A program made the position numbers and the translations under genes. From the NCBI GenBank assembly GCA_030544185.1, contig JAUNRO010000202.1, positions 1-6,034 on the forward strand: a DNA stretch of 6,034 nt, in the 5' to 3' direction. Below, in pieces: positions 1 through 6,034 of the stretch (positions are counted from its first letter, which is position 1; each line of letters starts with the position of its first letter). Origin of the DNA: Propionibacteriaceae bacterium. GTDB taxonomy: Bacteria; Actinomycetota; Actinomycetes; Propionibacteriales; Propionibacteriaceae. The notes beneath the pieces were generated by a model, which saw only the letters and a list, made by a program, of their open reading frames with translations, was not told the DNA's origin and made no database searches.

Positions 1-16
1 TCACTCTGGCGGTCAC
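1..16 (-). CDS. Possible start of a following gene overlapping the integrase end
   Basis: A GTG codon at 16-14 on the minus strand is preceded by GGAAGG (31-26) with a 9-nt spacer, an excellent ribosome site. It lies out of frame with the integrase, whose reading frame is still open at the window edge. This would fit a short overlapping, translationally coupled next gene. Only five codons are inside the window, so nothing can be said about the product, and the site may equally be an accident of the integrase C-terminal codons. Confidence 0.25.
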
Positions 17-1268
17 TTTCTGGGTCCTTCCGGAGTACGGCGGCGGCGTCGACGACGGTATTGGTGTCAGTGACTGCGGTGAAGTGCTGGCGGTTGACGG
101 CCTCGGTGTGGCCGAGGAGCCGGACGCGGGTCGCCTCGGGCAAGGTGTCGTACAGCAGCGTGTTCAGGGTCGTGCGCCACGAGTGGCCGCGCTCGACCTC
201 GAACATGGGCAGCTCCAGGTCCTCGGCGATGGCCATGTAGAGGGCGGCGATCTTGCGGTCGCGGTTGCGGGGGTCCCACCGCTTGGCCGCATCGGTCGGC
301 GTCGGGAAGAGCGGGTGCGATGGGTCGGCAACGGCGTCGAGGCGCCGCGCCAGCCGCTCGCTGATCCGTGGGTCGAGCACGGGCACCGGGCGGTCTTTGC
401 GCGTCTTGACGCCCTCGGCGGGCAGCCAGAACACGAAGGTCCCGTCGGCGTCCACGGAGCACTCCCCCGCCGGCCGAGTCGCCAGCTCGCTGGTCCGCAG
501 GCCGGTGGTCGCCTGGGCGAGGATGACGTCGATGACCTGGCCGCGCTCGCGGATCGCCTGGTCCCACGTCCAGCGGCCGCGCTTGGGTTGTGGGGCGTCG
601 GTGGGGTCGAGGGTGAGCAGGTGGTCGACGACCCGGCGGTAGTCCGTCAGCGACAGGGCCTTGCCTCCGCGGTCGACCTTGGGGGCCTTGGCCTCCGACA
701 GGTCGAGGTCGAGGTCGAGCAGTGGGTTCCACTCGATCAGCTCGTCGACCTTGAGGGGGGCGGCGAGGTACTTCTTGGCGACGATGCGTGCGTGCTTGAT
801 GTTGCCCTTGCCGTGGAGCCTGCCGATCTCTTCGAGCGCCTCCTTGAGGGCTCGGGGCCGCATGGCGTCGTGGATGGAGAGCCCGGCCAGCGACTTCGGG
901 TGCTTGCACTTGGGGTCGTCGCACTCGCCGCGCAGCAGCCGGTAGGCCAGCTCGTAGCGGCGCGTCGTGGTGTCGGCGAGGCGGTCTGCACGGATGGCGG
1001 GCAGGGTCACCGACTCCATGTAGCTCAGTACGGGGCTCAGCGGCGTCCAGGCGGCGTTTCCCGGGGCCTTGAGGAGCTTGTCGGCCGTGGCCTTGGCCCG
1101 GCTGCGCACGATGCCCTTGGTGGGCGCCTGGGTGAGCTTCTCGACGAGCTTCCCGCTGGGCAGCCTGAGCCGCCACTTCAGGGCCCATCCGTCGCGGTAG
1201 GGGAACGGCTTCGCGCGGTCGATGCTGTGCTGCCCCGGTTCGAGCCGGGTGGTTGCTGCTCGGGCCAT
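1..1268 (-). CDS. Tyrosine recombinase / phage-type integrase, 3' end cut by window edge
   Basis: A site-specific recombinase that would integrate and excise the element. The minus-strand frame from ATG at 1268 is open for 422 codons and runs off the left edge without a stop. Residues about 75-180 look like the core-binding, SAM-like domain and about 200-415 like the catalytic domain. Family residues are visible in order: Arg258 in TTGLRTSEL, Lys288 in EGVKTRKDRPVPV, His362 and Arg365 in GHSWR, and His387 in LLGHTEA. Nine residues after His387, where the family has its nucleophilic Tyr (as in HYTHV), this protein has Phe396 (codon TTC, 83-81), and no Tyr follows within the window. A Cys116-x4-Cys121-x-His123 group in the N-terminal domain might bind metal. 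A GAGAGAAAG stretch lies 9 nt before the ATG. The gene is divergent from the excisionase and rep genes. A 423-codon plus-strand frame covering the same DNA is an antisense shadow without family motifs. Confidence 0.93.
   Translation of the reverse strand, partial: MARAATTRLEPGQHSIDRAKPFPYRDGWALKWRLRLPSGKLVEKLTQAPTKGIVRSRAKATADKLLKAPGNAAWTPLSPVLSYMESVTLPAIRADRLADTTTRRYELAYRLLRGECDDPKCKHPKSLAGLSIHDAMRPRALKEALEEIGRLHGKGNIKHARIVAKKYLAAPLKVDELIEWNPLLDLDLDLSEAKAPKVDRGGKALSLTDYRRVVDHLLTLDPTDAPQPKRGRWTWDQAIRERGQVIDVILAQATTGLRTSELATRPAGECSVDADGTFVFWLPAEGVKTRKDRPVPVLDPRISERLARRLDAVADPSHPLFPTPTDAAKRWDPRNRDRKIAALYMAIAEDLELPMFEVERGHSWRTTLNTLLYDTLPEATRVRLLGHTEAVNRQHFTAVTDTNTVVDAAAVLRKDPESDRQS
9..21 (+). 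repeat. Direct repeat copy A, GCGGTCACTTTCT
   Basis: This 13-bp sequence is identical to the copy at 1271-1283 and matches 12 of 13 bases at 1304-1316. The three copies lie in the same orientation, one at the 3' end of the integrase frame and two just upstream of its start codon. They could be recombinase arm-binding sites or operators. One exact 13-mer pair in about 6 kb is not very surprising alone; the third copy and the placement make it more notable. Confidence 0.4.
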
Positions 1269-1270
1269 CT

Positions 1271-1283
1271 GCGGTCACTTTCT
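1271..1283 (+). repeat. Direct repeat copy B, GCGGTCACTTTCT
   Basis: An identical match to the 13-mer at 9-21. It begins three bases before the integrase start codon in the leader, so a protein bound here would sit on or beside the integrase ribosome site and could block its translation or transcription. Its spacing from copy C is 33 bp, close to three helical turns, placing both on the same DNA face. Confidence 0.45.
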
Positions 1284-1303
1284 CTCACGTTCAAATGGAG
1301 GGT

Positions 1304-1316
1304 AGCGGTCACTTCC
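1304..1316 (+). repeat. Direct repeat copy C, GCGGTCACTTCCT
   Basis: Differs from copies A and B at one base (T to C). It is 33 bp from copy B and lies between the integrase start and the rightward promoter. The pair B and C resembles the tandem binding sites of an Xis-type regulator or an integrase arm domain, but this rests on spacing and similarity only. Confidence 0.4.
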
Positions 1317-1351
1317 TCGCAGGCGCAAGTGGGGAGCGGGTTGCATCAGGA

Positions 1352-1380
1352 TTGACAGGGCCGGTATGCTCGCTGATATA
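1352..1380 (+). promoter_or_regulatory. Promoter for the excisionase-rep operon
   Basis: A perfect -35 hexamer TTGACA at 1352-1357 is followed after 17 bp by GATATA at 1375-1380, a 3-of-6 match to TATAAT. An alternative -10, TATACC at 1377-1382, would give a 19-bp spacer. Transcription would start near 1387 and leave a leader of almost 200 nt before the excisionase start at 1585. It is the only near-consensus sigma70-type promoter I found in the window. Confidence 0.6.
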
Positions 1381-1396
1381 CCCGCTTGCGAGCTCT

Positions 1397-1418
1397 CGGG
1401 CCGGGCGGGGCCGGCCCG
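1397..1418 (+). promoter_or_regulatory. GC-only hairpin at the start of the operon leader
   Basis: CGGGCCGG at 1397-1404 and CCGGCCCG at 1411-1418 form a perfect 8-bp, all-G/C stem with a 6-nt loop. It falls about 10 nt after the predicted transcription start. No T run follows, so it is not a typical intrinsic terminator. It may stabilise or regulate the leader RNA, or act as DNA. Confidence 0.5.
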
Positions 1419-1426
1419 TGGCCGAC

Positions 1427-1452
1427 GGTTCGGTAACCACTGTGGTCTGACC
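1427..1452 (+). promoter_or_regulatory. Chain of three overlapping small dyads, possible operator
   Basis: Three short dyads interlock within 26 bp: GGTT-CGGT-AACC (1427-1438), ACCAC-T-GTGGT (1436-1446) and GGTC-T-GACC (1444-1452). Such interlocked dyads fit binding of a dimeric regulator, for instance the excisionase-like protein encoded next, but no known operator consensus is recognised. Confidence 0.35.
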
Positions 1453-1474
1453 CTCCGCTCGGCGGGAGAGGGTT

Positions 1475-1491
1475 GAGGAGCTGGGCTCCTC
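1475..1491 (+). promoter_or_regulatory. Leader hairpin, 7-bp stem
   Basis: GAGGAGC (1475-1481) and GCTCCTC (1485-1491) form a perfect stem around a TGG loop. GGCGCG at 1496-1501 and CGCGCC at 1513-1518 form a further 6-bp stem right after it. Together with the hairpins on either side they make the leader RNA highly structured. Confidence 0.4.
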
Positions 1492-1543
1492 ACGCGGCGC
1501 GTCCGAACGTGCCGCGCCTGATCTGTCTTGATCGGCATTCGGT

Positions 1544-1585
1544 GAGGCCGACGGTCATCCGTCGCCTCCGAAGGAACTCCGATCA
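1544..1585 (+). promoter_or_regulatory. Hairpin next to the excisionase ribosome site
   Basis: GAGG and CGACGG (1544-1547, 1549-1554) pair with CCGTCG and CCTC (1559-1564, 1565-1568), a 10-bp stem with one bulged C and a TCAT loop. It ends two bases before the AAGGA ribosome site (1571-1575). In addition TGATCGG at 1529-1535 is complementary to CCGATCA at 1579-1585, which includes the A of the start codon. Both could limit translation of the operon. Confidence 0.4.
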
Positions 1586-1818
1586 TGTCGCTCTCGACCG
1601 CTGCTGCGCAGGGCAGCCACGCTGCCACTCCTGCCGCCCTATCCCCCGAGGAAGCCGGGCGCTACCTGGGTGGCCTCGCCGCGAAGACGCTGGCCAACTG
1701 GCGCGTCCAGGGCCAGGGGCCCGCGTACGTCCGTGCAGGTGGGAAGAACATCGTCTACCGGATCGTCGACCTCGACGCCTGGCTCGCACAGAACCGTGTC
1801 GGCGGTGATGCCGGATGA
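1585..1818 (+). CDS. AlpA/Xis-type helix-turn-helix DNA-binding protein, putative excisionase
   Basis: A 77-residue protein whose residues about 19-73 fit the excisionase / MerR-like HTH_17 fold: LSPEEAGRYLGG, then LAAKTLANWRVQGQGP as the recognition region, then AYVRAGGKNIVYRIVDLDAWL, the usual wing ending with a D-L-x-x-W-L helix. Proteins of this kind bend DNA to promote excision by a tyrosine recombinase, and many also act as transcription regulators. The start is supported by AAGGA (1571-1575) with a 9-nt spacer. The first 18 residues are Ala/Ser-rich and look disordered. The stop codon overlaps the rep start as ATGA, so translation of the two is probably coupled. Its place opposite a divergent integrase supports a role in directionality. 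It could instead be mainly a repressor or activator of rep, as in actinobacterial integrative elements. Confidence 0.85.
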   Translation: MSLSTAAAQGSHAATPAALSPEEAGRYLGGLAAKTLANWRVQGQGPAYVRAGGKNIVYRIVDLDAWLAQNRVGGDAG

Positions 1819-4118
1819 GCGCCAACACCCGTGCCCCAGATTCAACCCGTCCGACCTGCTTGGAGAAGGGGTCCTCTCCCTTGCCCGAGCTCGAAAACCC
1901 GGGTTCTGGAGGGGTTGAAACCTCCGTACAAAAACGGCCAAACGGACGCAGTCCCGTCGAGGAGGCCCCCGAATCCTGCTCTGACCAGGCCTTAGACGCG
2001 GGCGACTCCTTGGGTTCGCCCGCGTCCGTTTCGGAAACGGACGCAGAGTTCGTCGAATCTGACGCAGCCGGACTTGTCGCCGTGAGCTACGCGGATCAGA
2101 GCATCCCTGGTGCCGATCCGAGCGACGACGTTGCGCCGGTCGTCATCACCTCGACGCCTGGGCACGTAGGTGCCGCTCGTGACTTCTTCGCGGCGCAGAA
2201 GGCCGCCGAGACGAACGACCAGAAGAGGCGGGCTCGTGAGAAGTCCCGCGTGTACTCCGTGATGCAGTACCTCCGCCACCCCAAGACGGGTGAACCGATG
2301 TTTGCCCAGGAGCTGCTCGACGAGGGTCTCGTCACGCTCAAGGACCGTCTTCACCGCTGGTGCTACATCTGGCATGACAGCGACCAGCTCGTCGAGGTGG
2401 ACGAGGGGACGCTGGACATGGTGTGCATCGGCGTCAAGGGCGAGCACGTGCACATGGTGCTGTGGACCACCGAGGACCGCCCGACGCTGCGCACCGTGTC
2501 GGATGCGTTCAGCATTCCGTCGGCGCGGGTGAAGCTGCCGAAGGAGGACACCGCTCGCACCGGCGGCGTGCAGCACAAGGGCCGGGATGCTGCGGAGAAG
2601 GCGTTCTTCGACTTCGCGGAGTACCTGACCCACGAGACGCGCAGCGCAAGTGGCCTGCCCGGCGTGACGCAGCCGGAGCGCTACTACCTGGTGGACCGGG
2701 ACCAGCCCGGGCACCCGGGCAAGTACCAGTACGGCCGGGGCCGGGTCGTCGCCGACTTCGACTTCTCCAAGGAGTTGGACGCCCACATGGCGGGGCGGGT
2801 TTCGGCGGCCGGTGGCGGTGAGGCGAAGTCGCTGCGTGCGCGCAAGCTGAAGCTGCGCCGTGCCGTGGGTGAGGGCATGTCGCTGGAGGACGCCCGGGCT
2901 GCTGACTTCGACGCCTACGCCGACGACCTGCCTCGGCTCCGCGAACTGGCCCGCGAGTATGACGCGATTCAAGGGCGTGAGCGCGCCGCTGAGCTCGGCA
3001 ACACGTGGCAGAAGTCGCTCGTGGTTGCCGTTGGCAGGACCCGTGCGGGCAAGGACGTGCTCCTAACTGAGCTGGTGAATCAGCTTGTCTGGCTGGTTGG
3101 ACTGGCAGGGGCCTCCTGGTCCGTGGTGAAGCCTGCCGGGCGCAACACTTTGGAGGGGATCGGACGCGCCGAAATCGTGCATCACGAGGATGCGCGCTAC
3201 GAGCTGCTGCCTCGCTACGACGAGGCCCTGCGCTACCTCGATCCGAACGACGCCGTCGAGGCCGGGACGCGCCACAAGAACACCGCTGCCCCGACACCTC
3301 GCGCGATCCTCATGAGCTCGTCCGAGACGCTCCTCTCGTTGGCCTACACGCTCAAGAGGCGCGCTGACTCCGAGTACCTCGCCGAGCTCGCCTCCGACCA
3401 CAAGACGGCACCGAAGCTCCCGCTCAACGTCGATGAGTTCTTGTACCGCATCGGGTGGGCCGTCGAGGTCACTAAGCCGGACCACGTGGACCCGGATGAT
3501 TTCGACGCTGTGCGTGCCGAGATGTTGGTCGCGGTGTCACGGGTCCGGGAGGGCTCGGACACCAGGATCGAGCCGGTCGTCAACGGCAACGGGGACTACA
3601 TCGGGAAGATCCGCACCGGGCATCGTCTGGACCCGGTGGCGGTCATCAAGGGGTGCGATGCGGCGGCTCGGTTCCTGGCCGTTTCGATCCTCGCTGAGCG
3701 GAATCCTGACGTCACCTCTGCGATCCCCGTCGAGGCACTTACCGACCTCCTTGAAGAGCAGGCCGGGATCGAGTCCGCGGCCCATGCTGAGAGGGTCGCG
3801 GAAGAGCAGGCTCGTGAGATCGAGCGGCTGCAACGTCAGCTAGCGGACATCAAGCGGGATGAGCAGCGCCGAAAGGCTGAAGCCCAGACCCGCGAAGCGG
3901 CCTCCGTCGAGGCTGCGCGCTGCACCTGCGAGTCGCGCCCGTACTACCTCCGGGACCACGACGACGCATGTCCACGGTTGCCTGCTGACGAGCGTGAACG
4001 CCGCGCCAAGGAGCGCCGCGTAGAGGCCGCGAACAAGCTCGAAAAGCTCCGCCGCAACGGCCTAGTTCTGGACGTGCCGAACAACCAGACCCCCCAGCCC
4101 CTCGCTGCCGTCCGGTAG
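1815..4118 (+). CDS. Rolling-circle replication initiator: RepB-like HUH endonuclease fused to a P-loop ATPase
   Basis: A 767-residue protein that would nick and unwind the element's origin. Residues 1-130 are low-complexity and acidic. Residues about 140-320 match the pMV158 RepB (Rep_2) pattern: HDSD at 187-190, the metal motif EHVHMVL with His211 and His213, the nucleophile motif EYLTHET with Tyr270, and GKYQYGRG followed by VVADFDF (303-317). Residues about 395-520 resemble a superfamily 3 helicase: GRTRAGKD as Walker A (407-414, ending in Asp instead of Ser/Thr), IVHHED (454-459) as Walker B and AILMSSSE (497-504) as the following motif. Residues about 650-700 form a charged coiled coil, then CTC...H...C (Cys703, Cys705, His715, Cys719) may bind zinc. 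Plain RepB proteins are much shorter, about 210 residues. No strong ribosome site precedes the ATG; coupling through ATGA with the excisionase gene is likely. GTG at 2082 is a possible later start. Confidence 0.88.
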   Translation: MSANTRAPDSTRPTCLEKGSSPLPELENPGSGGVETSVQKRPNGRSPVEEAPESCSDQALDAGDSLGSPASVSETDAEFVESDAAGLVAVSYADQSIPGADPSDDVAPVVITSTPGHVGAARDFFAAQKAAETNDQKRRAREKSRVYSVMQYLRHPKTGEPMFAQELLDEGLVTLKDRLHRWCYIWHDSDQLVEVDEGTLDMVCIGVKGEHVHMVLWTTEDRPTLRTVSDAFSIPSARVKLPKEDTARTGGVQHKGRDAAEKAFFDFAEYLTHETRSASGLPGVTQPERYYLVDRDQPGHPGKYQYGRGRVVADFDFSKELDAHMAGRVSAAGGGEAKSLRARKLKLRRAVGEGMSLEDARAADFDAYADDLPRLRELAREYDAIQGRERAAELGNTWQKSLVVAVGRTRAGKDVLLTELVNQLVWLVGLAGASWSVVKPAGRNTLEGIGRAEIVHHEDARYELLPRYDEALRYLDPNDAVEAGTRHKNTAAPTPRAILMSSSETLLSLAYTLKRRADSEYLAELASDHKTAPKLPLNVDEFLYRIGWAVEVTKPDHVDPDDFDAVRAEMLVAVSRVREGSDTRIEPVVNGNGDYIGKIRTGHRLDPVAVIKGCDAAARFLAVSILAERNPDVTSAIPVEALTDLLEEQAGIESAAHAERVAEEQAREIERLQRQLADIKRDEQRRKAEAQTREAASVEAARCTCESRPYYLRDHDDACPRLPADERERRAKERRVEAANKLEKLRRNGLVLDVPNNQTPQPLAAVR
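1862..1905 (+). repeat. Additional small dyads at the start of rep
   Basis: GGAGA (1862-1866) with TCTCC (1875-1879), or AAGGG (1866-1870) with CCCTT (1878-1882), can form alternative short hairpins. AACCCGGGTT at 1896-1905 is a perfect 10-bp palindrome. They add to the unusual density of dyads in the first 230 bp of the rep frame, although each is short enough to occur by chance. Confidence 0.3.
1932..2067 (+). repeat. Short repeats AAACGG and GACGCAG around the rep 5' dyads
   Basis: AAACGG occurs at 1932-1937, 1940-1945 and 2035-2040, and its complement CCGTTT at 2026-2031. GACGCAG occurs at 1945-1951, 2040-2046 and 2061-2067. Combined, AAACGGACGCAG is a 12-bp direct repeat at 1940-1951 and 2035-2046. 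Small repeats beside hairpins are typical of Rep binding loci in rolling-circle origins. Here they lie inside the rep frame, in codons for the low-complexity leader of the protein. Confidence 0.5.
1995..2044 (+). other. Candidate double-strand origin: two overlapping perfect dyads inside rep
   Basis: GACGCGGGCGA (1995-2005) and TCGCCCGCGTC (2016-2026) make a perfect 11-bp stem with loop CTCCTTGGGT. GCGTCCGTTTC (2022-2032) and GAAACGGACGC (2034-2044) make a second perfect 11-bp dyad with a single central base. The two share GCGTC (2022-2026), so only one can form as a hairpin at a time. This DNA encodes residues about 61-77 of Rep, a low-complexity part where codon choice is probably free. By analogy with rolling-circle plasmids that keep the origin within or beside rep, it is a good candidate for the Rep nick and bind site. 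An alternative is an operator for Rep or the excisionase. The pMV158 nick sequence itself is not present here. Confidence 0.5.
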
Positions 4119-4147
4119 GCGAGGTCAACCAAGGAAAGGACGCTCGC

Positions 4148-4546
4148 ATGAGCATCAACAAGTACGCCAACGAGGTTCAAGGGCTCTCCGCCGAGGCCCT
4201 CGCCGAGCAGGCTGAGCGGGTCGAGGCGATCAAGGCCGAGACTGCTTGGCGGAAGAAGAATCAGGCCAAGATCGACGCCGGGATCGTGGCCCGCGCCGAG
4301 GCCAAGGACGAGGGTTCCAAGCGCTGGATGGAGGAACTCCGCAAGGAGATCATCGGCGAGCTTCGCAGGGCCGAATCGCTGAGGAAGACCGTTGCTGAAT
4401 CGGCTCCGAAGAAGACCGCTGAGCAGGCTGATTTCAAGCCGGATTCGCGCCCAGTTCCGCCCGCTGCGCAGGCCCAGCAGGGCGGCCCTCAGGGCACCTC
4501 GCAGCAGGCCGGAATCAGCCCGCAGAACATCGGCGGGCGGCCGTGA
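4148..4546 (+). CDS. Small charged coiled-coil protein of unknown function
   Basis: I do not recognise this 132-residue protein. Residues about 10-90 are rich in Glu, Lys, Arg and Ala with a helical, coiled-coil look and Trp at two places (TAWRKK, KRWMEE). Residues about 93-132 form a Pro/Gln/Ala/Gly-rich, probably disordered tail. There is no signal peptide, membrane segment or catalytic motif. The start is well supported by AAGGAAAGGA (4131-4140), 7 nt before the ATG, and the gene begins 29 bp after rep on the same strand, so it is probably in the rep operon. Its position between rep and the candidate oriT and relaxase suggests an accessory role in replication or mobilization, but this is inferred from context only. 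Confidence 0.75.
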   Translation: MSINKYANEVQGLSAEALAEQAERVEAIKAETAWRKKNQAKIDAGIVARAEAKDEGSKRWMEELRKEIIGELRRAESLRKTVAESAPKKTAEQADFKPDSRPVPPAAQAQQGGPQGTSQQAGISPQNIGGRP

Positions 4547-4558
4547 TCTCGGCCCTGT

Positions 4559-4593
4559 TTCACCCCTCGGCGGCGCGTCCGTCGAGGGGTGAA
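4559..4593 (+). terminator. Strong hairpin after the small gene, terminator-like
   Basis: TTCACCCCTCG (4559-4569) and CGAGGGGTGAA (4583-4593) are perfectly complementary. The inner bases extend the stem to 15 bp with one G-T pair and a CGCGT loop. It starts 13 bp after the stop codon of the small gene. There is no T tract, so it is a terminator of the T-less type common in actinobacteria, or part of an origin. Confidence 0.55.
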
Positions 4594-4594
4594 T

Positions 4595-4613
4595 CCCTGC
4601 CCTCTGGGCAGGG
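4595..4613 (+). repeat. Second tight hairpin, 8-bp stem with TCT loop
   Basis: CCCTGCCC (4595-4602) and GGGCAGGG (4606-4613) form a perfect stem around TCT, one base after the preceding 15-bp hairpin. Two adjacent strong stems are more than a single terminator needs, so a DNA-level role such as a single-strand origin is possible. Confidence 0.45.
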
Positions 4614-4684
4614 GCGGCACCGCAGCCGAGGCCCCCGGTGGGGCGTCGGTGCAGGTGCCTGTTCACCGGGCGCGCAGCGCCTGA

Positions 4685-4712
4685 GCCCTCCGCAGGAGCC
4701 CCCCGGGAGGGC
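4685..4712 (+). repeat. Inverted repeat with 7-bp arms
   Basis: GCCCTCC at 4685-4691 is complementary to GGAGGGC at 4706-4712 with a 14-nt loop. It lies just before the candidate oriT dyad. GC-rich arms of this length are expected by chance fairly often here, so it is weak alone. Confidence 0.3.
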
Positions 4713-4716
4713 CCCG

Positions 4717-4781
4717 GTCAAAGTTCAGGCGTCAGCCGGTGGAGCGCAGCTCCAGAACTTTGACTTTACGGGGCTAAAGCC
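4717..4781 (+). other. Candidate origin of transfer (oriT)
   Basis: GTCAAAGTTC (4717-4726) and GAACTTTGAC (4755-4764) are perfect 10-bp arms. Between them TGGAGC-GCA-GCTCCA (4740-4754) forms an inner hairpin directly against the right arm. Immediately after comes CTTTA-CGGGGC-TAAAG (4764-4779). This is the most A/T-containing part of an otherwise GC-rich gap and lies about 135 bp before the relaxase start. MobV relaxases act at an inverted repeat just upstream of their own gene, which fits. The nick position cannot be told from sequence. TTGACT at 4760-4765 could also be a -35 element, but I see no good -10. Confidence 0.5.
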
Positions 4782-4845
4782 GAATCAGGTGTCCAGGGGG
4801 GCGAAGCAAGGTCCCGGGGCACATGAGGCGGCTGCGGCACGTCAG

Positions 4846-4877
4846 CGGGTGGAGAGGCGAAGCAGAGGCTCCACCCG
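4846..4877 (+). promoter_or_regulatory. Hairpin just upstream of the relaxase ribosome site
   Basis: CGGGTGGAG (4846-4854) and CTCCACCCG (4869-4877) form a perfect 9-bp stem with a 14-nt loop, ending 22 bp before the AGGAGG ribosome site. The loop contains GGCGAAGCA (4856-4864), which is also found at 4800-4808. It may be a relaxase binding site for autoregulation, as known for MobM of pMV158, or a second part of oriT. Confidence 0.4.
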
Positions 4878-4914
4878 GTGATGGGTCGCCCGAACGAAGA
4901 GGAGGTCTACGACG

Positions 4915-6034
4915 ATGAGTGAGGCAGCCAGCCGGGCCGGGTTCAACGTACGGCACCTGCGGCACGGTGAATCTGGCACGAAGGCAGACCGCGCGTCGCT
5001 GCTCAACGAGTCCATGCGCGAGCTGGACTCGAGGGCAGCGAAGTTCTACGCGGACAAGAACCCGAACATCGTGGCCGCCGACACCGCCTTGAACGTGGCG
5101 ATGGTCAACGACGGCCAGGGCGGGTTCCGGCGGGCGAAGTCCACGAAGGAGGTGCTCGACTACGGCGACGCCAGGATCGGCACGAAGCAGAACCCGAAGG
5201 GCGAGGATCGGGTCGGCAACACGGGCCGCAAGTGGGACCCGAGGAGCTTCGAGACCACGCTGATCGTCACCGCGCTCCCCAAGTCGCTGTGCAAGGAGAT
5301 CAAGAACGTCTACCCGATCCTGGACGACGAGACCGGGAAGCCGGTGCTGCGGGCCGACGGGACGCCGCTGATGAGGTCGCGCTGGGTGGCCCGGGACAGG
5401 GACGAGGCGCTGAAGTACTTCGCGAAGGCGGCTGAGTTCCTGGGAGCCAACGTCTTCACCGGCGGGCAGGCAGCGATCCACGGCTACGACGTCAACCTGG
5501 ACGAGGCCTACCCGCACATGCAGCTCATGGCCGACACGCTTGCACCGAACCCGAAGAAGCCCGGATTGCTCCGCGTCGAGGCGCAGCAGATGTGGGGCGT
5601 TCATGCCTCGGTGCGTGACCCGGAGACGGGAAAGGTCGAGCAGCCCAACGCCAAGATGAGCCGCTACCAGCGCGAGTTTCGTGAGCACATGATCGGCCTC
5701 GGCTACGACGTCGAGAAGGACGCTTCACCCCGGGGCCCCGCTAGCCACGGCCGGGAGGAGTGGGCGGAGATGCAGAACCGCGAGCGGATCGCCGAGGCGC
5801 TCGCCGAGGACGCCGCCAAGGATCGCGCCAAGGTGGCCGGATGGTCGGAGCGGCTCGGCCGGTTCAGCGACGAGTTGGACGACGAGCGCGAGGAGTTGTC
5901 GGAGCTGCGCGAAGGGGCCCGGGCTGAGGGCCGCGACGAGGGGCTGCGCCAGGCCGCCGACGAGACCGTCGAGATCAAGCGGAGGGCCAGGGCTGAAGGA
6001 CACCGCGAGGGCCGGGAGGAGGGTCTGCGCGAGG
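4915..6034 (+). CDS. MobV-type (Mob_Pre) plasmid mobilization relaxase, 3' end cut by window edge
   Basis: This protein would nick oriT and pilot the strand during conjugative mobilization. The 373 visible codons run off the right edge. The start is firm: AGGAGG (4900-4905) lies 9 nt before the ATG. Visible Mob_Pre features in order: RHLRHGES (His14 or His17 as the motif I His, the nucleophile in MobM), NPNIVAADTALN (49-60) as the N-x-D-I...N motif, the metal motif region NLDEAYPHMQ (194-203), then SRYQREFREHMIGLGYDVEKD-like sequence (249-269), matching the MobM region after its metal motif. Residues about 285-373 are a charged coiled coil with RAEGxxEG repeats, as in other MobV proteins. Odd points are that the usual HxDExxPHxH has Asn194 and Gln203 in place of the first and last His, and that the stretch between the motif I His and the next motif is longer than in MobM. 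Confidence 0.88.
   Translation, partial: MSEAASRAGFNVRHLRHGESGTKADRASLLNESMRELDSRAAKFYADKNPNIVAADTALNVAMVNDGQGGFRRAKSTKEVLDYGDARIGTKQNPKGEDRVGNTGRKWDPRSFETTLIVTALPKSLCKEIKNVYPILDDETGKPVLRADGTPLMRSRWVARDRDEALKYFAKAAEFLGANVFTGGQAAIHGYDVNLDEAYPHMQLMADTLAPNPKKPGLLRVEAQQMWGVHASVRDPETGKVEQPNAKMSRYQREFREHMIGLGYDVEKDASPRGPASHGREEWAEMQNRERIAEALAEDAAKDRAKVAGWSERLGRFSDELDDEREELSELREGARAEGRDEGLRQAADETVEIKRRARAEGHREGREEGLRE

Follow-up and report, generated by a model that had tools for sequence, protein, structure and literature searches.

In the pT181 family the double-strand origin (dso) lies within the rep coding region; as far as PMC5703833 describes it for pT181, the nick falls in an extruded palindrome and the peptide encoded by the region is dispensable for replication. 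The dso of pMV158, in the account given in PMC9943647, is not in rep and has its nick in the loop of a hairpin; repeats adjoin this hairpin, and three 11-bp repeats lie farther away, the distal repeats being 84 bp downstream of the nick. The oriT of the same plasmid is described in PMC5863519 as having three hairpins that exclude one another and a switch driven by MobM, and is a precedent for overlapping hairpins that act as a switch. Among integrating actinobacterial elements, the Streptomyces rolling-circle replicons and pSAM2-type AICEs treated in PMC3218068 replicate by the rolling-circle mode and use Reps of the RepSA/RepAM type; the nick of pJV1, just upstream of rep, is given as CCTAGGTAAA in PMC13346255, and that of Rep_1 proteins as CTTGATA in PMC10378824. 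Lastly, among the bacterial CRESS-like Reps, those of the YLxH supergroup (pCRESS4-8) combine an HUH and YLxH nuclease with an SF3-type helicase and occur in integrated elements (PMC6668415), and we found no description of an origin for these Reps in that paper's account of them. Here we describe a rep gene which, judging from its sequence and that of its relatives, contains with a probability of about 0.87 a rolling-circle dso, with the nick in the loop of a first dyad and Rep-binding repeats around it. An origin inside a gene is known already from pT181, but with another Rep type; the present arrangement would be another variant.

The window, i.e., the whole stretch of 6034 bases that was analysed, carries in this order an integrase gene (3..1268, minus strand), an excisionase-like gene (1585..1818, plus strand), rep (1815..4118, plus strand), a small ORF (4148-4546) and a Mob/relaxase-like gene (4915..6033, plus strand), the first and the last being truncated by the window edges. 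The integrase matched phrog_1 (E 7.6e-6), with no match in Pfam or NCBIfam, and the excisionase-like product matched PF12728 and phrog_66 (E 5.4e-6). The Mob-like protein had no match in Pfam, NCBIfam or PHROGs, and it is MOBV-like by motif only. No tRNA gene that might serve as integration site was found in the window or in eight of the related loci, and a check for a circular contig revealed no overlap of the window ends at 12-199 bases. The rep start codon overlaps the excisionase stop codon (ATGA at 1815); a database prediction (P0001, 745 aa) places the start 22 codons downstream, and the hairpin described below lies inside rep with either start.

Rep consists of a leader, which is variable among relatives and has pLDDT <50 over residues 1-91, followed by a nuclease and an SF3-like helicase domain (residues about 395-636). 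H211, H213, Y270 and H273 (HUH and YLxH motif III) were invariant in 29/29 aligned Rep proteins, and the Rep model matched HUH Reps with VIA-align; together, the motifs and the model match suggest that the nuclease is HUH-like. Foldseek alone gave no match for the nuclease model at E<=0.001. No named family for Rep was found in Pfam, NCBIfam or PHROGs, the Rep profile had no match among PDB sequences at E<=1, and searches with Rep in plasmid records, phage records and viral contigs gave no match. By its motifs and domains (HUH, YLxH and SF3 helicase), Rep resembles pCRESS4-8, but it has a long leader holding a hairpin, unlike pCRESS4-8 as described in PMC6668415. The element is like the pT181 family in that the hairpin (1995-2026) lies within the rep ORF (1815-4118). 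However, that family has Rep_trans, for which there was no match at E<=1 among 29 members, whereas Rep of the window joins an HUH-like nuclease to an SF3-like helicase, and the putative origin segment is in the 5′ leader before the nuclease, unlike in the pT181 family. The pC194 family (Rep_1) is set apart as well, since the loop reads CTTGGGT and has only CTTG in common with its nick, and no Rep_1 match was found at E<=1 among the 29 members. The element shares with the Streptomyces replicons and pSAM2-type AICEs that it is integrating, actinobacterial and, presumably, a rolling-circle replicon, but its Rep is of a different type.

An earlier note on this DNA had reported two perfect dyads with 11-bp arms and five bases in common within 1995..2044, and both were found exactly there. 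On the plus strand, dyad 1 is formed by a left arm (1995..2005) and its perfect complement (2016..2026) around the loop CTCCTTGGGT (2006..2015); dyad 2 has arms at 2022-2032 and 2034-2044 around a single central base, 2033, and bases 2022-2026 belong to both. These are the only perfect dyads of at least 9 bp with a loop of at most 12 nt in the window, and the statement that they exceed chance was borne out by 300 dinucleotide-preserving shuffles: dyads of at least 11 bp (loop at most 12) averaged 0.067 per shuffle, with at least one in 19/300, two in 1/300 and two within 60 nt in 0/300. The predicted ssDNA fold of 1985-2050 had -18.2 kcal/mol, whereas shuffles averaged -11.5 (z -3.2); in it dyad 1 is fully paired (11 pairs) and coexists with the inner 5 pairs of dyad 2. 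The dyads do share five bases, as the idea of their mutual exclusion supposed, but they exclude each other only partly, and the switch built on that idea is not supported, given the joint fold. Dyad 2 looks more like the flanking repeat in inverted copies, i.e., an inverted binding site, than like a rival hairpin. As for the repeats themselves, AAACGG has three copies on the plus strand of the window, all within 1932-2040, and the 12-nt word AAACGGACGCAG occurs on both sides of the dyads, at 1940-1951 and 2035-2046. The upstream repeats AAACGGCC and AAACGGACGCAG (1932..1951, plus strand), the downstream AAACGGACGCAG (2035..2046, plus strand) and the dyad 2 palindrome are putative Rep-binding sites; a partial repeat, GACGCAG, lies at 2061..2067 (plus strand) and recurs at 2666. 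The flanking AAACGG/GACGCAG repeats had been described correctly, and so had the location of the dyads in the codons of the leader, a peptide whose disorder leaves those codons free to serve the DNA.

Genome contigs scanned at first with the Rep protein alone gave no relative, but an alignment-based scan yielded 20 related rep loci, the named relatives being actinobacteria. The results showed that a GC-rich hairpin whose loop contains CTTG, located 5′ of the nuclease domain and in the rep frame, was present in 18 of the 20 loci, as would be expected of a dso, in which a hairpin with a conserved loop stands next to a rolling-circle Rep. The loop was (C/T)TCCTTGGGT in 13/20 loci (L001-L012 and L016), CTTCTTGGGT in L013 and L015, and TGTGCTTGT, CTTGGGCTTGT and CATGGGCTTGT in L014, L019 and L020, respectively; since five of the 13 (C/T)TCCTTGGGT loci repeat the same segment (in two groups), the 18 hairpin loci amount to 15 distinct segments. 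L017 and L018 had no such hairpin, and their ORFs also lacked the beginning of the nuclease domain; relatives that keep the peptide and lose the dyads, which the earlier note had named as the evidence that would count against an origin, were therefore not seen. The hairpin was also present in the additional loci L031, L068, L069, L092, L090 (where CTTG extends from the loop into the stem) and L091. The HUH search expression did not match L020 or L091, both of which have the Rep ORF and the hairpin. The pattern TYCTTGGGTNNSCSCGYRNCMGTTT, which by design misses the types of L004, L016 and L069, matched in 2/60 and 3/200 genomes, these being the genomes whose Rep match begins in the leader; the reversed pattern had no match in either scan, and the origin pattern had none in viral contigs.

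The reading of the segment as an embedded origin had predicted nucleotide conservation that includes silent positions, and this was what the relatives showed. Fifteen of the 17 loci compared have the loop in a common reading frame; in the distant relatives L016 and L069 the frame is another, so that the loop encodes GGLLG instead of SLG, and yet the ten loop bases are unchanged, which argues that the DNA and not the peptide is conserved. Among 13 common-frame loci (L016 and L069 were left out of the codon test), four fully conserved degenerate residues each used one codon in 13/13 (TTG, GGT, GTT and GAA, of which TTG and GGT are in the loop), although these codons make up 12-18% of usage in these genes. 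Elsewhere in rep only 9/98 conserved degenerate residues had a single codon, and 0/206 equally sized runs were as uniform as the origin segment. The variable silent positions included one stem base and the centre of dyad 2. Thus, of the two places proposed for the nick, the loop is favoured; the dyad 2 centre was rejected, as its base varies freely and dyad 2 was not recognised by eye in L016 and L069.

In dyad 1, 90.1% of cells were paired as compared to 72.5% in shuffles, 7/11 pairs had changed on both sides, and the covariation score was 0.463 versus 0.169 (0/500 shuffles as high), whereas dyad 2 was 95.9% versus 89.1% paired, with four changed pairs and a score of 0.238 versus 0.097; given that the dyads have five columns in common and that the rows are related, these results are not independent proofs. 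Sliding dyad 1 out of register lowered its score to 0.076 or less, its outermost pair held in 3/11 rows, and its count of pair types was not above shuffles. With L016 replacing near copies, 8/11 pairs had changed and the score was 0.574 versus 0.176. Alignment A2 left out L016 and L069; alignment A3 left out L003, L009, L011 and L068 as near copies and L069 as its stem is one base out of register. In the main group dyad 2 is kept by paired changes, e.g., in L068.

A word common to both flanks of the hairpin beyond the expectation from codon shuffles was found in 14 of 20 loci (p<=0.05), in keeping with the specific repeats, here putative Rep sites, that accompany a dso hairpin; L031 and L092, near copies of L002, were left out of this test. 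The word was 12 nt long in the window, 11 in L004 (a different word), 15 in L016, 20 in L069, 16 in L014, 20 in L020 and 17 in L090, and it was not significant at p<=0.05 in L003, L005, L013, L015, L019 and L068. Several of the words are, by eye, tandem units of about 9 nt, and the repeats beside the hairpin differ between lineages. Around 1556-1676, L068 is a mosaic: over the 100 bases before its loop it agrees with L001 to 99%, the divergence sets in just past the hairpin foot, and other repeats follow downstream, a structure that fits an exchange at a nick site.

These data bear on the possibility of an mRNA structure, in which the hairpin of the rep transcript would pause translation or mark the message and the covariation would be at the level of RNA. 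The segment is transcribed as part of rep, a short way downstream of the start codon, and RNA cannot be told from DNA by covariation; nevertheless, G-U pairs were few (in 2/11 rows at one pair of dyad 1, and in one row each at two pairs of dyad 2), no Rfam match reached the gathering threshold, repeats that flank the hairpin on both sides and differ by lineage are what one expects of a DNA site bound by a protein, not of a lone mRNA hairpin, and the loop contains CTTG, the start of the Rep_1 nick as given in PMC10378824. We consider this explanation very unlikely. Even less likely is that the segment is an oriT at which the element's own Mob-like protein acts, despite the presence of the Mob-like gene in the window and the overlapping, mutually exclusive inverted repeats reported for the pMV158 oriT (PMC5863519), because Mob homologues were found beside rep in 7/20 loci and a separate dyad-rich site adjoins mob. 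A MOBV oriT stands with a MOBV relaxase, whereas no Mob homologue was found at E<=1e-3 in 11/18 hairpin loci (the L006 stretch being short), and the hairpin goes with the Rep type. The site directly 5′ of the Mob-like gene (about 4717-4777), an inverted repeat GTCAAAGTTC...GAACTTTGAC followed by TTTACGGGGCTAAA, is the better candidate oriT; a similar site precedes mob in L001, L004, L007, L010 and L016 and was not evident in L014, all by eye. Least likely of all is that the repeats are merely an operator at which Rep (or Xis) controls rep expression, the hairpin being incidental: such repeats near a gene start often bind a regulator, and both roles can coexist, but this leaves unexplained why the loop hardly varies while the stem changes freely, and why the loop is conserved across reading frames.

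For a rolling-circle origin inside rep, we propose the following course of events, in which Rep binding, extrusion, the nick with its exact place and replication itself are deduced from sequence comparison. After excision the element would be a supercoiled circle, Rep would bind the short repeats on both sides of the hairpin, dyad 1 would extrude, and the HUH nuclease (through Y270 of YLxH) would cut in the loop, on the strand that codes for Rep; the likeliest place is within CTTG or right behind it, a guess made because the Rep_1 nick CTTGATA opens with these four bases. The free 3′ end would then prime leading-strand synthesis, with the duplex being opened by the SF3-like helicase domain, and Rep would close the circle once the site is remade. 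Compared with pMV158 at the level of layout, the distant repeats are upstream, everything is in rep and the Rep has a helicase domain.

It is also fairly probable that, in an entire class of CRESS-like Reps from actinobacteria, the disordered N-terminal leader harbours the origin as a cassette: a CTTG-loop hairpin with short repeats, often in tandem (units of about 9 nt), to either side, the leader serving mainly to hold this DNA. The loop and the layout would be kept down to 24-35% Rep identity, the repeats, and with them Rep specificity, would diversify by lineage, and the frame could differ, so that initiator and origin would be inherited and exchanged as one piece. In the openly available literature searched, no description of an origin for these Reps was found, though one may exist. 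With its near-invariant loop, changing stems and lineage-specific repeats, the predicted origin allows direct tests of the nick site, of Rep specificity and of origin exchange, and it provides a sequence signature for such elements; the segment is also a clear case of codons in a coding stretch held by a DNA function, as revealed by the change of reading frame.

Several side observations concern the modules around the origin segment. Several other elements, in L035-L043 and L070-L119, match some of the loci described above in the excisionase region and over the first ~35 residues of the leader but continue into YLxH Reps that are short (about 470-550 aa); replication modules seem to have been swapped at the leader. 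In this short-Rep class (L070, L085 and others) the (C/T)TCCTTGGGT hairpin was not seen. Integration modules vary too while rep and the hairpin are retained: L003 and L007 have an apparent serine recombinase beside rep (ORF starts by eye), not the integrase type of the window. In the window, direct repeats beginning GCGGTCACTT lie at both ends of the integrase gene (9-36, 1271-1298 and 1305-1332) and are possible arm sites for the integrase or excisionase. Lastly, a perfect 11-bp dyad with a 13-nt spacer (4559-4593), immediately 3′ of the small ORF, is a candidate terminator or other signal.
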